From: Ferrovibrio sp. MS7
GTDB lineage: Bacteria; Pseudomonadota; Alphaproteobacteria; Ferrovibrionales; Ferrovibrionaceae
NCBI RefSeq assembly: GCF_038404985.1
Contig: NZ_JBBKBA010000002.1
Span: forward strand, 496,001 to 560,000
Direction of reading: 5' to 3'
DNA: 64,000 bases
Part shown: positions 1-64,000 of the stretch, one piece after another
Position numbering within the stretch: position 1 is the first letter of the stretch
Layout: each line of letters opens with the position of its first letter
Position numbers and translations under genes: made by a program
The notes under the pieces: model-generated
Told to the model about the DNA's origin: nothing
The model's database searches: none
The model's input: the letters and a program-made list of their open reading frames with translations, nothing else

Positions 1-237
1 TTTACTGCGTTTGTCCATGCCCGAATGTCGTTTCGGGCTGCCCCCTTAACCACCGAGGAAAACTACGGAAATGCCACTTGACCGGAGATATACTCCGAGG
101 ATAATTGCGACAAATTGGTCGAGAAACGTCACAATCCGGCATTTCCCTCCGAATCGAGGCCCGCCGGAGACACAAGCATCTCTACATAACTCTGCGTCGC
201 GTTTCTATTTCATCTCTTGCATCATGGAGAAACATTC
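1..237. other. Leading non-coding stretch
   Basis: I see no convincing gene here. A short inverted repeat (CGGAG, 5-nt loop, CTCCG) lies near 82-96. The last bases carry the ribosome binding site of the hydrolase gene (GGAGA near 225). The window edge may cut off an upstream gene or promoter. Confidence 0.5.
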
Positions 238-1077
238 ATGCGACAGTTCGTAATGTTTATATTTGCAATGATCGTCACTGCTTTCTCAGGCATCAGCTAC
301 TCCCACGCCCAATCCAAGGAAAATGTCACTTACCCAAATGTAGTGATTCCAGGACTAGGTGGGGCTGTTACCGTGTACGCGGGCATCTATAAGCCTCGCG
401 GGAACGGCCCTTTCCCAGCCGTCATTGTCCTGCATGGCTGCGGCGGCACCGATTATAATCACAAGGCTTGGGCCGAGCGTTTGGTGTCATGGGGTTATGT
501 GGCACTTGTCCCTGATAGCTTTATGTCTCGCGGGCACAAGAGCATCTGTACTCAGACTACTGTTGTAACGCCGGAAATGCGGGTTTCCGATATCATGGGC
601 AGCACTGAGTACCTTGCCGGCCTGCCATATGTGGCAAAGGACAAGATTGGCCTGGTCGGATTTTCACATGGCGGCTGGACTGTCATGAAGGCCGTACAGG
701 AAAGATATCAATTAAAGTCTTTCGGCATCCGAGGGGCTGTCGCCTACTACCCTTACTGCAATCCAAAGCAGGATTCGAAAATCAGCATCCCACTCCTTAT
801 CCTCATTGGAGAGGATGACAGCTGGACTCCGGCGCCTCTCTGCCGCGAACTGCAGGCAAACGACAATCTAAAGTCAGCAGCCCCTACTGAAATGGTTTTC
901 TACCCCAACACGTATCACAGCTTCGACCGGCCTGAGCGCATCACTGAAGTGGATGGCTGGAGCGTTGGGGGTGGTGTGAAAAAGCACAAGATTGGTGGCA
1001 ATCCAGTAGCGGCAGAAGATTCATTCAAAAGAAGCAAGGCATTTTTTGAGCGGGTATTCTCTGCCGCTAATAATTGA
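238..1077 (+). CDS. Secreted dienelactone hydrolase family protein
   Basis: A 279-residue alpha/beta hydrolase of the dienelactone hydrolase type. The start at 238 is preferred over an in-frame ATG at 217 because GGAGA lies just upstream and the protein then begins with a clean Sec signal peptide (residues 1-24, ending SHAQ). The nucleophile elbow is GFSHGG with Ser143, so it uses serine where classical dienelactone hydrolases use cysteine. The probable acid is Asp193 or Asp194 (GEDDSW) and the probable base is His227 (YHSFDR). An HGCGG oxyanion-type motif is at residues 66-70. It is likely periplasmic and acts on an ester or lactone; the substrate cannot be read from the sequence. It faces the metal cluster convergently and shows no functional link to it. 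Confidence 0.8.
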   Translation: MRQFVMFIFAMIVTAFSGISYSHAQSKENVTYPNVVIPGLGGAVTVYAGIYKPRGNGPFPAVIVLHGCGGTDYNHKAWAERLVSWGYVALVPDSFMSRGHKSICTQTTVVTPEMRVSDIMGSTEYLAGLPYVAKDKIGLVGFSHGGWTVMKAVQERYQLKSFGIRGAVAYYPYCNPKQDSKISIPLLILIGEDDSWTPAPLCRELQANDNLKSAAPTEMVFYPNTYHSFDRPERITEVDGWSVGGGVKKHKIGGNPVAAEDSFKRSKAFFERVFSAANN

Positions 1078-1243
1078 GGCTAGCCCATCCAATCGAGCAT
1101 CCGACGTTAAAAACAGCCACTTAGTAGAAATGATGTAAAATGCACTCAAGCATATGATTGGAAGATTTACCCATCTTCCCTGAGAAGATACCGTGAAATT
1201 ACCATAAATTTTGAGATTATCCGCAGGCCCATGCCCGGACACA

Positions 1244-1601
1244 TCAATGCTGATGCGAATGGCCGGCATGCGCTTGGGCCAGGGGGCCAAAGGAATGGGC
1301 TTCCGTGGCCTGCTCGCAGAGGTTTGCCTCGATCTGCACTGTCACGTGATCGGTAATAGCCGAATATCCGCTGCCGATCGGCCGGGCGTCGGCCGATACG
1401 GATTGCTACCAGCGAGATGGCAAGAGCTGCCGAGTCGGTGAACATATGCGTAGCGTCGGAAATGAGCGCCAGACTGTTGGTCAGAATGCCGCCGACAACT
1501 TTAGCTATCAGGAAAGTTGTGGTGAGGCCTAGGGCCCACCAGATCGGTCGCTCGCTCTGGCCTTCGATTTTGACGCGATTATGGTCATGTCCCACACCCA
1601 T
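1244..1601 (-). pseudogene. CDF cation efflux transporter remnant (CzcD-like), internal deletion
   Basis: The 5' end is an intact start of a CzcD-like cation diffusion facilitator: GTGAGGACA ribosome binding site, ATG at 1601, His at residues 5 and 7, then the TM2 motif HMFTDSAALA with the metal-binding His/Asp pair, and later a FGYYR block. Directly after FGYYR the reading frame becomes nonsense. In another frame the sequence continues as the C-terminal cytoplasmic domain (DHVTVQIEANLCEQ) and ends in a His-rich tail (HAGHSHQH) with a stop at 1244. Roughly the middle 200 residues of a normal transporter of about 300 are missing, and the join near 1347-1360 shifts the frame. It cannot make a functional transporter. 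It is the last member of the minus-strand metal cluster. Confidence 0.82.
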
Positions 1602-1694
1602 ATTGTCCTCACAAGGTTAGTGGCCATGCCGGTGACGAATATCCGGGTAATGTTGCAAGCATTGCTTCGTAAGCGCGTTTGAGTTTCATCCTGT

Positions 1695-2177
1695 CTATAT
1701 ATTTGACGATCGCAACCTATCTAAAATCTGCTCCATCTGGTCGATCTCCCCCTGTTGGCCCTTGATGATCTGCCGGCACAAATCGGCTAGTTCGGCATCG
1801 GTGATGTTGGCCTCACGGCACATCAGGATGGCGCCCGAATGATGCGGAATCATGGAGCGCACGAATTCGGCATTCCCGACGGCTGCCTGTGTGCGCATGC
1901 CGACATAGCTGCCAATGAACACGAGTGCAGCCACGGCAACGATCGTCCAGTTCAGACGCTGTATGGGGAACATCGAGCGCATGGCGACAAGCATGACGAG
2001 AGCCATGGGGGCGACCATCATCAAGGTCATGTAGACGTTGTTGAGGTTGAAATGGAAATCCGACAGCGAATTGATCATGGCGTACATGACCAGGTACATG
2101 ATGGCGAAATCGACCGCCAGCTCAGCGGCGAAGCCCCAGTAATGGGACTTATGCATCTCCGTCGAATGGTGCGCCAT
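1695..2177 (-). CDS. DUF305 membrane-anchored protein
   Basis: A 160-residue protein with three predicted membrane segments in its first 95 residues (about 16-36, 50-66, 77-93) and a C-terminal DUF305 domain. The DUF305 hallmark is the His-His pair in MIPHHSGAI, followed by a Cys-Arg helix and a GQQGEIDQM helix. The domain is related to the ferritin-like fold, and DUF305 proteins recur in copper and other metal clusters, but a defined biochemical role is not established. A ribosome binding site (GGAGG) precedes the ATG. It lies between the DUF411 gene and the CDF remnant and is probably co-transcribed with the Cus genes. Confidence 0.8.
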   Translation of the reverse strand: MAHHSTEMHKSHYWGFAAELAVDFAIMYLVMYAMINSLSDFHFNLNNVYMTLMMVAPMALVMLVAMRSMFPIQRLNWTIVAVAALVFIGSYVGMRTQAAVGNAEFVRSMIPHHSGAILMCREANITDAELADLCRQIIKGQQGEIDQMEQILDRLRSSNI

Positions 2178-2208
2178 GATATGCCTCCAGGACCATGATC
2201 AGACCGGC

Positions 2209-2655
2209 CTAAGAGTAACGCGAATAGACTGTGGTCGTTCCACCCTTCGCAAACAGCAGGACGTCGTATGGATCTGCCTTCCCGGTCTCCATGCCGGGCG
2301 AGCCTTCCGGCATGCCGGGCACCGTCAGGCCAAGCGCGTCCGGCCGTTCGCGCAGCAGGCGCTGGATATCAACGGCTGGGACATGGCCTTCGATGACATA
2401 ACCGCCGACGCGCGCGGTATGGCAGGAGGACAGCTCAGGCGTGAGGCCGGCACTCAGCTTCTCCTGGTTGAGCAGCGCCATCGGCACATCCTTGGCCGTG
2501 ACCGGGAAGCCAGCCTTGCGCAGATGGGTGATCCAGGCGTTGCAGCAGCCGCAGCTTGAGGTTTTCAGCACATGGACTGTGTCCGTTGCCCGCGCCGGGA
2601 GTACGGGCAGGGCTGTTGCAGAAAGCGTCAGTACCAGAAAACTGCGTCGATTCAT
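2209..2655 (-). CDS. DUF411 periplasmic metal-binding protein
   Basis: A 148-residue protein with an N-terminal export signal beginning MNRRSF, which may be Tat- or Sec-type. The diagnostic DUF411 motif is the Cys cluster SSCGCC (Cys35, Cys37, Cys38) in a thioredoxin-like context, with a further conserved SSCHTA further on. DUF411 proteins are regularly linked to copper/silver RND pumps and are thought to bind metal in the periplasm. The start at 2655 is chosen over an upstream in-frame codon (2811) because that longer form would run far into cusA. It sits 11 bases after the end of cusA. Confidence 0.82.
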   Translation of the reverse strand: MNRRSFLVLTLSATALPVLPARATDTVHVLKTSSCGCCNAWITHLRKAGFPVTAKDVPMALLNQEKLSAGLTPELSSCHTARVGGYVIEGHVPAVDIQRLLRERPDALGLTVPGMPEGSPGMETGKADPYDVLLFAKGGTTTVYSRYS

Positions 2656-2666
2656 GGTGGTCTCCT

Positions 2667-5600
2667 TCACATCTTTGGAATGTTGCGCTGCTTGATCAGG
2701 GCATAGATCGCCGGAATGACGATCAGCGTCAGCAAGGTGGATGAGACCATGCCACCGATCATCGGTACGGCGATACGCTGCATCACCTCCGAGCCCGTGC
2801 CGGTGATCCACAGGATCGGCAGCAGGCCTGCCATGATGGTAATCACCGTCATGGCCTTGGGTCGCACGCGGTCAACGGCGCCCTCGATGATTGCCGCCCG
2901 CAGGTCCGCCTGTGTGAACGCCCGTCCCTCGCTGTGACAGAGCGCCTTCCGGTCGCGAAGTGCATGGTCGAGGTAGATCAGCATGATCACTCCGGTCTCG
3001 GCGGCGACGCCGGCCAGCGCAATGAAGCCGACGGCAACGGCCACGCTGAAGTTGAACCCCATCCAATCCATCAGCCAGAGTCCGCCGATCAGGGCAAAAG
3101 GCAGGCTCAGCATCACGATCAGGGTTTCCGTCATGCGCCGGAAGTTGAGGTAGAGCAGCAGCATGATCACGAAAAGCGTCGCCGGAACGACAATGCGCAG
3201 GCGCTGCTTGGCACGTTCCAGATACTCGTACTGACCGCTCCAGGCGAGCGTCACCCCCTTCGGCACCTGGATCTCGCGGGCCAGTAACGCCTGGGCGTCT
3301 GCCACATAGGAGCCGATATCGCGGCCCTGCATGTCGATGAAGACATAGACCGCGAGCTGGGCATTCTCGGTGCGGATCCCGGTCGGACCCTGCTCCAGCC
3401 GGGTGCTGGCCAGCTGCCCCAGCGGCACCATGGCGCCGTTGGGCAGCGGTACCAGCACCTCACGCGCAATGGCCTGGGGGCTGGAACGCAGCTCGCGCGG
3501 ATAGCGGATAATCACGCCATAGCGCTCCCGGCCTTCCACAGTGCTGGTGACCATCTCGCCGCCCAGTGCCATGGCGATGACGTTCTGCACGGTGTCGATC
3601 GATACACCATGCCGGGCGAGCGCCAGACGGTCCGGTTCGATGGTGAGGTAGTAGCCGCCGATCACACGCTCGGCAAAGGCACTCGATGTCCCCTGGACCT
3701 TGCGCAGGCTGGTCTCGATCTTTCTGGCGAGCCCATCGAGTTCGACCAGGTCAGGTCCGAACAGTTTGATCCCAAGCGTGGTACGGATGCCGGTCGAGAG
3801 CATGTCGGTGCGCATCTTGATCGGCATGGTCCAGGCGTTCGAAACACCTGGGATCTGCAGTGCCTGATCCATCTCCCGGATCAGGCTGTCCACGGTCACA
3901 CCTGGCCGCCATTCCGACTGCGGTTTCAGGTTGATCACGGTCTCGAACATCTCGGTCGGTGCTGGGTCGGTCGCCGAATTTATGCGGCCGGCCTTGCCAA
4001 AGACACTTTCCACCTCCTGGAAGCTTTTGATGATCTTGTTCTGGGTCTGCACCAGCTCGGCTGCCTTGGCGATCGACAGCCCCGGCAGGGTGACGGGCAT
4101 GTACTGGATGGTACCCTCGTTCAGGTTCGGCATGAATTCCGTACCGATGCGGGAAAGCGGAATCCAGCTCAGGCCCAAGGCCAGGACGGCGATCGCAATC
4201 GTCACCCCTTTGGCGCGGAGCACGAGGTCGATCACCGGCCGGTAGGCTGCAATCAGCAGCCGGTTCACCGGATTGCGGTGCTCGGGCACGATCTTGCCGC
4301 GGATCAGCAGTACCATCAGTGCTGGCACCAGCGTCACGGAAAGGAGAGCCGCACCAGCCATGGCGAAGGTCTTAGTATAGGCCAGCGGCTTGAACAGCCG
4401 GCCTTCCTGGGCTTCGAGCGCGAAGATCGGGATGAAGGACACCGTGATGATGAGCAAGCTGAAGAAAAGCGACGGTCCGACCTCGACGGCCGCCTCGGTC
4501 AGCACCTTGACACGATCAGCCTCCGGGCCGGCCCGCTCCAGCCGTTTATGGGCATTCTCGATCATCACGATGGCAGCATCGACCATGGCGCCAACCGCGA
4601 TCGCAATGCCCCCTAAACTCATGATGTTGGAGGTGATGCCGAAAGCCTCCATCAGGATGATCGCGATCAGGATGCCGACCGGCAGGGTGACGATGGCGAC
4701 AAGCGCACTGCGCATATGCAGCAGGAAGATGAAGCAGACGAGCGCCACCACGATCGACTCCTCCACAAGGGTCGATTTAAGCGTGGCGACGGCCCGCCGG
4801 ATCAGTTCCGAGCGATCATAGACCGTCACGATGTCGACGCCTTCGGGCAGGCTTGCCTTCATCTCTTGGATGCGCGCCTTAACCCCGTCGATCACGGCAA
4901 GCGCATTCTGGCCGGCTCGCTGGATGACGGTGCCGCTCACCACTTCGCCTTCGCCATTCAGCTCGGTGATGCCGCGGCGCTCATCCGGCCCCAATTCGAT
5001 ACGGGCCACATCGGAGAGCCGCACCGGCGTGCCGCCTTCCGACTTCAGGACGATCTGGCCGATATCGGACAGGTTGCGCAGGTAGCCACGGCCACGGACC
5101 ATGAATTCGGTCTCGGCCATCTCGATCACCCGGCCGCCAACATCCCGGTTGCTCTGCCGGATCGCCTCGGCGACCCGCTCGAGCGGGATGTTAAAGGCCT
5201 GCAGTTTGCGGGGATCGACCACGACCTGATACTGCTTCACGAAGCCGCCCGCAGAGGCGATCTCGGCCACACCATCGGACTTGGCCAGCTGGTAACGGAA
5301 ATTCCAGTCCTGCAGGCTGCGCAGCTCGGCCAGCGTCTTCTGTGCCCCGGTGACGGCATACTGGTAGACCCAGCCCACACCGGTCGCATCGGGGCCGAGT
5401 GCTGGAGTGATGCCGGCGGGAAGCCGTTTGGTGGCGAAATTGAGGTATTCCAGCACCCGGCTGCGCGCCCAGTAGAGGTCGGTGCCTTCCTCGAAAATCA
5501 CATAGACGAAAGACACCCCAAAGTATGAGAAGCCGCGCACCACCTTGGAACGGGGCACGTTCAGCATGGCCGAGGTGAGCGGGTAGGTGACCTGATCCTC

Positions 5601-5783
5601 CACCACCTGCGGCGCCTGACCCGGATATTCGGTGTAAACGATGACCTGGGTATCGGAGAGGTCCGGGATGGCATCGAGCGGCAGCCGGCTTAGTGCAACA
5701 AGGCCGGCCGCGCTCAGGAACAGGGTTGCAAACAGCACCAGGAAGATGTTGCGGGTCGACCAGCGGATCAGGGCGGCAATCAT
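2667..5783 (-). CDS. cusA: Copper/silver efflux RND pump, inner-membrane subunit
   Basis: A 1038-residue heavy-metal RND transporter, the usual length for CusA. It is the proton-driven inner-membrane pump of a tripartite CusCBA complex moving Cu(I)/Ag(I) out through the outer membrane. TM1 is at residues 13-31, and the TM4 motif around Asp402 reads AVGAMVDAAIVMIEN, the monovalent-cation type rather than the DFG type of CzcA. Met612 (PTEMFE) and a Met cluster near 652-661 match the methionine relay of the porter domain. The start overlaps the stop of cusB by 4 bases (ATGA) and is preceded by AGGAGG, so translation is coupled. Confidence 0.93.
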   Translation of the reverse strand: MIAALIRWSTRNIFLVLFATLFLSAAGLVALSRLPLDAIPDLSDTQVIVYTEYPGQAPQVVEDQVTYPLTSAMLNVPRSKVVRGFSYFGVSFVYVIFEEGTDLYWARSRVLEYLNFATKRLPAGITPALGPDATGVGWVYQYAVTGAQKTLAELRSLQDWNFRYQLAKSDGVAEIASAGGFVKQYQVVVDPRKLQAFNIPLERVAEAIRQSNRDVGGRVIEMAETEFMVRGRGYLRNLSDIGQIVLKSEGGTPVRLSDVARIELGPDERRGITELNGEGEVVSGTVIQRAGQNALAVIDGVKARIQEMKASLPEGVDIVTVYDRSELIRRAVATLKSTLVEESIVVALVCFIFLLHMRSALVAIVTLPVGILIAIILMEAFGITSNIMSLGGIAIAVGAMVDAAIVMIENAHKRLERAGPEADRVKVLTEAAVEVGPSLFFSLLIITVSFIPIFALEAQEGRLFKPLAYTKTFAMAGAALLSVTLVPALMVLLIRGKIVPEHRNPVNRLLIAAYRPVIDLVLRAKGVTIAIAVLALGLSWIPLSRIGTEFMPNLNEGTIQYMPVTLPGLSIAKAAELVQTQNKIIKSFQEVESVFGKAGRINSATDPAPTEMFETVINLKPQSEWRPGVTVDSLIREMDQALQIPGVSNAWTMPIKMRTDMLSTGIRTTLGIKLFGPDLVELDGLARKIETSLRKVQGTSSAFAERVIGGYYLTIEPDRLALARHGVSIDTVQNVIAMALGGEMVTSTVEGRERYGVIIRYPRELRSSPQAIAREVLVPLPNGAMVPLGQLASTRLEQGPTGIRTENAQLAVYVFIDMQGRDIGSYVADAQALLAREIQVPKGVTLAWSGQYEYLERAKQRLRIVVPATLFVIMLLLYLNFRRMTETLIVMLSLPFALIGGLWLMDWMGFNFSVAVAVGFIALAGVAAETGVIMLIYLDHALRDRKALCHSEGRAFTQADLRAAIIEGAVDRVRPKAMTVITIMAGLLPILWITGTGSEVMQRIAVPMIGGMVSSTLLTLIVIPAIYALIKQRNIPKM

Positions 5784-7111
5784 TTCGGCGCCTCCTGGCC
5801 CGACTGCGCTGCCGATGGCGGTGCAAATGATTGCAGGGCCGCTTTCAGATTGGCTTCGGCATCCAGCAGGAAGTTCGCCTGCACCACCACGGCCTCGCCC
5901 TCATCTAGACCGTCGCGCACTTCGATATAGCCATCACCGCGGGCCCCCAGCTTGACCTCGCGCGGATCGAACCGGCCCATGCCGATATCGACGATGACGA
6001 TCTGGCGTCGGCCACTGTCGATCACCGCGCTTTCGGGGATGGCCAGCGTCTCTTCGGTGACGGCCTGGGTATTCAGCAGCACCGAGGCATACATCTCGGC
6101 CTTGAGCGCACCATCCGGATTGGGCACCTCGATTCGCACCCGGGCGGTGCGGGTGTCGCGGTTCACCGTCGGATAGATGAAGGCGACCTTGCCGGCGAAT
6201 TTGCGGTTGGGATAGGCATTCACTGCGATCTCGACCGGCTGGCCCGGTTTGATCAGACCCAGGTCCTGCTCGTATACCTCAGCCTGCAACCAGAGCTGGC
6301 TGTCATCCACCAGGCGGTAAAGCCGTTCGCCTGGCATGATGCGCATGCCTTCGACCACGGCCTTGTCCATCACGAGACCCTGCATGGGGGCGGCAATGGC
6401 GAATTGCCGGCTGACCTGGCCGATGCGTACCAGGCGGTCCTGGACAGCTTTGGGCAGATCGAGGTTGCGCAGCCGTGCCAGCGCCCCCTGGACGAGGCGT
6501 TCCGCGTCATTGCGCACGGCCCGGTCATCGGAAGGTGCCTCATCGCGCAGGCGTGCGGCCAGCAGGTATTCCTCCTGGGCCTGCACCATGGCCGGGCTGT
6601 AGACCAGCATCATGGTTTGGCCGGCCTTGACCGGCTCGCCGGTCGCATTGACGAGCAGTTTCTCGATCCAGGCCTCGTATTTGACCGTCACATCGACCTG
6701 GCGGCGTTCGTCGAACTGGAAGCTTGCAGTCGCGCGCACCGGCCTGGACAGCATGCGGCTGCGGGCATCTTCGGTGCGGACGCCGAGCAGTTGGATCTTC
6801 TGCGGACTGAGCTTGATGCCGCGATCAGGTCCTTCTTCCTCACCTTCATAGACAGGGATGTAATCCATGCCCATCCAGTCTTTCTTTGGGGTGGGGGAGA
6901 CATCAGGCAGGCCCATCGGGTTGCGGTAATAGAGCAGCTTCTTTTCAGCCTTCTGCGCTTCTCCAGCCGGCTGGCTCGATGTCATGGCTGACATAGTGGT
7001 GTCCTTGCCACGAATTGCTGCTGGTAGGCCGTGCGTTCCCAGGGCGTAGCCGCCAACACCAGCCAGTGTCGCAATCGCGACGCCGGCCAGGATGAATTGA
7101 GGGCGAATCAT
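5780..7111 (-). CDS. cusB: Copper/silver efflux membrane fusion protein
   Basis: A 443-residue periplasmic adaptor linking CusA to the outer-membrane factor. One N-terminal membrane anchor (residues 5-25) is followed at residues 60-88 by a heavy-metal-binding domain of the YRNPMGLP...DWMGMDYIPVY type, which presents Met ligands. Barrel-sandwich, hairpin and beta-barrel regions of the CusB/HlyD_D23 kind follow. A strong ribosome binding site (GGAGGTGACC) precedes the ATG. It overlaps cusC upstream and cusA downstream by 4 bases each. Confidence 0.93.
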   Translation of the reverse strand: MIRPQFILAGVAIATLAGVGGYALGTHGLPAAIRGKDTTMSAMTSSQPAGEAQKAEKKLLYYRNPMGLPDVSPTPKKDWMGMDYIPVYEGEEEGPDRGIKLSPQKIQLLGVRTEDARSRMLSRPVRATASFQFDERRQVDVTVKYEAWIEKLLVNATGEPVKAGQTMMLVYSPAMVQAQEEYLLAARLRDEAPSDDRAVRNDAERLVQGALARLRNLDLPKAVQDRLVRIGQVSRQFAIAAPMQGLVMDKAVVEGMRIMPGERLYRLVDDSQLWLQAEVYEQDLGLIKPGQPVEIAVNAYPNRKFAGKVAFIYPTVNRDTRTARVRIEVPNPDGALKAEMYASVLLNTQAVTEETLAIPESAVIDSGRRQIVIVDIGMGRFDPREVKLGARGDGYIEVRDGLDEGEAVVVQANFLLDAEANLKAALQSFAPPSAAQSGQEAPK

Positions 7112-8388
7112 AGGTCACCTCCGACCAGACGTTCGATTTCGGCCAGCAGCCGGCGTTGTTCGGCCTGGGCCCGGATGCCATCCAGTTCGACTTCGCGCAG
7201 CCGGCTCTGCGCCTGAACCAGGTCAGCGAAGCCGCCGCTACCCTGCTCATAGGCGCGCAACTGGGCAGTCAGGGCTGCCCGAGCCTGGGACAGGATGCTG
7301 CCACCACTTAAACTCTCGATGCGCCGCTGAGCCTCCAGACCGGCCAGCATCTCGCGCAGAGTTGCGGCCAGTTCCAGTTCAATGGCCTGGCGCTGGACCC
7401 GAACAGCGCTCTGTTCGGCAATCGCCTCGTTCTTCTTGGCATCCCGCAGACCGCCGCGCAGCGGAATGTTCAGGGTGACATAAGCCTCATAGGCCCGGAC
7501 CCCGAGATCCCGTTCGATCGTACCTACGCCAAGCGACACGTCTGGCACCCAGTCGGCATCGGCAAGCCGCCGCCTGGCATCGGCGCCGGTGCCGCGGGCG
7601 GCCAGCTGACGGAATTGCGGGTTGCGGTCGAGCGCTTCGATCATCAGGCTGTCGAACTGCAGCCGCTCGGGCCTCGGCATCGGAGCCAGCCCGAGCGGCG
7701 GCTGCAGGTCGGCACCAGCATCTCTGCCAAGCAGCCCATTCAGGCGGGCATCGAACTGGCGTACATCGCCCTGCAGGCGCGCAATCTCGGTTTCGAGCCG
7801 GTTCCGGGCCAGGCGGCTGTTGAGCGCACCTTCCTGTCCGATCCGCCCTTGCGCATAGCCACGATCTGCTGCCTCGACAATGCGGTCCAGCAGGCCACGC
7901 TGTTCATTGAGGATGCGCAGACCCGCTTGAGCAAGAAAACGCTGTGCCTGGGCCGCTTTGATCCGCGCGACCAGTTCGTTGGCAACCAGCTCCTGACGCG
8001 CCTGCGCATCCGCCGTATCGGCATCGGCGATGTTGCGGCGCAAGTCGCGTTTGCCACCCAATGGGAAGCTCTGTTCCAGCATGTATTTGCGGTAGCCAAG
8101 CTGGTCGGGCAGCAGGCCGGATGAGCGCGTGTTGTCGTTGAATTCGACCCGGAAGGTTGGGTCGGCAAGGCTGTCGGCCGCTGAGGCGCGGGCCATCGCC
8201 ATGTCGCGCTCAAGGGCTGCGAACGCGATATCGGGATGCTGGCTGCGTGCCGTCGCCAGCAGCAAGGGCAACTCGCTGCCCAAAGCAGGCTGTGCGAGCG
8301 TCGGTTGAGCCATAACCGGGATGCCGATCGTGGCAACCAGCATCAGCATGGCGCCAATGGCACCACGCCATACAAAAGCTTCGAACAT
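7108..8388 (-). CDS. cusC: CusC-type outer-membrane efflux factor (TolC family)
   Basis: A 426-residue TolC-superfamily protein with a Sec signal ending near residue 28 (PVMAQ) and two internally repeated coiled-coil halves. No lipobox cysteine is seen. It should be the outer-membrane channel for the downstream CusB and CusA. ATGA overlaps the cusB start and GGAG lies 9 bases before its own ATG. A 59-base gap separates it from the small Cys-rich gene upstream; that gap contains a GC-rich hairpin. Confidence 0.9.
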   Translation of the reverse strand: MFEAFVWRGAIGAMLMLVATIGIPVMAQPTLAQPALGSELPLLLATARSQHPDIAFAALERDMAMARASAADSLADPTFRVEFNDNTRSSGLLPDQLGYRKYMLEQSFPLGGKRDLRRNIADADTADAQARQELVANELVARIKAAQAQRFLAQAGLRILNEQRGLLDRIVEAADRGYAQGRIGQEGALNSRLARNRLETEIARLQGDVRQFDARLNGLLGRDAGADLQPPLGLAPMPRPERLQFDSLMIEALDRNPQFRQLAARGTGADARRRLADADWVPDVSLGVGTIERDLGVRAYEAYVTLNIPLRGGLRDAKKNEAIAEQSAVRVQRQAIELELAATLREMLAGLEAQRRIESLSGGSILSQARAALTAQLRAYEQGSGGFADLVQAQSRLREVELDGIRAQAEQRRLLAEIERLVGGDL

Positions 8389-8419
8389 GGAAAATGCTCC
8401 GTTTCCAGACGTCAGACAT

Positions 8420-8437
8420 GGCCCGGCAGGCCGGGCC
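8420..8437 (-). repeat. GC-rich hairpin between small protein gene and cusC
   Basis: A perfect 8-bp inverted repeat, GGCCCGGC and GCCGGGCC, with a 2-nt centre. It lies in the 59-base gap upstream of cusC. No T-run follows on the minus strand, so it is more likely an mRNA processing or attenuation element than a strong terminator. Confidence 0.5.
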
Positions 8438-8447
8438 GTGGGTCAGG

Positions 8448-8816
8448 TCAGGAGCGGAGGATCGGCGGATCGTAGAGCGGCGGCGGCAGCCAGTCGGCGA
8501 TGCCACGGCCGACGAACGATGGTTCAGCCACAACAGTAAGTCGGGTCATGGCGGATTGCGTAGGCAGGCTCACGCCCGGAATAGCGATGCAACCAACCTT
8601 GCATTTCGACAGATCAGCATTGCCATTGAGACCGGCCTGATCGGCTTCGTCGCAGCAATCGTGACCTGGTGCCAAGGCCTGGATGATTTCCAACTGAACT
8701 GTGCTGGCATCATTGGCCGGCGCGCAATTGGCACTCATCGGCGCCAGAGGGCCCAGCAGAAGCCCGATGGCGACCAAAAGACGGAGCGCTTTAGCCCAAC
8801 CGGCGGTCATGGGCAT
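8448..8816 (-). CDS. Small Cys-rich secreted protein heading cusCBA
   Basis: A 122-residue protein of no family I can name. It has an N-terminal hydrophobic export signal (residues 9-31), a central cluster of potential soft-metal ligands (HDCC, then CKVGC about 18 residues on), and a proline-rich C-terminus (PPPLYDPPI). Its position immediately upstream of cusCBA and its Cys content suggest a periplasmic metal-binding accessory; this is inference. Similar-looking small proteins occur at 13719-14204 and 22158-22541 in front of other metal genes. Confidence 0.65.
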   Translation of the reverse strand: MPMTAGWAKALRLLVAIGLLLGPLAPMSANCAPANDASTVQLEIIQALAPGHDCCDEADQAGLNGNADLSKCKVGCIAIPGVSLPTQSAMTRLTVVAEPSFVGRGIADWLPPPLYDPPILRS

Positions 8817-8892
8817 AGTCTACACCGACTCTGCCCGGTTCCGAACGGCAAAGTGACGCAGGTCGGACGGGCATTCCAGCGCGGGTAGATCA

Positions 8893-9366
8893 TCAATGAT
8901 CATGATGCGGCCCGACATCACCGACCACGTCGACCCATTGCCCGGCATTGAAAATGAGGCGCAAGGGGACATGCACGCCGTTGCGCAGTGTTTCACGCAA
9001 CCCGGTCAGTTCGACCCACATATGGGATGTGGCGAAATCGAGGGCCTGCTCTGGTTTCACGCCAAGTGAGTCCAGCTGCAGCTGGCGCCCATCGCCGGGA
9101 TTGAACATGATCCGGCTGCCGGATGCGATCGGCGTGTCGACACGCAGCAGGTGGATGATGCTGCCTGTATTGTTATGGATACTGAATTTCAGGACCGCAC
9201 TTGTGCCGTTGCGCGGCTCGATCAAGGCGTGGTCGACATCGATCTGGGGACCGAATTCCGTATGGGCACGAACTGCTGGTGGGAGCAGCAGCACAAGAAC
9301 GAACAGCATGAGCGCCCATGCAGCGTGACGCCGAGGTACATGATGATGGTCACGCCAGACCTTCAT
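8893..9366 (-). CDS. PCuAC-like periplasmic copper chaperone (atypical ligands)
   Basis: About 157 residues: Sec signal ending at VRAHTE, then a beta-sandwich resembling PCu(A)C (DUF461) proteins, with the ASGSRI strand and the SHMWVELTGL block. Classical members bind Cu(I) through a H-x10-M-x21-H-x-M pattern. Here the expected HxM near the ASGSRI-downstream strand is altered (HMW), while the C-terminus gains a HHDH tail. The ATG at 9366 is preferred because AGGTGA lies 9 bases upstream; an in-frame ATG at 9411 would make a less natural signal peptide. A paralogue-like protein sits at 28581-29054. Confidence 0.65.
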   Translation of the reverse strand: MKVWRDHHHVPRRHAAWALMLFVLVLLLPPAVRAHTEFGPQIDVDHALIEPRNGTSAVLKFSIHNNTGSIIHLLRVDTPIASGSRIMFNPGDGRQLQLDSLGVKPEQALDFATSHMWVELTGLRETLRNGVHVPLRLIFNAGQWVDVVGDVGPHHDH

Positions 9367-9426
9367 GCGGCTGGTCACCTGAAAAGAGACGGAATTAAGC
9401 TTAAGCGGCATGGGCGATGTCCAGCA

Positions 9427-9490
9427 AAACCTCCCCTAACCGAATGGCGGACCGAAGGACCCACGACGGCGCCGTCCGGATCAGGGGAGG
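9427..9490 (-). terminator. Putative terminator after cusF
   Basis: CCTCCCCT (9430-9437) pairs with AGGGGAGG (9483-9490), enclosing a second internal pairing (CGGAC with GTCCG). On the minus strand the stem is followed by TTTTGC. It lies just after the cusF stop and could end or attenuate the copper transcript before the PCuAC-like gene. Confidence 0.5.
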
Positions 9491-9504
9491 CCTCTGCCGG
9501 CCCT

Positions 9505-9804
9505 TTATTTCTTGGGCTCGACCGAGGTCACGACCATGGCGCCACTGTCCTTGGTCACAGTGAAATTGACCGTCTCTCCGACCTTGGCCTTGTCCAGCAG
9601 ACTCGAATCCCGCACCTGGAAGACCATGGTCATACCCGGCATATCCATGCCTTCGATCGGGCCATGCTTGATGGTGATCTTGCTGGCGTCCTTGTCGACC
9701 TTGCGGATTTCACCTTCTCCTTTGCCCATCATCTGGGCAAAAGCGTCAAGGCCAGCTCCACCAAGAGCCAGAAACACGGCGGCGGCGAGGATAAGCTTTT
9801 TCAT
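9505..9804 (-). CDS. cusF: CusF-type periplasmic Cu/Ag-binding protein
   Basis: A 99-residue protein with a Sec signal (residues 1-23) and a small OB-fold CusF domain. His47 and the Met-rich loop MDMPGMTM (Met53, Met55, Met58, Met60) match the CusF metal site. The tryptophan that gives E. coli CusF its cation-pi contact with Cu(I) aligns with Met55 here. Its role is to hand Cu(I)/Ag(I) to the CusB/CusA pump. It lies between the small lipoprotein gene and the PCuAC-like gene and has a probable terminator behind it. Confidence 0.9.
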   Translation of the reverse strand: MKKLILAAAVFLALGGAGLDAFAQMMGKGEGEIRKVDKDASKITIKHGPIEGMDMPGMTMVFQVRDSSLLDKAKVGETVNFTVTKDSGAMVVTSVEPKK

Positions 9805-9818
9805 GATGCAACTCCTTT

Positions 9819-10019
9819 TCAGTTTGACTGTTCAACGCGCCAGCGGTTCGAGCGCTCGTCATAGGCCGTTACTCGATCCGTGATGCATTGGCGGTACTCT
9901 GCCGTGCCGGCCCGGCTAAGCTTTACGCAGGCCGCCTGATCCACCGGAAAGGGTGGATTCGACTGCGCGGCGCACCCGGCCAGGACCAGAAGAATCACGA
10001 CGGAACTGATGTTGGACAT
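9819..10019 (-). CDS. Small lipoprotein in copper cluster
   Basis: A 66-residue protein with a lipoprotein signal (VLAGCAAQ, lipobox Cys at residue 17) and a short polar tail with two more Cys residues (DQAACVKL, YRQCITD). I recognise no family. It lies 14 bases after the cupredoxin gene and 14 bases before cusF, so it belongs to the same operon. The start at 10019 is chosen because longer forms would run back into the cupredoxin gene. Confidence 0.6.
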   Translation of the reverse strand: MSNISSVVILLVLAGCAAQSNPPFPVDQAACVKLSRAGTAEYRQCITDRVTAYDERSNRWRVEQSN

Positions 10020-10033
10020 AATGACCTTCCTGA

Positions 10034-10546
10034 TTAGCGGACGATGATCTTGCCCTTCATGCCACCCTGCATGTGGCCCGGAACCAGGCAGCCATAATCG
10101 AAGGTACCTGCCTTGGTGAACTTCCACAGGATGGTCTTGGTCTTGCCTGGATCGACGGTCACCGCATTGGGATCGTCATGCTCCATCTCCGGGTTCTTCT
10201 CCATCACCGTGGCATGCTCAACCAGCTCATCCATGGTGCCCAGCGTCATCTCATGCTTAAGCTGACCGCTGTTCTTCACCACGAACTTGACCGTCTCGCC
10301 GCGGGAGACCATCACGGTCGCAGGGCTGAAGCGCATCTCGTCCGTCATGTTGACATTGATGACCCGGGCATTGGCCTTCGGATCGCCAGGCTCGCCCAAG
10401 GCTGCGGCATGGCCATCGTAGGCACCCTTCTTGTCGTCATGACCGTGGCCGCCGCTATGGCCAGGTGCTGCGGAGACAGCGACGGCCGCCAGGCTAAGCG
10501 TGCCGCTGACCAGCATGAGCATCATTTTGCGATGATTCGAGAGCAT
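10034..10546 (-). CDS. Periplasmic cupredoxin (type-1 copper protein)
   Basis: A 170-residue blue-copper-type protein. A signal peptide (residues 1-27) precedes a His-rich linker (GHSGGHGHDD) and a single cupredoxin domain. The type-1 copper ligands are visible in the expected order: His98 (LKHEM), Cys153 (DYGC), His158 (PGH) and Met163 (GGM). A long acidic Met-rich insertion (MEKNPEMEHDD) sits before the last strands. It resembles CopI-like copper-tolerance cupredoxins. It probably exchanges electrons or copper with the multicopper oxidase gene just upstream. Confidence 0.88.
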   Translation of the reverse strand: MLSNHRKMMLMLVSGTLSLAAVAVSAAPGHSGGHGHDDKKGAYDGHAAALGEPGDPKANARVINVNMTDEMRFSPATVMVSRGETVKFVVKNSGQLKHEMTLGTMDELVEHATVMEKNPEMEHDDPNAVTVDPGKTKTILWKFTKAGTFDYGCLVPGHMQGGMKGKIIVR

Positions 10547-10576
10547 TGAGTTTTCCTTCTGCAGTGTTACGGCTCT

Positions 10577-11875
10577 TCAGCCGCGCTTGTTAACGTCGCC
10601 GTTGTACTTGTAGGCAACCGTACCGGGCGGGTTCTTGTACCAGCCGGGATCCTTGTAATCGCCGCGGGCCAGACCCTCGCGGACCTTCACGACGGTGAAC
10701 ATGCCGCCCATCTCGATCGGCCCGAACGGACCAGTGCCGGTCATCATCGGCAGGGTGTTGTCGGGCAGCGGCATTTCCATCTCGCCCATATCGGCCATGC
10801 CGCGCTCACCCATGGTCATGTAGTCGGGAATGAGCGAGACCATGCGCTTGGAGATGCCGCGATGATCGACGCCGATCATGGTCGGCACGTCATGGCCCAT
10901 GGCGTTCATGGTGTGGTGCGACTTGTGGCAGTGGAAAGCCCAGTCGCCCGGATGCACGGCGTCGAACTCAAATGCCCGCATGGCACCGACCGGGCAGTCG
11001 ATGGTGACTTCTGGCCAGCGTGCCGATGGCTGTACCCAACCGCCATCGGTGCAGGTGACCGCAAAATCGTAGCCATGCATGTGGATCGGGTGGTTGGTCA
11101 TGGTGAGGTTGCCAAACCGGATTCGCACCCGATCGCCCATCCGCACCGGCAGAGTGTCGATGCCGGGGAAGACACGGCTGTTCCAGGTCCAGAGATTGAA
11201 GTTGGTCATCTCTGCGACCTTGGGTGTTGCCGCACCCGGTTCGATGTCGTAGGCGTTCATCAGGAAGACGAAGTCGCGGTCCACCCGGTACTGGTTCGGG
11301 TCGCGCGGATGCACGATGAACATGCCCATCATGCCCATGGCCATCTGCACCATCTCGTCGGCATGCGGATGGTACATGAAGGTGCCGGATTTCTTCAGCT
11401 GGAATTCGTACACGTACGTCTCGCCTGGCCTGATCTGCGGCTGGTTCAAGCCTCCGACACCATCCATGCCGGCCGGCAGGATTTGGCCATGCCAGTGGAT
11501 GGTGGTGTGTTCCGGCAGCTTGTTGGTGACAAACAGCCGGACCCAATCACCTTCGACGGCTTCAATCGTTGGGCCAGGTGACTGGCCGTTATAGCCCCAC
11601 AGATTGGCTTTCATGCCGGGGGCAAGTTCGCGCACGACCGGTTCGGCGACCAGGTGGAATTCCTTCCACTTGCCGTTCATGCGCCAGGGCGCGGACCAGC
11701 CGTTCAGGGTCACGACCGGATTGAACGGCCGGCCGGTGCTGGGCAACGGCGGCGGCTCGGTCTTGGGGCCGGCCGGATAGGCCGGTTCCGGCAGGGCGGC
11801 GAGCGCCGAGCGGCTAACGGCCGCAGCGGCGATACCGGTGGCGGCGGCAGAAAAGAGATTGCGTCGGGTGAACAT
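10577..11875 (-). CDS. copA: Tat-exported multicopper oxidase
   Basis: A 432-residue periplasmic oxidase of the CopA/PcoA group, likely turning Cu(I) into less toxic Cu(II). The N-terminus has a twin-arginine motif (TRRNLF). All four copper-ligand blocks are present: HWHG (127-130), HPH (169-171), HPIHMHG (262-268) and HCHKSHHTMNAM (315-326, giving the Cys-His bridge and the type-1 Met). It is shorter than PcoA (about 600 residues) and has only a modest Met-rich stretch near 350-385. The symbol is by family only. It sits between the outer-membrane lipoprotein and the cupredoxin gene. Confidence 0.88.
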   Translation of the reverse strand: MFTRRNLFSAAATGIAAAAVSRSALAALPEPAYPAGPKTEPPPLPSTGRPFNPVVTLNGWSAPWRMNGKWKEFHLVAEPVVRELAPGMKANLWGYNGQSPGPTIEAVEGDWVRLFVTNKLPEHTTIHWHGQILPAGMDGVGGLNQPQIRPGETYVYEFQLKKSGTFMYHPHADEMVQMAMGMMGMFIVHPRDPNQYRVDRDFVFLMNAYDIEPGAATPKVAEMTNFNLWTWNSRVFPGIDTLPVRMGDRVRIRFGNLTMTNHPIHMHGYDFAVTCTDGGWVQPSARWPEVTIDCPVGAMRAFEFDAVHPGDWAFHCHKSHHTMNAMGHDVPTMIGVDHRGISKRMVSLIPDYMTMGERGMADMGEMEMPLPDNTLPMMTGTGPFGPIEMGGMFTVVKVREGLARGDYKDPGWYKNPPGTVAYKYNGDVNKRG

Positions 11876-11893
11876 GCTCGTATCTCCAGAAGT

Positions 11894-13312
11894 TCAGTGA
11901 CCGCCGCCGGCGCGGGCAGCGGCAACAGCATTGCCGCCAGCCGGTGTGCCGGCTTCGACGGGCGCGATGGTCACAAAGGTGAGGTCGGTATCGGCGATCC
12001 AGAAATCGCGCTGCGCTTCCAGCGCCGAAGTGACATCGGCGATCTGGTCACGGGCGTCTGACAGCAGTTCGAATACGCTGATCAGCATCCCGTTGTAACG
12101 CTGCACCATCTCCTCGGACGCCTTCTGGCGTAGCGGGATGACCTCGTCCTGATAGTGCTTGGCGAGCTCATAGTTGGTCTGGTAGCCAAGCCAGGCCTCA
12201 CGCGCAGCCGAACGGGCATTGACCGCCGTGTCGGCCAGGCGATGCACCGCCTGCAGATAATACTGCTCGGCCTTGGTCGCCTTGGCGTCACCGAAGTCGA
12301 ACAGCGGAACCTGGAAGCTGACCTCGTATCCGGTCTGGTCCTTGGCCTCGCTCTGGCTGTTCCGCTGGAAACCGACTTCGAGGACATTCACGAAGCGGGT
12401 CGCATTGGTCAGCCCATAGGACTTCTGCAGGGCGGACACGTCGGCCTTGGCCATCTGGATATCGAGGCGTTCGGTGATCGCCTTGGCTTCGATATTCTCT
12501 ACGCTGCGCGGGCTGCCAGGCAGGGTGGGCAGCCGGTCCGGCAGTTTGTAGGCCATATCGTTGCCCCACAGACCCATCAGACGGCCGAGCCGCTCACGGG
12601 CAGCCGTGGCCATCACCCGGCTCTTGGCCAGGCGGGCTGTGGCATCGGCATAGAAGATTCGCTCGCGGACATAGTCGAGCGTGTTCCAGTTGCCGACGGA
12701 GCGCATGCGGCGGGCTAGTTCGGCCTGGACTTCGGCCGTCTCGCGGACCTGGGCTACATATTTAGCAGTCTGTTCGGCAGCCACAGCCTCATACCAGGCC
12801 CGCTTCGTCTGGGCCGCCAGCGACAGCACTTCGGTGGCAGTATTGAGTTTTGTCCGCTCGAACCGCCGGCTTTCGATGCTGGCCGTGATCGGCAACACCA
12901 GCAAGCTGAGGGCGTCGATCCCGATCGAACGTTCGATCTCGATCTCCTGGCCACGCCTCAGTCGGGCAAAGCTGAAGCCAGGATTCTCTGGCCGCCAGGA
13001 GCTGGTCAGATCGGCAGCGCCGATGCCGAGCTCGGAGAAGTTGCCCTGCAGCCGGCGATTGTTCAGCAGGGCGACCTGGACCGCGTCATCGGCGCTCAAC
13101 GGCTTGGCCAGCAATTCGTCGATGGTCTTGCGGACCTTGACCTCATCCTCCTCGGACTTGATCCAGACCGGCTTCTGGCCGATGCGCTGTTCCGTGGTGG
13201 ATGCGACCTCCTTGAAGGCACGATTGGCAACCGGGCCGGCGCAGGCGCCCAGTAAGGCGACAAGGGCAACGCTCGCGGTGAGGCGGCGCATGGTAATGGC
13301 TTGGGTCATCAT
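11894..13312 (-). CDS. TolC-family outer-membrane lipoprotein
   Basis: A 472-residue outer-membrane efflux factor. The ATG at 13312 has GAGG at a good distance; a GTG at 13324 overlapping the previous stop (GTGA) is an alternative. The signal ends in a lipobox (LLGAC), so it is lipid-anchored, unlike the CusC at 7108-8388. Long heptad-rich helices typical of TolC repeats follow, and the C-terminus is Gly/Ala-rich ending in His. In copper clusters such proteins sit next to the oxidase and cupredoxin genes. Whether it works with a transporter or as a PcoB-like partner cannot be told; no CopB/PcoB gene is present. Confidence 0.8.
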   Translation of the reverse strand: MMTQAITMRRLTASVALVALLGACAGPVANRAFKEVASTTEQRIGQKPVWIKSEEDEVKVRKTIDELLAKPLSADDAVQVALLNNRRLQGNFSELGIGAADLTSSWRPENPGFSFARLRRGQEIEIERSIGIDALSLLVLPITASIESRRFERTKLNTATEVLSLAAQTKRAWYEAVAAEQTAKYVAQVRETAEVQAELARRMRSVGNWNTLDYVRERIFYADATARLAKSRVMATAARERLGRLMGLWGNDMAYKLPDRLPTLPGSPRSVENIEAKAITERLDIQMAKADVSALQKSYGLTNATRFVNVLEVGFQRNSQSEAKDQTGYEVSFQVPLFDFGDAKATKAEQYYLQAVHRLADTAVNARSAAREAWLGYQTNYELAKHYQDEVIPLRQKASEEMVQRYNGMLISVFELLSDARDQIADVTSALEAQRDFWIADTDLTFVTIAPVEAGTPAGGNAVAAARAGGGH

Positions 13313-13320
13313 GGCGGACC

Positions 13321-13641
13321 TCACTTGCCGTGTCCGGCATGGCCGCCGGCCGCCGGAGCTGCATCACTCGTGGCCTTGGCCGGCATCTCGTCGGTGCTGT
13401 CCGATTTGATGGCCCCCACATGGCCACCGACATCCCGCACGGTGTCATTTGCTTTGCGCCAATCGGTCTTGCCCTCGAATTGAGAGCGCTTATAGCCGCT
13501 GAAGGCGGACTGATAGGGAAGCGGCGCGGTCGGCGCATTCGGATCAAGCAGGCCGGCCGGCGGCTCTGCGGCCCCTGCAGCTTGCGCTACAAGGCCCATG
13601 GTCATGCCCAGAAGGGCTGACCGAAAGCTCAAGGAAGACAT
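13321..13641 (-). CDS. Small periplasmic protein of copper cluster
   Basis: A 106-residue protein with a Sec signal (residues 1-24, ending AGAAE) and a short conserved-looking core (PLPYQSAFSGYKR...DWRKANDTV) that ends in an Ala/Gly/His tail (GGHAGHGK). I recognise this as the kind of small protein that accompanies copper oxidase/TolC genes in proteobacteria, but its function is unknown. GAGG precedes the ATG. Its stop overlaps the possible GTG start of the next gene. Confidence 0.65.
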   Translation of the reverse strand: MSSLSFRSALLGMTMGLVAQAAGAAEPPAGLLDPNAPTAPLPYQSAFSGYKRSQFEGKTDWRKANDTVRDVGGHVGAIKSDSTDEMPAKATSDAAPAAGGHAGHGK

Positions 13642-13718
13642 GGAAAAGCCTCATCAAGTTGAACGACGAAAGGATGATCGACCGCAGGTAGTGCTGCGGG
13701 GCGATCCTCAGGCGTCGA

Positions 13719-14204
13719 TCAGACTCGAGGAGGCTCGGAGGGAAGTGCGGGCGTAAGGCTTGCGGGCGACTGGGTCGCCGGCAGTGCATAGCCCGCGTAA
13801 TAGGCCACGAAGGCCGTCAGTGGCCGTTCGCCGAATGCAAACAGGCCGCAGAGCGCACAGTCCTTGCACAGGATGCAGCCCTGATCGCAATTGCCAGGTG
13901 CGCTGTCGCCACTGGTTGCCATGGCATCGTGATCATGCGGCAGGCCCAATTCATGGGCGGTGGTCGCATCGATCTTCGAGGTTTTGACACCTTGATGATC
14001 ATGACCGGCCACCGAGGCCTGATCTGCGTGATCATGCCCAGGAGATCCGGAGACAGCGGTAATCATCGTATTCGATGTCGCTGCCATCGCCATGCTGTGC
14101 GAAAGCGAGGAGACGGTCCCGGCAAACAGAAGCGCAAACAACGCCAAAGTGGCGGCAAGGCGCCGCCACGGCGAAAGCGTCATCTGTGTCTGACTGGACA
14201 TCAT
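13719..14204 (-). CDS. Small Cys/His-rich secreted protein, first gene of copper cluster
   Basis: About 161 residues with an N-terminal hydrophobic segment, a His/Asp-rich middle (HDHADQ, GHDHQG, LPHDHD) and a dense cysteine cluster with spacing C-x3-C-x2-C-x2-C-x2-C (NCDQGCILCKDC). No family recognised; metal binding is the obvious inference. Longer starts up to 14264 overlap the CueR-type promoter and are ruled out by it. The first usable ATGs are 14204 and 14201, only a few bases from the expected transcription start, so the mRNA may be nearly leaderless; an ATG at 14183 is another option. Confidence 0.65.
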   Translation of the reverse strand: MMSSQTQMTLSPWRRLAATLALFALLFAGTVSSLSHSMAMAATSNTMITAVSGSPGHDHADQASVAGHDHQGVKTSKIDATTAHELGLPHDHDAMATSGDSAPGNCDQGCILCKDCALCGLFAFGERPLTAFVAYYAGYALPATQSPASLTPALPSEPPRV

Positions 14205-14211
14205 GGGGAGC

Positions 14212-14242
14212 ACGATACAACCTTCCAGCATGGCAAGGTCAA
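14212..14242 (-). promoter_or_regulatory. CueR-type copper promoter of the periplasmic copper cluster
   Basis: Read on the minus strand: -35 TTGACC (14242-14237), a 19-bp spacer, -10 TATCGT (14217-14212). The spacer carries the CueR dyad ACCTTGCC ... GGAAGG, almost the E. coli copA operator. The overlong 19-bp spacer is the hallmark of MerR-family activation by DNA untwisting. It points into the copper cluster reading downwards from 14.2 kb. Confidence 0.9.
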
Positions 14243-14310
14243 GGCCGGAACGAGAGGTTACCAATTTTAGAGCAAACCATGCCTGGCTGTCGGCTCAGGC
14301 GGCTTCGCGT

Positions 14311-14338
14311 TTGAAAAATATGAGTTTTCCGATATTCT
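14311..14338 (+). promoter_or_regulatory. Putative sigma-70 promoter for lipoprotein and copper ATPase
   Basis: TTGAAA (14311-14316), 16-bp spacer, TATTCT (14333-14338), upstream of the gene at 14420. It faces away from the CueR-type promoter and lacks a CueR dyad of its own. A stem-loop (CTGCTC with GAGCAG, about 14364-14387, with GATC repeats inside) lies in the presumed 5' leader. Confidence 0.5.
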
Positions 14339-14419
14339 GATTGTTAAGGACCCAACTTAAAGACTGCTCGATCATTGATCGGAGCAGATTCTTGCCTGCA
14401 GAAATTGCGGAGGCTGATC

Positions 14420-14731
14420 ATGTCGATCCGGGTCCTCATCCTGCTGCTACCAATACTTTCTGCTGCCTGTGCGACAGGTACGCCATCAAGATTCGATGAT
14501 CTGATCGGCTTGCCCAGAGCAGACATCCTCAAGCGGTATGGATCGCCGGATGCAGAGACCTGGATCAATGACCGACAGGTGCTGACCTATATCATGGATG
14601 AACATCGCCTTCCGTCAGCGACACCCCGATCGCCTTCGCCGCGTCTGCATCATTGCCGGGTGCGGATGGAGTTCGATCGCACAAATACCCTGCGCAGTAT
14701 TCGCGAATCCGGCAACTGCCACAGCGACTGA
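14420..14731 (+). CDS. Small lipoprotein upstream of copper ATPase
   Basis: A 103-residue lipoprotein (signal with AACATG, lipobox Cys17). The core ([19 protein letters not shown] ... YIMDEH) resembles small SmpA/OmlA-like lipoproteins that begin with a G-x-P-x-x-x-I-x-x-x-Y-G pattern. The start at 14420 is chosen because a perfect GGAGG lies 6 bases upstream. The next gene starts 17 bases after its stop, so the two are likely co-transcribed. No direct evidence of metal binding beyond one Cys near the C-terminus. Confidence 0.65.
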
Positions 14732-14747
14732 CCGAGACGAGAAAAAC

Positions 14748-17141
14748 ATGAACGACACCAGCCGCCACGACCATTCGAGCCACGACCATCATCATGGGCA
14801 TGATCCAGCCGCACATAATCATGCTCACGGTCATCAGCATGACACGCCGGACACAGTGAGGGATCCGGTCTGTGGCATGCAGGTCGACCCGGCAAAAACC
14901 GCTCATCAGGCAAAGCATGAGGGGCGGCCTTATTTCTTCTGCTCGGGCGGCTGCAAATCCAAGTTCACTGCTGATCCGGCCCGTTACACGACCAGGCAGG
15001 TAAAGCCGGCCATGCCGCCGGCTGCGGCGGGTACCATCTATACCTGCCCGATGCACCCTGAGATCCGTCAGCCCGGGCCTGGCTCATGCCCGATCTGCGG
15101 CATGGCGCTTGAGCCGGAAATCGTCTCGGCAGACAGCGGGCCCAATCCCGAGCTGATCGATATGACCCGGCGATTCTGGATCGGGCTGGGGCTGACTATC
15201 CCCGTCTTCATGCTCGAGATGGGCGGGCATCTCTTGAACCTGCATGTCGTCGGGCAGCAGATGTCGAACTGGATCCAGTTGGTCTTGGCAACACCTGTCG
15301 TTCTGTGGGCGGGCTGGCCCTTCTTCCAGCGCGGTGCGGTGTCCATTGCAACCCGCCAGTTGAATATGTTCACCCTGATCGCCATGGGGACAGGCATTGC
15401 CTGGGCCTACAGTCTGGTAGCAACCATTCATCCAGGCCTCTTTCCACCGGCTTTTCGCGGGCCAGATGGCGCCGTCGCAGTCTATTTTGAGGCGGCAGCT
15501 GTCATCACTGTGCTGGTCCTGCTCGGCCAGGTTCTGGAATTGCGGGCGCGTGAGCAGACATCGGGTGCGATCAAGGCCCTGCTGGACCTGACACCGAAGA
15601 CGGCTAGGCGCATCGCCGCGGATGGCTCGGATGAGGACATTCCTGCTGAATTGATCCAGGTCGGGAATCGTTTGCGAGTCAGGCCCGGCGAAAAGGTGCC
15701 GGTCGATGGCGAGGTACTGGAGGGCCGCTGTGCCGTGGATGAATCCATGGTCACCGGTGAATCGATGCCCGTCACCAAAGAAGCTGGCAGCAAGGTGATC
15801 GCGGGAACCATGAATCAGACCGGGTCATTCGTCATGCGCGCCGATAAGGTCGGCCATGACACCATGCTGTCCCGGATCGTCCAGATGGTGGCGCAGGCCC
15901 AGCGCAGTCGGGCCCCGATCCAGCGCCTTGCCGACGACGTTGCCGGCTGGTTCGTGCCTGCCGTCATCGTGGTAGCGATCCTCGCGTTTGCTGCCTGGGC
16001 TGTCTGGGGCCCGGAGCCGCGCCTCACCTTTGGACTGGTAGCTGCTGTATCCGTACTGATTATCGCCTGTCCCTGCGCGCTTGGCCTGGCGACGCCAATG
16101 TCGATCATGGTCGGGGTCGGGCGCGGTGCCCAGCTCGGCGTCCTGATCAAGAATGCAGAAGCACTCGAGCGGATGGAAAAAGTCGATACCATCGTGGTCG
16201 ACAAGACCGGAACGCTGACCGAAGGCAAGCCAAAGCTCACCCAGATCCGCACAACGGCCCAGATTGGCCAGGACAGACTGCTTTATTTCGCAGCCAGTCT
16301 CGAACGGAGCAGTGAGCATCCACTGGCTCAGGCGATTGTACAATTGGCGGCTGAACGCGGCATGGCGCTCGGCACGGCGACCGACTTCGACAGCCCGGTC
16401 GGCAAAGGCGTGGTCGGACGGATCGATGGCCATCAGGTCGTCATCGGCAACGCTGACTTCCTGCGCAGCCACGGCCTGCCGGCGGAGCGGTTCAGTCACC
16501 AGGCCGATGAACTCCGCCAGGACGGCGCAACCGCCATCTATCTTGGCATCGACCAGGAGGTGGCCGGTATCCTGGCGATATCCGATCCGGTCAAGCAGAC
16601 GACGCCAGCAGCGCTTGCCGCCCTGCGCGAAGATGGCATCCATGTCGTTATGCTGACGGGCGACAACCGCATCACGGCCGAAGCCGTGGCGCGACGCCTC
16701 GGGATCGAAGAGGTAGAGGCCGATGTGCTGCCGGACCGCAAGAGCGCCATCGTCGAGCGCCTGCGCGGCGAAGGCCGTGTGGTGGCCATGGCCGGCGATG
16801 GCGTGAACGACGCACCCGCGCTTGCGGCCGCCGATGTCGGCATTGCCATGGGGACCGGGACGGACGTCGCCATCGAAAGTGCCGGCGTCACCCTGCTGAA
16901 GGGCGATCTTCAGGGCATCGTGAAGGCCCGCCACCTCTCGGCCGCGACCATGCGGAACATCCGACAGAACCTGTTCTTCGCCTTCATCTACAATGCAGCG
17001 GGTGTACCGATCGCAGCCGGGGTGCTGTATCCGGCTTTTGGAATGCTTCTGTCACCTGTTATTGCTGCGGCCGCCATGGCCCTATCGTCGGTGAGTGTGA
17101 TTGCCAACGCTTTGCGACTGCGTGCCGTCCGCATCAAATGA
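14748..17141 (+). CDS. copA: Copper-translocating P1B-type ATPase
   Basis: A 797-residue inner-membrane pump exporting Cu(I) (or Ag(I)) from the cytoplasm. The N-terminus is unusual: residues 1-36 are His-rich, residues 38-81 form a YHS domain (DPVCGM ... FFCSGGC), and residues 97-124 a heavy-metal-binding domain (YTCPMHPEI ... [10 protein letters not shown]). The classical HMA domain is absent. The core has TGES, the CPC metal motif (Cys441-Pro-Cys443), the phosphorylation site DKTGT (Asp485), HP and GDGVNDAP motifs. The ATG at 14748 is preferred; upstream in-frame codons lie inside the lipoprotein gene. Confidence 0.93.
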
Positions 17142-17159
17142 ACGGAACCTGTCAGGAGG

Positions 17160-17363
17160 TCACGCCGACGCTGTCTTTGGCGTGAAGCCAGCATTTTCGA
17201 TGGCCTTGCGAACCGCATCGTCAGACACTGAGCCACGCACGGAAATGCGCTTGTTCGGGCGATCGACGACGATGTCATCGACGCCAGGCAAAGCGGCAAC
17301 CACCTTGCGGATACTGGCCTCGCAATGACCACAGGTCATGTCGGGAACGGTAAGGTCAGTCAT
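17160..17363 (-). CDS. copZ: Copper chaperone, HMA domain protein
   Basis: A 67-residue single HMA domain with the MTCGHC metal-binding loop near the N-terminus (Met9, Cys11, Cys14) and a beta-alpha-beta-beta-alpha-beta layout. It shuttles Cu(I) in the cytoplasm, most likely to the adjacent ATPase, which lacks its own HMA domain. It is convergent with the ATPase gene (18-base gap) and has its own CueR-type promoter upstream. Confidence 0.9.
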   Translation of the reverse strand: MTDLTVPDMTCGHCEASIRKVVAALPGVDDIVVDRPNKRISVRGSVSDDAVRKAIENAGFTPKTASA

Positions 17364-17385
17364 CGGGTATCTCCTTGCCGCTCCA

Positions 17386-17416
17386 GCCTTACGGCCTTCC
17401 TGCGTGGGAAGGTCAA
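17386..17416 (-). promoter_or_regulatory. CueR-type promoter of copZ
   Basis: Read on the minus strand: -35 TTGACC (17416-17411), 19-bp spacer containing CCTTCCC ... GGAAGG, -10 TAAGGC (17391-17386). The copZ ATG follows 23 bases downstream with AAGGAG between. The same architecture occurs at 14212-14242, so both units should answer to one copper-sensing MerR protein. Confidence 0.87.
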
Positions 17417-17459
17417 GGCATGTCTGCCGGAGATGAGGCTGAAGCTGCTCCCAAGCTCG

Positions 17460-18725
17460 TCAGCCTGAAAGCTTATGCACTGGCATCGGTTTGGGGTGGC
17501 CGGGAAGCGGTTGCGGCGGCAGCGCCACAAGCCTGGCATCGTGGTAACCTGCCGCCTCGACAAGCGGAGTCGAGAGAACCAGCGGTGTCTCCAAGGCACG
17601 CGGTAATCGCGCGAGACGGCTGGCGACATTCACGGTATCGCCAATGACGGTATATTCCAGATGCGTGCCATCGCTGATCACGCCTGCGAACACATCCCCG
17701 AAATGCCCACCAATCGCGATACGAATGGGCGGCTTGCCCAGATTTTTGCGTTCCCGGGACCAGGCCTCGATTTCATCGACCATCGACAGAGCACAGAGTA
17801 TGGCCCGCTTTGCATCTTCCGGCGCCTGTCGTGGTGCGCCGAAGACCGCCATGACGGCGTCGCCGATGTATTTATCGACCACACCGCCATTGGCCAATAC
17901 TGGCCTGGAAATCCGCTCCCTGAAGTCCGAAACGAACTTGGCAAGCTCGCCAGGATCCATCGCCTCCGCCATGGCGGTGAAGCCTTGCAAGTCGGCAAAC
18001 AGCACCGCGGCGCGGATGCGATCGCCAAACTCAGGTGTTCCAGATGGCCTGTTCATCAGCTCTTCAGCGACGTCGCGGGAAAAGTAGCGAGACAAGGTGG
18101 CGGCCCGACTGGTGCTGACATAGACATTGGCAATCAGTCGCCTGGTTCGCGCGGTCGTTACCGCGAGAATGCCCATGGTCAGCAGGAAAATGATGATCGG
18201 AAAAACTCTGAAGTGCATCAGATGCCCTGCCGCATCCGTATGGAAGCCAGAGTCATCAACTTTGCTGACCATTGACGCGATCAGGACCACTGTCGCCAGG
18301 ATGCCGGCCGCAAACACCACCAGCCAAGGGTTGTAGCGAAGTGACGCATGGAGGAAGACTACGACAAGCAGGCCAGAGATCGGCAGCGTGAAAGCGTCAA
18401 TTGGCGAAATGCCTAATTCCGCCCCGATCATGACGATGGCAGTCGTCAAGGTGATGATGTCGAAGCCGACCAGGAAATAGGGTAGGATGGCGTGATGATA
18501 CTTCCTCCAGGCCGCATACAGGCCCCCAATGGTTCCGATGCCGTAAACCAGCACGGCCAACTCCAGTGGCCGGTGATCTGCTTCCTGCGTGCGTGCCGTA
18601 AAAACTGCGGCCAGCAGCGTCACCAGGATGATGGCGCGAATGATCGATGCTATCCGCTCGCTTTCGAGGTCGGATGCGATGAAGGCTTGCGTAAGGTCTT
18701 GTGGGAGGAATGTGCCTTCGGTCAT
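17460..18725 (-). CDS. Membrane-bound class III adenylate/guanylate cyclase
   Basis: A 421-residue protein with about six predicted membrane segments (residues 25-210) and a C-terminal class III cyclase domain (about 225-400). The domain keeps the two metal-binding aspartates (FADLQGFTA and YIGDAVMAVFG) and the transition-state Asn/Arg pair in GDTVNVASRL, so it should be active, making cAMP or less likely cGMP. The membrane part is not a recognised sensor. It lies between copZ and the MerR gene on the same strand, starts 281 bases from the MerR stop, and shows no proven link to metals. Confidence 0.82.
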   Translation of the reverse strand: MTEGTFLPQDLTQAFIASDLESERIASIIRAIILVTLLAAVFTARTQEADHRPLELAVLVYGIGTIGGLYAAWRKYHHAILPYFLVGFDIITLTTAIVMIGAELGISPIDAFTLPISGLLVVVFLHASLRYNPWLVVFAAGILATVVLIASMVSKVDDSGFHTDAAGHLMHFRVFPIIIFLLTMGILAVTTARTRRLIANVYVSTSRAATLSRYFSRDVAEELMNRPSGTPEFGDRIRAAVLFADLQGFTAMAEAMDPGELAKFVSDFRERISRPVLANGGVVDKYIGDAVMAVFGAPRQAPEDAKRAILCALSMVDEIEAWSRERKNLGKPPIRIAIGGHFGDVFAGVISDGTHLEYTVIGDTVNVASRLARLPRALETPLVLSTPLVEAAGYHDARLVALPPQPLPGHPKPMPVHKLSG

Positions 18726-19006
18726 TTGTTTCAGGCTTCCCGTTGGTTGGTCGCCCGAGAAATGGCTGAGGTCAATATATTCCAGGACCGTGCAAGTCCA
18801 AATTGGCCATATGTGCGAAGCCAGATATTATCGACCAATTTCTTTCTCGTGTAAAAAATTTTCATTGATCTCCAGGGCTTTAGGCTCGGCGAGCTACAGA
18901 GCAGTAAGATATTTCCCGAATATTACCTGCGGTCGGTGCTAGCCTTTGGCAGACCTTCGGGTTTGTAAACCGAAGGTATAGGATCGCCATGCTCCTGAGA
19001 TCAAAC
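18726..19006. other. Intergenic region with imperfect inverted repeat
   Basis: No gene seen. It should hold the cyclase promoter. An inverted repeat at 18953-18977 pairs ACCTTCGG(G)TTT with AAACCGAAGGT, one bulged base, 2-nt centre. No T-run follows on either side, so it may be an operator or an RNA stem rather than a terminator. Confidence 0.5.
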
Positions 19007-19441
19007 TCACGCCTGGTCATGACGGCAATGGGCATGTCCAAAGTCCGCCAGTGTTTCGATGATGCGGCATTCAGCGACTTTGCCGGAGCCACATTCACCA
19101 ACCATCCGCTTCAGCTCTTTACGCAAGGCCTTGAGCTGCGAGATGCGTCGCTCGACGTTTTCGAGATGTTGCTGCGCGATTGCATTGACCGCATCGCAAC
19201 TCTGGTCCGGCTCGTCTGAGATGCGGATGATTTCCCGGATATCCCCGAGCGAAAAGCCAAGATCCCGGCTGTGCCTGATGAATTGCAGGCGTCGGAGATG
19301 ATTGGCGCCATATCGGCGCTGATTGCCTGCCGTCCTGGGAGGCTCTGGTAGCAGGCCTTCCTCTTCATAGTGACGGACAATCTGGACAGAGCAGCCGCTC
19401 TGGTCGGCAAGCTGTCCAATCGTAAGTGATTGATTTTTCAT
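19007..19441 (-). CDS. MerR-family divalent metal regulator (CadR/PbrR-like)
   Basis: A 144-residue MerR-family activator: winged helix-turn-helix (residues 7-75, TIGQLADQSGCSV then VRHYEEEGLL), dimerisation helix, and a C-terminal metal loop. Cys82 sits where divalent-ion sensors (ZntR, CadR, PbrR) have Cys and CueR has Ser; Cys117 and Cys125 complete the site, and a HAHC tail adds Cys139. It is therefore read as a Zn/Cd/Pb sensor, not as CueR. It is divergent from the transglutaminase-CDF-lspA genes and shares the operator between them. Confidence 0.87.
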   Translation of the reverse strand: MKNQSLTIGQLADQSGCSVQIVRHYEEEGLLPEPPRTAGNQRRYGANHLRRLQFIRHSRDLGFSLGDIREIIRISDEPDQSCDAVNAIAQQHLENVERRISQLKALRKELKRMVGECGSGKVAECRIIETLADFGHAHCRHDQA

Positions 19442-19476
19442 ATTGTGAACTCGTCTACGGCAGGTGAAATCACCGC

Positions 19477-19507
19477 TTGAACCTACAATAGTTGTAGGCT
19501 GTACGGT
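19477..19507 (+). promoter_or_regulatory. MerR-type operator/promoter for the divalent-metal operon
   Basis: -35 TTGAAC (19477-19482), 19-bp spacer, -10 TACGGT (19502-19507). The spacer holds a perfect dyad, CCTACAA-TAG-TTGTAGG (19482-19498), close to the cadA/pbrA operators recognised by CadR and PbrR. It lies 36 bases upstream of the divergent merR gene and drives the gene at 19540. Confidence 0.9.
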
Positions 19508-19539
19508 GTCCGAAGTGAAATCAAATCAACAGGCGCACC

Positions 19540-20310
19540 ATGCTTGCGACCGACATTGCTTTCCGCGGCCACCAGCCCGTAACGCCCAACGAAGCCGAAT
19601 GCGTGTGCGAATTGCTGGAGCGCACGCCGTTGCTCGACTTCGACCATCCCAGCATCGTGGCCTTGATTGCCGAGCGCGGCTGGCGCGACATGGTTCGCGA
19701 AGACCGCGTGCAGGCAATTTATGAGTTCGTCCGTGACGAAATCCTGTTCGGCTACAACACCGACGACGATATTCCGGCGTCAGCCGTGCTGGCTGACGGC
19801 TACGGTCAATGCAACACCAAGGCGACCCTCTTCATGGCGCTGCTGCGCGCGGTCGGCATCTCCTGCCGATTCCACGGCTTCACCATTCACAAGCGCCTTC
19901 AGAAGGGCGCGGTCACTGGCCTGTTCTATCTGCTGGCGCCCGCCAACATTTTGCACAGCTGGGTCGAGGTTCAGATTGATGGCCGCTGGTTGAATCTCGA
20001 AGGCTTGATCCTGGATAACAAATATCTGCGGCAGCTTCAGGCCCGTTTTCCTGACTGCTCCGGAAGTTTCTGCGGATACGGCGTGTCCACCGCCGATTTC
20101 CGCAATCCGAAGACAGCATGGACGGGCCGAGATACCTATATCCAGGATAAAGGCATCAATCACGATTTCGGTCTATTCAATACCCCTGACGAGTTTTACG
20201 CCAAGGTCGGTACGAATATCAGGGGCTGGAAACGATGGTTCTACATCCACTACATCCGGCATGTGATGAACCGGAATGTCGCCCGCATCCGAAACGCAAT
20301 CATCAGGTAA
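19540..20310 (+). CDS. Transglutaminase-like protein in metal operon
   Basis: A 256-residue cytoplasmic protein with a transglutaminase-like fold. Cys91 (GYGQCNTKATLF) and His139 (ILHSWVEV) are the catalytic pair. The third residue, normally Asp four after the Trp of GRW, is Glu154 here. Cys at 21, 23, 109 and in DCSGSFCG gives extra thiols. Such proteins can be proteases, amidases or cross-linkers, so the reaction cannot be deduced. It is the first gene behind the MerR-type promoter and the next gene begins 2 bases after its stop, which strongly implies a metal-induced role. Confidence 0.78.
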   Translation: MLATDIAFRGHQPVTPNEAECVCELLERTPLLDFDHPSIVALIAERGWRDMVREDRVQAIYEFVRDEILFGYNTDDDIPASAVLADGYGQCNTKATLFMALLRAVGISCRFHGFTIHKRLQKGAVTGLFYLLAPANILHSWVEVQIDGRWLNLEGLILDNKYLRQLQARFPDCSGSFCGYGVSTADFRNPKTAWTGRDTYIQDKGINHDFGLFNTPDEFYAKVGTNIRGWKRWFYIHYIRHVMNRNVARIRNAIIR

Positions 20311-20312
20311 TC

Positions 20313-21185
20313 ATGTCCACCACGGCTGCACCGAAGGCATCTGATATTCAGTACCGCGTGACCGGTATGGATTGCTCCAGTTGTGCCACCAAGATTGAAG
20401 GCGCCACTCGAAAGATAACTGGTGTTAACGATGTCAGGGTATCAATCGCGTCTCAGATCATGACGCTCGACGTTGCGGAACCGGCGGTACAACTGCCTGA
20501 AGTCGAGCGGGCGGTGACAGGTCTGGGCTATCACCTTCAGCGCCTGGATACCGTAACGGATGGCGAAAACGATGAGCTGCCGAAAGACATATCGCATGTT
20601 GCACCAGCTTATCGGCGCGCGCTCTGGATTGTTGTGCTGCTGAATGTTGGCTACGGCATCGTGGAAGCGATGGGCGGTTTCTGGTCTGGTTCTCAAGCAC
20701 TGAAGGCCGATGCGCTCGATTTCCTGGGCGATGGTCTCATCACATTCCTCGGGCTACTGGCTATAGGGTGGAGTTTGGCGTGGCGTGCGCGTTCGGCTCT
20801 CATCCAGGGCCTGTTTCTTGGCGCACTGGGGCTCGCAGTCCTTGCCAATACGGCCTATCGGGTTCTGGTCTTGCATACGCCGGAAGCTGAGTTGATGGGC
20901 TTGTTCGGCCTTATCGCACTTGCTGTAAATGTCGCGGCTGCTGCTGTCCTGGTGCCGCATCGTGCGGGCGATGCCAATGTCAGAGCTGTTTGGCTATTCA
21001 GCCGGAATGATGCCATCGGCAATGCCGCCGTTGTCGTTGCTGCTGGCGTGGTCGCCTGGACGGATTCGGCATGGCCGGATCTGGTCGTTGCCATCGTTAT
21101 AGCAGGACTGTTCCTGCAATCGGCCTGGTCGATTGTGCGGGATGCGCGAAGTGACTTGGCCAGAGCAGGTAAAACATCGCTGTGA
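20313..21185 (+). CDS. HMA-domain cation diffusion facilitator
   Basis: A 290-residue protein that fuses an N-terminal HMA domain (GMDCSSC, Cys21 and Cys24) to a CDF-type membrane domain with about six membrane segments. The CDF TM2 site is ADALDFLGD and the TM5 site is SRNDAIGN, so aspartates replace the usual His/Asp mix. The C-terminal cytoplasmic CDF domain is missing and may be functionally replaced by the HMA domain. Expected role: export of a divalent ion (Zn, Cd, Pb or Co) into the periplasm. The ATG at 20313 follows the transglutaminase stop by 2 bases. Confidence 0.82.
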   Translation: MSTTAAPKASDIQYRVTGMDCSSCATKIEGATRKITGVNDVRVSIASQIMTLDVAEPAVQLPEVERAVTGLGYHLQRLDTVTDGENDELPKDISHVAPAYRRALWIVVLLNVGYGIVEAMGGFWSGSQALKADALDFLGDGLITFLGLLAIGWSLAWRARSALIQGLFLGALGLAVLANTAYRVLVLHTPEAELMGLFGLIALAVNVAAAAVLVPHRAGDANVRAVWLFSRNDAIGNAAVVVAAGVVAWTDSAWPDLVVAIVIAGLFLQSAWSIVRDARSDLARAGKTSL

Positions 21186-21655
21186 CGCCGCGTATTGCAG
21201 GATTTGTATGGGGCACCGCCGCGCTCCTCCTGGATCAGGCAAGTAAGGCAATTACCCTTGCCGCGGGCTCAGGTGATTCCACCTGGGCCATTCAGGTGAC
21301 CCCATTCTTCAATCTGATCCTGGTGCGCAATGACGGCGTCAGCTTTGGCCTGCTCGGCGGCCATATACCTTGGTGGGCACTGTCGATGTTTGCTCTCGTA
21401 GTCATCGCTTACCTCCTGTGGTGGCTCTGGCGAGAAGCCTCTTGGATCACATCCGCTGGGCTTGGGCTTATCATTGGGGGTGCCGTCGGCAATGTTCTGG
21501 ATAGATATCGGCACGGGGCCGTGACCGACTTTCTGGATTTCCATGCCTTCGGCTGGCACTGGCCCGCTTTCAATCTGGCGGACGTCGCCATTTTCGCCGG
21601 TGTCGCCTATATTCTTTGGGATGGTATTCACCCTCGGTCGCAAGAGCGGATGTAA
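21182..21655 (+). CDS. lspA: Signal peptidase II paralogue in metal operon
   Basis: A 157-residue four-helix membrane aspartyl protease that cleaves lipoprotein signals. The catalytic aspartates are in GNVLDR (Asp107) and FNLAD (Asp134). The GTG start overlaps the CDF stop by 4 bases (GTGA). In lead-resistance operons of the pbr type, an LspA homologue follows the transporter genes, so this is likely an accessory resistance copy rather than the housekeeping lspA, which is normally near ileS. Confidence 0.88.
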   Translation: MTPRIAGFVWGTAALLLDQASKAITLAAGSGDSTWAIQVTPFFNLILVRNDGVSFGLLGGHIPWWALSMFALVVIAYLLWWLWREASWITSAGLGLIIGGAVGNVLDRYRHGAVTDFLDFHAFGWHWPAFNLADVAIFAGVAYILWDGIHPRSQERM

Positions 21656-21760
21656 CAGTATTGCGGCGGCGAAGCGTCGCAGCAGCCTGACAACGCCGTG
21701 ACTTGCCAGCGTAATCTTCCGTCGCTAGTTCTGTATGTCCCTCAAACATGGAGGTGTCGA

Positions 21761-22132
21761 ATGAGGAAACTGAGTGCATTGGTCGCCGCAGGCCTATTCG
21801 CTTTCGCCGTTTCGGCGCAGGCGGACGAGGCGAAATACGGTGGCCAGGTCAAGAAAATCGGTTCTTACGAAGGCGAGCTGGTCGTCAAGGGTAGCGACGT
21901 CCATCTCTATGTCATCAAGGACCATAAGCCGATGAACCCGACGGCCTCTATGTCGGCCAATGTGCGCCTCTTCGTGAACAACGCTGAGAGCACGGTCGAG
22001 CTGAAGCCCGAAGGCAATAAGCTGGTTGGCAAGGCCGCAAGCCCCGCCGCCGGGAATGTTCGGGCCATGACAACCCTTGCTGATGGTGGTAAGGAAGTTG
22101 GCAAGGCTCAGTACAATCTGAACGTCAAGTAA
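21761..22132 (+). CDS. Small secreted protein upstream of czcCBA
   Basis: A 123-residue protein with a Sec signal (residues 1-22, SAQA) and a compact beta-rich body (YGGQVKKIG ... LYVIKDHKP ... VGKAASPAAG). No Cys in the mature part. I recognise no named family; proteins of this kind accompany Czc-type operons. GAGGT lies 6 bases before the ATG at 21761. Likely periplasmic accessory of the divalent-metal exporter. Confidence 0.65.
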   Translation: MRKLSALVAAGLFAFAVSAQADEAKYGGQVKKIGSYEGELVVKGSDVHLYVIKDHKPMNPTASMSANVRLFVNNAESTVELKPEGNKLVGKAASPAAGNVRAMTTLADGGKEVGKAQYNLNVK

Positions 22133-22157
22133 GCGTATCCCCAGGCAAACAAAATCA

Positions 22158-22541
22158 ATGAAAATCGGTATTTTCAGGCATTTTTTGGCAGGTCGGCGTT
22201 TCGCCGTCATTGTCACTGTGCTTGGCATGCTGTTCAGCGCGACTGTCGGCGCCTGGCATCTAGAGCATCCGGACATGGTCGCCGGTTTCAATGACCAAAC
22301 GACGGTATCGGCGTTCCAGTCGGGCGATAGTGCGTCGCAGGTCGATATCGATAAATCCAAGCCAGGTGCCAATGGAAGCCAGAACTGTGCTTCCCATTGT
22401 GAACAGCATGGTCGTGGCCTGCCGCATACCGTGGCCAGCCTGAATCACTCCATGCCCACGGCGCCCAAGCTCCTGGCCCTTAACGACAACGGCCTTGCCG
22501 TTGCGCAGCCTGACGGCCTTCTAGAACCTCCCAAAGCCTGA
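22158..22541 (+). CDS. Small His/Cys-containing membrane or secreted protein before czcC
   Basis: A 127-residue protein with an N-terminal hydrophobic segment (residues 15-33) and a polar tail containing NCASHCEQHGRGLPH and LNHSMP, a possible metal site. Family not recognised. It starts 26 bases after the previous gene and is followed by czcC after 65 bases, so it is part of the same unit. It resembles in layout the small proteins at 8448-8816 and 13719-14204. Confidence 0.6.
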   Translation: MKIGIFRHFLAGRRFAVIVTVLGMLFSATVGAWHLEHPDMVAGFNDQTTVSAFQSGDSASQVDIDKSKPGANGSQNCASHCEQHGRGLPHTVASLNHSMPTAPKLLALNDNGLAVAQPDGLLEPPKA

Positions 22542-22606
22542 TCCTTCGACTCTGAACACGACCTGGTGTGTCTGCGCCGGGAAACCTGTGTCTGTCCGAG
22601 GATTCC

Positions 22607-23845
22607 ATGCGCTTCTACAGCCTTTCCGCGCTCGCACTCTGCGTGGCGCTGACCTCAACTGCCTATGCGCAGACGGTCGAAATTCGCACGCTCGACGATG
22701 CCCTGCGCATTGCCGAGACCAATTCACCTCGCATTCGCGCGGCCGATGCCCGGCGCGAAGGAGCGACAGGCGACCGCATGCAGGCCAGTGCTTGGCCGAA
22801 CCCCGAGCTATTCGTCGATGCCGAGAACTTTGCGGGCAGTAAGGAGTATCGCGGCACCAACAACATCGAGCTGACGGCAGGCCTGTCCCAGCGTATCGAG
22901 ATTGGCGGTAAACGGCAGGCCCGCATTGATGCTGCCGAAGCCGGACTGACGCTCGCTACCCACGACCGCACGGCCGACCAGCTCGCCCTGCGAGACGAGG
23001 TCGCCAAGGCGTATATCGGCGCACTGTACGCGGCTCGCCTGGTGGCCCTGGAGGACGACCGGCTGAAGAACGCTCAGTCGTTGGCGGGCGCCATCCGTGA
23101 GCGTGTCCAGAACGGCCGAGAGTCTCCCGTCCAGTCTCGCAAAACCGACATCACTTTGGCGGCGGCTCAGGTCGCAAGCCAGAAAGCACAGCGCGAGCTA
23201 CAGGGCAGTCGGGCCGCTCTGACAGCCTTGCTGGGAGTGCCGAATGTCACGTTGGCGCTGAATTCTGGCTGGTTCGATCGTATCGGCGATGTCCCCGATG
23301 TAAGCCCCAATGAAGCCGCACTGGCCGAGAATCCGGACTTTGCCCGGCTAAACGCGACAATCGCCCAAGCGCGCGCTGGCGTGGACCGCGAGCGCGCTGC
23401 CGGTGTGCCGGACCCGACGCTCCGAGCGGGTATGCGTCGGTACAACGAAGATGGCGGCAATGCCCTGGTGGTGGGCTTGTCTATTCCCATCCCGGTCTTC
23501 GACCAGAACAGCGGAAACATCTTGCGTGCCCGCCAAGATCTGAATCGGGCTGAAGCCGAGGCCGATGCCATGCGGCTGACGTTGCTCGGCAACTTGGCGC
23601 GCGCCCGACAGACGCTGCTGGCGGCGCATAGCGAAGCCGAAGCCATGGGCAAGACGATTATACCTGCTGCCGATGAAGCTGCTGCTGCTGCCCGTGAAGG
23701 TTATTCCGCTGGCAAGTTCGGCTTCCTCGACCTGCTGGATGCCCAGCGGACCCAGTTCGACGTCAAAGCCCAGCATGCCACTGCGCTGCGCGACTATCAC
23801 CTGGCTCGTATCGAACTGATGCGCCTTGTTGGCCGCACTTACTGA
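22607..23845 (+). CDS. czcC: CzcC-type outer-membrane factor
   Basis: A 412-residue TolC-family protein with a Sec signal (residues 1-22, AYAQT) and two coiled-coil repeats. It is the outer-membrane channel of the CzcCBA divalent-cation pump. The ATG at 22607 is preferred over a GTG at 22568 because GAGGA lies just upstream and the signal peptide is then complete. The next gene starts 16 bases downstream. Confidence 0.9.
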   Translation: MRFYSLSALALCVALTSTAYAQTVEIRTLDDALRIAETNSPRIRAADARREGATGDRMQASAWPNPELFVDAENFAGSKEYRGTNNIELTAGLSQRIEIGGKRQARIDAAEAGLTLATHDRTADQLALRDEVAKAYIGALYAARLVALEDDRLKNAQSLAGAIRERVQNGRESPVQSRKTDITLAAAQVASQKAQRELQGSRAALTALLGVPNVTLALNSGWFDRIGDVPDVSPNEAALAENPDFARLNATIAQARAGVDRERAAGVPDPTLRAGMRRYNEDGGNALVVGLSIPIPVFDQNSGNILRARQDLNRAEAEADAMRLTLLGNLARARQTLLAAHSEAEAMGKTIIPAADEAAAAAREGYSAGKFGFLDLLDAQRTQFDVKAQHATALRDYHLARIELMRLVGRTY

Positions 23846-23861
23846 TTTCTCGGAGAACACC

Positions 23862-25076
23862 ATGCGCAATACCATCATCGCCCTGATCCTGGGCATCGCT
23901 CTGGGCATCGGCGGATCGGTCGTAGCCGTGAAGACCGGCCTGATTGGCGGTCATCATGAGGAAGAAGCCGGTGGGCACAGTCACGGCAAGACTGGCGGTG
24001 GCCATGGCCATGGTGAAGGCGAGGAAGAAGGCGACCCGCTCAAGCTGACGGCCGAGCAGATCCAGCAGTCCGGCATTACCGTTGCCGAGGCCACCGAGGG
24101 TGACCTGGTCCGCACCACGACCTTCCCGGGCACCGTGACGGCCAATCCCGACCGCATGGCGATTGTGGCGGCCAAGGCGTCCGGCGTTGTGATCGACCTG
24201 AAAAAGCGTCTGGGTGACACCGTTGCCAAGGGCGAGTTGCTGGCGACCATCGAGAGCCGGGAAATCGCCGAGGTGAAAGGCGAGCTGCTGGCTGCCCAGC
24301 GCACCGAAGCGCTGGCCCGTAACACTCACGACCGGGAAAAGAACCTCTGGGAGAAGAAAATCTCTTCCGAGCAGGATTTCCTGACGGCTCGGACTGCCCT
24401 GGAAGAAGCCCGCATTCGTGTCGACTTGGCCCGCCAGAAGCTTGCGGCGCTGGGTCTCAACCCGACGGACCTGGCACGCATGAGCGGTAGCGGCTCGGGT
24501 TTGCAAATCCTCGAAATCCGCAGCCCGATTGCGGGTCGCGTGGTCGAGCGCCGCGGAGCCATTGGCGCCTCCGTACCCGCCGAGACCGAACTCTTCACCA
24601 TCGCCGACCTATCGGCTGTCTGGGTCGAGGCCTCGGTGGCTCCCGGCGACCTCGCCTTCGTCAAGGAAGGCGAGGTCGTCAACATCGAAGGCCAGGCAAA
24701 TCCGGCCAAGGGCAAAGTCGTCTTCGTCAGCCCGGTCATCGATCGTGAGACCCGGCTGGCCAAGGTCCTTGTCGAAATCCCCAATGACGGCGGTAACTGG
24801 CGTCCCGGCGACTTTGCTTCCGTGACGGTGAACAGTTCGTCTGAGAAGGCTGGCATCCTGGTGCCCAAGGCCTCCATCCAGCGCATCAAGAAGGATCAGG
24901 TCGTATTCGTCCGTACCGATGAAGGCTTCGAGAAGCGCGAAGTTGTTCTCGGCCGAGCTGACGGCCGCCAGGTCGAAATCCGTTTCGGCGTCGATGCCGG
25001 TGAATTCGTCGCAGTCGAGAACTCTTTTGTTCTGAAGGCTCAGCTCGAAAAAGCTGAAGCCGAGCACGCTCACTGA
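23862..25076 (+). CDS. czcB: CzcB-type membrane fusion protein with His-rich N-terminus
   Basis: A 404-residue periplasmic adaptor. One membrane anchor (residues 4-24) is followed by a His/Glu-rich metal-binding stretch (GGHHEEEAGGHSHGK, then GGGHGHGEGEEEG), then biotinyl-lipoyl-like, hairpin and beta-barrel domains. It ends in HAH. GGAG precedes the ATG at 23862. Partners are the adjacent czcC and czcA. Confidence 0.92.
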   Translation: MRNTIIALILGIALGIGGSVVAVKTGLIGGHHEEEAGGHSHGKTGGGHGHGEGEEEGDPLKLTAEQIQQSGITVAEATEGDLVRTTTFPGTVTANPDRMAIVAAKASGVVIDLKKRLGDTVAKGELLATIESREIAEVKGELLAAQRTEALARNTHDREKNLWEKKISSEQDFLTARTALEEARIRVDLARQKLAALGLNPTDLARMSGSGSGLQILEIRSPIAGRVVERRGAIGASVPAETELFTIADLSAVWVEASVAPGDLAFVKEGEVVNIEGQANPAKGKVVFVSPVIDRETRLAKVLVEIPNDGGNWRPGDFASVTVNSSSEKAGILVPKASIQRIKKDQVVFVRTDEGFEKREVVLGRADGRQVEIRFGVDAGEFVAVENSFVLKAQLEKAEAEHAH

Positions 25077-25099
25077 TTGCTGCAGGCGGAACCAGAACA

Positions 25100-28000
25100 A
25101 TGATTGAGCATATTCTTCGCCTGTCGATCCGGCAGAGGTTGGTCGTCCTCATCCTGGTGGTCGGCGTCTGTATCCTGGGCGTTCAGTCCCTGCTGAAACT
25201 GCCTATCGATGCCGTACCCGACATCACCAACAACCAGGTGCAAATCAATGCCCTGGCGCCTGCGCTGTCTCCGACGGAAATCGAAAAGCAGGTCACGTAC
25301 CCCATTGAGAACGCCTTGGCCGGTATTCCTGGCCTGGAAAGCACCCGTTCGCTGTCTCGTAACGGCTTCGCGCAGGTCACGGCCATCTTCTCAGAGAAGA
25401 CGAACGTCTATTTCGCCCGCCAGCAGGTGAGCGAGAGACTGACCGAGGTGAAGGAGGGACTGCCTGAGGGCGTAGAGCCACGACTTGGCCCGATCACGAC
25501 TGGCCTAGGTGAAGTCTATATGTGGCTCGTGCGCTACAAAGAGCCGCGCCAGGCCGTGGCCGATGGCCAGCCCGGCTGGCAGAAGAACGGCACCTTCCGC
25601 ACGCCCGAAGGCGAAGTCCTCGATACCGAGATGAAGCAGGTCACTTATCTGCGCACGGTGCAGGACTGGCTGGTCAAGCCGCAGCTTCGCAGTGTGCAGG
25701 GGGTGGCCGGTATCGACTCTATCGGCGGTTACACCAAGGAATTCCATATCCAGCCCAAGCTGGACCGCCTCGTTGCCCAGGGCCTGACGCTCACGGATCT
25801 GTCCACTGCCATTCAGCGTAACAACACGGCCATCGGCGCCGGTTTCATGGAGCAGAATGGCGAAGGACTGGTCGTCCGCTCCTATGGCCGTCTGGAAAAC
25901 ATCGACGACATCGGCGCGGTCGTCGTCACCACCCGTGATGGCGTGCCGGTCTATGTTCGTGACGTCGCCGCCATCGACATCGGCCATGAGCTACGCACGG
26001 GTTCCGGCAGCTCAGGTGGCAAGGAAGTCGTGGTCGGCACTGCGATGATGCTGATTGGTGGGAACAGCCGCACGGTCGCCGAGAGCGTCGACAAGAAATT
26101 GAGCCAGATTAACGCCTCCCTGCCGCCCGGCGTGGAAGCAGCCCCGGTGCTGAACCGCACAAAGCTGGTGGACGCTACGGTCGCCACGGTGGAGAAGAAC
26201 CTGGCCGAAGGCGCACTGCTGGTCGTCGTGGTGCTTTTCCTGTTCCTCGGCAATATCCGTGCCGCGCTGATTACCGCAGCCGTTATTCCCATCACCATGC
26301 TGATGACGGCGACCGGCATGCTCAAAGGGCATATCAGCGCCAACCTGATGAGCCTGGGTGCGCTGGACTTCGGGTTGATTGTCGATGGCGCCGTCATCAT
26401 TGCTGAGAACTGTCTGCGTCACCTGGCGGACAAGCAACATGAGCTGAAGCGGGTACTGACCCGGCGGGAACGTATGCTGGAGGTGATGGTCGCCTCGAAG
26501 GAGATGATTCAGCCGTCTGTCTTCGGCCAGGCCATCATCATCATCGTCTACGTCCCGATGCTTACCTTCACGGGCGTCGAGGGCAAGATGTTCGAGCCCA
26601 TGGCCCTGACGGTCATCATCGCACTGGCCTGTGCCTTCGTGCTGTCGCTGACCTTTGTCCCGGCCATGATTGCCCTGTTCGTGAGCGGCCCGGTCAAGGA
26701 GAAGGAAAGCCGCTTCATGGTGGCCGCCCAGACCCGCTATCGGGCCATCCTTGAGAAGGTGGTTCATATGCCGGGCCGGGTGGGTATCGCCGCAGCCGGG
26801 TTGTTTGCGGCGTCCCTGCTGGTCATGACCCAGCTCGGGCAGGAGTTCATTCCGCAACTGGATGAAAAAGATATCGCCATGCATGCGATGCGCATCCCCA
26901 GCACGTCGCTGGACCAGTCCTCCAAGATGCAGTTGCTCGTCGAAAAGGCGGTCTCCGGCTTCCCCGAAGTTGTGACCGTATTTGCCAAGACGGGCACTGC
27001 CGAAGTGGCTGCTGACCCGATGCCGCCGAACGTCTCGGACACCTTCATCATCCTGAAGCCGCAGAAGGAGTGGCCGAACCCGAGCAAGACCAAGGCAGAA
27101 CTTGTCGCCGAGATTGAGCGGGCAGTGAAGCAGGTGCCGGGGAACAACTATGAGTTCACCCAGCCGATCCAGATGCGCTTCAACGAGCTCATTGCCGGTG
27201 TCCGCTCGGATATCGCGGTGAAGGTCTACGGTGACGATTTTGACACGCTGCTGGAAACAGCCAATGCCGTTGCTTCAGTGATGCGCGGCGTGCCGGGAGC
27301 CAGTGACGTCAAGGTCGAGCAGGCTGCCGGTCTGCCGTATCTCGACATCAACCTGAAGAAGCGCGAAATCGCCCGGCGCGGCCTGTCGGTCGCCGATGTG
27401 CAGGATGTCATCGCCACCGCCATCGGTGGCAACGAGGTGGGCGTGCTGTTCGAGGGCGACAAGCGCTTCGATATTGTGGTGCGCCTGTCCGATGCCGCCC
27501 GCAGCGACCTGGAGGTGCTGCGCAACCTGCCGGTGCCGGTGATTCTACCCAACAGCAACCAGGCGATCACCATCCCGCTGCGGCAGCTTGCCGATATCGC
27601 CATCAGCGAGGGGCCGAACCAGATCAGCCGCGAGAACGGCAAGCGGCGCGTGGTGGTGCAGGCCAACGTGCGCGGCCGGGATATCGGCTCGGTGGTGCAG
27701 GATGCCCAGGCGCGGATTGCCGCGCAGGTGCAGTTGCCGTCTGGCTACTGGCTGGGCTGGGGCGGGCAATACGAGAATCTACTGGCAGCCCGAGACACCT
27801 TGGTCCTGGTGGTGCCGCTGTGCTTCGCCGCCATCTTCTTCCTGTTGTTCATGGCGCTTGGGAGCGTACGGGACTCGCTGATCGTCTACAGCGGCATTCC
27901 CTTTGCACTCGTTGGCGGCATCCTGGCGCTGGCTTTACGCGGCATGCCGATATCGGTCTCGGCCATCGTCGGCTTCATCGCGCTCAGCGGGATTGCCGTG

Positions 28001-28345
28001 CTGAACGGCCTGGTGATGGTAACCCGGTTCCAGCAGGAACTGGCCGAGGGCGTCGAGAAGATCGCCGCAGTCATTGAGGGTGCCGAAGTCCGCCTGCGGC
28101 CGGTGCTTATCACGGCACTGGTGGCCTCCCTCGGCTTTGTGCCAATGGCCATTGCCACAGGCACTGGTGCCGAAGTTCAGCGCCCGATTGCCACGGTCGT
28201 CATTGGTGGCCTGATCAGTTCCACCATCCTAACCCTGTTGGTCTTACCTGCGCTTTACGCACGATTTGGCGCGGGCCGCCGTCAAATCGATGATGAAGTC
28301 GATGAGGTAGATGTCCATGCGCCACACGGACATCCGTCAGAATAG
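25100..28345 (+). CDS. czcA: CzcA-type divalent cation RND pump
   Basis: A 1081-residue inner-membrane RND transporter using proton influx to drive export of divalent cations such as Co, Zn or Cd. The TM4 motif is DFGLIVDGAVIIAEN starting at Asp423, the DFGxxxDGAxxxxEN signature of the CzcA/CnrA class; this separates it clearly from the Cus pump at 2667-5783. The first membrane segment is at residues 12-30. The C-terminus is acidic and His-containing (DEVDEVDVHAPHGHP). It follows czcB by 23 bases. Confidence 0.93.
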   Translation: MIEHILRLSIRQRLVVLILVVGVCILGVQSLLKLPIDAVPDITNNQVQINALAPALSPTEIEKQVTYPIENALAGIPGLESTRSLSRNGFAQVTAIFSEKTNVYFARQQVSERLTEVKEGLPEGVEPRLGPITTGLGEVYMWLVRYKEPRQAVADGQPGWQKNGTFRTPEGEVLDTEMKQVTYLRTVQDWLVKPQLRSVQGVAGIDSIGGYTKEFHIQPKLDRLVAQGLTLTDLSTAIQRNNTAIGAGFMEQNGEGLVVRSYGRLENIDDIGAVVVTTRDGVPVYVRDVAAIDIGHELRTGSGSSGGKEVVVGTAMMLIGGNSRTVAESVDKKLSQINASLPPGVEAAPVLNRTKLVDATVATVEKNLAEGALLVVVVLFLFLGNIRAALITAAVIPITMLMTATGMLKGHISANLMSLGALDFGLIVDGAVIIAENCLRHLADKQHELKRVLTRRERMLEVMVASKEMIQPSVFGQAIIIIVYVPMLTFTGVEGKMFEPMALTVIIALACAFVLSLTFVPAMIALFVSGPVKEKESRFMVAAQTRYRAILEKVVHMPGRVGIAAAGLFAASLLVMTQLGQEFIPQLDEKDIAMHAMRIPSTSLDQSSKMQLLVEKAVSGFPEVVTVFAKTGTAEVAADPMPPNVSDTFIILKPQKEWPNPSKTKAELVAEIERAVKQVPGNNYEFTQPIQMRFNELIAGVRSDIAVKVYGDDFDTLLETANAVASVMRGVPGASDVKVEQAAGLPYLDINLKKREIARRGLSVADVQDVIATAIGGNEVGVLFEGDKRFDIVVRLSDAARSDLEVLRNLPVPVILPNSNQAITIPLRQLADIAISEGPNQISRENGKRRVVVQANVRGRDIGSVVQDAQARIAAQVQLPSGYWLGWGGQYENLLAARDTLVLVVPLCFAAIFFLLFMALGSVRDSLIVYSGIPFALVGGILALALRGMPISVSAIVGFIALSGIAVLNGLVMVTRFQQELAEGVEKIAAVIEGAEVRLRPVLITALVASLGFVPMAIATGTGAEVQRPIATVVIGGLISSTILTLLVLPALYARFGAGRRQIDDEVDEVDVHAPHGHPSE

Positions 28346-28354
28346 GAGGCATCT

Positions 28355-28594
28355 ATGAATACAACCTCAGCTGTCATGCTTCTCACTGCCGTCATCGGAC
28401 TGGGCGGGTGCGGTTATACAACGGAGCAATATCAGGAAAGCTTACGCCGGGAATGCAGGGCAAAAGGTCTCACGGAGCAAACGAAGCCATTTGAAGAATG
28501 CATTGCCAAGGCACTGCACCAGGATCATGACCGCGAGCCGGGCGCCAAGGGCGTTCGCGGCCCCCGGCATAGGTGGCAAGATGACTTGGATTAA
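28355..28594 (+). CDS. Small lipoprotein after czcA
   Basis: A 79-residue lipoprotein: signal with lipobox LGGCGY (Cys19), then a short body with two further Cys (RRECRAKG, FEECIAKA) and a basic tail. AGGAGG lies 6 bases before the ATG. The last 14 bases overlap the start of the next gene. Cys pairing and position recall the small lipoprotein at 9819-10019 in the copper cluster. Function unknown. Confidence 0.6.
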   Translation: MNTTSAVMLLTAVIGLGGCGYTTEQYQESLRRECRAKGLTEQTKPFEECIAKALHQDHDREPGAKGVRGPRHRWQDDLD

Positions 28595-29054
28595 CTTGCA
28601 GGGCGTTGATCTGATGCGACTGGCTTGGCTGCTTTGCGGCGCGGCGTTGTTCGTTGGCGCGCTGATGTACCGGCCTGCTCATGCACATCAGGACGAGATC
28701 GGCACCATCGTTGTGACGCATCCTTATGTCGAGCCTGGCCGCAGTGGCGGGGACGCCATAGCGCGTCTGCGTTTGGAGAACCAGGGCAGCGGCACGCGGC
28801 AGTTTCTGGGGCTGCATGCAGAGTTCGCCTCCGGGAGCAGGATCGAAGTTAAGGTTTCTCCTGTCCGTGCGGTCCCAATGGGCTCCTTGCCAATCCGGCC
28901 GGGTGAAACCCTCGATCTTGAAGACACTGCTTGGATCAGGCTGATCGGCCTGAGTCGTGACCTGATGTATGGCGAGACTGTGCAGGGCTGTCTAGATTTC
29001 GCCGATGGCCGGAAAAAGCTGATCACCTTGACTGTCGGCCAGTTTGAACTGTGA
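28581..29054 (+). CDS. PCuAC-like periplasmic protein, end of czc operon
   Basis: A 157-residue protein with a signal peptide (cleavage near AHAHQ) and a beta-sandwich resembling PCu(A)C proteins: the ASGSRI strand and the WIRLIGLSRDL block match the protein at 8893-9366. The expected His/Met copper ligands of classical PCuAC are largely absent, so it may bind another ion or none. ATG 28581 is preceded by AGGTGG; ATG 28614 is an alternative. It ends the co-directional czc gene set. Confidence 0.62.
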   Translation: MTWINLQGVDLMRLAWLLCGAALFVGALMYRPAHAHQDEIGTIVVTHPYVEPGRSGGDAIARLRLENQGSGTRQFLGLHAEFASGSRIEVKVSPVRAVPMGSLPIRPGETLDLEDTAWIRLIGLSRDLMYGETVQGCLDFADGRKKLITLTVGQFEL

Positions 29055-29759
29055 CCGACTAAACGATGAGACGGCCATCATCGACGCTGACACACGATGA
29101 TGGCAGGCGGCAGCGTCCCTTCTGCCGCCACCCGGGAGCGGGGCTTGGAGGGGTCCCGGCTCCGCTCCCACTAAACTCTGTAGGCCTAGGTTTTGCCGGG
29201 AGAATGAGAATAGAAAAATGTGGAAGTTGGAAATGCCCCCATCCCCAGATGACCGGCTCTCCCAAGCCCATTTGTCGCCGAAGCAGGCAAGTTGGTAAAC
29301 GTTCAAGCCATAGAATGGAAAATGAATAATCCCAATGATGTATACTGCTAATCGAGCAATGCGCTTCGCTTCGAAACGCTGAGCCGGCAAACGACAGAAG
29401 TTATCTTTCCTCTCGGACCTCGCATTGCATGGGAATAATGACTGCGATGCTTCAGCATTGAGAAATCTTAGGCTGGTAGAAAATCGGCATAATCACGAGC
29501 CGATTTGTTCAGCCACCAAATCTCTATTTGCTTCCCCATGCTCTATTTCCCCGCCTGCTCACAAACCGCATAGAGTAAATTATCGCCGATTTGCCCTCAG
29601 GACTGAGTACATTTTGCGAAAATTCCACTAAGTGCATTCGGACAACAGGCATAATTCATATCTTGATCATTTGAGCGCTGTGCTTGACCGCACAGAGGAG
29701 CTGCCAAGTGAGAAACGAGCGATTTGTAAAGTGGTGGCGCCCAACCTGAGGAGCGCACC
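29055..29759. other. 705-bp non-coding, AT-shifted boundary region
   Basis: No supported gene. The first 115 bases hold three tandem hairpins (separate entry). After about 29175 the composition turns AT-rich compared with the metal region and stays so to about 33000. This is the apparent boundary between metal genes and a mobile-type segment. The right end carries the ribosome binding site (GAGGAG) of the gene at 29760. Confidence 0.6.
29075..29169. repeat. Three tandem perfect hairpins
   Basis: Hairpin 1: CCATCATCG / CGATGATGG, 29075-29103, 9-bp arms, 11-nt loop. Hairpin 2: GGCGGCAG / CTGCCGCC, 29106-29129, 8-bp arms, 8-nt loop. Hairpin 3: GGGAGCGG / CCGCTCCC, 29134-29169, 8-bp arms extendable by four more pairs including G-U, about 12-nt loop. 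They start 20 bases after the czc operon stop. Possible roles: transcription end, structured RNA, or a recombination/replication site. Confidence 0.75.
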
Positions 29760-30254
29760 ATGTCCAAATACGATTATCGCCAGAATCACTTTGCCCACGA
29801 CGGCAATGAACCAATTTCTCCCACCTTGGTTGCCACTTGGCGACAGTACCTACTCGATCAGTATCAACACGGCTACAACCTACTCTTGACACTCAACTAC
29901 AATCGGCCACGGAGTATCAGCGACGTCCATCGCGATGTGCGCCATGCCTTCGCCAGGCTTAACCGCGCGACGCTGGGGCCACGTTGGCTCACTGACGAAC
30001 GCCGTTGGCGAGGATATGTGGTGATCGAACACCCCGACACCAACATTCACGTCCATGCACTTACTCTTCCGGCCTTATTTTGCCGCGACTGGCAGAACGA
30101 GCGCACAGCCTCTGCTATCCGCCGCGCCTGGCAACCGATAGCACCGGCGGGAAGTATTGATATAAAGCCGATTACCAAAAAGCCGAGAGTTGTGATTTCG
30201 TACCTGCTGAAGGAACGGGGTCGTGGGGCGCTGACCGGCTTGATTGTGGTCTGA
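29760..30254 (+). CDS. Small HUH-like replication/transposition-type protein
   Basis: A 164-residue basic protein. The motif NIHVHALTLP matches the His-hydrophobic-His metal motif of HUH nucleases. Upstream, LLLTLNYNR and WRGYVVIEH resemble motif 1 strands. Downstream, a strand (SIDIKPI) leads to VISYLLKER, where Tyr would be the nicking residue. Small alphaproteobacterial HUH-type proteins have this layout, but I cannot confirm the family without a search. GAGGAG lies 7 bases before the ATG. It stands alone in an AT-rich stretch, which fits a mobile-element gene. Confidence 0.55.
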   Translation: MSKYDYRQNHFAHDGNEPISPTLVATWRQYLLDQYQHGYNLLLTLNYNRPRSISDVHRDVRHAFARLNRATLGPRWLTDERRWRGYVVIEHPDTNIHVHALTLPALFCRDWQNERTASAIRRAWQPIAPAGSIDIKPITKKPRVVISYLLKERGRGALTGLIVV

Positions 30255-30681
30255 AGCTCCGATTTGTTGCGCCCAAAAAATGCTAATTTAGCATTAGATC
30301 GCTGACACTCAGACCCCTCGCGCTGCTTTCGCTACCCACGCGGTCGTGCCTGCGACCTTCGTCATCAAGCTTGTAATCCAGAACCAGAAGCCACGCTCGG
30401 TTCAACTGGAACAAGCGGCTGGGCTGAACTGACCGAACCCGTGTTCGGCATTAAAGAATCATGTCCAAACGCTCATCTGACGACCTGGAAGCCAATTGGC
30501 TTAATTTGGCTTTTCTGCCGCTCACACCCCTTAAGGTTCGCCAACGTCAAATGTTTTACGTTTCGGAGAGAAATATAAGAATGACGGCTGGATGGCGAAC
30601 AGCCATCCAGCCTATCACACGTGATGCCAACCTTTTCTCAGCAACTTTCATAAAACGTTGGCGCCATTCAAGACTTTTGAC
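30255..30681. other. Non-coding region between convergent genes, with three palindromes
   Basis: I accept no gene here. It contains a palindrome AATGCTAA-T-TTAGCATT (30279-30295), an inverted repeat CCGAAC-CCGT-GTTCGG (30433-30448) and a strong hairpin at 30586-30612. A 74-codon open frame from 30461 lacks a ribosome binding site and family resemblance. Confidence 0.5.
30586..30612. terminator. Perfect 11-bp hairpin between convergent genes
   Basis: GGCTGGATGGC (30586-30596), loop GAACA, GCCATCCAGCC (30602-30612). It lies between the ends of the genes at 29760-30254 (+) and 30682-31560 (-). Neither side has a clean T-run, so a terminator is likely from position only; a protein-binding site is possible. 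Confidence 0.45.
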
Positions 30682-31560
30682 CTAGCGTCTCACCTGACGG
30701 ACCCGCTGCCTCGTCGGCCTCTGTTTCCAAAAATTGCGACGACTCCGAGAAGTCGCACGCGCCAAGGCCGTCACCTCCTGCACTTCTTCTTTCTCGGAGT
30801 GGAAAGCTTTAGCCGCTGTAAGCGCAACCGTAAACGGATTCGATGGGTCCGAAATATTAATGGTGAGCAGAACCTCTGTACGCCGGTCCCGATGGTATCG
30901 GACAAGGCGACGGCGGTGGCTTTCTTTCAACTTTGCCGCAACCTTCACACTATCTTTCGTGACCACGACCCGCCGCTGCTCGCCGCGGGTTTTGGCCAAC
31001 TCGGGATGCGCTTCGGAGAACCACATTTTGAATGTGGCCGCCAATTTGTTGACCGTGTACTTACCATCCTGCAGGCGCCGCCCCAGCTTTTCTGGGCTCC
31101 AACCTCGGCGCGCTGCTTCGCGTAATGCTAGGGCGTCGTGCGACGCCAACGCTCGCGAACTCATCGTCTCTTTTGAATGCAAGCGTTGAATCTTTGCAAA
31201 TATAGAGCTGTCACGGGTGAAACGAATCTCAGCCGTTCTCAGCATTTTATCAATCTCTTCGGAAAGCCTCTTGTTGTTAATCGCCGCCAATCCGATCTCG
31301 TAAGTTCTCTCCAGTTCTTTGTATTTATGTTTCTTCAGTTCACTCGCGGTTTTTGCAGCATTGCGGGCTTCCGCCCCGAGCTTGCCGAGTGCCGCTTGGA
31401 CACTCACCACCTCAATATCTGATCTCGCCGCGGTATATTTTATCGCATCACGCTCTGAATTCGTTTCTGGAAAGCGTTGTTGAACTTCAACAGGCATCTT
31501 GGATTTCCTTCCAATTTTCGCACGGGAACCTGACGGCCCCGGAGTTGTTTGGGTTGACAT
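30682..31560 (-). CDS. Unrecognised basic protein of AT-rich segment
   Basis: A 292-residue, strongly basic protein; the start at 31560 is chosen because a longer open frame would run through alpA in another frame. Residues about 45-110 look helical and charged (AALGKLGAEARNAAKTASELKK), followed by WSPEKLGRRLQDGKYTVNKLAATFKMW, which could form a DNA-binding helix pair. The C-terminus is Arg-rich (RSRRNFWKQRPTRQRVRQ). No catalytic motif seen. The basic charge and neighbours suggest a DNA-associated protein of an integrative element. Confidence 0.55.
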   Translation of the reverse strand: MSTQTTPGPSGSRAKIGRKSKMPVEVQQRFPETNSERDAIKYTAARSDIEVVSVQAALGKLGAEARNAAKTASELKKHKYKELERTYEIGLAAINNKRLSEEIDKMLRTAEIRFTRDSSIFAKIQRLHSKETMSSRALASHDALALREAARRGWSPEKLGRRLQDGKYTVNKLAATFKMWFSEAHPELAKTRGEQRRVVVTKDSVKVAAKLKESHRRRLVRYHRDRRTEVLLTINISDPSNPFTVALTAAKAFHSEKEEVQEVTALARATSRSRRNFWKQRPTRQRVRQVRR

Positions 31561-31628
31561 ACATTGCAGGTCGTTTGCGCATTGGACATGGCGCCTTAAA
31601 GTGCCATTCCTGATTGCGCTGAGGTAGT

Positions 31629-31650
31629 TGCGGGCGATTTCCCGCCCGCA
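31629..31650. repeat. Hairpin downstream of the AlpA-like gene
   Basis: TGCGGGCG and CGCCCGCA, 8-bp perfect arms around a 6-nt loop, between the AlpA-like stop and the next minus-strand start. There is no T-run. It may limit read-through or protect the short alpA message. Confidence 0.45.
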
Positions 31651-31678
31651 TCCATGTTGTCGCGTATGGCTAGAAGGC

Positions 31679-31879
31679 CTATGAAGCTGGGGGAGGCACC
31701 ACCCAGTTGGCCATCTCGAAAGCTTCGACGTCGCTGAGGCGATATCGAACGAGACGACCAATTTTGAGAAATGGGCACCCGATGCCCTTAAGACGGTCAG
31801 CTTGCAGTTTTTTGGCACTGCGTAACTTCCAGCGAGAAGCCAATTCTGCTTCCGTCAAAAGAAAGTTTTGTGTGTTCGT
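31679..31879 (-). CDS. AlpA-like excisionase/regulator without an ATG start
   Basis: A short MerR-like helix-turn-helix protein of the AlpA/phage excisionase type: LLTEAELASRW, then SAKKLQADRLKGIGCPFLKIG and VRYRLSDVEAF, the standard layout for this family, ending at a stop at 31679-31681. No ATG, GTG or TTG lies at a usable distance from the perfect ribosome binding site AGGAGG (31891-31886); the codon 6 bases after it is ACG (31879), and the first in-frame TTG is at 31858, 27 bases away. The coordinates assume the ACG position. AlpA proteins control excision or transcription in integrative elements. Confidence 0.7.
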   Translation of the reverse strand, partial: TNTQNFLLTEAELASRWKLRSAKKLQADRLKGIGCPFLKIGRLVRYRLSDVEAFEMANWVVPPPAS

Positions 31880-31960
31880 GTTAGTCCTCCTGCTTCTTCG
31901 CCACCTTATTGGCGATGAAGCAGAAATAGCGTCTGCGACCCGTGGTGTATCGTGACTTGT

Positions 31961-31989
31961 TTTGAGAACCAGTTCTCAAATTTGCGAAC
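31961..31989. promoter_or_regulatory. Palindromic operator upstream of the AlpA-like gene
   Basis: A perfect 20-bp palindrome TTTGAGAACCAGTTCTCAAA (31961-31980) is directly followed by a third half-site, TTTGCGAAC (31981-31989). On the minus strand the third half-site overlaps a TATAGT -10-like hexamer (31988-31993). The layout suits a dimeric repressor controlling the AlpA-like gene; the repressor itself is not identified. Confidence 0.65.
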
Positions 31990-32001
31990 TATATTGCTTG
32001 A

Positions 32002-32841
32002 TCAACTATGGTCCTTGGCTTCATGTAACTTCTTCAAGGTCTCGATTGATAGTGAATTTAGTTGAGGTTGATCGCACCCTGAAAAATCAAGCGGCGGCAG
32101 TCGAATTAGCTTGTTTCGATCCGCAAAAGATTCTTTAGAGTCCCGACTTTCCAGCAATAAATCTTCCAATTTTTTCGCGATGAAAAGCAACTTTGATAAA
32201 TCTCGGCGCCAGAATTTGTGCGAAACAAGAGCGAACTCACGATCACCACCGCCAGTTAGATACCACCGAACCGCTCCGCATAATTGCGCTATACAGCCAT
32301 GGCTGTGTAGCGCCCCATGAATTCTTTTTGGTTGCTTGTAGAGCTCAGGCTTACTCGTCTTCTCAATAAAATGCCGACACCGTGTAACGCTAATCGAGGA
32401 TGAATTGGTCGTAATCTCCATCCTGGCCAATAACAAAACGACTTCGCCTGCAGTGAGGACAATTTTCAATTCCTCGGGAATAGGATTTTTCTTCTTCGTA
32501 TCATTCGCCTTAAGCTTATTGAGATAATTCTCGACACCCCCGGACGCCAGGAGTGAGGCTTCATCTGAACTATATAATTTTCGCTCATATGCCCTAAGCT
32601 TCTTCAGCCTAGCCCCCTCTGCTGTTGACGGATCGCTATCATTGTCCGCAAGCCTGTGCGCCATATCCAAGTGAAACTTAGATAGTGCCCGACTACGGGC
32701 TGCATTGTTGTGGCCGGCGGTTAACCAAGCAACAAGCCGGTAGTAGACGGCGCGACACTCTGGTCTAGTCCATTCGGCTGGCCGGTTTCCAATAATGCGC
32801 AAAAAGGGCGCTTCAAAAATCTCAATATTCCTGTCGTTCAT
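32002..32841 (-). CDS. Unrecognised protein next to tRNA-Arg
   Basis: A 279-residue protein starting at 32841; a longer frame to 32901 lacks support. It has no export signal, no membrane segment and no catalytic motif I can name. It is rich in Lys/Arg/Leu helices, with an aromatic N-terminus (IFEAPFLRIIGNRPAEW) and a segment with several His and Cys (RCRHFIEK ... HGALHSHGCIAQLCGAVRW). It is not a tyrosine or serine recombinase by eye: no R...H-x-x-R...Y set in the expected order. AT-rich codon use sets it apart from the chromosomal genes to the right. Confidence 0.5.
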   Translation of the reverse strand: MNDRNIEIFEAPFLRIIGNRPAEWTRPECRAVYYRLVAWLTAGHNNAARSRALSKFHLDMAHRLADNDSDPSTAEGARLKKLRAYERKLYSSDEASLLASGGVENYLNKLKANDTKKKNPIPEELKIVLTAGEVVLLLARMEITTNSSSISVTRCRHFIEKTSKPELYKQPKRIHGALHSHGCIAQLCGAVRWYLTGGGDREFALVSHKFWRRDLSKLLFIAKKLEDLLLESRDSKESFADRNKLIRLPPLDFSGCDQPQLNSLSIETLKKLHEAKDHS

Positions 32842-32931
32842 TCGCTTCGCAACCAATTGCCGATGTGGTGGGCTCGGATAAGACCTGCGAATACAAAGCA
32901 CGATGGCATGACACCTAGCTACTACTAGTAT

Positions 32932-32979
32932 TTGCCATACAGCACTGTAGCTATTCTGTAGCTATGCCTAAAATGGCAA
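32932..32979. repeat. Direct and inverted repeats beside tRNA-Arg
   Basis: Two direct copies of CTGTAGCTAT at 32945-32954 and 32956-32965, spaced 11 bp (one helical turn), are framed by an inverted repeat TTGCCAT (32932-32938) and ATGGCAA (32973-32979). The cluster lies 33 bp from the tRNA 3' end. Such repeats next to a tRNA are typical of arm-type or excisionase sites. Confidence 0.55.
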
Positions 32980-33011
32980 TTCCTGAATTTAGTTTAAGTA
33001 TTTGAAAAAAC

Positions 33012-33088
<77 letters not shown>

Positions 33089-33187
33089 CAGGAGCCGGGG
33101 CGGACCATAGCCGAGGGGGCGGCAGCGGGCAAGGCCCGCCGGAATCGGCGATGAGCCGGCGCTGCCGGAATCCGGTGGATTTCCGCT

Positions 33188-34123
33188 TCAGGCTGCCGGC
33201 CGCCGGGTGAGTTCGAGGAACAGGTCTTCGAGGTCGGCTTCCTGGGTGGAGAGATCGAGAATCCTTAAGTTGGCCGCCTGGCAGCGCGCCAGCACGGCAT
33301 CGAAGGGCAAGAGACTCGGGCGATACTGCAGCTTCAGACGCTTCGGCTCGAGCAATTCCGGGCCGAGATCGGCCAGCGCCTCGGGCGGCGCCTCAAGCGG
33401 CTCGGCCAGCGTGAGGATGACATCCTTGCGGTCGAGCTGGCCGATCAGCGCAGGCGTGCGGTCGCAGGCCACCACGCGGCCATGGTTGATGATGGCAACG
33501 CGGTCGCAGAGCGCCTCGGCTTCTTCCAAATAATGCGTGGTCAGCACCACCGTGGTGCCGGCTTGATTCAGCCGCCGCACATAGGCCCAGAGCTGCTGGC
33601 GCAATTCGATATCGACGCCGGCGGTCGGCTCGTCCAGCACCAGCACCGGCGGCGCATGCACCAGCGCCTTGGCCACCAGCAGCCGCCGCCGCATGCCGCC
33701 CGAAAGCGTGCGGGCATAGGCCTCGGCCTTCTCGGTGAGGCCGACGGCGGCGAGAATGGCGTCGGTCTGGCGTTCGGCCTTCGGCACACCGTAGAGGCCG
33801 GCCTGGAATTCCATCGCCTCGCGCGGCGTGAAGAAGGGATCGAGGTTGAGTTCCTGGGGCACCACGCCGATGGCGGCGCGGGCCCGGCGGGCATCGCTGT
33901 CGATATCATGGCCCCAGATCGCGGCAGAGCCAGAGGTCTTGCGCACCAGCCCGGCCAGGATGTTGATCAGGGTGGATTTGCCCGCCCCGTTCGGCCCCAG
34001 AAGACCGAAGAAGCTGCCCTTCGGAATCTCAAGATCGACGGCATCCAGGGCCAGCTTGGCGCGCGGGCCGGAACCATAGGTCTTGCTGAGCGCGGAAAGG
34101 CGGATGGCGGCGGGTTGGGACAT
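33188..34123 (-). CDS. ABC transporter ATP-binding protein (multidrug/export type)
   Basis: A 311-residue ATPase: Walker A GPNGAGKS (43-50), signature LSGGMRRR, Walker B LVLDEPTAG, H-loop TTHYLEEAE. The C-terminal 70 residues form the regulatory extension common in YadG/CcmA/DrrA-like exporters. No permease gene lies beside it in this window; the neighbour upstream is divergent, so the permease is either elsewhere or was separated. The substrate cannot be assigned. Confidence 0.85.
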   Translation of the reverse strand: MSQPAAIRLSALSKTYGSGPRAKLALDAVDLEIPKGSFFGLLGPNGAGKSTLINILAGLVRKTSGSAAIWGHDIDSDARRARAAIGVVPQELNLDPFFTPREAMEFQAGLYGVPKAERQTDAILAAVGLTEKAEAYARTLSGGMRRRLLVAKALVHAPPVLVLDEPTAGVDIELRQQLWAYVRRLNQAGTTVVLTTHYLEEAEALCDRVAIINHGRVVACDRTPALIGQLDRKDVILTLAEPLEAPPEALADLGPELLEPKRLKLQYRPSLLPFDAVLARCQAANLRILDLSTQEADLEDLFLELTRRPAA

Positions 34124-34240
34124 GGTCGAGAGAAGAAAAAAACCGGAACAGATGGGTGCCTGAGACTGGCATCCGGCGTGGCGTTGGGCTAGGTATCACC
34201 CCATAACGCTGCGGTCAAATTCCGCCAGACGAGGGTCGCC

Positions 34241-34417
34241 ATGGAACCAGTGGAAACCAAGGAAGTGGACAGCACCCGGATCGCCTGCGACGGCGATGGC
34301 GCCGCGCTGGGCCATCCGCGCATCTACCTCAATATGGGCGAGAAGACCGAGATCGACTGCCCCTATTGCGGCCGCCGCTATGTGCTGAAGGCCGGCGCTG
34401 CGGCGCACGCGCATTAA
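34241..34417 (+). CDS. Small zinc-finger protein upstream of polA
   Basis: A 58-residue protein, too short for many gene finders. It carries the CHCC zinc-binding pattern of the family related to the C-terminal domain of mitochondrial NDUFS6: Cys16, His25 (GHPRIYLNM), then CPYCG (Cys40, Cys43). Alphaproteobacteria typically encode this protein as a single small gene. It ends 10 bases before polA and probably shares its transcript. Confidence 0.82.
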   Translation: MEPVETKEVDSTRIACDGDGAALGHPRIYLNMGEKTEIDCPYCGRRYVLKAGAAAHAH

Positions 34418-34427
34418 GCACCCGCTT

Positions 34428-37229
34428 GTGAGCGCCGCCCCGCATCGCCTCTATCTGGTCGACGGCTCGGGCTATATCTTCCGCGCCTATCATGCCCTGC
34501 CGCCGCTGACACGCAAAAGCGACGGCATGCCTATAGGTGCCGTTTCCGGCTTCTGCAACATGCTGGCGAGTTTGCGCGAACGCGCCGAGGCCGATGGCGC
34601 GCTGAGCCACATGGCGGTGATCTTCGATGCCGGCCGCGAGACCTTCCGCAACGAAATCTATCCCGCCTACAAGGCCAACCGCTCCGAGACGCCGGAAGAC
34701 CTGATCCCGCAATTCGCGCCAATCCGCGATGCCGTGCGCGCCTTCTCGCTCGCCTGCATCGAGATGGAGGGCTTCGAGGCCGACGACCTGATCGCCACCT
34801 ATGCCCGCCAGGCCCGCGAGCAGGGCATGGAAGTGGTGGTGGTTTCCTCCGACAAGGACCTGATGCAACTGGTGCGCCCCGGCGTGGCGCTCTATGACCC
34901 GATGAAGAACCGCAGCATCGGTGCGCCGGAAGTGATGGAAAAATTCGGCGTCGCGCCAGACAAGGTGGTGGATGTGCAGTCGCTGGCCGGCGACAGCACC
35001 GACAATGTGCCCGGCGTGCCCGGCATCGGCATCAAGACCGCGGCCGAACTGATCAACACCTATGGCGACCTCGACACGCTGCTGGCCCGCGCTGCCGAGA
35101 TCAAGCAGCCGAAGCGGCGCGAAAGCCTGCTCAGCAATGCCGAGAAGGCCCGCATCAGCCGCCAGTTGGTGCTGCTGAAGGATGACGTGCCGGTGAAGGA
35201 GACGCTGGACGATTTCGCCATCCGCCCGCTCGACTGGCCGACGCTTGATGCCTTCCTCGCCTCGATGGAATTCCGCACCCTGCGCGGTCGCCTGGAAGCG
35301 CGCGTGAAGGGCCTGGTGCCGGTGAGCAAGGCTCAGCTCACCGATCCGGATACGGCGCGCCTGCAGGATGCAGCGGAAACGGCAGCGGCGCCGGCGGAAG
35401 CGCAGTATGAACTGGTGCAGGATCTGGAGCGACTGCAAGCCTGGATCCGCCGCGCGGTCAAGGCCGGCATCGTGGCGGTGGATACTGAGACCACCGACCT
35501 GATCGCCACCCGCGCCGAACTGGTCGGCGTGTCGATGAGTGTGGCGCCAGGCGAGGCCTGCTACATCCCGGTGGGGCATACGGCGCCGAACGGCGACGGC
35601 CTGGATCTTGGCGGCGGCGGCCGGCCGAAGCAGATTCCGCTGGATCAGGTGGTCGCTGCGCTGAAGCCGCTGCTGGCCGATGAAACCGTGCTGAAGATCG
35701 GCCAGAACATCAAATACGACATGGTGGTGCTGGCGCGCTACGGCCTCAGCGTGGCGCCCTATGACGACACCATGCTGCTGTCCTACACGCTGGATGCCGG
35801 CAAGCATAATCACAACATGGACGACCTGGCCGAACGCCATCTCGGCCATACCACGATCAAGTTCGACGACGTGACCGGCACCGGCAAGGCGCGCATCACG
35901 TTTGACCGCGTGCCGCTGGACAAGGCGCTGGCCTATGCCGCCGAGGATGCCGATATCACCCTGCGACTGCACCGCGCGCTGAAGCCACGGCTGCTGAGCG
36001 ACAAGATGACCACGCTGTATGAGACCATCGAGCGGCCGATGCCGCGCGTGGTGGCGGCGATGGAGCTGGCCGGCGTGAAGGTGGACAAGGCCGAGCTTAA
36101 TCGCCTGAGCGCCGATTTCGCCAACCGCATGGCTGCGCTGGAACGCGAGGCGCATGAACTGGCCGAGGAGAGCTTCAATCTCGGCTCGCCGAAGCAGCTA
36201 GGCGAAATCCTGTTCGACAAGATGTCGCTGCCCGGCGGCAAGAAGGGCAAGACCGGCGCCTATGGCACCGGCGCCGATGTGCTGGAAGAATTGGCAGCGG
36301 CAGGCCACAAGCTGCCGCAGGTGGTGCTGGACTGGCGCCAGTTGCAGAAGCTGAAGGGCACCTATACCGACGCGCTGCAGGAGCAGATCGGCAGCGATGG
36401 CCGCGTCCATACCTCCTATTCGCTGGCCGCCACCAGCACCGGCCGCTTTGCCTCTTCCGATCCCAACCTGCAGAATATCCCGATCCGCACCGAGGAAGGC
36501 CGCAAGATCCGCCGCGCCTTCGTGGCCGAACCGGGACACAAGCTGATCAGCGCCGACTATTCACAGATCGAATTGCGCATCCTGGCGCATATCGCCGATA
36601 TCGGCGCGCTGAAGCAGGCCTTCCTTGATGGCGTGGACATCCATGCCCTGACCGCCAGCCAGGTATTCAACGTGCCGATCGAAGGCATGGACCCGATCGT
36701 GCGCCGTTCCGCCAAGGCGATCAATTTTGGCATCATCTATGGCATGAGCGCCTTTGGCCTCGCCGCCCAACTCGGCATCCCGCAGCGCGAGGCCGCTAAC
36801 TATATCGATGCCTACTTCAAGCGCTATCCCGGCATCCGCGACTATATGGACCGGACCAAGAAGCAGGCGCATGAAATCGGTTATGTCAGCACGGCCTTCG
36901 GCCGCCGCATCCATCTACCGAACATCAACTCGAAGAATCCCGCCGAACGCTCCTTCCTGGAGCGCGCCGCGATCAACGCACCGATCCAGGGCACGGCGGC
37001 CGACGTGATCAAGCGCGCCATGGCCCGGCTGCCCGATGCGCTCCGTGCCGAGAAGCTGAGCGCCCGCATGCTGCTGCAGGTGCATGACGAACTGGTGTTC
37101 GAGGCTCCGGAGGCCGAGGTTGATGCAACCATCGCCATTGCCAAACGGGTGATGGAAGGCGCGGCAAGCTTGAGCGTGCCACTCGATGTCGAGGCCGGCG
37201 TCGGCGACAATTGGGACGACGCGCACTGA
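34428..37229 (+). CDS. polA: DNA polymerase I
   Basis: A 933-residue repair and Okazaki-fragment-processing polymerase. Three domains are intact: 5'-3' exonuclease (about 1-300, FEADDLIATYA and GVPGIGIKTA motifs), 3'-5' proofreading exonuclease (about 325-510, DTETTD and YAAEDADIT, acidic residues kept) and family A polymerase (about 540-933, with YSQIELRILAH, RRSAKAINFGIIYG and VHDELVFE). It begins with GTG at 34428, 10 bases after the zinc-finger gene. Confidence 0.97.
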   Translation: MSAAPHRLYLVDGSGYIFRAYHALPPLTRKSDGMPIGAVSGFCNMLASLRERAEADGALSHMAVIFDAGRETFRNEIYPAYKANRSETPEDLIPQFAPIRDAVRAFSLACIEMEGFEADDLIATYARQAREQGMEVVVVSSDKDLMQLVRPGVALYDPMKNRSIGAPEVMEKFGVAPDKVVDVQSLAGDSTDNVPGVPGIGIKTAAELINTYGDLDTLLARAAEIKQPKRRESLLSNAEKARISRQLVLLKDDVPVKETLDDFAIRPLDWPTLDAFLASMEFRTLRGRLEARVKGLVPVSKAQLTDPDTARLQDAAETAAAPAEAQYELVQDLERLQAWIRRAVKAGIVAVDTETTDLIATRAELVGVSMSVAPGEACYIPVGHTAPNGDGLDLGGGGRPKQIPLDQVVAALKPLLADETVLKIGQNIKYDMVVLARYGLSVAPYDDTMLLSYTLDAGKHNHNMDDLAERHLGHTTIKFDDVTGTGKARITFDRVPLDKALAYAAEDADITLRLHRALKPRLLSDKMTTLYETIERPMPRVVAAMELAGVKVDKAELNRLSADFANRMAALEREAHELAEESFNLGSPKQLGEILFDKMSLPGGKKGKTGAYGTGADVLEELAAAGHKLPQVVLDWRQLQKLKGTYTDALQEQIGSDGRVHTSYSLAATSTGRFASSDPNLQNIPIRTEEGRKIRRAFVAEPGHKLISADYSQIELRILAHIADIGALKQAFLDGVDIHALTASQVFNVPIEGMDPIVRRSAKAINFGIIYGMSAFGLAAQLGIPQREAANYIDAYFKRYPGIRDYMDRTKKQAHEIGYVSTAFGRRIHLPNINSKNPAERSFLERAAINAPIQGTAADVIKRAMARLPDALRAEKLSARMLLQVHDELVFEAPEAEVDATIAIAKRVMEGAASLSVPLDVEAGVGDNWDDAH

Positions 37230-37347
37230 ATGCCGCGCATGGATCCCGGCTTCGCACATTAAGTTGTGCTTATTCAGCCTGTTAACCATGCTGCTGAAGC
37301 ATTTTGAAACTGTATTACCGTTAGTTCCAGGTTGACGCTGGCCCGCA

Positions 37348-37365
37348 GCAGAGGGAATCCTCTGC
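37348..37365 (+). repeat. Hairpin in leader of exopolysaccharide operon
   Basis: GCAGAGG-GAAT-CCTCTGC forms a 7-bp stem with a tetraloop, 95 bases before the HlyD-type gene in the 230-bp gap after polA. It could be part of an mRNA leader. I do not recognise a known riboswitch. Confidence 0.4.
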
Positions 37366-37459
37366 CCCGGCTTGCTACTCACAGCGTTTTTAGAGGCCAA
37401 GTCGTTCGCGCCATGGTTAATTGTGTTAACCGTGGATTGTTTGACCACCAGGAACTTTC

Positions 37460-38713
37460 ATGCCCAAGCTTTCCTTCTCCACCATCGGCCGGCCGCTACG
37501 CATCGCGCTCGGGCTGTTCCTGCTGGCGCTGTTCGCCTACACCCTGCTGCCTGGCACAATCACCGGCGGCGGGCAAAGCGGCCGCATCAACGCCGAACTG
37601 ATCACGCTGCGCTCGCCCATTGATGGCCGCGTCACTTTCAGCACCGCACGTATCGGCGAACGTGTTACCGCCGGGCAATCGCTGGCGACTGTCACCTCAC
37701 CGCCGGACCGCGACGTGCGCCTTGCCGATCTGGAAGCCCAGTTCAAGGCACTGACTGAGCGCCTGGCCAGCATCACGGCGCAGCAGGAGGCCTTGTCGCC
37801 GATCGTGACGCGTCTGGATGGCGAGAATAAAGGCTTCCAGGCCGCCGTGATTGCCAGCCTGGATGCGCAGGTTGCCCAGGCCGTAGCCAAAGTGAAGCGT
37901 TCCGAAGCCGCCATCGTGCTGGCCGAAGCGCAATACAAGCGCATCCAGCCACTGGTCGCCGCCGCCTATGCCACGCCGGCGGAACTGGACCAGCGTCTCG
38001 CCACCCTGAATATCAGCCGCGCCGACCTGGCTGCTGACCAGAAGGCGCTGGAGCGCCTGCGCAAAGAGCGCGAAGCGGCGGAGAAAGGCATCTACCTCAA
38101 CGACTCCTACAACAATGCCCCCTATTCGCAGCAGCGCCGCGACGATGTGGAATTGCAGCGCCTGACGCTTGCCACCCGCCGCGCCGACCTGGAAGCCGAG
38201 GTGGCGCAGCTTCGCCGCCAGGTGGAGGCCGAGCGCCGCCGCCGGCTGCAGGTGGATGGCGCGGTGATGCAGGCACCGGTTGCCGGCATCCTGTGGCGCC
38301 AGATGGAAAGCGAAGGCGCCACCATCGGCACCAGTGCGCCGCTTTTGCAGGTGGTGGATTGCGGCCGGTTGTTCTTTGAGGTGATCCAGGAGCGCCGTGG
38401 CGAGGAGACACCTGGCATCGGTACCAATGTCGAGATCAGCTTCCATGATGGCCGGCAGCAGACCTCGCGGCAGGCAAGGCTGGCAGCGATCCGAGGCGAG
38501 CAGGATAGCGACCGGGGCGACATCGCCATCGCCGGCAACCTGCAGGCCAGCCAGCTCCGCCTGATCTATGCCCTGGCGCCGGCAAGCGAGCCGACGCTGA
38601 GTTGCCCTGTCGGCCAGACCGGCTATCTCAGCAGCAGCGGCCCGGGCCTTGCCCGCCTGATTGCCAAAGCGCAGGCCGGCATCGACGGCATCATCGCGCG
38701 CTTCAAGCAATAA
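37460..38713 (+). CDS. HlyD-family membrane fusion protein of exopolysaccharide operon
   Basis: A 417-residue protein with one N-terminal membrane anchor (residues 13-31), a split biotinyl-lipoyl domain (LITLRSPIDGRV and later VMQAPVAGILWR), and a long alpha-hairpin coiled coil between (about 85-260). This is the architecture of periplasmic adaptors such as Alg44 partner regions or BgsB. It is followed 5 bases later by a membrane glycosyltransferase, so it most likely couples polymer synthesis to export. Confidence 0.82.
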   Translation: MPKLSFSTIGRPLRIALGLFLLALFAYTLLPGTITGGGQSGRINAELITLRSPIDGRVTFSTARIGERVTAGQSLATVTSPPDRDVRLADLEAQFKALTERLASITAQQEALSPIVTRLDGENKGFQAAVIASLDAQVAQAVAKVKRSEAAIVLAEAQYKRIQPLVAAAYATPAELDQRLATLNISRADLAADQKALERLRKEREAAEKGIYLNDSYNNAPYSQQRRDDVELQRLTLATRRADLEAEVAQLRRQVEAERRRRLQVDGAVMQAPVAGILWRQMESEGATIGTSAPLLQVVDCGRLFFEVIQERRGEETPGIGTNVEISFHDGRQQTSRQARLAAIRGEQDSDRGDIAIAGNLQASQLRLIYALAPASEPTLSCPVGQTGYLSSSGPGLARLIAKAQAGIDGIIARFKQ

Positions 38714-38718
38714 CGCCG

Positions 38719-40689
38719 ATGCAGGACTGGATCGCCTGGATTCCTGGCGCGGCGTTCCTCGCCGCCCTGCTGCTGTTGCTGCCGGCGATCTCGCCGAACA
38801 ATCTGCTGGTGCGCCGCGCCTTGATCCTGCTCGTGCTGGCACTGTCGATCCGGTATTTCTGGTGGCGCATCGAAGACACCATCCCGGAGATCGAAAAGCC
38901 GCTGGATTTCATCTTCGGCCTGCTGTTCCTCGGCCTGGAACTGATGCTGGCCTTCAGCACCTATATGTGCCTGCTGACCTTCTGGCGCCACCGCGACAAC
39001 CGCCCACAGGCCGAACGCAACGAAATCGAAAGCCACCGCCGCACCGATCTGCCGGCGGTGGATGTATTCATCCCCACCTATAACGAATCCTGGGAAGTGC
39101 TGGAACGCAGCATCCTCGGTGCCAAGGCGCTGGATTATCCGCATTTCAAGGTCTGGGTGCTGGATGACACGCGGCGCGACTGGCTGCAGGAAAAATGCGC
39201 CGAGATCGGCGTGCGCTACCTGCGGCGACCAGACAACAAGGGGGCCAAGGCTGGCAACCTGAATAACGCCCTGACTATCTCGAAGCAGGAAACCGGCGCT
39301 CCCTTCATCATGGTGCTGGACGCCGATTTCGTGCCGAAGCGAAATTTCCTGCGCCGTACCATCGGCTTCTTCGACGACCAGCGCGTAGCCCTGGTACAGA
39401 CACCGCAATTCTTCTTCAACCCGAACATGCTGCAGCATAATTTCATGCTGTCGGAAAGCTGGGTCGATGAGCAGCGCTTCTTCTTCGATACGCTGCAGCC
39501 GGCGAAAGACGGCTGGGATGTATCCTATTGTTGCGGCACTTCCTTCGTGGCTCGCCGCGCCGCCATTGAGGCCGTCGGCGGCTACCCCACCGAGACCATC
39601 ACCGAGGATATCCTGCTCAGCTTCAAGCTGATCGATACCGGCTATATCTCGCGCTATCTCAATGAGAAGCTGTCCACCGGCCTGGCACCAGAGACGATCA
39701 ACGAATACATCAAGCAGCGCAGCCGCTGGGGCATCGGCGCCATCCAGTCGCTGTTCGTGCAGGTTGGCCCGTTCGGGCGCAACAACCTGAAGCCGTTGCA
39801 ACGTCTGCTGTTTCTCGAGACCGCGAATTACTGGCTGAGCTTGCCGACCTTCTGCCTGTTCTCGTTATTCGCCCCCCTGCTCTACTGGTATGGCGGCATC
39901 TCGATCCTGCGTGCCGAGCTGGCGCCCTATACCTATCATTTCATCCCGGCCTTCTTCTCCTCCACAGCACTGTTCGTGTGGGTGTCATCGGGCCGTATCG
40001 TGCCAATTCTCACCGATCTCACTGAATTCATCTGCGCCTCGCGCGTCGCTCCCTCGGTATGGTCGGCCCTGCTGTTCCGCAAAGTGCAGCCTTTCCGCGT
40101 TACCGGCAAAGGCCTGCTTTCCACCAGCATCCAGGTCAACTGGCCGGTCTTCCTCGAGGCCGGCACCCTGTTCGTGCTGACCGCGGTGGCGGTGCTGGCC
40201 TTCCACAGCCATCTGATCGACGGCCTTTTGCCCGATGGCGGCGACCCGACGCTGTATGTGTTCTGGAGCTGCTGGAACCTGCTGATCCTGTCACTGGTGA
40301 TGCTGCTGGCAATCGAACGCCCGCGCATGCGCCGCGAGGAGCGTTTCCTGATCGACGAGACGGTGCGGATCAACTGGCGCGGCGGCAGCCTGACTGCAAA
40401 CCTTGCCGACATGTCTGTATCCGGCGCGCGGCTGATCATGGACCCGAACCAGGCAACCAAGCTGCGCGACGAAGCCGTGACGCTGGAAACCAGTGACTGC
40501 CCGGCACTTTCGGCGCAGGTGACCGATGCTGGCGGCAAGCATGTGCATCTGCGCTTCGATTCCGAGGAACAGCGCGCCAGCATCGTCACCAAGCTCTATA
40601 CCGGCCCCTATGACAGTGTCGCCCGCCGCGCCAACATCGCCACGGCGCTTAAAGGCGTGTTCCGCAACGCCTTCGGCTTGGAACGCTAA
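38719..40689 (+). CDS. Cellulose-synthase-like glycosyltransferase with PilZ domain
   Basis: A 656-residue processive GT2 enzyme with flanking membrane segments. Catalytic signature D,D,D,QxxRW: Asp115 region, DxD at Asp201/Asp203, TED (Asp297) and QRSRW (333-337). The C-terminal PilZ domain has an arginine cluster (RPRMRREER, from about 534) and DxSxxG (Asp564, Ser566, Gly569), so it should be activated by c-di-GMP. The product would be cellulose or a mixed-linkage beta-glucan; the two-gene order adaptor-then-synthase resembles rhizobial bgsBA, and bcsB/bcsC/bcsZ are absent. Confidence 0.82.
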   Translation: MQDWIAWIPGAAFLAALLLLLPAISPNNLLVRRALILLVLALSIRYFWWRIEDTIPEIEKPLDFIFGLLFLGLELMLAFSTYMCLLTFWRHRDNRPQAERNEIESHRRTDLPAVDVFIPTYNESWEVLERSILGAKALDYPHFKVWVLDDTRRDWLQEKCAEIGVRYLRRPDNKGAKAGNLNNALTISKQETGAPFIMVLDADFVPKRNFLRRTIGFFDDQRVALVQTPQFFFNPNMLQHNFMLSESWVDEQRFFFDTLQPAKDGWDVSYCCGTSFVARRAAIEAVGGYPTETITEDILLSFKLIDTGYISRYLNEKLSTGLAPETINEYIKQRSRWGIGAIQSLFVQVGPFGRNNLKPLQRLLFLETANYWLSLPTFCLFSLFAPLLYWYGGISILRAELAPYTYHFIPAFFSSTALFVWVSSGRIVPILTDLTEFICASRVAPSVWSALLFRKVQPFRVTGKGLLSTSIQVNWPVFLEAGTLFVLTAVAVLAFHSHLIDGLLPDGGDPTLYVFWSCWNLLILSLVMLLAIERPRMRREERFLIDETVRINWRGGSLTANLADMSVSGARLIMDPNQATKLRDEAVTLETSDCPALSAQVTDAGGKHVHLRFDSEEQRASIVTKLYTGPYDSVARRANIATALKGVFRNAFGLER

Positions 40690-40703
40690 ATCGGCGCCAC
40701 CAC

Positions 40704-40733
40704 GAAAAACGGCGCCGGATTGCTCCGGCGCCG
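40704..40733 (-). terminator. Rho-independent terminator of ppdK
   Basis: CGGCGCCGG and CCGGCGCCG form a 9-bp stem (40710-40733) with a 6-nt loop, followed on the minus strand by GTTTTTCG. It lies between the convergent synthase and ppdK genes and probably serves ppdK. Confidence 0.82.
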
Positions 40734-40760
40734 CCTGTCAGATCAAAGCTCGAGGAAGCC

Positions 40761-43559
40761 TCAGGCTTCGCTGGCCTTCTCTTCCGAGATCGCAGCCTGC
40801 GCCGCCGCGAGGCGGGCAATGGGCACGCGATAGGGCGAGCAGGACACGTAGTCGAGGCCGGCCTTGTGGAAGAAGCGCACAGAGGACGGGTCGCCGCCAT
40901 GCTCGCCGCAGATGCCGAGCTTGATGCCCGGGCGGGCCTTGCGGCCACGCTCGACAGCAGTACGCACCAGTTCGCCGACACCCGACTGGTCGATGCTGAC
41001 GAACGGATCGCGCTCGAAGATGCCGGCCTTGAGATAGTCTTCCATGAACAGGGCCGAGTCATCGCGGCTGATGCCCAGCGTGGTCTGGGTCAGGTCGTTG
41101 GTGCCGAAGGAGAAGAATTCGGCATGCTCGGCGATCTCGGCGGCGCGCAGAGCGGCACGCGGCAGTTCGATCATGGTGCCGACCAGATACTTCAGCTTCT
41201 TGCCGGTTTCCTTGGTGACGGCGGCAGCCACCGCATCCACACGGCGCTTCAGCACGTCGATTTCCACCTTGGTGGCAACCAGCGGGATCATCACCTCAGG
41301 CTCCACTGCCTTGCCGTTCTTCGAGGCTTCGACAGCGGCCTCGAAAATGGCCCGCGCCTGCATCTCGTAGATTTCCGGGAAGGAAATGCCGAGGCGGCAG
41401 CCGCGATGGCCGAGCATCGGGTTGGTCTCATGCAGCGCCTTGGCGCGCTCGCGCAGGGCATCGGCCGAGAGGCCCGAAGCCTTCGCCACGGCGGCGAAAT
41501 CGGCATCGGTATGGGGCAGGAATTCATGCAGCGGCGGATCAAGCAGGCGGATCGTCACCGGGCGGCCGGCCATGATCTTGAACAACTTCACGAAGTCGCC
41601 GCGCTGCACCGGCAGCAGCTTGGCCAGCGCCTTCTTGCGGCCCTCCACATCGGCAGCGAGGATCATCTCGCGCACCGCCGTGATACGGTCGGCATCGAAG
41701 AACATATGCTCGGTGCGGCAGAGACCAATACCCTCGCAGCCAAACTTGACAGCGGCGGCGGCATCCGCCGGAGTCTCGGCATTGGTGCGCACCTTGAGGC
41801 GGCGCAGCTTGTCGGCCCAGCTCATCAGGGTGGCAAAATCGCCAGACAAAGCCGGCTCGATGGTCGGCACCAGGCCGAGGATCACTTCGCCGGTGGAACC
41901 GTCGATGGTGATGATATCGCCCTTGTTCACCACAGTGCCGCTCACCGTCATGCGGTTGGCGGCATAGTCGATGCGCAGCGCACCGGCACCCGAGACGCAG
42001 GGCCGGCCCATGCCGCGCGCCACCACGGCGGCGTGGCTGGTGGTGCCGCCGCGCGCCGTCAGAATGCCCTTGGCGGCATGCATGCCGTGAATGTCTTCCG
42101 GCGACGTCTCGATGCGCACCAGGATGACGGCTTCGCCCGAAGCAGCCAGCTTCTCGGCCTCATCGGCATTGAACACCACCTTGCCGGCGGCGGCGCCCGG
42201 CGACGCAGCCAGGCCCTTGGCGATCACGGTGCGCGGCGCCTTCGGATCCGGCGTCGGGTGCAGCAACTGGTCCAGCGAAGCCGGATCGATGCGGGTGACC
42301 GCCTCAGCCTGGCTGATCAGCTTTTCCTTCACCATGTCCACCGCGATCTTCAGCGCGGCCTTGGCGGTGCGCTTGCCCGAACGGGTCTGCAGCATCCACA
42401 GCTTGCCCTGCTGCACGGTGAACTCGATATCCTGCATGTCGCGGTAATGCTTCTCGAGCTTCTGGAACACGTCCGTGAGCTGCTTGAAGGTGCCCGGCAT
42501 GGTTTCCTGCATGGACGGCATGTCGTTGCCGACCTTGAGGCGCGCCACCTTGGTGAGCTGCTGCGGCGTGCGGATACCCGCCACCACGTCCTCACCCTGG
42601 GCATTGATCAGGTATTCGCCGTAGAAGGCCTTCTCACCGGTGGAGGGATCACGGGTGAAGGCGACACCGGTGCAGGAGGTGTCGCCCATATTGCCGAACA
42701 CCATGGCCTGCACGTTCACCGCCGTACCCCAGCTTTCCGGGATATGGTTCAGCGTGCGGTAGGTGATGGCGCGGTTATTCATCCAGCTTGAGAACACGGC
42801 ACCGATGGCGCCCCAGAGCTGGTCGCGCACATCCTGCGGGAAGGGCTTGCCCAGTTCTTCCTTCACCTTGGCCTTGTAGGCGACAACCAGCGTCTTCCAA
42901 TCCTCGGCGGTCAATTCGGTATCGAGCGTGAGGCCCTTGTCTTCCTTGTGCATTTCGAGCAGTTCCTCGAAATGCTCGTGGCCGACATCCAGCACCACGT
43001 TGGAATACATCTGGATGAAGCGGCGGTAGCTGTCCCAGGCGAAACGCTCGTTGCCCGACTGCTTGGCCAGCGCCTGCACCGTGGTGTCGTTGAGGCCGAG
43101 ATTCAGCACCGTATCCATCATGCCCGGCATCGAGGCACGGGCGCCCGAGCGCACCGAGACCAGCAGCGGCATCACGGAATCGCCGAACTTGGCGCCAACC
43201 AGCTTTTCGATCCGCGCCAGGGCGGTATCCACCTGGGCCTTCAGCTCGGCCGGATACTTGCGGCCATTCTTGTAGAAGGCGGTGCAGACTTCGGTGGTGA
43301 TGGTGAAGCCCGGCGGCACCGGCAGGCCGAGATTGCTCATCTCGGCGAGATTGGCGCCCTTGCCGCCCAGCAGCTCGCGCATCTCGGAACGGCCATCGGC
43401 GCGGCCATCGCCGAAGGAATAGACCAGCTTGCCCTTCGTCGCGGCCTTCGGCGCAGCGACCTTCTTGGCCGCAACCTTCTTCGGCGCAGCCTTCTTGGCC
43501 ACGACTTTCTTGGCTACGGTCTTCTTCACGGTTTTCGACTTGGTCTTGGGCTTAGCCAT
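40761..43559 (-). CDS. ppdK: Pyruvate phosphate dikinase with Lys/Ala-rich N-terminal tail
   Basis: A 932-residue enzyme interconverting pyruvate and phosphoenolpyruvate with ATP and phosphate. Normal parts follow from about residue 43: N-terminal ATP-grasp ([10 protein letters not shown]), the central phosphohistidine domain ([15 protein letters not shown]) and C-terminal PEP-binding barrel ([18 protein letters not shown]). The first 40 residues are extra: a run of KK/AA/PK repeats ([17 protein letters not shown] and similar), very basic and histone-H1-like. ATG 43559 is chosen; an upstream in-frame start at 43625 runs into glyS. Confidence 0.92.
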
Positions 43560-43566
43560 GACGAAA

Positions 43567-45639
43567 TCATCCCTCGATTTGCGAAAAGTCGGCGATACGA
43601 TCCATGCTGCCGGCGACAGCGGCAAGCAGGCTTAAGCGGTTGCGGCGCAGGGCCGCGTCTTCGGCATTGACGGTGACGCGCTCGAAGAAGGCATCCACCG
43701 GCTGGCGCATCAGGGCCAGCGCGGCGAGATACTTGGCGAAGCCGACAGCATCAGTGGCACCAGCGCCCTCGGCGCGGCCGATCTCGGCCAGGCAGGCGGC
43801 CAGCGCCTTCTCTTCGATCTGGCTGAGGAAACCTTCCGCCACATCGCTGAGCGGCAGGTCCGGCGTCTTTTTCAGCTCGGCGCGGACAATGTTATTGGCG
43901 CGGCGATAGGCGGTCAGCAGGTTGCCACCATCCTGGGAGGCCAGGAAGGCACCCAGCGCCTCGGCCTTGGCCACCACGCGCAGCAGGTCATCATCGCCGC
44001 CAATGGCGAACACGGCGCTGATCACATCATGCCGCACGCCCTTCTCGCGCAGGAACACCTTGAGGCGGTCGACGAAGAAGCGCAGCAATTCATCCGGCAC
44101 ATCGCGGCCCGCATCGGCCTTGGCCGAATGCAGCGACAGCGCCGAGGCGAATAGCGGCTTCAGCGCGATGCTGAGCTTGTTTTCCAGGATGATACGGATA
44201 ACGCCCAGCGCGGCACGGCGCAGCGCATAAGGATCCTTGGAACCGGTCGGCTTCTCGTCGATGGCGAAGAAGCCGGTAAGAATGTCGATCTTGTCGGCCA
44301 GCGCGACGCTCACCGCCACCGGATCCGAGGGGCAGCGGTCGGTCGGGCCCTGCGGCGAGTAATGCTGCGCGATGGCTTCCGCCACCGCATCGGACTCGCC
44401 GTCATGGCGCGCATAATAGCGGCCCATGATGCCCTGCAATTCGGGGAATTCACCGACCAGGCCGGTGAGCAGATCGGCCTTGGCAAGCTCTGCGCCACGG
44501 CGGGCCTGCTTGGTATCGGCGCCGACCAGGCCGGCAATCTCGAAGGCCAGGCGCTCGATACGCGCCGACTTCTCGGCCAGCGTGCCGAGCTTGGCATGGA
44601 ACACGATGTCCTTGAGGCCCGGCAGGCGGGCATCAAGGCGCTGCTTGCGGTCCTGGTCCCAGAAGAACTTGGCATCCGAAAGGCGCGCGGCGAGCACGCG
44701 CTCGTTGCCGGCGACGACCTGCTTGCCACCATCGTTGGTCAACGTGTTGGCAACGATGACAAAGCGCGGCGCCAGCCGGCCCTCGGCATCGTTCAGCGAG
44801 AAATACTTCTGATGCGTGCGCATCGCCGTGGTCAGCACTTCGCGCGGCACATCCATGAAGGCCTGCGGGATTGCGCCGAGCAGCACCACCGGCTGCTCCA
44901 CCAGGCCCGCGACTTCATCGGCCAGGCCCGGATCGTCAACCAGGGTGAGCTTCTCGTTGCCGGCAGCGAAGGCCGCATCCTTGAGGATCAATTCACGGCG
45001 GGCATTGAAATCCGGCTCGACATAGGCGCCGCGCAGGCTGCGCAGCCAATCGGCGGCATCGCGCACCACCAGGCGCTTCGGCGCCATGAAGCGGTGGCCA
45101 TGGGTGCTGTCGCCGGCCTTGAGATGGCCGAAGCTGAACGGCACCACCTGGCCTTCGAACAGGCAGAGGATGCTGTGCAGCGGGCGCACCCAGCGCAAGG
45201 AGTGATCGGCCCAGCGCATCGATTTCGGCCAGGGCAGCGCAGCCAGTGCCGTGGGCAGCAATTCCTGCAGCACTTCGGCAGTGGCACGGCCCTGCTTCTC
45301 GATCACCGCGAACCAGAATTCGCCCTTGCCGGTATCGCGCTTCTCGCACTGCTCCAGGCTGGTGAGCCCGGCCGAACGCAGGAACCCCTGCACGGCCTGA
45401 TCCGGCGAGCCGACGCGCGGCCCCTTCTTCTCTTCACGAATATCGGACTGGGCGCGCGGCAGGCCCTTCACCACCAGCGCCAGACGGCGCGGCGTGCAAT
45501 AGGCGGTGGCTTCGGTGAAGCCCAGGCTGGCCTGGCGCAGGCCATCGCTGACCAGGCGCTGCAGATCCTCGGCAGCACGCTGCTGCATCCGTGCCGGAAT
45601 TTCCTCGCTATGTAGCTCGAGCAGCAATTCGCCGAGCAT
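43567..45639 (-). CDS. glyS: Glycyl-tRNA synthetase beta subunit
   Basis: A 690-residue beta subunit of the alpha2-beta2 bacterial glycyl-tRNA synthetase. It starts with the family N-terminus [15 protein letters not shown], has the HD-like region and an anticodon-binding C-terminus. Its ATG overlaps the glyQ stop by one base (TGATG). It ends 8 bases before the ppdK start, suggesting glyQ-glyS-ppdK co-transcription. Confidence 0.95.
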
Positions 45640-46532
45640 CACGGCGTTCCTTCCGGCAGATGGCCGCGCGAACGCAGCCATTGGGTGCAGCAGGCCTTGG
45701 CTAGCGCCCGCACACGGCCGATATAGGCGGCGCGCTCGGTGACGCTGATAACGCCGCGCGCATCCAGCAGATTGAAGGTGTGGCTGGCTTTCATGCACTG
45801 GTCGTAGGCCGGCAGCGCCAGGCCGACTGCGACCAGCCGGTTGCACTCGGCTTCCACATCGTTGAAGCGGCGGAATAGCTGCTCGGTATCGGCGTGTTCG
45901 AAATTGTAGGCGGAGAATTCCTGTTCGGCCTGCAGGAACACATCGCCATAGCTGACACCACGGCCGTTGAAATCCAGATCGTAGACGCGATCCTTGCCCT
46001 GGATATACATCGCCAGGCGCTCAAGCCCGTAGGTGATCTCGGCGGAAACCGGCGAACAGTCGTAGCCGCCGACCTGCTGGAAATAGGTGAACTGCGTCAC
46101 CTCCATGCCATCGCACCAGACTTCCCAGCCCAGGCCCCAGGCGCCAAGCGTCGGGCTTTCCCAATCGTCTTCCACAAAACGGATGTCATGGCGCTTGTGG
46201 TCGATGCCGAGTACGGCCAACGAGTCGAGATAAAGGTCGAGCACATTCGCCGGGCTCGGCTTCAGGATCACCTGGAACTGATAGTAATGCTGCAGGCGGT
46301 TCGGGTTCTCGCCGTAGCGGCCATCCTTGGGGCGGCGCGAGGGCTGCACATAGGCCGCGTTCCACGGTTCAGGACCCAATGCGCGCAACGTGGTGGCGGG
46401 ATGGAAGGTGCCGGCGCCGACTTCCATGTCGTAGGGCTGCAGAATCGTGCAGCCCTGACGCGCCCAATAGCCTTGCAGCGCAAGAATCAGGTCCTGGAAA
46501 GCGTGTGATACGGGCTGTCCGGTGGGCGCCAT
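45639..46532 (-). CDS. glyQ: Glycyl-tRNA synthetase alpha subunit
   Basis: A 297-residue class II catalytic subunit, typical length. Motifs include [29 protein letters not shown] and the [11 protein letters not shown] motif 3 region. It charges tRNA-Gly together with GlyS encoded just downstream. Confidence 0.96.
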
Positions 46533-46683
46533 TATGCTGCCGATCCGTGCCAGGGGTGACGGAAAATCGGGCGGACCTTAAAGGCCGTGCCGCCCCCGGT
46601 CAAGCGCCCGCCAGAACTGCATTTTTGCACTGCGGAATAGGTTTTTCACGCCGCCCGAGTCGCAGCGCGTTCAGGCCAGCGTG

Positions 46684-46707
46684 TGAATCACGGCCCGCCG
46701 TGATTCA
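46684..46707. repeat. Perfect 11-bp palindrome at gene end
   Basis: TGAATCACGGC-CC-GCCGTGATTCA. The right arm contains the stop codon of the minus-strand gene at 46705. No T-run follows, so it is either a Rho-type 3' stem or a binding site in the 170-bp gap before glyQ. Confidence 0.55.
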
Positions 46708-46974
46708 GGCCCGCGTTGTGGGACAGCCAGGCGTCTCGCAGGGCGTGGTGACACCGACCGGCCGGTAGGTGCCGCAGCCGGGACAGGCAACCATGTCCTC
46801 ACCGCCCATTTCGGCTGCCTGACTCGGCCTCGGGGCCTCCGCCGGAGGCTTCGCCTGCTCGCGCAGCTTGGCCTCTTCGGCAGCCTTCAGCTTTGCCTCT
46901 TCCAGGCGGTTGTAATAGCGGTAGCCATAATAGGCTGCGGCGATCACGCCGATCAGCAGCAGGTATTTAAGCAT
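46705..46974 (-). CDS. Small membrane protein with zinc-ribbon end
   Basis: An 89-residue protein: one membrane segment (residues 3-20), a charged coiled helix (EEAKLKAAEEAKLREQ), and a C-terminal Cys-rich ribbon (CPGCGTYRP ... TPCETPGCP, four Cys). It resembles the PP0621-like small membrane proteins. Function unknown. It lies between the tRNA-modifying methyltransferase and glyQ on the same strand. Confidence 0.65.
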   Translation of the reverse strand: MLKYLLLIGVIAAAYYGYRYYNRLEEAKLKAAEEAKLREQAKPPAEAPRPSQAAEMGGEDMVACPGCGTYRPVGVTTPCETPGCPTTRA

Positions 46975-47019
46975 CGTGTCGGGTCATCCGGCCCTGTTTC
47001 GCCATTCCATTCAGCCATT

Positions 47020-47814
47020 CTATATGGGCAGTGCCGCGCCGTCGCGCAATACGGCATCGATTTCCGGGAAATAGCCGCCATCCGGGCGGTGCAGCACCAG
47101 GCCGGGCCGCAAAGTGAGCGGCGCCTTGCCACCCTTCACGGCGCGCAGGATCAGCCGTTTCGCTGCCTGGCCGGGCTTGGAATGCAGCGGAATCACCTCG
47201 ATGCCACCGGCTTTTGGCTCCAGCGCGGCCAGCAGGGCACCCAATTGTTCCACCCGCTGGATCAAGGTGAGCCGTCCGCCGGGCCGGCAATAGCGCAGCA
47301 TGGCGCCGATCCAGGCGGTGGCATCGGCCCCGGCGGCTAAATCCCCCTTTACCCCCCCATGGCGGGCCAGGGCGCGGCCGGGATCCGTCGCCACCCGGTG
47401 GCGAGCCGGGTCGAAATAGGGCGGATTGGCGAAAACCTGATCGTAGCTGTTTGGCGCCACCCCCGGTCCTAAGCTTTTGCGCTCGCGCAGGTCGCCGGCA
47501 AAGGCCCGCAGCCGCTGCTCCTGGCCATTGGCGGCGATATTGCCTTGTGCCAGCGCCACCAGGCCCGGCTGCAATTCAATGCCATCCACCTCGAGCCCCG
47601 GCACCCGGGCGGCGAGGCAGAGCATGGCCACCCCGGTGCCGCAGCCCAGTTCCAGCACCCGCTGGCCGCGCCGCGCCGGCACGGCGGCCGCCAGCATCAC
47701 CGCATCGGCGCTGGCCCGCTGGCCCTTGCGCGGCTGCTTAAGCTGCACCCGGCCGCCCAGCAGCGCATCCAGGGTGGTATCCTGGGCGAAATCGGCCGAT
47801 TCCCGGTCAGTCAC
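47020..47814 (-). CDS. tRNA1(Val) adenine-37 N6-methyltransferase-like protein
   Basis: A 264-residue class I SAM-dependent methyltransferase of the TrmN6/YfiC group: SAM motif ELGCGTGVA (about 55-63) and the adenine-N6 catalytic NPPY (130-133). A GTG start at 47814 (VTDRES) is preferred over an upstream ATG at 47856. It is divergent from the polyprenyl synthase gene with about 95 bp between; this side-by-side pairing is common in alphaproteobacteria. Confidence 0.82.
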   Translation of the reverse strand: MTDRESADFAQDTTLDALLGGRVQLKQPRKGQRASADAVMLAAAVPARRGQRVLELGCGTGVAMLCLAARVPGLEVDGIELQPGLVALAQGNIAANGQEQRLRAFAGDLRERKSLGPGVAPNSYDQVFANPPYFDPARHRVATDPGRALARHGGVKGDLAAGADATAWIGAMLRYCRPGGRLTLIQRVEQLGALLAALEPKAGGIEVIPLHSKPGQAAKRLILRAVKGGKAPLTLRPGLVLHRPDGGYFPEIDAVLRDGAALPI

Positions 47815-47909
47815 ACACAGCCTCGTGCAGCGCCCGGCGCTTGACCACGAGAGCATGCCAACTATGCTCCGACAAACGCGTTTTCAGTCTTGCCACAGGA
47901 ATTGCCCCA

Positions 47910-48932
47910 GTGTCGCAACCGGCCCCGATCATCATGCCGAGCCCCGGCGGCACCCCCAGCATAGAGCCGCTGCGCCGCCTTGTCGCGGCCGAGATGGACG
48001 CATGCAACCGCGAGATCATCGCCCGCATGCAGAGCGATGTGCAGTTGATTCCGCAACTGGCGCACCACCTGATCGCATCCGGCGGCAAGCGTATCCGCCC
48101 GCTGCTGACGCTCGGCGCCGCCAAGCTCTGCGGTTACGAGGGGGATAAACAGATCCTGCTCGCCGCCTGCGTCGAATTCATCCATACCGCCACGCTGCTG
48201 CATGACGATGTGGTGGACGAATCCGAGCGCCGCCGTGGTGCTGAAACCGCCAATGTGGTGTGGGGCAACCAGGCCTCCGTGCTGGTGGGCGATTTCCTGT
48301 TCAGCCGCGCCTTCCAGCTCATGGTGGAATCCGGCTCGCTGGAGGTGCTGCGCATCCTGGCCGGCGCCTCCGCCGTGATTGCCGAGGGCGAAGTGCTGCA
48401 GCTGATGACCGCCAATGACATGGATTCCACCGAAGCCGATTACCTCAAGGTGATCGAGAGCAAGACGGCGGCCCTGTTCGCCGCCGCCTGCCGCGTTGGC
48501 GCCGTGGTGGCGGACCGGCCGTTGGCCGAGGCCGAGGCGATGGATGCCTATGGCCGCGATCTCGGCATCGCTTTCCAGCTCATCGACGACGCCCTGGATT
48601 ACGCTTCCGACGGCGCCACCCTGGGCAAGAATACCGGCGATGATTTCCGCGAAGGCAAGGTGACCCTGCCCGTCGTGCTGGCCTTCAACCGCGGCTCGGA
48701 GGCTGAGCGCGCTTTCTGGCGCCGGGTGATCGAGACCCCGGAGCAGCAGACGCCGGAGGATTTCGCCGAGGCTTTGCGCCTGATGCGCCAGCACGGCGCC
48801 CTGGCCGAGACCCTGGAACGTGCCCGCCGCTATGGCGCCCAGGCCAAGGCTCAACTTGCCGGCTTCAAGCCCGGCGCGATGCGCGACGCTCTCGCCGAGG
48901 CGGTGGATTTCGCAATCCACAGAGCGCTTTAA
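47910..48932 (+). CDS. ispB: Long-chain polyprenyl diphosphate synthase (quinone side chain)
   Basis: A 340-residue trans-prenyltransferase making the isoprenoid tail of ubiquinone. First aspartate-rich motif LLHDDVVDE (Asp99, Asp100), second motif LIDDALDYASD (from about 224), plus the GGKRIRP substrate site. A GTG start at 47910 has ACAGGA upstream; other in-frame starts are less well placed. Chain length (octa- or decaprenyl) cannot be read by eye. Confidence 0.88.
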   Translation: MSQPAPIIMPSPGGTPSIEPLRRLVAAEMDACNREIIARMQSDVQLIPQLAHHLIASGGKRIRPLLTLGAAKLCGYEGDKQILLAACVEFIHTATLLHDDVVDESERRRGAETANVVWGNQASVLVGDFLFSRAFQLMVESGSLEVLRILAGASAVIAEGEVLQLMTANDMDSTEADYLKVIESKTAALFAAACRVGAVVADRPLAEAEAMDAYGRDLGIAFQLIDDALDYASDGATLGKNTGDDFREGKVTLPVVLAFNRGSEAERAFWRRVIETPEQQTPEDFAEALRLMRQHGALAETLERARRYGAQAKAQLAGFKPGAMRDALAEAVDFAIHRAL

Positions 48933-49020
48933 CCCCTGTAACAGGACTGCCGCGATTTCCCCCGGCCACCGCTTGAACCGGGGGCGGCTAGGCGCTATAC
49001 AAACGCCCGCAACCGCCGGA

Positions 49021-49097
49021 CGGAGTGTAGCTCAGCCTGGTAGAGCACTAGCTTCGGGAGCTAGGGGCCGGAGGTTCGAATCCTCTCACTCCGACCA
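49021..49097 (+). tRNA. tRNA-Pro (anticodon CGG)
   Basis: A 77-nt tRNA with encoded CCA: acceptor CGGAGTG/CACTCCG, anticodon stem CTAGC/GCTAG with loop TTCGGGA, T-loop GTTCGAATC. Anticodon CGG reads CCG Pro codons. Its last 12 bases overlap the 3' end of the converging transporter gene. Confidence 0.96.
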
Positions 49098-50012
49098 GGC
49101 GGTTGCCGGAACCACGCGTTTCCGAACAGTCTCCCGATAGAGAATGTAGAGACCGCTGGCGATCACGATTGCGGCGCCAGCCCAGGTCCACATATCGGGA
49201 AAATCCCCGAACAGATACCAGCCGAGCAGCACCGACCACAGCAGGTGGGTATAGTCGAACGGCGCCACGATGGATGCCGCCGCCAATGAGAAGGCGCGGG
49301 TCATGAATAGCTGCGCCAGGCCGCCGAGCAGGCCGACGCCGATCAGCAACGGCCAGTCGGCAGCCGTGGGCGCCACCCAGAACCATGGCATCAGCAGGCC
49401 GGTATAGATGGTGCAGAAGCCGGTAAAGTAGAAAGCCGTGGTCACCGAGTTCTCGGTGGCGGTGAGCTTGCGGATCTGGATCAGCGCCATCGAATAGAAG
49501 AAGGTGGCCAGCACCACGAGCAGCGAAGCGGCGGGAATACCACCCTCGCCCTGGCCAGGCCGCAGGATCACCAGCATGCCGAGGAAGCCGACCAGAATGG
49601 CCGACCAGCGGTGCGGCCCGACCTTTTCCTTCAGCAGCCAGACCGAGAGCACGGCTACGAAGATCGGCGCCGAGAAGGAAATCGCGGTGACATCGGCCAG
49701 CGGCAGCGTGCGGTAGGAATAGAAGAAGCACAGCATCGCCAGGCAGCCATAGATCGAACGGATGCCGTGGCCGGCCAGCCGCCTGGTATGCAACGAAGCA
49801 ATGCCGCCGCCATTGCGCCAGAGCATGAACAGGATCGGCGGAAAGGCGAAGAAACTGCGGCAGAACATGATCTGCGCCGTGGGATAGCTGCCGGCCAGCC
49901 ACTTCACCAGCGCATCCATGACGCCGAATACTGCCGCCGCCATCACCATGTAGCCGATGCCGATCGCCGTCTGGCGTTCCTGGGACATGACCGGAGATAT
50001 GGCCGAAGACAT
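49086..50012 (-). CDS. EamA/DMT-family transporter
   Basis: About 308 residues with ten predicted membrane segments in two EamA repeats. Drug/metabolite exporter superfamily; substrate unknown. Starts at 50054, 50012 and 49988 are all possible and none has a clear ribosome binding site; 50012 is a compromise. The C-terminus ends on a stop inside the antisense strand of tRNA-Pro. Confidence 0.82.
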   Translation of the reverse strand: MSSAISPVMSQERQTAIGIGYMVMAAAVFGVMDALVKWLAGSYPTAQIMFCRSFFAFPPILFMLWRNGGGIASLHTRRLAGHGIRSIYGCLAMLCFFYSYRTLPLADVTAISFSAPIFVAVLSVWLLKEKVGPHRWSAILVGFLGMLVILRPGQGEGGIPAASLLVVLATFFYSMALIQIRKLTATENSVTTAFYFTGFCTIYTGLLMPWFWVAPTAADWPLLIGVGLLGGLAQLFMTRAFSLAAASIVAPFDYTHLLWSVLLGWYLFGDFPDMWTWAGAAIVIASGLYILYRETVRKRVVPATAWSE

Positions 50013-50025
50013 GCTGCGATACCGT

Positions 50026-50061
50026 GAAGAAAAAGCCCGGCATGGTTTTGCCATGCCGGGC
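50026..50061 (-). terminator. Terminator of binding-protein gene 1
   Basis: GCCCGGCATGG-TTTTG-CCATGCCGGGC (50035-50061), followed on the minus strand by TTTTTCTTC. It lies after the stop of the gene at 50108 and separates it from the transporter gene. Confidence 0.9.
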
Positions 50062-50107
50062 CAGGATTTGCACCCCTCGCGGGGCCGAGCTTCAGTTCAA
50101 GAAATCA

Positions 50108-51295
50108 TCAGCTCAGTGAATCCGTGACACGTACCCAGCGACCGCTCTTCACCTGCACCATGAACACGGAATCCGTGCCATGGCGCTTGCCGGCGCCAAA
50201 CGTCATCACCGGGCCGCCGAAGATATCCGCATAGCCCTGGATCGATTCCATGGCCTTGAGGAAACCCTCGGTAGTGAGGTCCTTGCCGGCGCGATCGAGC
50301 CCCATGACAACTAGATCGGCCGCAACATAGGAGAACTGCGCCGCCGGGTTCGGATCGGTATTGAACTTGGCATGATAGCGCTCGACCCATTGCCGGATCG
50401 CCGGATTGGGCGAGTCACGATACGGCGCCTCGATCTGCGTCATGGTGTAGAGGCCCTCCGTGGCACCGCCCGGCGCACTCGAGACGTTAAGATCGAAGGT
50501 GGCGGTGCTGCCCACCATATCGACATTCCAGCCCATCTTCTTGGCCGTGGACGGCGCGCCGATGGAATCGCGGATGATGGCGCCCAGCACGATCAGATCG
50601 CAATTTGCCGCGCGCAGGCGAGTAAGCTGTGCGGTGAAATCCGTATCGGTGGGTTTGTGCGTGGCGGTTTCCACCAGCTTAATATTCATCGCCTGGGTCT
50701 GATCCCGCGCGCCCTCGAAAATCTCGCGGCCATAATCGGTGTCCTGGTATAGCGCGCAGATATTCTTCTTGCCCTTCTGCTCGACGAAATACTTCACCGC
50801 GCCACGCATCTGGGCGTAGTAGGAGGCGCCGGCAGCCCATTTCAACGGATGGAACGGCTCGTAAAGCTGCCGCGCCCAGGATAGCGGAAACATGTTCGGC
50901 ACACCGAGCTTGATGGCATCCGGGATCACCGCATTGTTCATCGGCGTGCCGGCGCCAAGCAGCAGCAGCATCGCCTTGTCGCGGTTCAACAGCTTGTTCG
51001 CCGCCTGCACCGCGCGCGGCACCTGATACTGGCTGTCCTCGATGACATAGCGGATCTTGCGGCCATGGATGCCGCCGGCCGCATTCACCTCATCGAAGCG
51101 CATGCGTGCCGCATTGGAGGAATGCACCCCGAAAGCCGCAGCCACGCCGGAAAGATCGGTATGGGTACCGATGATGATCTCGGTCTTGGTGATGCCTTGG
51201 CCCTTGCCCTGGGATTGCGCCGGCGCAGCGGTGAATGTGACGATGGCGGCACCGCACAGCATGGTGGCCGCGATACGAACGCGGGTAGCGGACAT
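50108..51295 (-). CDS. ABC transporter substrate-binding protein 1 (LivK/HAAT type)
   Basis: A 395-residue periplasmic binding protein of the branched-chain amino acid (HAAT) family: signal peptide (about 1-29, PAQSQ), then GTHTDLSG, a hinge region and a GGATEG loop. It is the most divergent of three tandem paralogues (for example GTHTDLSGVAAAFG in place of GMHTDLSGPAASYG). GGAGG precedes the ATG at 51295. Ligand unknown. It ends at its own terminator. Confidence 0.88.
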   Translation of the reverse strand: MSATRVRIAATMLCGAAIVTFTAAPAQSQGKGQGITKTEIIIGTHTDLSGVAAAFGVHSSNAARMRFDEVNAAGGIHGRKIRYVIEDSQYQVPRAVQAANKLLNRDKAMLLLLGAGTPMNNAVIPDAIKLGVPNMFPLSWARQLYEPFHPLKWAAGASYYAQMRGAVKYFVEQKGKKNICALYQDTDYGREIFEGARDQTQAMNIKLVETATHKPTDTDFTAQLTRLRAANCDLIVLGAIIRDSIGAPSTAKKMGWNVDMVGSTATFDLNVSSAPGGATEGLYTMTQIEAPYRDSPNPAIRQWVERYHAKFNTDPNPAAQFSYVAADLVVMGLDRAGKDLTTEGFLKAMESIQGYADIFGGPVMTFGAGKRHGTDSVFMVQVKSGRWVRVTDSLS

Positions 51296-51335
51296 GAGAC
51301 CTCCCTGGTCGTCTTTTTGTTTTGTGTTACGCGGA

Positions 51336-51369
51336 AACAAAAAACGGCCGGCGGTTTTGCCGCCGGCCG
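51336..51369 (-). terminator. Terminator of binding-protein gene 2
   Basis: CGGCCGGCGG-TTTTG-CCGCCGGCCG (51345-51369), followed on the minus strand by TTTTTTGTTT. It lies between the second and first binding-protein genes. Confidence 0.92.
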
Positions 51370-51381
51370 CTGGTCTCGGGC

Positions 51382-52569
51382 TCAGGAGCCGTAATTCACG
51401 GGGCCATCGATCAGCACGAAGCGGCCTTTCTGTACCTGGAACAGGAAAGCCTCATCCGAACCCTGGCGCTTGTCCGGGCCAAAATTGACCACCGGGCCGC
51501 CGAAGATATCGCGATAGCCCTTGATCGATTCCATACCGGCGATGAACTTGTCCATCGTCGGGTCCTTACCGGCACGGTCGATACCCTGGACGATCATGTC
51601 CATCAGCGAATAACCGTAGACGGCGCCGATATTCACATCGGCATTGTACTTGGCCTTGTACTTGTCCATCCAGGCCGCGAGCTGCGGCGGCGCCGTATCG
51701 CGATACGGCAGGATGGTGCCCGCCATGGTGTAGAAGCCTTCCGTGGCACCGCCCGGCGCCGAGGCGACGATCTGGTCATAGGAGGCCGACTGGCCGATGA
51801 AATCCACATCCATCCAGCCCATCTTGCGCGCCGTGCCATAGGGCACGATGGCGTCGCGCACGATGGAGCCCGACGCGATAAGGTCGCAACCAGCGGAACG
51901 CAGCTTGGTGATCTGCGCCGTGAAGTCGGTATCGGCCGGCTTGTTGGTGGCGGTTTCCACCAGGGCGATCTTCATCGCCTGGGTCTGGTCGCGCGCCGCC
52001 TCGAAGATTTCCTTGCCGAAATCGGTATCCTGGTAGAGCGTGCAGACCTTCTTTTTGCCCTTCTTCTCCACCATCCACTTGATGCCGGCACGGACCTGGT
52101 CGTAGTAGGACGAACCGGCGGCGAACTTCATCGGATGCATCGGCGTGTACATCTGCCGCGCCGCAGTGAGCGGGAACATGTTCGGCACATTGGCCTTGAG
52201 CTGATCCGCCATCACCGCATTGTTCATCGGCGTGCCGAGCGCACCGGCCATCAGGAAGATGTTGTCGCGGTTGATCAGCTTGTTCACGGCCTGCACGGCG
52301 CGCGGCACCTGATACTGATTATCCTCGACGATCAGCTTCAGCTTGCGGCCATAGATGCCGCCGGCTTCGTTCACCTCGTCGATGCGCATCCGCATGGCAT
52401 TCGAGGAATGCACGCCATAGCTGGCGGCCGGACCGGAAAGGTCCGTATGCATGCCGATCACGATTTCATTCTTGCTGACACCGCGGACCTTGGCGCTTTG
52501 CGCCGCGGCCGCGAAAGGAACGGACAAAGCCACCACTGCAGCCAGCCCGACATACGTCACCCTGCTCAT
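51382..52569 (-). CDS. ABC transporter substrate-binding protein 2 (LivK/HAAT type)
   Basis: A 395-residue paralogue of its neighbours with signal peptide (1-23, AAAAQ), VIGMHTDLSGPAASYG, YQDTDFGKEIFEAARDQ and FGGPV near the C-terminus. It is closest to protein 3 and clearly a tandem duplicate. A strong ribosome binding site (GGGAGGAGAG) precedes the start. It should deliver a different but related ligand to LivHM. Confidence 0.88.
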   Translation of the reverse strand: MSRVTYVGLAAVVALSVPFAAAAQSAKVRGVSKNEIVIGMHTDLSGPAASYGVHSSNAMRMRIDEVNEAGGIYGRKLKLIVEDNQYQVPRAVQAVNKLINRDNIFLMAGALGTPMNNAVMADQLKANVPNMFPLTAARQMYTPMHPMKFAAGSSYYDQVRAGIKWMVEKKGKKKVCTLYQDTDFGKEIFEAARDQTQAMKIALVETATNKPADTDFTAQITKLRSAGCDLIASGSIVRDAIVPYGTARKMGWMDVDFIGQSASYDQIVASAPGGATEGFYTMAGTILPYRDTAPPQLAAWMDKYKAKYNADVNIGAVYGYSLMDMIVQGIDRAGKDPTMDKFIAGMESIKGYRDIFGGPVVNFGPDKRQGSDEAFLFQVQKGRFVLIDGPVNYGS

Positions 52570-52670
52570 GTGCTCTCCTCCCGGTTTTATAATTCTTATT
52601 GGGAGGATAGTAGCGGAGCCAGAAACCCGCGCCAGTCCTTATTTTTCTGCGTCCCGCAATCTCGCATATG

Positions 52671-52705
52671 CGAAAAGAAAACGCCCGCGGGTTTCCCCGC
52701 GGGCG
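52671..52705 (-). terminator. Terminator of binding-protein gene 3
   Basis: CGCCCGCGGG-TTTC-CCCGCGGGCG (52682-52705), followed on the minus strand by TTTTCTTTTC. It lies between the third and second binding-protein genes. Confidence 0.9.
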
Positions 52706-52732
52706 CCTTTCACACCGGAAACCGGCGCGAAA

Positions 52733-53914
52733 TTAGTAGGTCAACGGACCATCCACCATGGTGAAGCGGCCCGACTTGACCTGGAACAGGAAGGCCGAGT
52801 TGGAACCCTGGTGCTTGGTCTTGGAGAAGCTGATCACCGGGCCGCCGAAAATATCGCGGTAGCCTTCGATCGATTCCAGACCCGCCAGGAACTTCTCGGT
52901 GGTCAGATCCTTGCCGGCCTTGTCCAGCGCCTGGATGATCAGGTCGGCGATGACCTGGCCATAAACCGCGCCGATATTCGGGTCAGCGCCGTACTTCGCC
53001 TTGTAGGCATCCCACCAGGCCGCAACCACCGGGCTGGCGGTGTCGCGGTACGGCATCATGGTGCCGGCGCCAACATAGAGGCCTTCGGTGGCACCGCCCG
53101 GAGCGGAAGCCACGATCTGGTCGAAGCTGGCCGACTGGGCAACGAAATCGACATCCATCCAGCCCATCTTGCGGGCCGTGCCATAGGGCAGGATGGCGTC
53201 ACGCACGATCGAGCCGAGGCCGATGACGTCGCAACCCGCCGAGCGCAGCTTGGTGATCTGGGCGGTGAAGTCGGTGTCGGTCGGCTTGTTCGTGGCGGTC
53301 TCCAGCACCGGCATGTTCATGGCCTTGGCCTGATCCTGCACGGCGTCGAAGATTTCCTTGCCGAAATCGGTGTCCTGATAGAGCGAGCAGATCTTCTTGC
53401 GGCCCTTCTTTTCCACCATGTATTTCAGGCCGACGCGGACGTGGTCGTAGTAGGACGACTGCGTCACGAACTTCAGCGGGTGGAACGGCTCGGCCATCGA
53501 GCGCGCGGCGGTGAGCGGCGACAGGTTCGGCACGTTGGCCTTGAACTGCTCCGGGAACACCGCGTTGTTCATCGGCGTGCCGAGCGCGCCGGCCATCAGG
53601 AAGATCTTGTCACGGTTGATCAGCTTGTTCGCGGCCTGCACGGCACGCGGCACCTGATACTGGTGATCTTCCACGATCAGCTTCAGCTTGCGGCCATGCA
53701 CGCCGCCTTGGGCATTGATTTCATCGAAGCGCAGACGCACGGCATTCGACGACGTGACGCCGTAGCTCGCCGCCGGGCCAGACAGGTCGGTATGCATGCC
53801 GACCACCACTTCGTTCTTGCTCACGCCACGCACGCTCTGGGCATGGCCAGCGCCGGCCACAAGAGCCAGCGAGGCGGCAAGGGCGCCGCCAATCATCGCA
53901 GTCCTGATACGCAT
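52733..53914 (-). CDS. ABC transporter substrate-binding protein 3 (LivK/HAAT type)
   Basis: A 393-residue periplasmic binding protein, signal peptide 1-25 (AGHAQ), VVGMHTDLSGPAASYG, YQDTDFGKEIFDAVQDQ, GGATEG and IFGGPVISF motifs. It is the binding protein nearest the permease genes, 60 bases after the acyl-CoA synthetase, and so probably the original partner of LivHMGF. Confidence 0.9.
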   Translation of the reverse strand: MRIRTAMIGGALAASLALVAGAGHAQSVRGVSKNEVVVGMHTDLSGPAASYGVTSSNAVRLRFDEINAQGGVHGRKLKLIVEDHQYQVPRAVQAANKLINRDKIFLMAGALGTPMNNAVFPEQFKANVPNLSPLTAARSMAEPFHPLKFVTQSSYYDHVRVGLKYMVEKKGRKKICSLYQDTDFGKEIFDAVQDQAKAMNMPVLETATNKPTDTDFTAQITKLRSAGCDVIGLGSIVRDAILPYGTARKMGWMDVDFVAQSASFDQIVASAPGGATEGLYVGAGTMMPYRDTASPVVAAWWDAYKAKYGADPNIGAVYGQVIADLIIQALDKAGKDLTTEKFLAGLESIEGYRDIFGGPVISFSKTKHQGSNSAFLFQVKSGRFTMVDGPLTY

Positions 53915-53973
53915 CTCTGTCGTTCCTTCTCCAGGTTGGCCTATGGGACTTTTTTGAACCCCAAGGAGGCGGC

Positions 53974-55827
53974 TTATTCGCCGCCGCGGTACATTTCCTC
54001 GATCATATCCTTGTACTTTTCATTCACGAACTTGCGCTTCAGCTTCATCGTCGGCGTCAGTTCGTCATCCTCGGCCGTGAGCTGCTGCTCGATCAGCCGG
54101 AATTTCTTGATCGTCTCCACACGGGCGAAATTCTTGTTCACCTTCTCGATCTCCTGCCAGATCAGCTCCTGCACCTCGCGGGTGCGGCAGAGCGAGGCGA
54201 AGTTGGTGAAGGGAACGTTCAGGTCCTGGGCGTATTTCACCACGTTGTCATGGTCGATCATGATCAGGCAGGTGAGGAATTTGCGGCGGTCGCCGATCAC
54301 CACCGCATCCGAGATATAGGGGCTGAATTTCAGCTGATTCTCGATCTCGGAGGGTGTGATGTTCTTGCCGCCGGCAGTGATGATGATGTCCTTCATCCGG
54401 TCGGTGATCTTGACCCAGCCTTCATTGTCGATGAGACCGACATCGCCGGTATGCAGCCAGCCGTCCTTCACCGTCTCGGCGGTTTTGGTCGGATTGTTGA
54501 GATAGCCCATGAAAACATGCGGGCCGCGCAGCAGGATTTCGCCTTCGGGGCTGATCTTCACTTCCGTGTTCGGCACGCATTTGCCCACTGTGCCGAGCTT
54601 GAGGCGGTTATCCTGCGGCGCCGTGGCAAGGCCGACATTCTCGGTCTGGCCATAGACTTCGCGCATGTCCATGCCGAGCGCCAGATACCACTTGATCAGG
54701 TCGGGCGAAATCGGCGCGGCGCCCGTGGCAAGCCAGCGGCAGCGCTTGATGCCGATGATGCTCTTGACGTTCTTCAGCACCAGTTGATCGGCGAGCCAGA
54801 AAGCGGCGCGCAGGCCAAGCGAGGGGGTGCGGCCTTCCAGCTTGGTCTCGGCCATCAGGTAGCCGATGCCGAGCGCGTTCTTGTAGGCCCATTTGCCGAT
54901 CGGCGTGGCATCCTTCATGCGGATGGCAATGGCGGAGAAGAACTTCTCCCACAGGCGCGGCACGGCAAAGAACAGGGTCGGCTGCACTTCCTGCAGGTTC
55001 TGCGCCACCGTGTCCGGGCTTTCGGCGAAATTCACCGTCGAGCCGGATTTCAGCGGCCACAGCACGGTGAAACCGCGCTCGGCAATATGGCAGAGCGGCA
55101 GGAAGGAAAGCTGCTCATCGGACGGATACTGCTCCATCAGCTTGTAGCTATTCTCAAGCTGGAACAGCAGATTGCTGTGGCTGATCATGGCGCCTTTGGG
55201 TGCACCGGTGGTGCCTGAGGTATAGATCAGGATCGCCAGGTCATCGGGCTTGCCCTTGGCCAGCTCGGCTTCCCAGAAGCCGGGATGCTGTTCGCCGAAG
55301 GCCTGGCCAAGCTTGAGCAGCTCATCGAAGCTGATCACCATCGGGTCGCGGAAATCGCGCAGGCCCTCCATGTCGATCACGATGATCTTCTTCAGCGTCG
55401 GCACGCGGTCGCGCACCTCCAGCGCCTTGTCGAGCTGTTCCTCATTCTCGGCGATATAGACGACGGTGCGGCTGTCGTTGAGAATATACTCGACCTGCTT
55501 GGCGGAATCGGTGGTGTAAATGCCGTTCGTCACGCCGCCGATGCCCTGGGTGCCCATATCGGCATAGAGCCATTGCGGGTTACCTTCCGAGATCACCGAC
55601 ACGACATCGCCGCGCTTCACGCCAAGGGCAGCCAGCCCCAGGCCGGTATTCTTGGCATTTTCGCCATACTGGCGCCAGGTGATGGCATTCCAGATGCCGA
55701 AATCCTTCTCGCGCAGCGCGATGGCTTCGCCACGTTCGGCGCAGCGACGCCAGAAATAGCGCGGGATCGTATCGCGCTGGATGACTTCGAGAATGTCCTT
55801 GTCGATCGCCACGTTCATTGCGGTCAT
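53974..55827 (-). CDS. Long-chain acyl-CoA synthetase (AMP-forming)
   Basis: A 617-residue adenylate-forming enzyme of the FadD15/long-chain type: P-loop-like YTSGTTGAPKGA, motif GYLNNPTKTAE, hinge ITDRMKDIIITAGGKNITP, and a C-terminal KLKRK lysine region. It activates a carboxylic acid to its CoA thioester in the cytoplasm. Its place inside a liv-type operon suggests the transported ligand may be a carboxylate activated on arrival. GGAGAG precedes the ATG. Confidence 0.88.
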   Translation of the reverse strand: MTAMNVAIDKDILEVIQRDTIPRYFWRRCAERGEAIALREKDFGIWNAITWRQYGENAKNTGLGLAALGVKRGDVVSVISEGNPQWLYADMGTQGIGGVTNGIYTTDSAKQVEYILNDSRTVVYIAENEEQLDKALEVRDRVPTLKKIIVIDMEGLRDFRDPMVISFDELLKLGQAFGEQHPGFWEAELAKGKPDDLAILIYTSGTTGAPKGAMISHSNLLFQLENSYKLMEQYPSDEQLSFLPLCHIAERGFTVLWPLKSGSTVNFAESPDTVAQNLQEVQPTLFFAVPRLWEKFFSAIAIRMKDATPIGKWAYKNALGIGYLMAETKLEGRTPSLGLRAAFWLADQLVLKNVKSIIGIKRCRWLATGAAPISPDLIKWYLALGMDMREVYGQTENVGLATAPQDNRLKLGTVGKCVPNTEVKISPEGEILLRGPHVFMGYLNNPTKTAETVKDGWLHTGDVGLIDNEGWVKITDRMKDIIITAGGKNITPSEIENQLKFSPYISDAVVIGDRRKFLTCLIMIDHDNVVKYAQDLNVPFTNFASLCRTREVQELIWQEIEKVNKNFARVETIKKFRLIEQQLTAEDDELTPTMKLKRKFVNEKYKDMIEEMYRGGE

Positions 55828-55850
55828 GACGCTCTCCCCTATTCCCAGCC

Positions 55851-56624
55851 TCAGCGCCAGGTCTTGCGTTTCTTCCAGCGGCGCTTGCCGCGCACGCCCT
55901 CTTCCTTCTGGCCGAGGTAGAATTCCTTGATGTCTTCCTTCTCGAGCAGGCGCTCGCAGGTATCTTCCATCACGATGCGGCCAACCTCGAGCACATAGCC
56001 GAAATGCGCCGTATGCAGCGCCACATTGGCGTTCTGCTCAACGAGCAGGATAGTAGTGCCCTGCTCCTTGTTGATGCGCACAACAATCTCGAAGATTTCC
56101 TTCACCAGCTTCGGCGACAGGCCGAGCGAGGGCTCGTCCAGCAGCAGCAGCTTCGGGCGGCCCATCAGGGCGCGGCCAATCGCCAGCATCTGCTGCTCGC
56201 CACCCGACATCGAACCAGCCGGCTGGCTCTCGCGCTCTTTGAGACGCGGAAAATAGCTGAACACCAGATCGATATCCTTGGCGATGCCATCGCGGTCGCT
56301 CCGCGTATAGGCCCCCATCATCAGGTTCTCGCGCACCGTGAGGAACGGGAAGGTCTCGCGGCCTTCCGGCACATGACCGATGCCAAGCCGCATCACCTTG
56401 TCCGGATCCATCTTCTGGATCTCGCGGCCCTCGAAGATGACGCTACCCTTCTGCGGGTCCATGACGCCGGAGATGGTCTTGAGGATCGTGGTCTTGCCGG
56501 CGCCATTGGCGCCCAGGACCGTGACAATGGAGCCTTCCGGCACTTCCAGGCTGACGCCGCGAATGGCCATGATCGGACCGTAATAGGTCTCGATGTTCAA
56601 CAGCTTGAGGATCGGTTCCGCCAC
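55851..56624 (-). CDS. livF: Branched-chain amino acid-type ABC ATPase LivF
   Basis: A 257-residue ATPase: Walker A GANGAGKT (38-45), signature SGGEQQ, Walker B LLLLDEPSLG. The C-terminus carries an additional basic tail (GKRRWKKRKTWR) after the usual LivF end. It starts 3 bases after livG. Confidence 0.93.
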   Translation of the reverse strand: MAEPILKLLNIETYYGPIMAIRGVSLEVPEGSIVTVLGANGAGKTTILKTISGVMDPQKGSVIFEGREIQKMDPDKVMRLGIGHVPEGRETFPFLTVRENLMMGAYTRSDRDGIAKDIDLVFSYFPRLKERESQPAGSMSGGEQQMLAIGRALMGRPKLLLLDEPSLGLSPKLVKEIFEIVVRINKEQGTTILLVEQNANVALHTAHFGYVLEVGRIVMEDTCERLLEKEDIKEFYLGQKEEGVRGKRRWKKRKTWR

Positions 56625-56627
56625 GTG

Positions 56628-57386
56628 TCAGCCCCCCAGATACGCCTTGACCACTTCAGGGTGGCTCTGCACCTCGCGGGCGGTGCCGGTGGCCAGCACG
56701 CGGCCGTAATTCAGCGCCAGAACGCGGTCCGACACTTCGTTCACCAGGCTCATGTCGTGTTCCACCATCAGCACGCTGATACCGAGATCGTCGCGGATAT
56801 CCTGGATCCACCAGGCCATGTCCTCGGTTTCCTCGGTGTTGAGGCCCGAGGAAGGCTCGTCCAGCAGCAGCAGTTTCGGCTCGGTGCAGAGCGCGCGGGC
56901 CAGTTCCACCACCTTGCGCGCGCCATAAGGCAGATTCACGATCATGGTGTCGCGGTATTGCTGCAGGTCGAGGAAGTCGATCACCTCCTCCGCCTTCTCG
57001 CGATGCGCCACTTCCATTTTCCGCACGCTGGGCAGGAACAGCAATTCGGTGAGCAGGTTGGAGCCGCGATGGCAATGGCGACCGAGCAGCAGGTTCTGCA
57101 GCACCGTGGCATGCTCGAACAGCTCGATATTCTGGAAGGTGCGGGCGATGCCGAGCTTGGCGATATCATGCGGCGGCAGCCTGGTGATGTCCTGATCCTG
57201 GAATACCAGCCGGCCCTCGGTCGGGTTATAGATGCGGCTGATCAGGTTGAACACCGTGGTCTTGCCGGCGCCATTCGGGCCGATGATGGTGAACACGGTG
57301 CCCTGCTCGACCTCGAAGTCGACCCCGTCCACCGCCTTGATGCCACCGAAGTTGATGGCGATGTTTTCGGCTTTGAAGAAGGTCAC
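56628..57386 (-). CDS. livG: Branched-chain amino acid-type ABC ATPase LivG
   Basis: A 252-residue ATPase: Walker A GPNGAGKT (36-43), a LivG-style signature region (LPYGARKVVELARAL) and Walker B LLLLDEPSSG. Its ATG overlaps the livM stop by 4 bases (ATGA). Confidence 0.93.
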   Translation of the reverse strand: MTFFKAENIAINFGGIKAVDGVDFEVEQGTVFTIIGPNGAGKTTVFNLISRIYNPTEGRLVFQDQDITRLPPHDIAKLGIARTFQNIELFEHATVLQNLLLGRHCHRGSNLLTELLFLPSVRKMEVAHREKAEEVIDFLDLQQYRDTMIVNLPYGARKVVELARALCTEPKLLLLDEPSSGLNTEETEDMAWWIQDIRDDLGISVLMVEHDMSLVNEVSDRVLALNYGRVLATGTAREVQSHPEVVKAYLGG

Positions 57387-58459
57387 CGGTTGCGCTCCGA
57401 CTTGGTGTAGGACTTCTGCTTCTTGAATGTCGCCCGCTTGTACATCGGGAACAGCGAGAAGAAGAGCTTCAGCTTGAGCCAGCGGCCATAGATGCCGTAG
57501 GGCTCGAACAGAATGAAGCAGACCAGGATGAGGCCGAACAGGCCGGGCTCGAGGCCCGGCTGGCGCGCAATAGTTTCAGGCAGGTAGTCGCGGCCGATGG
57601 CGATCAGCACCGGCAAGGCGCCCACGAAGGCCGCGCCGTAGATGGCGCCGTGGATCGAGCCGAGGCCGCCCACCACCACCATCAGCAGCAACTGGATCGA
57701 GAGCAGGATGTTGAAGGCATCCGGCGCGAGATAGCCGATCTTGTGCCCGAACAATGCGCCGCCGAAGCCGGTGAAGCCGGCCGAGACGGCGAAGGCCGTG
57801 GTCTTGTAGCGCGCCAGATTGACGCCCATCGACTGAGCCGCAACCTCGGAATCGCGGATGGCGATGAAGGCGCGGCCGGTTGGCGAGCGCAACAGGTTCA
57901 GCGCCGCCAGCACCGCCAGCACCAGGCAGAAGAAGGTGAGATAATAGAACGGCACGTCGTCGGTCAGCGCGACGCCGAAATACTCTGGACGCGAAACCGC
58001 GAAGCCCTTGAAGCCACCAGTGACGCTTTCCCATTTCACCAGCACGTGCTCGATGATGAAGGCGAAGGCCAGCGTGACAATGGCGAGGTAGAGGCCGGTG
58101 AGCTTCAGCACGCGCGAACCGATCACCATGCCGATGAAGGCCGAGAGCAGCGTTGCCGCTGTGATGGCGATGATGAACGGCACGCCGTGGTGCAGCAGCA
58201 CTGCATGCGTGTACGCGCCGATGCCAAGAAACGCGGCATGGCCCAGCGACACCTGCCCGGTATAGCCGGTAAGCAGCATCAGGCCGATGCCAACGATGGA
58301 GAGGATGAAGACGTAGGAAATCTCGCCGAGCCAGAAATCCTCCAGCACGAAAGGCGCCAGCAGCAGCACGAGCAAAAGCAGCCCGTACCAGAAGCGGTCC
58401 ACCTTGTCGCGGGTGAGGTTGATATCCTGGTTATAGTCGGTCTTGAAGAAGAAACGCAT
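57383..58459 (-). CDS. livM: Branched-chain amino acid-type ABC permease LivM
   Basis: A 358-residue inner-membrane permease with about ten membrane segments, typical TGYTGQVSLGHAAFLGIGAY motif and GGLGSIHG EAA-like loop. It begins 3 bases after livH and ends in a charged cytoplasmic tail (FKKQKSYTKSERNR). Confidence 0.92.
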   Translation of the reverse strand: MRFFFKTDYNQDINLTRDKVDRFWYGLLLLVLLLAPFVLEDFWLGEISYVFILSIVGIGLMLLTGYTGQVSLGHAAFLGIGAYTHAVLLHHGVPFIIAITAATLLSAFIGMVIGSRVLKLTGLYLAIVTLAFAFIIEHVLVKWESVTGGFKGFAVSRPEYFGVALTDDVPFYYLTFFCLVLAVLAALNLLRSPTGRAFIAIRDSEVAAQSMGVNLARYKTTAFAVSAGFTGFGGALFGHKIGYLAPDAFNILLSIQLLLMVVVGGLGSIHGAIYGAAFVGALPVLIAIGRDYLPETIARQPGLEPGLFGLILVCFILFEPYGIYGRWLKLKLFFSLFPMYKRATFKKQKSYTKSERNR

Positions 58460-58462
58460 GAC

Positions 58463-59335
58463 CTACACCCGCTTGCGACCGATATTGCCGAACAGCCCCT
58501 GCGGACGCAGGAACAGCACCAGCAGGATGACGATGTAGGCCGCCACATCCTTGAGGCCTTCTTCAAGGTAGACGCCGGAGAACTGCTCAATGACACCGAT
58601 CACCATGCCACCGATCACCGCACCGGGGATCGAGCCGAAGCCGCCGAGCACGGCGGCGGCGAAAGCCTTGAGGCCGAGCAGGCCCATGGTGACATCGATC
58701 AGCGCCACCGGCGCCAGCAGCAGGCCGGCCACGGCGGCAACGCCGGCCGAGATCGCCCAGATCAGCGAGAAGATCATCTTCACCGGAATGCCCATGTAGT
58801 AGGCGGCGAGCTGGTTCTGCGACGCTGCCTGCATCGCCACGCCAATACGGGTGTAGCGGAAGAAGGCGAACAGCATTGCACAGAGGATCGCGGTGCCGGC
58901 GATGATCGAAAGGGAGACATTGGCAATCAGCAGGCCGCCAAGCCGGGTGACGCCACCAGTGAATGGCGTTTCGAAGGCGCGCGTTTCGGTGCCCCAGGTC
59001 ATCGAGGCGCCGGCGCGGAAGATGAAACCGAGGCCGATGGTGAGCATCACCACGGCGAATTGCGGCTGGCCAATCACCTGGCGCAGAATCAGGGCGTCGA
59101 GCAGGTAGCCGAATGCGGCCATCACCAGGACTGCGGCAACGAAGCCGACCCAGTAATTATAGCCCATCAGCTCGATGACGGTGAAGGCGACGAAGGCCCC
59201 CAGCATCATCAGGTCGCCCTGGGCGAAATTCACCATTTCGGTGGCTTTGTAAATCAGCACGAAACCGAGCGCGACTAGGCCGTAGATGCAACCTGATGCC
59301 AGGCCGTTCAACAGCAACTGAACGATCTCAGACAG
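58463..59335 (-). CDS. livH: Branched-chain amino acid-type ABC permease LivH (CTG start)
   Basis: A 290-residue permease: NGLASGCIYGLVALGFVLIYKATEM start and GGFGSIPGAVIGG loop. A perfect ribosome binding site AGGGAGGAGG (59350-59341) is followed 5 bases later by CTG (59335), which begins LSEIVQLLLNG, the normal family N-terminus (MSEIVQ...). The next in-frame start is a TTG at 59317, too far from that site. So CTG is the most likely start codon. First gene of the liv unit. Confidence 0.87.
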   Translation of the reverse strand: MSEIVQLLLNGLASGCIYGLVALGFVLIYKATEMVNFAQGDLMMLGAFVAFTVIELMGYNYWVGFVAAVLVMAAFGYLLDALILRQVIGQPQFAVVMLTIGLGFIFRAGASMTWGTETRAFETPFTGGVTRLGGLLIANVSLSIIAGTAILCAMLFAFFRYTRIGVAMQAASQNQLAAYYMGIPVKMIFSLIWAISAGVAAVAGLLLAPVALIDVTMGLLGLKAFAAAVLGGFGSIPGAVIGGMVIGVIEQFSGVYLEEGLKDVAAYIVILLVLFLRPQGLFGNIGRKRV

Positions 59336-59506
59336 CTTAGCCTCCTCCCTTGCCGGCGCTTTTCGCGCCTGACGATTCTGTGCTTATGTTTGCCGTCAAG
59401 GTTGAAACATTATGGAAGGGCGCGGGGCGGGTCAATCCGTTTCCGGCTCGGATGAACCACGGTAACGTGACGTAACGTCAATATTTTTCCCGGGAGCGGC
59501 GCAGGT

Positions 59507-60415
59507 ATGAACATCCCCTTCGTGAAGCAGTTGGACTTCACCTATGGCCAGGCCGCACGGCTGACCCCCCTGGTGCGGCGCGTGGTGGCGCAGAACCCCT
59601 CGGCTTTCACCTTCCACGGTACCGGCACCTATATCATCGGCCAGGGCAAGGTGGCGGTGATCGACCCCGGGCCGGATGATCCGGCGCATATCCAGGCCTT
59701 GCTGGACAGTATCCCGGGCGAGACGGTGAGCCATATCCTGATCACCCATACCCACCGCGACCATTCTCCTGGCGCCGCGCTGCTCAAAAAGCACACAAAT
59801 GCGCCAAGCTACGGCTTCGGTCCGCATCCGGTTTCACCGGGCGGCGGTATGGTGGAGGAAGGCGGCGACTATGATTACCGCCCCGATGTGATACTCAAGG
59901 ATGGCGATGTGGTGCAGGGCGAAAGCTGGACCGTTACCGCACTGCACACGCCGGGCCATATCTCGAACCACCTCTGCTTCTCGCTGCATGAGGAAGCGGC
60001 GCTGTTTTCCGGCGATCATGTCATGGGCTGGTCAACCACGGTGATCTCGCCGCCGGATGGCAACATGACGGATTATTACGCCTCGTTGCGCAAATTGCTG
60101 CCCCGCAGCGAAACCGTTTATTATCCCACCCACGGTGCGCCGATTGGCCAGGCCACCACCGGCATCACGCCGCAAGCCTTTGTTACAGGGCTGATCAAGC
60201 ATCGCGAGGCGCGCGAGGCGCAGATCATGGCCTGCCTGGCCAACGGGCCGCAGACCATCCCGGCCATGGTTGAACGCATGTACGCCGATGTGCCGAAGCA
60301 ACTGCACGGCGCCGCCGGCCGCTCGGTGCTGGCGCATCTCATTCACATGGTGTCGGATGGGCGGGTGAAGGCCGCGCCTGCCGCCAACGAAACCGCATTA
60401 TACAGCGCCGCTTAA
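59507..60415 (+). CDS. MBL-fold metallo-hydrolase (LACTB2-like)
   Basis: A 302-residue metallo-beta-lactamase-fold hydrolase: metal motif HTHRDH (His81, His83, Asp85, His86), later TPGHISNH and SGDH. A C-terminal winged-helix-like extension (about 225-290) is typical of the LACTB2/RNase Z-related group. Substrate uncertain: RNA or small ester. It is divergent from livH. Confidence 0.83.
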   Translation: MNIPFVKQLDFTYGQAARLTPLVRRVVAQNPSAFTFHGTGTYIIGQGKVAVIDPGPDDPAHIQALLDSIPGETVSHILITHTHRDHSPGAALLKKHTNAPSYGFGPHPVSPGGGMVEEGGDYDYRPDVILKDGDVVQGESWTVTALHTPGHISNHLCFSLHEEAALFSGDHVMGWSTTVISPPDGNMTDYYASLRKLLPRSETVYYPTHGAPIGQATTGITPQAFVTGLIKHREAREAQIMACLANGPQTIPAMVERMYADVPKQLHGAAGRSVLAHLIHMVSDGRVKAAPAANETALYSAA

Positions 60416-60534
60416 ACAGAACCGTATGATTACCGATTAACGCCTGCTGCGGGTTTCCATTGCCAACACCCTACGGTAGCGGCAAACTGGCAACCGCCGA
60501 CAGAATGGCGGCAACCTTAGGCACGAGGGGATCG

Positions 60535-61086
60535 GTGAGCAGTACGCTTGATGACGAGATCCGTGAATCGACATACCCGCGCATCGTGGGTTTCGGTTTC
60601 CTGGACAATTGCTCGCCCAAAATCCGCCGCATGTGGGAATACTGGAACGCGCAACGTGGCGACCGGCTAATGCCATCGCGCCAGGATATCGACCCACTGC
60701 AGATGCCGCGCGACCTGCTGCCCTGCATCCTGCTCACCGAAGTGCTGCCGGAAGCGCCCTGGCTGCGCTATCGCCTGGTCGGCACCGCCCAAGCCGCCTT
60801 GCGCGGCCGCGATCCTACCGGCCAGCCGGTGCATGGCAATTACATGGGCGCCCATCTCGGCATCCCCGGCGACGATGTGATGCTGAACTACCGTATTGTG
60901 ATCGAGAAGCGCACCGTGGTTTACACCTACAATCCGATCATCGGCGCCATGCCCGATGGCAGTTCGATGCGCCAGATGCCATGGCATGCCAGCAGTTCGG
61001 TGCTGATGCCGCTCTCAAGCGATGGCGACAATGTGGACATGGTGTTCTGCTTCAGCGACCTGGATAAGGATGGCCTGCACCCATGA
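60535..61086 (+). CDS. PAS-domain protein (PAS_5 type)
   Basis: A 183-residue protein with one PAS_5-like domain common in alphaproteobacteria: WEYWNAQRG ... LPCILLTEVLP ... RYRLVGTA and a C-terminal strand pair (SSVLMPLSSDGDNVD). No output domain. GTG start at 60535 with GAGGGG upstream; ATG 60505 is an alternative. Its stop overlaps the next ATG by 4 bases, implying coupling to the acetyltransferase-like gene. Confidence 0.7.
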   Translation: MSSTLDDEIRESTYPRIVGFGFLDNCSPKIRRMWEYWNAQRGDRLMPSRQDIDPLQMPRDLLPCILLTEVLPEAPWLRYRLVGTAQAALRGRDPTGQPVHGNYMGAHLGIPGDDVMLNYRIVIEKRTVVYTYNPIIGAMPDGSSMRQMPWHASSSVLMPLSSDGDNVDMVFCFSDLDKDGLHP

Positions 61087-61349
61087 GTTCCGCATCCATG
61101 AATAGCGTGACCGACAACACCGCCCGCAGCCAGTACGAACTGGACGTGAATGGCCAGACGGTGTTCGCCCGCTATCGCCGCCAGGAGGGCCAGACCCTGA
61201 TCCTGCATGTGGAAGCGCCCGTAAATTTGCGCGGCACCGGCGCCGCCGACCGACTGATGCGCGGCATCGTCGCGCTCGCCGCCGAGCAGGGCACGACTTT
61301 GGTGCCGCTCTGCTCCTATGCCCGCGCCTGGATGGCGCGGCATCCCTGA
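61083..61349 (+). CDS. Small GNAT-like N-acetyltransferase (YjdJ-type)
   Basis: An 88-residue single-domain protein of the short GNAT-like family: LILHVEAPVNLRGTGAADRLM carries the RGxGxA acetyl-CoA loop, and the end VPLCSYARAWMARHP matches the conserved PxCxY...HP signature. Substrate unknown. ATGA overlap with the PAS gene. Confidence 0.78.
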   Translation: MSSASMNSVTDNTARSQYELDVNGQTVFARYRRQEGQTLILHVEAPVNLRGTGAADRLMRGIVALAAEQGTTLVPLCSYARAWMARHP

Positions 61350-61355
61350 TAGGGA

Positions 61356-61955
61356 TTAGTTGAGAAATATAGTGTGCCTACAGTTTTCCAAGACATGGCC
61401 GAGCTTGGAAACCGCTTTTGCAAGTTCAGAGGGGATATATCTTTTCCTGAATGCGTCCAATTCCGTTGGAGACATGGGTCGATCATCGACCGTTCTGTAA
61501 TAGCGAATTCTATACGAATCTATCAAACCAACAACAATCGCATATCGCCGGAGCCGGTTATCACTATCGCATATCCAGGTCTCACTGTGTAGGCTGTGAC
61601 TTACTACAGTGATAATGCCGCCCCTTAACGTCCCACCGGTTTTCCTGCTGAACTCATCAAGGATCACTCCATAGCGCGCGGCGGGGCTCAAGTCTTCGAC
61701 AAGGAAGACGACAAGATCAGCGTCCCGCAAAGCGCTGCGCTGCAATTTGACATCACCGGCTCCTTGCTTGGCGAAGTATTCGTCAACAGAAGCCTTTGTT
61801 ACGGGCGAGAAATCTTCGCCGCCAAACATATCGAGGATGGCGATGCGGACTGGCCGCTCAATACCAGGAAGGCGGTCTTGAGCGGCACAGCCAGCAAGGA
61901 AAAAGAGCAGTACCGCTACTAAGAGCCGGCACCGCATATGGATAGTCGCAATCAT
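61356..61955 (-). CDS. Lipoprotein after acyl-CoA synthetase gene
   Basis: A 199-residue lipoprotein with lipobox LAGCAAQ near residue 23 and a globular body that contains two Cys ([17 protein letters not shown]). No family recognised. The ATG at 61955 overlaps the synthetase stop by 4 bases (ATGA); an internal ATG at 61937 would also keep the signal. AT content is higher than in its neighbours, which hints at a recent arrival. Confidence 0.6.
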
Positions 61956-63601
61956 GCCCCCGGCGTCGGCAGCTTATGATCCTTGAACTGCTCGCGCAGC
62001 TTGGTCTTGAGCAGCTTGCCGGTAGCGGTATGCGGCAGTTCGGTGACGAACACCACATCGTCCGGCAGCCACCACTTGGCGATCTTGTCGTCGAGGAATT
62101 TGAGCAATTCCTCCTTGGTGACCTCCTGGCCAGGCTTCTTGATCACCAGCAGCAGCGGGCGTTCCTGCCACTTGGCATGGAACACGCCGATCACGGCAGC
62201 TTCCTGCACCGCCGGATGGCCGACAGCGGCATTCTCAAGGTCGATCGAGGAGATCCACTCGCCACCGGACTTGATCACGTCCTTGGCGCGGTCGGTGATC
62301 TGCATGTAACCATCGGCATCGAGCGTCGCCACGTCGCCGGTGGTGAAATAGCCGTCGGCGTCGATAACGTTGCCGCCCTCGCCCTTGAAATAGCCCTTGG
62401 TGATCCACGGGCCGCGCACCTTCACATTGCCGAAGGCGACGCCGTCGCGCGGCAATTCGCGGCCTTCGTCGTCGGTGATCTTGATATCAACGCCATAGAC
62501 CGTGCGGCCCTGCTTGGCCTGCACATCCAGGCGCTTCTCCAGCGGCAGGTCGCCGTGCTTCTTCAGCAGGTTGCCGGTGGTGCCCAGCGGCGACATCTCG
62601 GTCATGCCCCAGGCATGGATGACGAAGCAGTTGAACTGCTTGGCGAAGCGCTCGATCATTGCGCGCGGCGCCGCCGAGCCGCCGATGACGCAACGCTCCA
62701 GCTTGATATCGGCCTTGGTGTCGAGCGACGGATTGGCATCGATATACTGGAAGAAGGCGAGCCACACGGTGGGTACGCCGAGCGAGAAATTGCACTTCTC
62801 GTCGCGCAGCAGTTCATACACGCTCTTGCCGTCGAGCGCCGGGCCGGGGAAGACCAGCTTGGCGCCACTCATGCAGGCGCCGTAGGGCACGCCCCAGGCA
62901 TTGGCATGGAACAGCGGCACGATCACCAGGGCCGAGTCAGCCGAGCCGAGATTGAGGCCGTCGCGCTGGCAGACGGCGTAGCTGTGCAGCACGGTGGAGC
63001 GGTGCGAATACAGCACGCCCTTAGGATTACCGGTGGTGCCGGAGGTGTAGCAAAGCGAGGAAGCCGTACGCTCGTCGAATTCCGGCCAGTCATAGTCGCT
63101 GCTCTCGGCGCCGATCAGGTCCTCGTAGCAATGCAGGTTGGGGATCTTGCTGTCCTTGGGCATATGCGCCGCATCGGTCATCAGCACAAAGCCCTTCACG
63201 GTCTTGAGCTGCGGCACCAGCTTTTCTACCAGCGGCAGGAAGGTCAGGTCGAAGAACAGGTAGCTGTCCTCGGCGTGATTGACGATGTAGTCGATCTGCT
63301 CCGGGAACAGGCGCGGGTTGACGGTATGCAGCACGGCGCCCATGCCGGACACGCCGTAATAGAGTTCAAAATGGCGGTAGGTGTTCCAGGCCAGGGTGCC
63401 GATGCGGTCGCCGAGCTTGACGCCCAGCCGGGTCAGCGCATTGGCGAGCTGCTTCGAGCGGTCGCGCAGGTCGCGGTAAGTACAACGGTGGATCGGCCCT
63501 TCGACCGACCGGGTCACGATCTCGGTGCGGCCATGGTACAGCGCCGCGAACTCGATCAGCGACGAAATCAGCAGCGGACGATCCTGCGTCAAACCAAGCA
63601 T
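61952..63601 (-). CDS. Acyl-CoA synthetase (AMP-forming, medium/long chain)
   Basis: A 549-residue adenylate-forming ligase of the AlkK/FadD3-like group: [48 protein letters not shown] and the catalytic lysine region [13 protein letters not shown]. It makes acyl-CoA from a free acid. A perfect ribosome binding site (GGGAGGAAG) precedes the ATG at 63601. It is unrelated in position to the synthetase at 53974-55827. Confidence 0.88.
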
Positions 63602-64000
63602 GCGCTTCCTCCCAAGGAACCAAATATTTGCAGTGCGCCGATATTATGGAGCAGGCATTTGCGTCGCAATGGTTGCACCCCTGGCTGCCCCCGCGGCAAG
63701 CGAGCTTCATCACACTTTTTCGGCGACATAATCCCGTTACGGGGCAGCGGAATGGCCTCGCCCCAGGGTTCGGTCGGTCAGATTCGGCCAAACCCAAGGG
63801 TGAGACAGGGAATCGATCCGATAGCCCTTGCATACATTCACCCCCAAAATCAGGCGTTTGGTGCATTTTTCGGCAGGGTCAAAAACTGCAACCAGAGGGT
63901 TTTTGCCCATAAATTAGACAACTTGACCAGTTCTTTACACCAGCGTGACTTTCGCGCCACAGGTTTGCGGCCTGATGTCTGGAGCAACGTGCAAGTGTTT
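63602..64000. other. Non-coding end of window
   Basis: 399 bases without a supported gene. It should hold the promoter of the acyl-CoA synthetase. A 94-codon open frame (63628-63912) on the plus strand has no ribosome binding site and no family-like features. Confidence 0.5.

Follow-up and report, generated by a model that had tools for sequence, protein, structure and literature searches.

A transglutaminase-like gene occurs beside toxic-metal pump genes, repeatedly, in unrelated bacteria. We identified this gene, hereafter TGL, in a 64,000-nucleotide stretch of the Ferrovibrio sp. MS7 genome (contig NZ_JBBKBA010000002.1, positions 496,001 to 560,000; the window), where it is followed by genes for a cation exporter and a signal peptidase II. 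The link to metal is real and repeated, yet it is not universal. Sensors, pumps, and binding proteins are the usual explanation of how bacteria resist Cd, Zn, and Pb. If the reading given here is true, a conserved enzyme encoded in metal operons, its gene often overlapping that of the pump, would represent a chemical step that accompanies efflux. The features of the window are as follows.

19007..19441, minus strand: divergent MerR-family regulator, CadR/PbrR/ZntR-like (PF09278/PF13411), with Cys82, Cys117, and Cys125
19477..19507, plus strand: candidate MerR-type promoter (TTGAAC, 19-nt spacer, TACGGT) with a dyad inside
19482..19498: perfect 7-3-7 dyad CCTACAA-TAG-TTGTAGG, letters checked
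19540..20310, plus strand: TGL, transglutaminase-like gene (PF01841), 256 aa, triad positions Cys91-His139-Glu154, and Cys178
20313..21185, plus strand: HMA-CDF cation exporter with an HMA and a CDF membrane domain (PF00403, 3e-11; PF01545, 2e-18; both E-values from a longer ORF starting at 20235)
21182..21655, plus strand: LspA, signal peptidase II (PF01252, 1e-35; TIGR00077)
21761..22132, plus strand: small predicted secreted protein, 75% identical to the copy behind a TGL paralogue
22158..22541, plus strand: small protein, 35% identical to its counterpart at the paralogue locus
22568..28345, plus strand: CzcCBA-type RND efflux genes (PF02321, PF16576, PF00873), comprising the next three
22568-23845, plus strand: outer-membrane factor
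23826-25076, plus strand: adaptor
25100-28345, plus strand: RND pump

The genes behind the dyad were closely packed. The TGL stop codon (20308-20310) was followed by a 2-nt gap and the ATG of the exporter, and the exporter stop codon (21183-21185) overlapped the GTG of LspA at 21182. LspA scored above the TIGR00077 equivalog cut-off (109.3 vs 73.95 bits) and was the second of two PF01252 genes found by a genome-wide family search. These results bear out the packing of TGL against an HMA-CDF exporter and an LspA paralogue that the first-pass annotation had described. The exporter exceeded the PF01545 cut-off (67.3 vs 26.6 bits) and lay just under that of TIGR01297 (76 vs 82.35 bits). Downstream, the small predicted secreted protein matched no Pfam family above its cut-off, and the second small protein had no Pfam match. 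A simple terminator scan identified no site between LspA and the gene 3' of it, and the CzcCBA-type genes, on the same strand as TGL, possibly share its transcript. The label Czc is our choice; it draws on another TGL locus (L041), whose annotated CzcA and adaptor genes gave matches.

The 98-nt intergenic stretch contained the dyad exactly where it had first been reported; an equally good dyad arose in 1.7% of 300 single-base shuffles. It sits between TTGAAC (19477-19482) and TACGGT (19502-19507), hexamers that we chose ourselves, and a simple sigma-70 scan allowing spacers of 16-18 nt leaves this candidate with its 19-nt spacer unflagged. The candidate promoter would be MerR-driven and metal-induced. 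Gene order and dyad together support the proposed position of TGL as the first gene in the layout of a putative MerR-controlled metal operon. The best regulator model for the window MerR was TIGR02047 (CadR-PbrR) with 123.5 bits, under the equivalog cut-off of 151.45, and the protein may act like CadR-PbrR while not being classed as one. Of the 11 MerR rows that could be used, the window included, 9 retained its Cys82, Cys117, and Cys125 (the row of L023 was left out of the alignment); the third cysteine was absent from L042 and L043. These cysteines are predicted to bind metal, and the metal itself is likewise a matter of prediction.

Dyads were also tested upstream of TGL in 15 loci besides the window, again with single-base shuffles. 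The shuffle rate was 2% or less in five of them (L004, L012, L025, L042, and L052), the stretch tested in L025 being that upstream of the ATPase gene, with the dyad at its edge. Dyads of MerR type directly 5' of TGL were GACTCTATAGTTACTATAGAGTC in Acinetobacter (L042), ACCCTATAGTTACTATAGGGT in L052, and AACCTCTAGTGACTAGAGGTT in L012. Seven loci (L013, L014, L016, L018, L020, L021, and L059) had CTCTAG-3-CTAGAG or a near form, each reached in 12-17% of shuffles and thus singly not significant. No dyad was found in the shuffle-tested stretch of L023 or L043, and the intergenic stretch of the paralogue locus (L063) showed an imperfect dyad only, by eye. MerR-type dyads 5' of TGL thus recur across several lineages.

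The Transglut_core family PF01841 covered TGL residues 54-154 (E 5.2e-16; 59.3 bits vs a gathering cut-off of 23) and was matched by all 18 members of alignment A1. Cys91, His139, Glu154, and Cys178 were invariant in A1, whose rows had been selected independently of these four residues. Among 54 aligned family rows, picked by a motif holding Cys91 and, in one of two options, His139, the residues His139, Glu154, Asp159, Gln202, Arg240, and Asn244 were invariant, Cys178 was kept in 50, and Cys109 in 46. A classical Cys-His-Asp triad is not what these proteins carry: the third position was Glu in 54/54 rows, in contrast to Asp in both outgroup rows. Glu154 is therefore a mark of the subfamily and no defect. 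The initial description of a transglutaminase-fold protein with Cys91, His139, and Glu154 was thus confirmed, residues and positions alike, although the replacement of Asp by Glu, correctly placed, is the subfamily rule and not an oddity of one copy. The subfamily is well defined by Glu154 and Cys178, and the gene is common on plasmids.

The AF2 model of TGL had a pLDDT of 84.9 and a pTM of 0.85, with residues 1-17 poor. With this model as query, the closest solved fold was 3isr (Foldseek E 2.6e-5, identity 13-20%, TM at most 0.46), which VIA aligned over 164 residues with Z 12.5 and an rmsd of 4.2, the next rows reaching 9.1. A sequence search of solved structures with TGL alone returned nothing up to E 1, and a profile search returned only three rows (E 0.24-0.36), 3isr included. 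The predicted fold of TGL is of the transglutaminase type. PADLOC, run on three members of the family, gave no match.

The highest 15-residue hydropathy within the first 45 residues ranged from -0.09 to 1.12 in A1, compared with 1.71 and 2.16 in two secreted controls. By this simple test, with protein starts of our choosing, none of the 18 A1 proteins had a signal-like N-terminus. TGL is therefore taken as a cytosolic protein, and probably is one; an envelope substrate becomes unlikely for the same reason, so that the earlier suggestion of an envelope-protein target loses ground.

Among 18 loci on genome contigs, a metal exporter adjoined TGL in 12 (L004, L005, L009, L010, L012-L018, and L021), and an AraC regulator was beside it in three (L006, L007, and L008). 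The remaining loci showed TGL with MerR and an SMR transporter gene (L020), MerR upstream and the end of the contig sequence behind TGL (L019), and no exporter or regulator partner (L011). On plasmids, 204 records matched TGL, 63 of them from one species group and the weakest being distant relatives; 179 covered at least 80% of the protein. Their annotations read 'transglutaminase', 'transglutaminase family protein', or 'transglutaminase-like domain-containing protein', and 'hypothetical protein' for some weak matches. In 10 of 11 plasmid regions viewed, which were chosen for organism spread and not at random, a CDF or P-type ATPase gene adjoined TGL (the CDF of L047 was located by tblastn); in L043 MerR alone was beside it. 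In the six annotated plasmid loci with CDF downstream, the TGL stop overlapped the CDF start by 11-14 bp.

The partners of TGL varied in kind and order. Arrangements included MerR-TGL-CDF, Fur-TGL-ATPase, and ATPase-TGL, and a spirochaete showed CDF-AraC-TGL with an ATPase gene upstream; regulators at TGL loci were MerR, Fur, ArsR, or AraC, and exporters were CDF or P-type ATPase. LspA was matched at few loci besides the window (L004, L044, and L055) and is annotated in L042. A locus on a viral contig (L115) was rejected as a separate viral copy since its 31,283-long contig, identity, and query range all equal those of L009; it probably comes from the same spirochaete. The exporter of the spirochaetal CDF-AraC-TGL locus (L152), considered as an HMA-CDF, is called CDF because Pfam gives PF01545 only. 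As separate observations, three plasmid copies from alphaproteobacteria (L044-L046) have L,D-transpeptidase genes in their vicinity, two of them ICMT-like genes as well, and H-x-H with one more His is conserved in the N-terminal portion of all 15 aligned AraC neighbours. This pattern is common in AraC cupin domains. The idea of the AraC partner as a metal sensor was dropped, the H-x-H pattern not being distinctive.

In the sample of the window's phylum, Pseudomonadota, 15 of 398 genomes had a match, the window's own genome included. Thirteen close relatives were found in other genomes, nine with MerR and CDF, three with AraC, and one beside ccoP; two further matches (L061 and L062, 33-37% identity) form a sister group. 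The gene is sparse in the window's class, as only 2 of 385 genomes matched, one of them the window's own. In the phylum of a Marinilabilia locus (395 genomes), a Fur-TGL-ATPase locus (L125) and one distant match were identified besides the seed, and in that of a Lachnospiraceae locus (398 genomes), two AraC-linked members (L126 and L127) and one without AraC (L128). The phylum of a Spirochaetales locus gave matches in 19 of 335 genomes, seed included. Of the 13 members that reached E 1e-55 or better there, not counting the seed, one (L152) was both metal-linked and AraC-linked, with CzcA, P-type ATPase, CDF, and AraC genes in one gene run ending in TGL; four more had AraC and eight had neither partner, four of these eight (L137-L139 and L141) grouping with Treponema vincentii in a tree. 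The other five genomes had distant matches only, and the two of these that were viewed (L165 and L166) both lay beside an AraC gene. Pooled over the four phyla, 11 of 30 relatives were metal-linked, 10 AraC-linked (one of them both), and 10 neither. With only 11 of 30 relatives metal-linked, the chemistry of TGL need not concern metal.

As a control, 20 regions around other PF01841 genes were selected from a longer list of such genes in 11 of 14 genomes (G467, G499, and G685 had no other PF01841 match). At 1e-5, no query for metal genes, MerR, or AraC found a match in any of them; L114 alone gave a match, weak and to TGL itself. The queries had been drawn from the window and from neighbours of TGL, which favours TGL loci, and distant exporters may have escaped notice in TGL loci and control regions alike. 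The link to metal is therefore general neither to transglutaminase-like genes nor to these genomes. The neighbourhood survey that had been proposed as a check thus ties TGL to metal in Pseudomonadota (9/13), on the plasmids viewed (10/11), and against the control (0/20), but only in part in the family at large (11/30). The objection raised in advance, that members might lie mostly outside metal operons, holds over the four phyla and fails in the Pseudomonadota sample and on the plasmids viewed.

The Ferrovibrio genome contains a TGL paralogue of 67% identity (G000:C2:480503-481213), which shares the contig of TGL at a distance of about 34 kb. It also lies behind a MerR gene, with the two small genes and CzcCBA again downstream; no match to HMA-CDF or LspA was found between the paralogue and its CzcCBA, and a ZntA-like ATPase gene lies beyond the MerR. 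This gene order indicates that TGL stays together with MerR and Czc where CDF and LspA do not. In the tree, the window TGL, its 93% identical relative L004, and the paralogue formed one clade (support 96/97), and AraC-linked rows were scattered in several places. With context labels assigned by us from the neighbourhood surveys, the tree needs at least four changes between metal-linked and AraC-linked and at least seven between metal-linked and all others. Four of 60 rows were lost from the tree (L005, L046, L143, and L144), and L010, L133, L140, and the distant or partial L145-L151 stand outside it. The counts are not independent because several tree rows are near-duplicates. We take the tree to mean that metal partners were joined or lost repeatedly, in a direction that it does not tell.

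Our tentative reading, which we rate somewhat short of an even chance, is that TGL may be an accessory gene of Cd/Zn/Pb-type export operons and encode a cytosolic enzyme, induced by metal, that uses Cys-His-Glu as an amidase or acyltransferase on a peptide or protein substrate. On binding metal, the divergent MerR would switch on TGL, the exporter, and LspA together. TGL would remain in the cytosol and work as a cysteine enzyme of the transglutaminase/papain-like kind, with Cys91 as the nucleophile, His139, and Glu154 in the role of Asp. Its substrate could be a peptide or protein important under metal stress, in which it would cleave or transfer an amide bond; for example, metal might be freed from a metal-loaded thiol peptide or damaged protein, or the loaded molecule removed, before export, to the presumed benefit of the cell. 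A broader version appears rather doubtful: this distinct cytosolic subfamily, with Cys-His-Glu and a second conserved Cys, may be a widespread and so far unrecognised enzymatic part of soft-metal efflux systems, found in at least three phyla, that acts alongside CDF and P-type exporters by amide-bond chemistry, its target being a non-glutathione peptide or protein that binds the metal.

Members beside AraC without metal genes suggest that TGL may have been a general stress enzyme joined to metal operons more than once. In a rival reading, TGL would be a general stress or detoxification enzyme carried as a passenger in metal islands, which are mobile, with no part in metal resistance. The neighbours of the 30 sampled relatives and the L020 member, with its MerR and SMR transporter genes, are in keeping with such a passenger; the empty control regions, the TGL/CDF-start overlap in six plasmid loci, and the pairing with different exporters and regulators on separate tree branches argue against it, and we consider it unlikely. 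A non-catalytic buffer or chaperone, in which Cys91, Cys178, His139, and Glu154 bind a soft metal and hand it to the exporter, would account for the tight coupling to exporter genes, for Glu in place of Asp, and for a Cys178 largely kept though it stands outside the classical triad. However, Gln90, Cys91, His139, and the fold are features of a transglutaminase-like enzyme, and AraC-linked members without exporters also keep Glu154 and His139, so a buffer seems quite unlikely. An enzyme that modifies or cleaves an envelope protein together with LspA is very improbable: LspA follows in the window and L004, and L,D-transpeptidase and ICMT-like genes lie near the plasmid copies mentioned above, but the hydropathy of all 18 A1 proteins stays below that of the secreted controls, and LspA is matched in few other TGL loci and not at the paralogue.

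The first-pass annotation had also pointed to a thiol peptide. TGL might resemble phytochelatin synthase or a glutathione peptidase in function and feed HMA-CDF by remaking or cleaving glutathione or gamma-Glu-Cys peptides to which the metal is bound. Phytochelatin synthase likewise has a Cys-His-Asp papain-like fold. Glutathione synthetase (PF02955) was present in 6 of 11 hosts, among them all five proteobacterial hosts checked (G331, G467, G593, G744, and G751), and absent from G746-G750. GCS2 (PF04107) was found in 5 of 9 hosts, as a weak part only in G746 and G747, with three matches in the window's genome, which also speak for such an enzyme, and was absent from G744, G748, G749, and G750; Glu_cys_ligase (PF04262) occurred in one of nine, G744. 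All three families were absent from the spirochaetes G748 and G749 (Spirochaetales, ATPase-TGL) and G750. The absence counts as weak in G748 and G749 because these are MAGs and may be incomplete; G750 is the complete genome of Treponema vincentii, which is not metal-linked. A role of glutathione is weakened by these three hosts, and glutathione could hardly be the general TGL substrate unless it is taken up or made by other genes. Moreover, no phytochelatin synthase family matched the 18 A1 members, which gave only PF01841 and four chance-level families with E up to 1. These results lower the standing of a thiol-peptide role, and an enzyme of this kind is improbable. The 50 VIA rows name no solved phytochelatin synthase, although a family may be similar in structure and yet be missing from such a list. 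A cytosolic amidase or acyltransferase is the reading that we prefer.

Among solved structures, 3isr comes from Cytophaga hutchinsonii, has a Transglut_core domain, and is described as a putative cysteine protease; it shares with TGL the fold and the Cys and His positions of PF01841. In contrast to Transglut_core proteins of this type, TGL has Glu where they have Asp as the third residue, about 100 extra C-terminal residues including Gln202, Arg240, and Asn244 (54/54), no signal-like N-terminus, and a different operon context. The sister group of 'GYGQCNTK' proteins (L061 and L062, about 230 residues) shares the core, the GQCN motif, Asp159, Gln202, and Asn244, but has Asp at the third position and no Cys178 (2/2 rows); the neighbour queries around both genes gave no match. 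Phytochelatin synthase shares the metal-stress context and the type of a Cys-His-acid papain-like enzyme, whereas TGL has no match to its family and some TGL hosts lack the glutathione-synthesis families searched.

The full-text matches listed, with most subscription papers outside their scope, included no description of a transglutaminase-like gene in a metal operon. In Cupriavidus metallidurans, cadA and cadC are transcribed together, and the cadC product is predicted to be a prolipoprotein signal peptidase (PMC11580412); the word transglutaminase is absent from the main text of that article. TGL thus appears to be a known fold in a known operon type, a pairing that we did not find described. 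The window shares the divergent MerR, the metal exporter, and the signal peptidase II with cad/pbr-type operons (CadR/PbrR, exporter, and LspA), and differs from such operons, e.g., cadA-cadC, by adding a transglutaminase-like first gene.

The transglutaminase-like (TGL) gene was paired with an AraC regulator in four phyla (loci L006, L007, L008, L053, L058, L060, L126, L127, and L152-L156), and metal genes were mostly absent from these loci. The TGL-paired AraC regulators contained an H-x-H in their N-terminal part, and the gene order at L152 was CDF exporter, AraC, and TGL, with AraC in between.

In the alphaproteobacterial-type TGL operons L045, L046, L055, and L059, a gene encoding an ICMT/PEMT-like methyltransferase was identified downstream of the CDF gene, followed in two of the four (L045 and L046) by an L,D-transpeptidase gene. 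On an Acinetobacter schindleri plasmid (L047:5001-6586), the TGL-CDF copy looks broken, because TGL and CDF were each matched as two overlapping pieces for which the record contained no annotated gene. At L061:6995-8319, whose TGL belongs to the sister group carrying Asp at the third triad position, a GyrI-like gene (PF06445) lay directly 3' of TGL.

The genome of strain MS7 harbored a TGL paralogue with MerR and CzcCBA (G000:C2:480503-481213; loci L002 and L063), approximately 34 kb from the window copy. Together the two areas apparently make up one large region for metal resistance, with Czc genes present in two sets. The following genes adjoin the window operon or belong to both copies:

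17460-18725 (-), Guanylate_cyc-domain gene (adenylate cyclase type), flanked by an HMA protein gene and MerR
21761-22132, small predicted secreted protein gene downstream of TGL; counterpart downstream of the paralogue at L063:6019-6330 (75% identity)

The operon at L004 was likewise adjoined by a Guanylate_cyc-domain gene copy (91% identical). A Pfam search with the small predicted secreted protein of the window returned no family above its cut-off; the protein is possibly an undescribed periplasmic component of Czc operons.
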